Source: Deltaproteobacteria bacterium
GTDB taxonomy: Bacteria; Desulfobacterota_B; Binatia; UBA9968
Assembly (NCBI GenBank): GCA_030620935.1
Contig: JAUXIP010000076.1
Coordinates: 1-8,142, forward strand
DNA: 8,142 bases
Direction of reading: 5' to 3'
The notes under the pieces are model-generated. The model had not been told where the DNA came from. It ran no database searches and saw only the letters and a list, made by a program, of their open reading frames with translations. Positions 1 through 8,142 of this stretch are shown in pieces; position 1 is the stretch's first letter, and the number at the start of each line of letters is the position of its first letter. Position numbers and translations under genes: made by a program.

Positions 1-41
1 CTTTTGTCACAATTATTTCCTAGCTGTGGATTTGGTAAGCA

Positions 42-97
42 CTAGAAGGTCTTCAGGTCTAGACTCCGGTACTGGATTGCCTCGGAGATATGAGCAG
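42..97 (-). pseudogene. Detached 3' end of a comM/yifB copy (C-terminal piece)
   Basis: Read on the minus strand, this stretch encodes [17 protein letters not shown] followed by TAG. The intact comM at 2673-4199 ends [17 protein letters not shown] followed by TAG, so 15 of 17 residues match and the stop codon is in the same place. By hand alignment 45 of 56 bases match 2673-2728. Similarity ends at the stop codon on one side and at the 13-bp core (85-97) on the other, where the lipoprotein module begins. It is a relic without its own start. Together with 1111-1158 it would form one continuous comM tail if the roughly 1-kb insert were removed. The divergence from the intact copy argues against a very recent duplication. 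Confidence 0.75.
85..97. repeat. 13-bp core direct repeat, copy 3
   Basis: The sequence gagatatgagcag lies at the left junction between the lipoprotein module and the detached comM tail. It recurs with one mismatch at 1111-1123 (gagatgtgagcag) and with two at 2716-2728 (gagatgtgggcag), always in the same orientation. It could be a target-site duplication or a site-specific recombination core. All copies lie within comM coding sequence (the AHIS codons), so shared ancestry of the tail explains the sequence; its position at the junctions is the informative part. Confidence 0.6.
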
Positions 98-101
98 CAG
101 G

Positions 102-1043
102 TTACGGCCAGGTAATCTCGATCTGAGCCCGGTTGTTGGCGCCTGGGCTCGGGGTAACGGCAACGGTCCGGTTCCGGACATCGGGGTTCAGGGAGTGCCC
201 TCCAACCTGGACAAGCTTGGCTTGGGTCTCATTCAAGTTTTGCGGTGGTATGGGTCCGGCGGCCAGGTGGGTTTGGACCTGGGGACTGGGTGTCCCGGGC
301 GGATTTTCACCCGGAACTGTTCCACCCCGGGTCAACACAAGCCCGACCGGATCACGATAAGTGCCATCGGCCTGCATGTCCTGGTTGATCGCGAAGCCCT
401 GCTGCTCGGTAACCGCTGTACCCGCGTAAATTCGATCCAGCCTGGCGCCAAACTGGTCATCGACCGGAACGTTGAGAATGGTCTGGTAGACAGTGGCGAG
501 TTTGACTTGACCTGGATTCAACGGCCTGAAGAAGGCCGGTGAGGTGGACCCGTCCATGATGATATTGCGACCGGTCACGACACCGTTGAAAGTAGGATGC
601 GGCGTGCCGATCCCTTTGGGAATGACCACAATCACGTTGGCACGGGCAAGCTCCCGGTTCCCTTCCCGGGCAACGACAAACGTATCGCCGTTGGGCATAT
701 TTTCCGGGGTAGCGCTCGTCCCTTTGACGTTAAAAGTTATGGTTCCAGGCCCGCGACGGATGTTTTCGACCGTGGCACGGTTCGTACCGACGATTACCAA
801 GGTGACGTTTGCCGCCGCCGCGGGCGGATTGATCGTCAGAGTTACGTCCTCTGACATGATAGTAGACTGGGCCACGGGAAGGGTGTACCCAGTTTTGACC
901 TGCGTATTATCGAAGGTAGCGGTCGTGGCAGGCGGGGTGACACCACCGTTCTCATCCTGTCTCTCGCCATCTCCCTTACAGCCCGGGAGCAGGGTCGCGG
1001 CTGAAATGAGGACAAACGCCGCCAGGAGTGGAATCCTGAACAT
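102..1043 (-). CDS. Predicted secreted lipoprotein of unknown function
   Basis: I do not recognise this 313-residue protein. It begins with a lipoprotein signal peptide: MFR, a hydrophobic run of about 15 residues, then LLPGC, with Cys22 as the expected lipidated residue; Lys follows it, and Pro at -2 is slightly atypical. The mature part is rich in Thr, Val, Pro, Asn and Gly, has no other cysteine and no obvious catalytic motif, and alternates short beta-prone stretches, as in Ig-like or other beta-sandwich surface domains; that fold is only a guess. The frame stays open upstream to a TTG at 1148, but that extension reads EEIQPAHIS, a relic of comM, so it is not real N-terminus. The ATG at 1043 places the signal peptide correctly and has a weak GGTGG five bases upstream; an in-frame ATG at 1055 is an alternative. 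The TAA stop lies four bases from the left core repeat, so the gene fills the inserted segment almost exactly. Confidence 0.7.
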   Translation of the reverse strand: MFRIPLLAAFVLISAATLLPGCKGDGERQDENGGVTPPATTATFDNTQVKTGYTLPVAQSTIMSEDVTLTINPPAAAANVTLVIVGTNRATVENIRRGPGTITFNVKGTSATPENMPNGDTFVVAREGNRELARANVIVVIPKGIGTPHPTFNGVVTGRNIIMDGSTSPAFFRPLNPGQVKLATVYQTILNVPVDDQFGARLDRIYAGTAVTEQQGFAINQDMQADGTYRDPVGLVLTRGGTVPGENPPGTPSPQVQTHLAAGPIPPQNLNETQAKLVQVGGHSLNPDVRNRTVAVTPSPGANNRAQIEITWP

Positions 1044-1110
1044 GGGGACCACCATATCAAATGTGAAAAAACAAAAAAACGGGCGAGTTGACCGATGGAA
1101 CGATACTATA

Positions 1111-1123
1111 GAGATGTGAGCAG
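1111..1123. repeat. 13-bp core direct repeat, copy 2
   Basis: gagatgtgagcag lies at the right-hand junction of the lipoprotein module. It differs by one base each from the copies at 85-97 and 2716-2728. The distance to copy 3 is 1026 bp, the size of the putative insert. Confidence 0.6.
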
Positions 1124-1158
1124 GCTGGATTTCTTCGGAGTCTTCCAAATCACTGAGA
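1111..1158 (-). pseudogene. Detached comM/yifB tail (upstream piece)
   Basis: On the minus strand this encodes [15 protein letters not shown], against [15 protein letters not shown] in the intact ComM (13 of 15 residues). By hand alignment 38 of 45 bases match between 1111-1155 and 2716-2760. Similarity stops abruptly a few codons upstream, where an in-frame TAA appears. It ends at the 13-bp core (1111-1123), after which the lipoprotein promoter and leader region begins. Joined to 42-97 through the shared core, it gives one uninterrupted comM tail of about 30 codons. It supplies a spurious upstream extension to the lipoprotein frame. Confidence 0.75.
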
Positions 1159-1192
1159 AAGGCAGAGCATTAATTCAATATAGTCAACAACG

Positions 1193-1230
1193 CCCCCGTC
1201 CCCTACTCCACCCCTACCTCTCCCTGCCCC
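1193..1230 (-). other. Putative G-quadruplex motif
   Basis: The minus strand carries five runs of three to five G's (complement of 1193-1197, 1200-1203, 1211-1214, 1222-1224 and 1227-1230), separated by loops of 2, 7, 7 and 2 bases. This satisfies the usual G3+N1-7 rule for intramolecular quadruplexes. It lies in the 109-bp gap after the 84-codon gene and roughly 150 bp upstream of the lipoprotein start. It would be in the RNA if transcription continues from the upstream unit. Folding is not shown, only the sequence pattern. Confidence 0.5.
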
Positions 1231-1267
1231 GCTAATTCTGCGCAGCAGGTCTCACAGCCGGTGCTCT

Positions 1268-1522
1268 TTACTTCCCAAAGGCACTCAAAGTCTTTGAGAG
1301 TAGCTCCTTGGGGTGACTAATGCAGTGACTAATGCAGTGACTGGTGCAGTGACCGATGCAGTGGGCTTCCGGGACCGCCTGTAGCGCGCCCGCCCTGATT
1401 TCCTCAACTCTCGCCGCTGCTACAAGCTGCTTGAACTCCGGACTAGCAAACGCTGCTTGTTGAGTTTCTGGTGCCGCCCTCGCTCTGGCCTTGAAGCTTC
1501 TTAACTCGTCTCTAGCGCTCAT
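1268..1522 (-). CDS. Small protein with C-terminal Cys-His tetrapeptide repeats
   Basis: This 84-residue protein of unknown function has two parts. Residues 1 to about 53 are charged, Ala-rich and probably helical, with no signal peptide. Residues 54-70 are HCIGHCTSHCISHCISH, four HCxx units closed by a His (four Cys, five His). A short tail, PKELLSKTLSAFGK, follows. The start is well supported: the minus strand has GAGGAGG six bases before the ATG. The Shine-Dalgarno overlaps the end of the 246-codon gene, whose stop lies 15 bases upstream, so the two are almost certainly co-transcribed. The repeat is encoded by 12-bp DNA units. A leader followed by a Cys-rich repeated segment resembles the layout of ribosomally made, modified peptide (RiPP) precursors, and the HC ladder could also bind metal (Cu, Zn); both are inference. 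No recognisable modification enzyme lies next to it. Confidence 0.75.
   Translation of the reverse strand: MSARDELRSFKARARAAPETQQAAFASPEFKQLVAAARVEEIRAGALQAVPEAHCIGHCTSHCISHCISHPKELLSKTLSAFGK
1310..1363. repeat. 12-bp tandem repeat encoding HC-x-x units
   Basis: About 4.5 copies of a 12-mer with consensus gcagtgactaat on the plus strand (units at 1310, 1322, 1334, 1346 and a partial at 1358). The minus strand reads each unit as Ile-Ser-His-Cys or a variant. Near-identity of the units points to recent slippage or expansion. Since 12 is a multiple of three, copy number can change without shifting the frame. Confidence 0.85.
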
Positions 1523-1536
1523 CAGTTTCCTCCTCT

Positions 1537-2277
1537 CTAATTATGATCCAAGCCCACGGCCATATCATCCGAGACCCTTGAAGAGGGTTTATGGCCGTTA
1601 CAGTGCCTTTGACAGTGGCTTATACAATGGTTATTGCACTCTGTTCCGCTCCACTCTTGTGCAGCAAGCTTAACCGGTGGTGTGAAGATCCAGAGAGTCT
1701 GAGTTGTATCCATTGTGCGCACTTTTGACTGTAAGGCTGGCTCTAATGTTAACGTGCGTCTGGGTTCATCCGTGCTTTCGAGAAGTGTCTCGCCGTCCTT
1801 GAGCGAAAAAGGCTTGCGAGAGTACAAACTCACAATACCGAATACGTCTGTCAGCCCGAGGTCGATCAACTTGTCCACCATATCCGACAAGAATCCGTGG
1901 GATTGGGCTATCATTTCCACTTGGACTCGGGCATCTTGTTGGTCCCGGGGCTCGTATTCAACGAACTCCAATGGATAGAAGCCCTCACCGCTGCTTGACC
2001 TGTCGAACTTCCAAAGATATGGGATGGCGCCTTTGTGGTCTTTCGCCTTCAGCGGCCTCATATAGGCCGTGTTTCCAACGAACTGTCGAATTACTATCTC
2101 GTCCTGCGAAATATCAAAATGTTTATGGAGGAACGAAATACCTACATCCTTTTCAAGCCCATGATTACAAATGACGTCCCCGAAAAGGATGATTGACTGT
2201 TTGTGCTGTTCCAGGGCTTCCCTCGCAACATTGAACTCGCTCACCCGATCAAAAACGTCAGCATCGTAGTCCTTCAT
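1537..2277 (-). CDS. Unknown 246-residue protein with C-terminal Cys-His repeats
   Basis: I do not recognise the family. Residues 1 to about 180 look like a soluble globular domain with mixed charge; there is no signal peptide, membrane segment or familiar nucleotide-binding motif. A conspicuous stretch around residues 35-58 holds CNHG, DVGISFLHKHFDI and several His residues. The C-terminal part carries C214, H217-C218, H221-C222, H225-C226 and H229, the same (HCxx)n spacing as the 84-residue protein encoded next door. The codons differ between the two genes (mostly CAT/TGT mixed with CAC/TGC here), so the motif seems conserved at protein level rather than copied recently. The ATG at 2277 has only a weak Shine-Dalgarno. 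A promoter candidate lies about 120 bp upstream. The gene appears less GC-rich than the guaBA region. Shared motif and operon structure imply that the two proteins work together or undergo the same metal loading or modification. Confidence 0.75.
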   Translation of the reverse strand: MKDYDADVFDRVSEFNVAREALEQHKQSIILFGDVICNHGLEKDVGISFLHKHFDISQDEIVIRQFVGNTAYMRPLKAKDHKGAIPYLWKFDRSSSGEGFYPLEFVEYEPRDQQDARVQVEMIAQSHGFLSDMVDKLIDLGLTDVFGIVSLYSRKPFSLKDGETLLESTDEPRRTLTLEPALQSKVRTMDTTQTLWIFTPPVKLAAQEWSGTECNNHCISHCQRHCNGHKPSSRVSDDMAVGLDHN

Positions 2278-2672
2278 TTCCAGAACTCTCAGTGCTTCCC
2301 ACTGCCGTCTAAGCCATAGGTCACTGGACTCGCGGCAGCAAGTTTTTCGGCACGATGAGAACGATTAATAAACTTGTACATCTCGCCGCCAAGGCATAAA
2401 TATCAGCGGCCGGAATAAGTTGTCAAGCTTAAATTGCATAGGATTGTACCAATAATTGTAAGGCTACCTTATTCGTATACTTTTATCCCACTGATTTGTA
2501 GACCTTACGCGGTAAATTCAGCTCCTGAGAGAAATTAGAGCCTTCACAAGCGCAACCCAGAAACACACACCCATCCGGAGAATCGAGGTGGAGAGGAAGT
2601 CGGGGACGTTCATGCTTAGCTTTATTCGCCCCCGGACCCTAGATGATGAGCTGGGATGAGCCGGCGTAGTAA
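2278..2672. other. 395-bp intergenic region between comM and the Cys-His unit
   Basis: I see no convincing gene here. The region is AT-rich compared with comM. It holds the promoter candidate described separately and a minus-strand leader of about 110 bases with one inverted repeat (CTGCCG and CGGCAG flanking a 25-base segment at about 2301-2337). No strong terminator is visible after comM. It also contains no transposase, tRNA or inverted-repeat ends that would define a classical mobile element. Confidence 0.5.
2397..2426 (-). promoter_or_regulatory. Sigma70-type promoter candidate for the Cys-His two-gene unit
   Basis: A perfect -35 box TTGACA (complement of 2421-2426) is followed by TATTTA (complement of 2397-2402) at 18-bp spacing, or by GATATT at 16 bp. 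The -10 match is poor to moderate. Transcription would start near 2390, giving a leader of about 110 bases before the ATG at 2277. It implies that the unit is expressed independently of comM. Confidence 0.45.
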
Positions 2673-4199
2673 CTAAAACGCTTTCCGATCAAGACTCCGG
2701 TATTGAATTGCCTCGGAGATGTGGGCAGGCTGGATCTCTTCGGAGCCTTCGAGATCAGCGATGGTGCGGCCGACTTTGAGGATGCGGCTGTAGGCCCGGG
2801 CACTCAGGCCGAGCTTGTTAATCGCCATCTCTAACAGTCTCTCCGACCCTTCCTTCACAACACAGTGCCGCTTGATGTCCATACTCCCCATCTGGGCATT
2901 GGCATGGATGCCTCTCTTTTGGAAACGGTTGTGCTGGATTATTCGGGCCGCGTTGACCCTTTGGCGAATGATCGAAGATGGCTCTCCCGCATCGCGCGTG
3001 GCCAGATCCTGGTAGCGCAGCGCGGGCACCTCGATCTGAATGTCGATCCGGTCCAAGAGAGGACCGGAGACTCTGGAGCGGTAGCGTTGAATTTGGAGGG
3101 GCGTGCAACCACACTCCTTTTGCGAGTCGGTAAAAAATCCGCAGGGACAAGGATTCATGGCGGCAACCAGCATGAATCTGGCCGGATAATTGATCGATCC
3201 GACGGCACGGGACACGGTAATGTTGCCGTCTTCCAAAGGCTGCCGCAAAACTTCCAACACATTGCGCTTAAACTCCGGCATCTCGTCGAGGAAAAGAACT
3301 CCATTATGCGCTAAAGAGACCTCTCCGGGCTTGGGAATGGTCCCGCCTCCGACCAGGCCGGCATCAGAAATGGTGTGATGAGGAGAACGAAAAGGCCGCG
3401 TAGCAATGAGGGGTTTTCCGTCGAGCAAGCCCATGACGCTGTGAATTTTGGTCGTCTCCAAGGCTTCGGCGAGGGTCAAATCGGGCAAGACCGTGGGCAG
3501 TCTCTTGGCCAGCATTGTCTTGCCCGAACCCGGCGGGCCCACGAGGATAACGTTGTGACCGCCGGCCGCCGCGACCTCCAAGGCCCGTTTGACGTGCTGT
3601 TGTCCTTTAACGTCGCTGAAGTCGAAATCGTACTGGCAGTGCCGCTGGAAGAGGTTCTCCAGATCCACGTGCATGCGCTCAAGAACCCTCTGCCCGTTTA
3701 GAAACTCCACGACCTGAGGCAGGTTTTGCACTCCATAGACATCGATCCCCTGGATGACGGCGGCCTCGGGGCCATTCACTGCTGGAAGAATGAGACCTTT
3801 CAGCCCCTCCCTCTTGACCGCCACCGCGATCGGCAAACCGCCGCGGATGGGTTTGATCTCGCCATCCAGGGACAGCTCCCCTGCTATGAAATATTCTTTG
3901 AGACGGTCTCTTTGGATCAATTCTTCTGCAGCCAGGATTCCCACGGCCATGGGCAGGTCGTAAGCCGACCCTTCTTTTTTAATGTCGGCCGGGGCCAAGT
4001 TGATGGTGATCTTTTTAGTTGGAAAGGAATAGCCGCAATTCTTCACGGCTGCGCGGATGCGGTCCTTACTCTCTCTCACCGCTCCTTCGGCCAGGCCTAC
4101 GGTTGCAAGCTGGGGAAGCCCTGAGGAGAGGTCAATCTCGACCTCGACCCGCAGGGCATCGACCCCATAAAGAGCTGCGCTGTTGACCTTGGCCAGCAT
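2673..4199 (-). CDS. comM: ComM/YifB-family Mg-chelatase-like AAA+ ATPase
   Basis: This 508-residue cytoplasmic ATPase belongs to the YifB family. The studied member, ComM, is a hexameric helicase that promotes branch migration during integration of DNA taken up by natural transformation. All parts are present. An N-terminal ChlI/S5-like domain (about residues 5-130, with [12 protein letters not shown]) is followed by an AAA+ core with Walker A GPPGSGKT (221-228), Walker B LFLDE (302-306), sensor Asn in AAMNPCPCG (near 349), an arginine-finger region SGPLLDRID (Arg384) and a CxC...CxC cysteine cluster. The C-terminal domain ends in the typical [10 protein letters not shown] tail. An upstream in-frame TTG/ATG-like start (4241) would add 14 residues, but [12 protein letters not shown] is the family's usual N-terminus and GGAG lies seven bases before that ATG. 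It is divergent from guaB. Its last ~30 codons recur in pieces downstream. Confidence 0.95.
2716..2728. repeat. 13-bp core direct repeat, copy 1 (inside comM)
   Basis: gagatgtgggcag encodes part of the PAHIS segment of the intact comM tail. It matches the copies at 1111-1123 (one mismatch) and 85-97 (two mismatches). Here both flanks are comM sequence, whereas copy 2 keeps only the upstream flank and copy 3 only the downstream flank. Confidence 0.6.
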
Positions 4200-4287
4200 A
4201 GACAAGCTCCGTAAGCTAGCAAAGGTTAGGTCAGATAACAACTATAAAATCTATAAACTCTGCTCTTTTTAAGGACCTAAGAAAAGG

Positions 4288-4335
4288 AAGGCCGCGGGAG
4301 AGTCCCGAAACCCGCCCTGTAAGAAGGTCGGCCTT
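4288..4335. other. Compound inverted repeat upstream of guaB
   Basis: A 7-bp perfect stem, AAGGCCG (4288-4294) with CGGCCTT (4329-4335), encloses a second perfect hairpin CGGGA-GAG-TCCCG (4295-4307). The right arm runs into the proposed guaB -35 hexamer. If only DNA, it could be an operator for a regulator of guaB or comM. If transcribed from an earlier start on either strand, it would form a branched RNA. It matches no riboswitch class that I recognise, and no T-run follows on either strand, so it is not a standard terminator. Confidence 0.45.
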
Positions 4336-4362
4336 GCTCACCAAATCTTTTCCTGGTATAAG
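4334..4362 (+). promoter_or_regulatory. Sigma70-type promoter candidate for guaBA
   Basis: TTGCTC (4334-4339) and TATAAG (4357-4362, five of six to consensus) are separated by exactly 17 bp. Transcription would start near 4369, giving a leader of about 94 bases before guaB. The weak -35 would fit a promoter that needs or responds to a regulator. Confidence 0.5.
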
Positions 4363-4376
4363 ATTCTATGTTTGCA

Positions 4377-4398
4377 CAGAGGAGTCCCAGAGGAGTCC
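4377..4398 (+). repeat. 11-bp perfect tandem repeat in the guaB leader
   Basis: cagaggagtcc occurs twice back to back (4377-4387 and 4388-4398). Each copy holds a purine-rich GAGGAG, which resembles a Shine-Dalgarno and can pair partly with the CCTCC at 4444-4448 that otherwise masks the guaB ribosome binding site. It lies at the start of the predicted transcript. Confidence 0.7.
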
Positions 4399-4413
4399 AA
4401 GTGCATGTAAAAT

Positions 4414-4440
4414 ACCCAGGCCCAGGTCTGGGTTTTTTTA
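4414..4440 (+). terminator. Intrinsic terminator-like hairpin in the guaB leader (putative attenuator)
   Basis: The stem ACCCAG (4414-4419) with CTGGGT (4428-4433) has an 8-base loop and runs into seven consecutive T's (4433-4439). It lies between the promoter candidate and guaB, only 22 bases before the start codon, so a terminating fraction would not transcribe guaBA. CCCAG also occurs at 4386-4390 and 4421-4425, which offers competing partners for the single CTGGG. The 6-bp stem is short, so efficiency may be modest. Confidence 0.5.
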
Positions 4441-4443
4441 TTT

Positions 4444-4456
4444 CCTCCCTCGGAGG
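4444..4456 (+). promoter_or_regulatory. guaB ribosome binding site inside a hairpin
   Basis: The Shine-Dalgarno GGAGG (4452-4456), six bases before the guaB ATG, is preceded by its exact complement CCTCC (4444-4448) with a three-base loop CTC. Closed, this hairpin would hide the ribosome binding site. It supports ATG 4463 as the start and suggests translational control. Confidence 0.6.
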
Positions 4457-4462
4457 TAAGCC

Positions 4463-5929
4463 ATGTTAAAACAAGAGATCCTGCCTCTCGGCCTGACCTT
4501 TGACGATGTCTTATTAATCCCCGCGGAGTCCTCAATCCTGCCGCGGGAGACAAGTGTCTCGACGGTTCTGACCGAGCGGATCGAGCTGAATATCCCTCTG
4601 ATCAGCGCCGCCATGGATACGGTGACCGAATCCCGTACAGCCATTGCCATGGCTCAAGAGGGAGGATTGGGAATCATTCATCGCAACATGTCTGTGGCCA
4701 CCCAGGCAAGGGAGGTCGAGAAGGTCAAGAAGTCTGAGAGCGGGATGATTACAGAGCCGATCACCGTGCGACCGGATCAGAAAATCGCCGAAGCGAAAGA
4801 GATCATGCGAAAACACGGCATCTCAGGTCTGCCGGTGACCCAAGGAGACCGCCTGGTGGGTATCTTGACCCATCGGGATCTGCGCTTTGAGAAGAGACTC
4901 GACCGGCCGGTGTCGGAAGTGATGACGAAGGAAAATCTGGTAACGGCAAAACCCGGAGTGGATCTCGAAAAGGCCAAAGAGACCCTGCATCAACACCGGA
5001 TTGAAAAGCTCTTGGTGGTGGATGACCATTTTCAGCTCAGGGGGCTGATCACGGTCAAGGATATTGAAAAGAAAACTCAGTACCCGCATGCCTGTAAGGA
5101 CGCCGGAGGGCGATTGCGAGTGGGCGCCGCGGTCGGAGTCGGGCCGGACTGCGAAGAGAGAGTAGAAGCTTTAATCACGGCCGGAGTGGATATCATCGCA
5201 GTGGACACCGCGCACGGCCATTCCAAAAACGTATTGGATGTCATCAAGCGGATTCGCCGCCACCATCCCGACCTGGATGTCATGGGCGGCAATGTCTCCA
5301 CGGAAGAGGGCACGCTCGCTTTGATTGAGGCGGGTGTCAATGCCGTGAAAGTAGGAGTGGGGCCAGGCTCGATCTGTACCACCCGTGTGGTCTCCGGGGT
5401 CGGAGTTCCCCAGCTAACCGCCATCTCAAACTGCGCCAAAGCAGCCGAGCAGCACAAGATTCCCATCATCTCCGATGGCGGGATCAAATATGCCGGTGAC
5501 ATTACCAAAGCACTGGCCGCCGGGGCGCATACGGTGATGATCGGGAGCCTATTTGCCGGGACCGAGGAGAGTCCGGGGGAAACTATCCTCTATCAGGGAA
5601 GGACCTATAAGGTATACCGGGGCATGGGCTCTCTGGGCGCTATGATCGAAGGGAGCAAGGATCGCTACGGACAAGCCGACGTCCAAGAGAAGATCAAACT
5701 GGTCCCCGAGGGAGTCGAAGGGCAGGTTCCTTATAAGGGCTCCCTCTCCTTCAATATCCACCAGTTGGTCGGGGGGCTGTGCGCAGGCATGGGCTACCTC
5801 GGTTGTCGCACGATCATGGATCTGCGCGCCAAGGCCCGCTTTATGCAGATCACTTCAGCGGGGTTTAAAGAAGGGCACGTGCACGACGTATTCATCACCA
5901 AAGAAGCCCCGAATTATAGAATAGAATGA
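4463..5929 (+). CDS. guaB: Inosine-5'-monophosphate dehydrogenase
   Basis: GuaB oxidises IMP to XMP with NAD+, the first committed step of guanine nucleotide synthesis, as a cytoplasmic tetramer or octamer. The 488-residue length is normal. The N-terminal [11 protein letters not shown] and the [10 protein letters not shown] segment of the TIM barrel are followed by a tandem CBS (Bateman) regulatory module inserted at about residues 95-205, with both repeats present. The barrel then resumes with AVDTAHGHS (247-255), the NAD/IMP-site GGN (275-277), the catalytic loop GPGSICTTR with Cys305, the IMP phosphate-binding SDGG (337-340) and [13 protein letters not shown], and the mobile-flap Arg401-Tyr402 in DRYGQ. 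All key residues are present. The start has a strong Shine-Dalgarno. The stop TGA overlaps the guaA start as ATGA, so the two genes form an operon with likely translational coupling. The leader features upstream suggest regulated expression. Confidence 0.98.
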
Positions 5930-7461
5930 TACTGATCCTTGACTTCGGCTCTCAATACACCCAGCTTATCGCCAGGCGCATCCGTGAGGCCAATGTTTAC
6001 TGTGAAATCCACCCGTTCCACCTCGCCCTGGAAAAAATCCGAGAACTCGAGCCTAAAGGAATTATTCTTTCCGGCGGTCCCGCCAGTATCTATCAGGCAA
6101 ACGCCCCGAAGATAGAAAAAAACATCTTTGATCTCCACGTCCCTTTCCTGGGCATCTGCTACGGGATGGGCATGATCAACCACGCGGCAGGCGGTGAGGT
6201 AGCAAAGGCCGACGAGCGCGAGTACGGACCCGCAGATCTGTCTGTGGATGACGATAGGGATCTCTTTCACGGTCTCGCGCATCATCACCAGCCCCTACGG
6301 GTATGGATGAGCCACGGAGATCGCATGATCTCCCTGCCCAAGGATTGGCGCATCTTGGCCCACAGCCCCCATTCGCCGATTGCCGCATTCGCTGATCCCC
6401 AGCGGCGACTCTTTGGCGTCCAGTTCCATCCCGAAGTCGCCCACACTCCGCGCGGAAAAGAGATCGTGGATAATTTTTTATTCCGCATCTGCAGCTGCGA
6501 GCCCACCTGGACGATGGGCCGCTTCATTGAGACATCGGTGGCGAAGATCCGCAGCCAGGTGGGAACCGAGCGCGTTCTCTGTGCCTTGAGCGGTGGGGTA
6601 GATTCTTCGGTCGTAGCGACTTTGGTCCACAACGCCATCGGCGAGCGCCTGGCCTGCATGTTTGTCGATAACGGGCTATTACGCCGCGGAGAAGCAGACC
6701 GTGTCTGCCAATTGTTCGCCGAACGCTTCGGCAAGAGTTTCCGCCATGCAAACGCCGGCGAGCGGTTTCTCTCCGCGCTTAAAGGGGTTAACGATCCCGA
6801 GGTGAAGAGAAAAACGATCGGCCGCCTCTTTATCGAGGTGTTTGAAGAAGAAGCCCAAAAACTCGGTGAGATCTCCTTTCTGGCACAGGGAACTTTGTAT
6901 CCGGATGTGATCGAATCGGTTTCATCGGTCGGACCTTCCGCCACCATCAAGACTCACCACAACGTCGGCGGTCTCCCTTCCAAAATGAAATTTCAATTGA
7001 TCGAGCCCTTGCGCGAGCTTTTTAAAGACGAGGTGCGAAGATTGGGCTTTAAGCTCGGGTTGCCGGCAGGATTGATCCAGCGCCAACCCTTCCCCGGACC
7101 GGGCTTGGCGGTCCGGATCTTAGGCGAGGTGACCGAGCCGAGGCTGAAAATTGTCCGCGAGGCCGATGCCATCGTATTGGAAGAGATGAAAGCCGCGGGA
7201 TTTTACACCAAGGTTTGGCAGTCTTTTGCGGTATTGCTTCCGATCCAGACCGTCGGAGTCATGGGAGACGAGCGAAGCTATGAAAATGTTATCGCGCTGC
7301 GCGTCGTGGACAGCCAGGACGGCATGACCGCTGACTGGGTCCCCCTTCCAACTGAACTTCTAAGCAAGATCTCCAACCGCATCAGCAACGAAGTGCGCGG
7401 CGTCAATCGGGTCGTCTACGATATCTCCTCCAAACCACCGGCCACGATTGAGTGGGAATAA
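5926..7461 (+). CDS. guaA: Glutamine-hydrolysing GMP synthase
   Basis: GuaA converts XMP, ATP and glutamine to GMP, completing the pathway begun by GuaB. The 511 residues match the family. The N-terminal class I glutamine amidotransferase domain (about 1-190) has nucleophile Cys78 in GICYGMG and His168/Glu170 in FHPEV. The ATP pyrophosphatase domain has the PP-loop LSGGVDSS (221-228) and the usual FVDNGLLR segment. The C-terminal dimerisation domain has [17 protein letters not shown] and ends [13 protein letters not shown]. One oddity is that the amidotransferase motif GxCxGxQ has Gly84... specifically, the residue four positions after Cys78 (position 82, normally Gln) is Gly. The catalytic triad itself is intact. 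The ATG overlaps the guaB stop by four bases and lacks a clear Shine-Dalgarno of its own, so translation probably relies on ribosomes finishing guaB. Confidence 0.97.
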
Positions 7462-7489
7462 AGGATTTATCCGCCTACGCAGAAAACCG

Positions 7490-7503
7490 CGGGCGTGAGC
7501 CCG
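7490..7503 (-). terminator. Weak terminator candidate after vapC
   Basis: In the 49-bp gap between the convergent guaA and vapC genes, CGGGC-GTGA-GCCCG forms a perfect 5-bp stem with a four-base loop. On the minus strand it is followed, after three bases, by TTTT. This suits transcription arriving from vapC, but the T-run is short. On the plus strand there is no T-run, so no clear guaA terminator is seen. Confidence 0.3.
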
Positions 7504-7510
7504 AGAAGCT

Positions 7511-7927
7511 TCATTCTACTGGTAAAACAGATATACGAAGTTCACGCGCAAGCAGATCAAAGTCTCTCTGGTCGGCAGTGACTACGGTCGCCCCCTGCCG
7601 CCGCGCCGTTAAGGCTATCAATGCGTCGTTCTGGAAATCCCTCCGCTTGCTCGTGTCCCACCGCTCTTGGTCTCCTATCTTGCGGACCAGTTTCCCCGCT
7701 TCCCACCAATCAGAGCCAGTGGGCTCCCAACAGATTCGCGCCAGCTTGTAGAGCATCAGGACCACCCGCTCTGCATCCCGAGTCCGCGCTCCACGGCGCA
7801 GCTCCGAAAGAACCACGGCGGAATGTCTTATGATGTAGGCATGCCTGAGCTTTTCAAGAAACTCTTGGTAAAGCCCTTTTTCCCAGTGGTCGATATAGAC
7901 ATTGCTATCGAGAATCGCCAAATGCAT
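7511..7927 (-). CDS. vapC: PIN-domain ribonuclease toxin, VapC type
   Basis: The 138-residue length is typical of VapC toxins, which are Mg2+-dependent RNases that block translation by cutting specific RNAs (often initiator tRNA or rRNA). The PIN-domain acidic residues are all visible: Asp7 in LDSNVYID, Glu42 in LSELRRG, Asp101 in NDALIALTA, and Asp119 in TADQRDF. A complete active site suggests a functional toxin. Its start lies 28 bases after the stop of the probable antitoxin gene upstream, the usual antitoxin-toxin order. The pair would be transcribed toward guaA. Which RNA it cuts cannot be told from this sequence. Confidence 0.9.
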   Translation of the reverse strand: MHLAILDSNVYIDHWEKGLYQEFLEKLRHAYIIRHSAVVLSELRRGARTRDAERVVLMLYKLARICWEPTGSDWWEAGKLVRKIGDQERWDTSKRRDFQNDALIALTARRQGATVVTADQRDFDLLARELRISVLPVE

Positions 7928-7955
7928 ATTCGTCAGGCCAGTGAGCTGCGAGCCT

Positions 7956-8142
7956 TTATGGGGTCTCTAGGCTTTCTGGTTTGAGGCTCTGGCGGCTCTT
8001 CTTCATGAACTCCCAAAACTCCTCCATCTCTGCAACCCTTTCGACGGAAAGCCGGACGACTTCAGCATCGGTCTTCGCTCTTAGCGCCTTCTTGGCTTGC
8101 CGGAGTTTGCCTTCATCGACAAAGAAAGATTTCCGCTTCAGC
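7956..8142 (-). CDS. vapB: Probable VapB-type antitoxin (partial, N-terminus beyond the window)
   Basis: The minus strand is open from the right edge to TAA at 7956-7958, giving at least 61 residues. The visible part begins KRKSFFVDEGKL, goes on with a Lys/Ala/Arg-rich helix and then a KTDAEVVRLSVERV segment. This strand-helix-helix layout and the KTDxEVVRL motif resemble ribbon-helix-helix VapB antitoxins of the DUF2191-like group, which bind DNA through the strand and neutralise the PIN toxin with the C-terminal tail. The visible tail is rich in Ser, Lys and Glu. Its position just upstream of vapC supports the call. Only a few N-terminal residues are likely to be missing. Confidence 0.75.
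   Translation of the reverse strand, partial: LKRKSFFVDEGKLRQAKKALRAKTDAEVVRLSVERVAEMEEFWEFMKKSRQSLKPESLETP

Follow-up and report, generated by a model that had tools for sequence, protein, structure and literature searches.

The DNA analysed here, hereafter the window, is an 8,142-nt stretch of contig JAUXIP010000076.1 from a Deltaproteobacteria bacterium (assembly GCA_030620935.1). On its minus strand lie two adjacent genes, named BIG and SMALL in this work, whose products carry the same cysteine-histidine ladder towards their C-termini (Table 1). The window also contains a ComM-like gene, so named from its Mg_chelatase and ChlI domains, together with guaB, guaA, a PIN-domain gene and a lipoprotein-like ORF. 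The latter (102-1148) has no Pfam family above cut-off, and its upstream part extends into the outer comM repeat. BIG and SMALL are separated by 14 nt, and not by the 15 bases given in the original prediction, and the AGGAGG ribosome-binding site sits inside this gap, six nt ahead of the ATG of SMALL. An RNA element was discarded as a candidate, since no Rfam family matched the window at gathering score.

Table 1. Features of the BIG-SMALL cassette, in positions of the window
Feature	Positions	Strand	Description and basis
BIG	1537..2277	minus	246 aa; duplicated LLHxHF domain, C-terminal (CxxH)4 tail; ORF, 48 homologues, AlphaFold2
BIG repeat 1 (LLHxHF)	1993..2220	minus	residues 20-95; hhalign against the second half
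BIG HKHF motif	2116..2127	minus	residues 51-54; near-invariant across the 49-sequence alignment
BIG repeat 2	1672..1917	minus	residues 121-202; bears ExxDxxxR (E167, D170, R174); hhalign and alignment
BIG ladder CNNHCISHCQRHCNGH	1591..1638	minus	residues 214-229; within the tail of predicted disorder
SMALL	1268..1522	minus	84 aa; helical domain and (CxxH)4 ladder; ORF, profile homologues, model
SMALL helical N-terminal part	1373..1516	minus	residues 3-50; AlphaFold2 and invariant positions
SMALL ladder CIGHCTSHCISHCISH	1313..1360	minus	residues 55-70; coincides with a tandem repeat of 12 bp in the DNA
AGGAGG ribosome-binding site of SMALL	1529..1534	minus	between BIG stop and SMALL start; read from sequence
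Outer copy, 42-nt direct repeat	1111..1152	.	88% identical, att-like
Inner copy, 42-nt direct repeat	2716..2757	.	within the ComM-like gene, at its 3' end

The presence of a Cys-His ladder in both adjacent genes, as originally predicted, was confirmed. The C-terminus of BIG reads Cx2HCx2HCx2HCx2H followed by 17 more residues, and SMALL carries HCx2HCx2HCx2HCx2H followed by 14; both are best written as a contiguous (CxxH)4. All four cysteines of SMALL fall within its ladder, in which His residues are as many as Cys. By using a six-frame translation of the window, it was found that these two ladders are its only strings of at least two contiguous CxxH units. When the residues of each protein were shuffled 200,000 times, three units were obtained in no shuffle, and two units in 80 shuffles of SMALL and 36 of BIG. 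The proposal that the motif is selected at protein level also stands, as the ladder codons differ between the two genes and the dN/dS values were below 1 in all pairs computed, these being 0.12, 0.37 and 0.27 for SMALL (three Pseudonocardia pairs) and 0.18 for BIG (one pair computed). Within the unit, Cys and His are kept, and the two positions between them are highly variable. The ladder of SMALL is repeated at the DNA level as well, with a period of 12 bp, and slippage may therefore have helped to create it here. On this ground the ladders could be seen as functionless products of slippage, an explanation that is scarcely credible and was rejected: the codons vary across genes and species, yet Cys and His persist, no computed pair reaches a dN/dS of 1, and the retention of the gene pair across unrelated genera largely refutes it. 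A full-text literature search for the CxxH-ladder motif retrieved unrelated proteins, and no matching bacterial protein.

BIG is the product of a tandem duplication, its two halves aligning with an E value of 4.6e-7 (hhalign, for that single comparison), and the residues of HxHF and ExxD...R are almost invariant among the 49 aligned sequences. Its AlphaFold2 fold is confident, with a C-terminal tail that is predicted to be disordered. The comparison of this model with PDB folds returned zero matches, and the profiles of BIG and SMALL retrieved nothing significant among PDB chain sequences. In agreement with the original prediction, which knew of no named family for the pair, neither protein could be assigned in Pfam, NCBIfam, PHROGs or PADLOC. 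Two other candidates were discarded through these and related searches, namely a phage or viral origin, for which phage records, viral contigs (alignments A2 and A5) and PHROGs gave no match, and a defence system (no PADLOC match).

SMALL was modelled by AlphaFold2 with 20 sequences, giving a pTM of 0.50 and helices at residues 3-16, 21-25, 28-68 and 73-82, the last with low confidence. The block means of pLDDT were 93-95 for residues 1-40 and 75 for residues 41-50, falling to 61 and 67 over the ladder and to 53 or less beyond it. Positions L7, F10, K11, A24, S27, F30 and L33 are invariant. As the helix 28-68 spans most of the ladder, an arrangement of Cys and His in stripes along it is possible in the model, at a ladder pLDDT of only about 61-67, but not established. 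SMALL may occur in several copies, as exemplified by Nannocystis: the locus L001 has three copies and a fragment, two of the copies lying on the opposite strand, and L006 has one ladder-bearing SMALL behind BIG, with broken copies on the opposite strand.

The search with BIG gave 48 homologues at E ≤0.01, among which 35 have at least two contiguous CxxH units (three units in 23, four in 12) and 13 do not. Within the latter group, eight proteins are devoid of a Cys/His-rich tail (P0012, P0017, P0033, P0034, P0039, P0041, P0042 and P0043, of which P0039 has one single Cys), the Cys of P0044 and P0045 are scattered, and P0046-P0048 terminate in a short tail of the Cys-Gly-His-Cys type or a variant thereof. 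The existence of such homologues implies that the LLHxHF domain can function without the ladder. A single-sequence search with SMALL returned itself and P0050 only, and the profile search listed 21 proteins, including these two. None of the 21 has fewer than three contiguous units (four in 15, five in four and three in two), in a search whose profile was built from ladder-bearing sequences. At the Nannocystis exedens locus (L002), the ladder of SMALL is lost, breaking down after the first unit, beside an intact BIG. Homologues of both proteins lacking the repeats had been named at the outset as an argument against the proposal, and they exist in part, as the ladder-less BIG proteins and this one SMALL. 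More distant relatives of BIG carry other Cys/His tails: CxxxC plus Hx3H in G038, G051 and G102; CxxxC plus Hx4H in G734; a repeated CxxCK in G351, where a trypsin-like protease gene precedes the gene of the relative; and scattered Cys in G259. SMALL homologues were absent around the seven distant BIG relatives whose surroundings were searched (L035, L036, L038, L039, L040, L046 and L019).

The gene context was available for seven loci with a close BIG, most of the 48 BIG homologues being known as proteins alone, and at 7/7 a SMALL homologue is the next gene downstream: the window, three loci of Nannocystis and three of Pseudonocardia. The six loci outside the window were obtained by scanning one genome per species across 84,980 species, in a scan restricted to two peptide patterns, and in all six both genes share the same strand. 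The pair thus recurs in six further genomes, and the lack of co-occurrence outside the source genome, which would have spoken against the original prediction, was not observed. Among 62 Pseudonocardia genomes, BIG was found in three and SMALL in four, namely those three and G615. This last genome has no BIG match, and the leader start of its SMALL (L037 9203-9529) is in a different frame, possibly by sequencing error. In the Nannocystis order (29 genomes), both genes are found in the same three. In wider samples, in which the best few candidates per genome were scored, matches were found in 6/297 genomes of the family of G003 (two full, four distant), in 2/282 and 3/377 genomes of two samples from the phylum of G001 and in 2/396 genomes from the phylum of G003, with G1102 as a weak match. 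The GuaA of the window is 58% identical to the copy of G001 and 53% to that of G003, which suggests that the host of the window may belong to a third phylum.

The cassette is bracketed by the two 42-nt direct repeats, which are identical at 37 of 42 positions. In the reading frame of comM, four of the five differences leave the encoded amino acid unchanged, and the outer copy thus resembles a displaced comM end; as the inner copy lies in the 3' end of comM, this gene may be the insertion site. The G+C content of the bracketed 1.56 kb is 0.50, in comparison with 0.56-0.57 for comM, guaB and guaA, with 0.49 for BIG and 0.55, close to the host level, for SMALL. The repeats, the composition and the patchy distribution fit a horizontal acquisition of the cassette via insertion at comM. 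An integrase gene was not recognised in the window, and L002-L005 showed no evident flanking repeats of this kind.

The genes surrounding the cassette differ between the genera. A ferritin-like gene is located directly upstream of BIG in 3/3 Pseudonocardia loci (by homology, and by PF00210 for the copy of L003). Upstream of the cassette, L001 has, on the opposite strand, a Cu type II monooxygenase-like gene (7189-8613), and some 2.7 kb downstream of BIG a gene for a matrixin-type peptidase; relatives of both occur in L002 and L006. L002 also contains a PhyH-type oxygenase gene, and L004 a DsbA-like gene. In L003, SMALL is followed by a rhodanese gene, which resembles one lying beside the broken SMALL of L037. 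The neighbour scan covered 18 proteins, a subset of the ORFs around five of the six loci (L001-L005). The original prediction had pointed to nearby MNIO (DUF692), YcaO, radical-SAM or peptide-export genes, and none of them was present among these 18 proteins; no metal regulator or transporter was recognised there either. MNIO (PF05114) occurs elsewhere in 5/6 cassette genomes, as a partial match in G003, and was not found in G005; YcaO (PF02624) occurs elsewhere in 4/6, G003 and G004 being the two in which it was not found. Neither lies inside the 10-kb cassette flanks in these six genomes, and a distantly encoded enzyme is possible.

Taken as a whole, the pair may constitute an undescribed two-protein system for metal handling or peptide modification. 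The reading that we favour, at somewhat less than even odds (about 0.45), is a metal-buffering or metal-transfer module made of two proteins and borne by a small acquired cassette. The (CxxH)n ladders would each provide a chain of thiolate and imidazole ligands for soft or borderline metals, such as Cu(I), Zn or Ni. SMALL would act as a carrier similar to a metallothionein and dock through its helical domain, and BIG would hold its own ladder on a flexible tail next to the duplicated LLHxHF domain. The metal could then be exchanged between the matched ladders, and also with a putative site in BIG built of HxH...E and ExxDxxxR. Both proteins are probably cytosolic, as no signal peptide was seen by eye. 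A metal pair is favoured because Cys and His are the conserved part of the ladder, because the wider family keeps Cys/His tails without a fixed motif and because such tails are known on metal chaperones. The ladder in 35/48 BIG proteins, the constant position of SMALL behind BIG and the frameshift in the orphan SMALL of G615 speak for this reading, and so do the upstream ferritin-like gene in Pseudonocardia, the Cu monooxygenase-like gene in Nannocystis and the absence of MNIO, YcaO and radical-SAM genes among the scanned neighbours. Against it stand the 13/48 ladder-less BIG proteins and the lost ladder of N. exedens SMALL beside an intact BIG, a leader-plus-core anatomy and several Nannocystis SMALL copies that resemble RiPP precursors, a ferritin link confined to one genus, a Cu monooxygenase-like gene confined to Nannocystis and placed on the opposite strand, and scanned genes in which no metal regulator or transporter was recognised.

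Several known systems resemble the pair in part. SlyD, among the nickel chaperones, is described as having an unstructured, variable and His/Cys-rich C-terminal tail that binds Ni (PMC7055735), and BIG likewise has a folded domain followed by such a tail. However, neither an FKBP-type domain nor any other known domain is recognised in BIG (Pfam; no PDB fold match); the tail of BIG repeats CxxH strictly, and a small partner bearing the same repeat accompanies the protein. Metallothioneins and Hpn-like peptides are, like SMALL, small and rich in Cys or His ligands; SMALL differs from them by its helical N-terminal domain, its contiguous CxxH units and its lack of a Pfam family, and no metallothionein family was found above cut-off, the match to C_tripleX being weak (E 0.59). 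The copper storage proteins (Csp) have Cys at every fourth helix residue, as in the ladder, and are described as four-helix bundles with the Cys pointing inward (PMC5171941), whereas SMALL has a single terminal ladder with equal Cys and His and no Cys-lined four-helix bundle was found in it. The MNIO-modified bufferins are reported as Cys-rich metal-binding bacterial peptides (PMC12452194), but no MNIO gene was present among the scanned cassette neighbours; in the main text of that survey, the terms “histidine” and “CxxH” are absent (PMC12452194). Burpitides and borosins are described as relying on an enzyme that either contains its own core or acts on a stand-alone small precursor whose leader is helical (PMC11253845, PMC8429565), while BIG has no BURP or methyltransferase family (Pfam, E ≤1). 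Membership in the MNIO, YcaO, borosin, burpitide, SlyD and Csp families was rejected, as the defining genes were not found among the scanned neighbours, nor the defining domains or fold in the proteins themselves.

In the main rival explanation, the cassette encodes a new kind of RiPP: SMALL would be the precursor, with a helical leader and a (CxxH)n core, and BIG would modify SMALL in trans and itself in cis. We regard it as possible but unlikely. SMALL does combine a conserved helical leader with a C-terminal repeat core, present in L001 as three copies and a fragment, and BIG has a fold without PDB match in which HxHF and ExxD...R are near-invariant. The fused and split routes are both described for burpitides and borosins, the N-terminal domain of the split borosin precursor SonA being helical as well (PMC11253845, PMC8429565), and an action of BIG both in trans and in cis would combine these arrangements. 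Oxygenase-type genes lie by some cassettes, PhyH in L002 and the Cu monooxygenase-like gene in Nannocystis; the PhyH gene, however, is found at one locus only, and the scanned neighbours include no known RiPP enzyme. As for the candidates that could act in trans from elsewhere, the search for MNIO gave none in G005 (a MAG, maybe incomplete), and that for YcaO none in G003 or G004. No modified peptide is known, and the unlike Cys/His tails on the distant BIG relatives are expected of metal tails rather than of one fixed core. The stronger claim that BIG founds a new enzyme fold, the duplicated LLHxHF domain, which modifies the (CxxH)n core of its own tail in cis and that of SMALL in trans, appears doubtful to us; it would define a new RiPP class whose enzyme is itself a product, the product being probably a metal ligand.

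Two further explanations place the ladders in other roles. In a metal-bridged assembly, the ladders would zip BIG to SMALL, or SMALL copies to each other, via shared Zn or other ions, the chemistry residing in BIG. Two unrelated partners with identical ligand spacing would suit such a zipper, as would the model helix running through most of the SMALL ladder; the helix confidence is nevertheless low there and the unit counts are unequal (3-5 in SMALL, 3-4 in BIG), which makes it improbable. A redox or cofactor module, whose Cys would form disulfides or a sulfur relay, or hold together with His a haem or an iron-sulfur cluster, is permitted by the chemistry of the ladder and gains something from the rhodanese gene after SMALL in L003 and the similar gene by the broken SMALL of L037. 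It is very improbable, in that His is as strictly conserved as Cys and a rhodanese was recognised at only one of the six intact cassette loci. The haem site is CxxCH, and CxxH runs in the opposite sense. Returning to the metal-buffering or metal-transfer module, its confirmation would imply a new ligand architecture, the contiguous CxxH, and a matched donor-acceptor pair; if the RiPP explanation holds, a new enzyme fold that also modifies itself would be implied. Two families without a model in the searched libraries form a recurrent two-gene module across unrelated bacteria.

Some observations on proteins related to BIG are given separately. One giant-virus protein, A0A7S7YEN9 of medusavirus stheno, has a predicted fold similar to that of BIG, with a Foldseek E value of 1.4e-13, TM scores of 0.69/0.74 and 23% identity over 203 alignment columns. 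Its label “ureidoglycolate hydrolase” is unsupported by Pfam in BIG or in the BIG homologues, and no paper connecting medusavirus with ureidoglycolate was found in the literature search. A distant BIG relative (L019 5971-6711) is located on a conjugative Rhizobium phaseoli plasmid and has CxxxCxxC near its C-terminal end. The two-repeat relative at L046 8458-9198 has a CxxxC...Hx4H tail, and the ORF ahead of it appears PPE-like by eye. Single-domain LLHxHF proteins of about 125-136 aa also occur (L035 8581-8991, L038 807-1193, L039 6105-6488 and L040 7380-7754); no Pfam family was found in the three that were scanned (those other than that of G102), and the tails of all four contain Cys or Cys/His.
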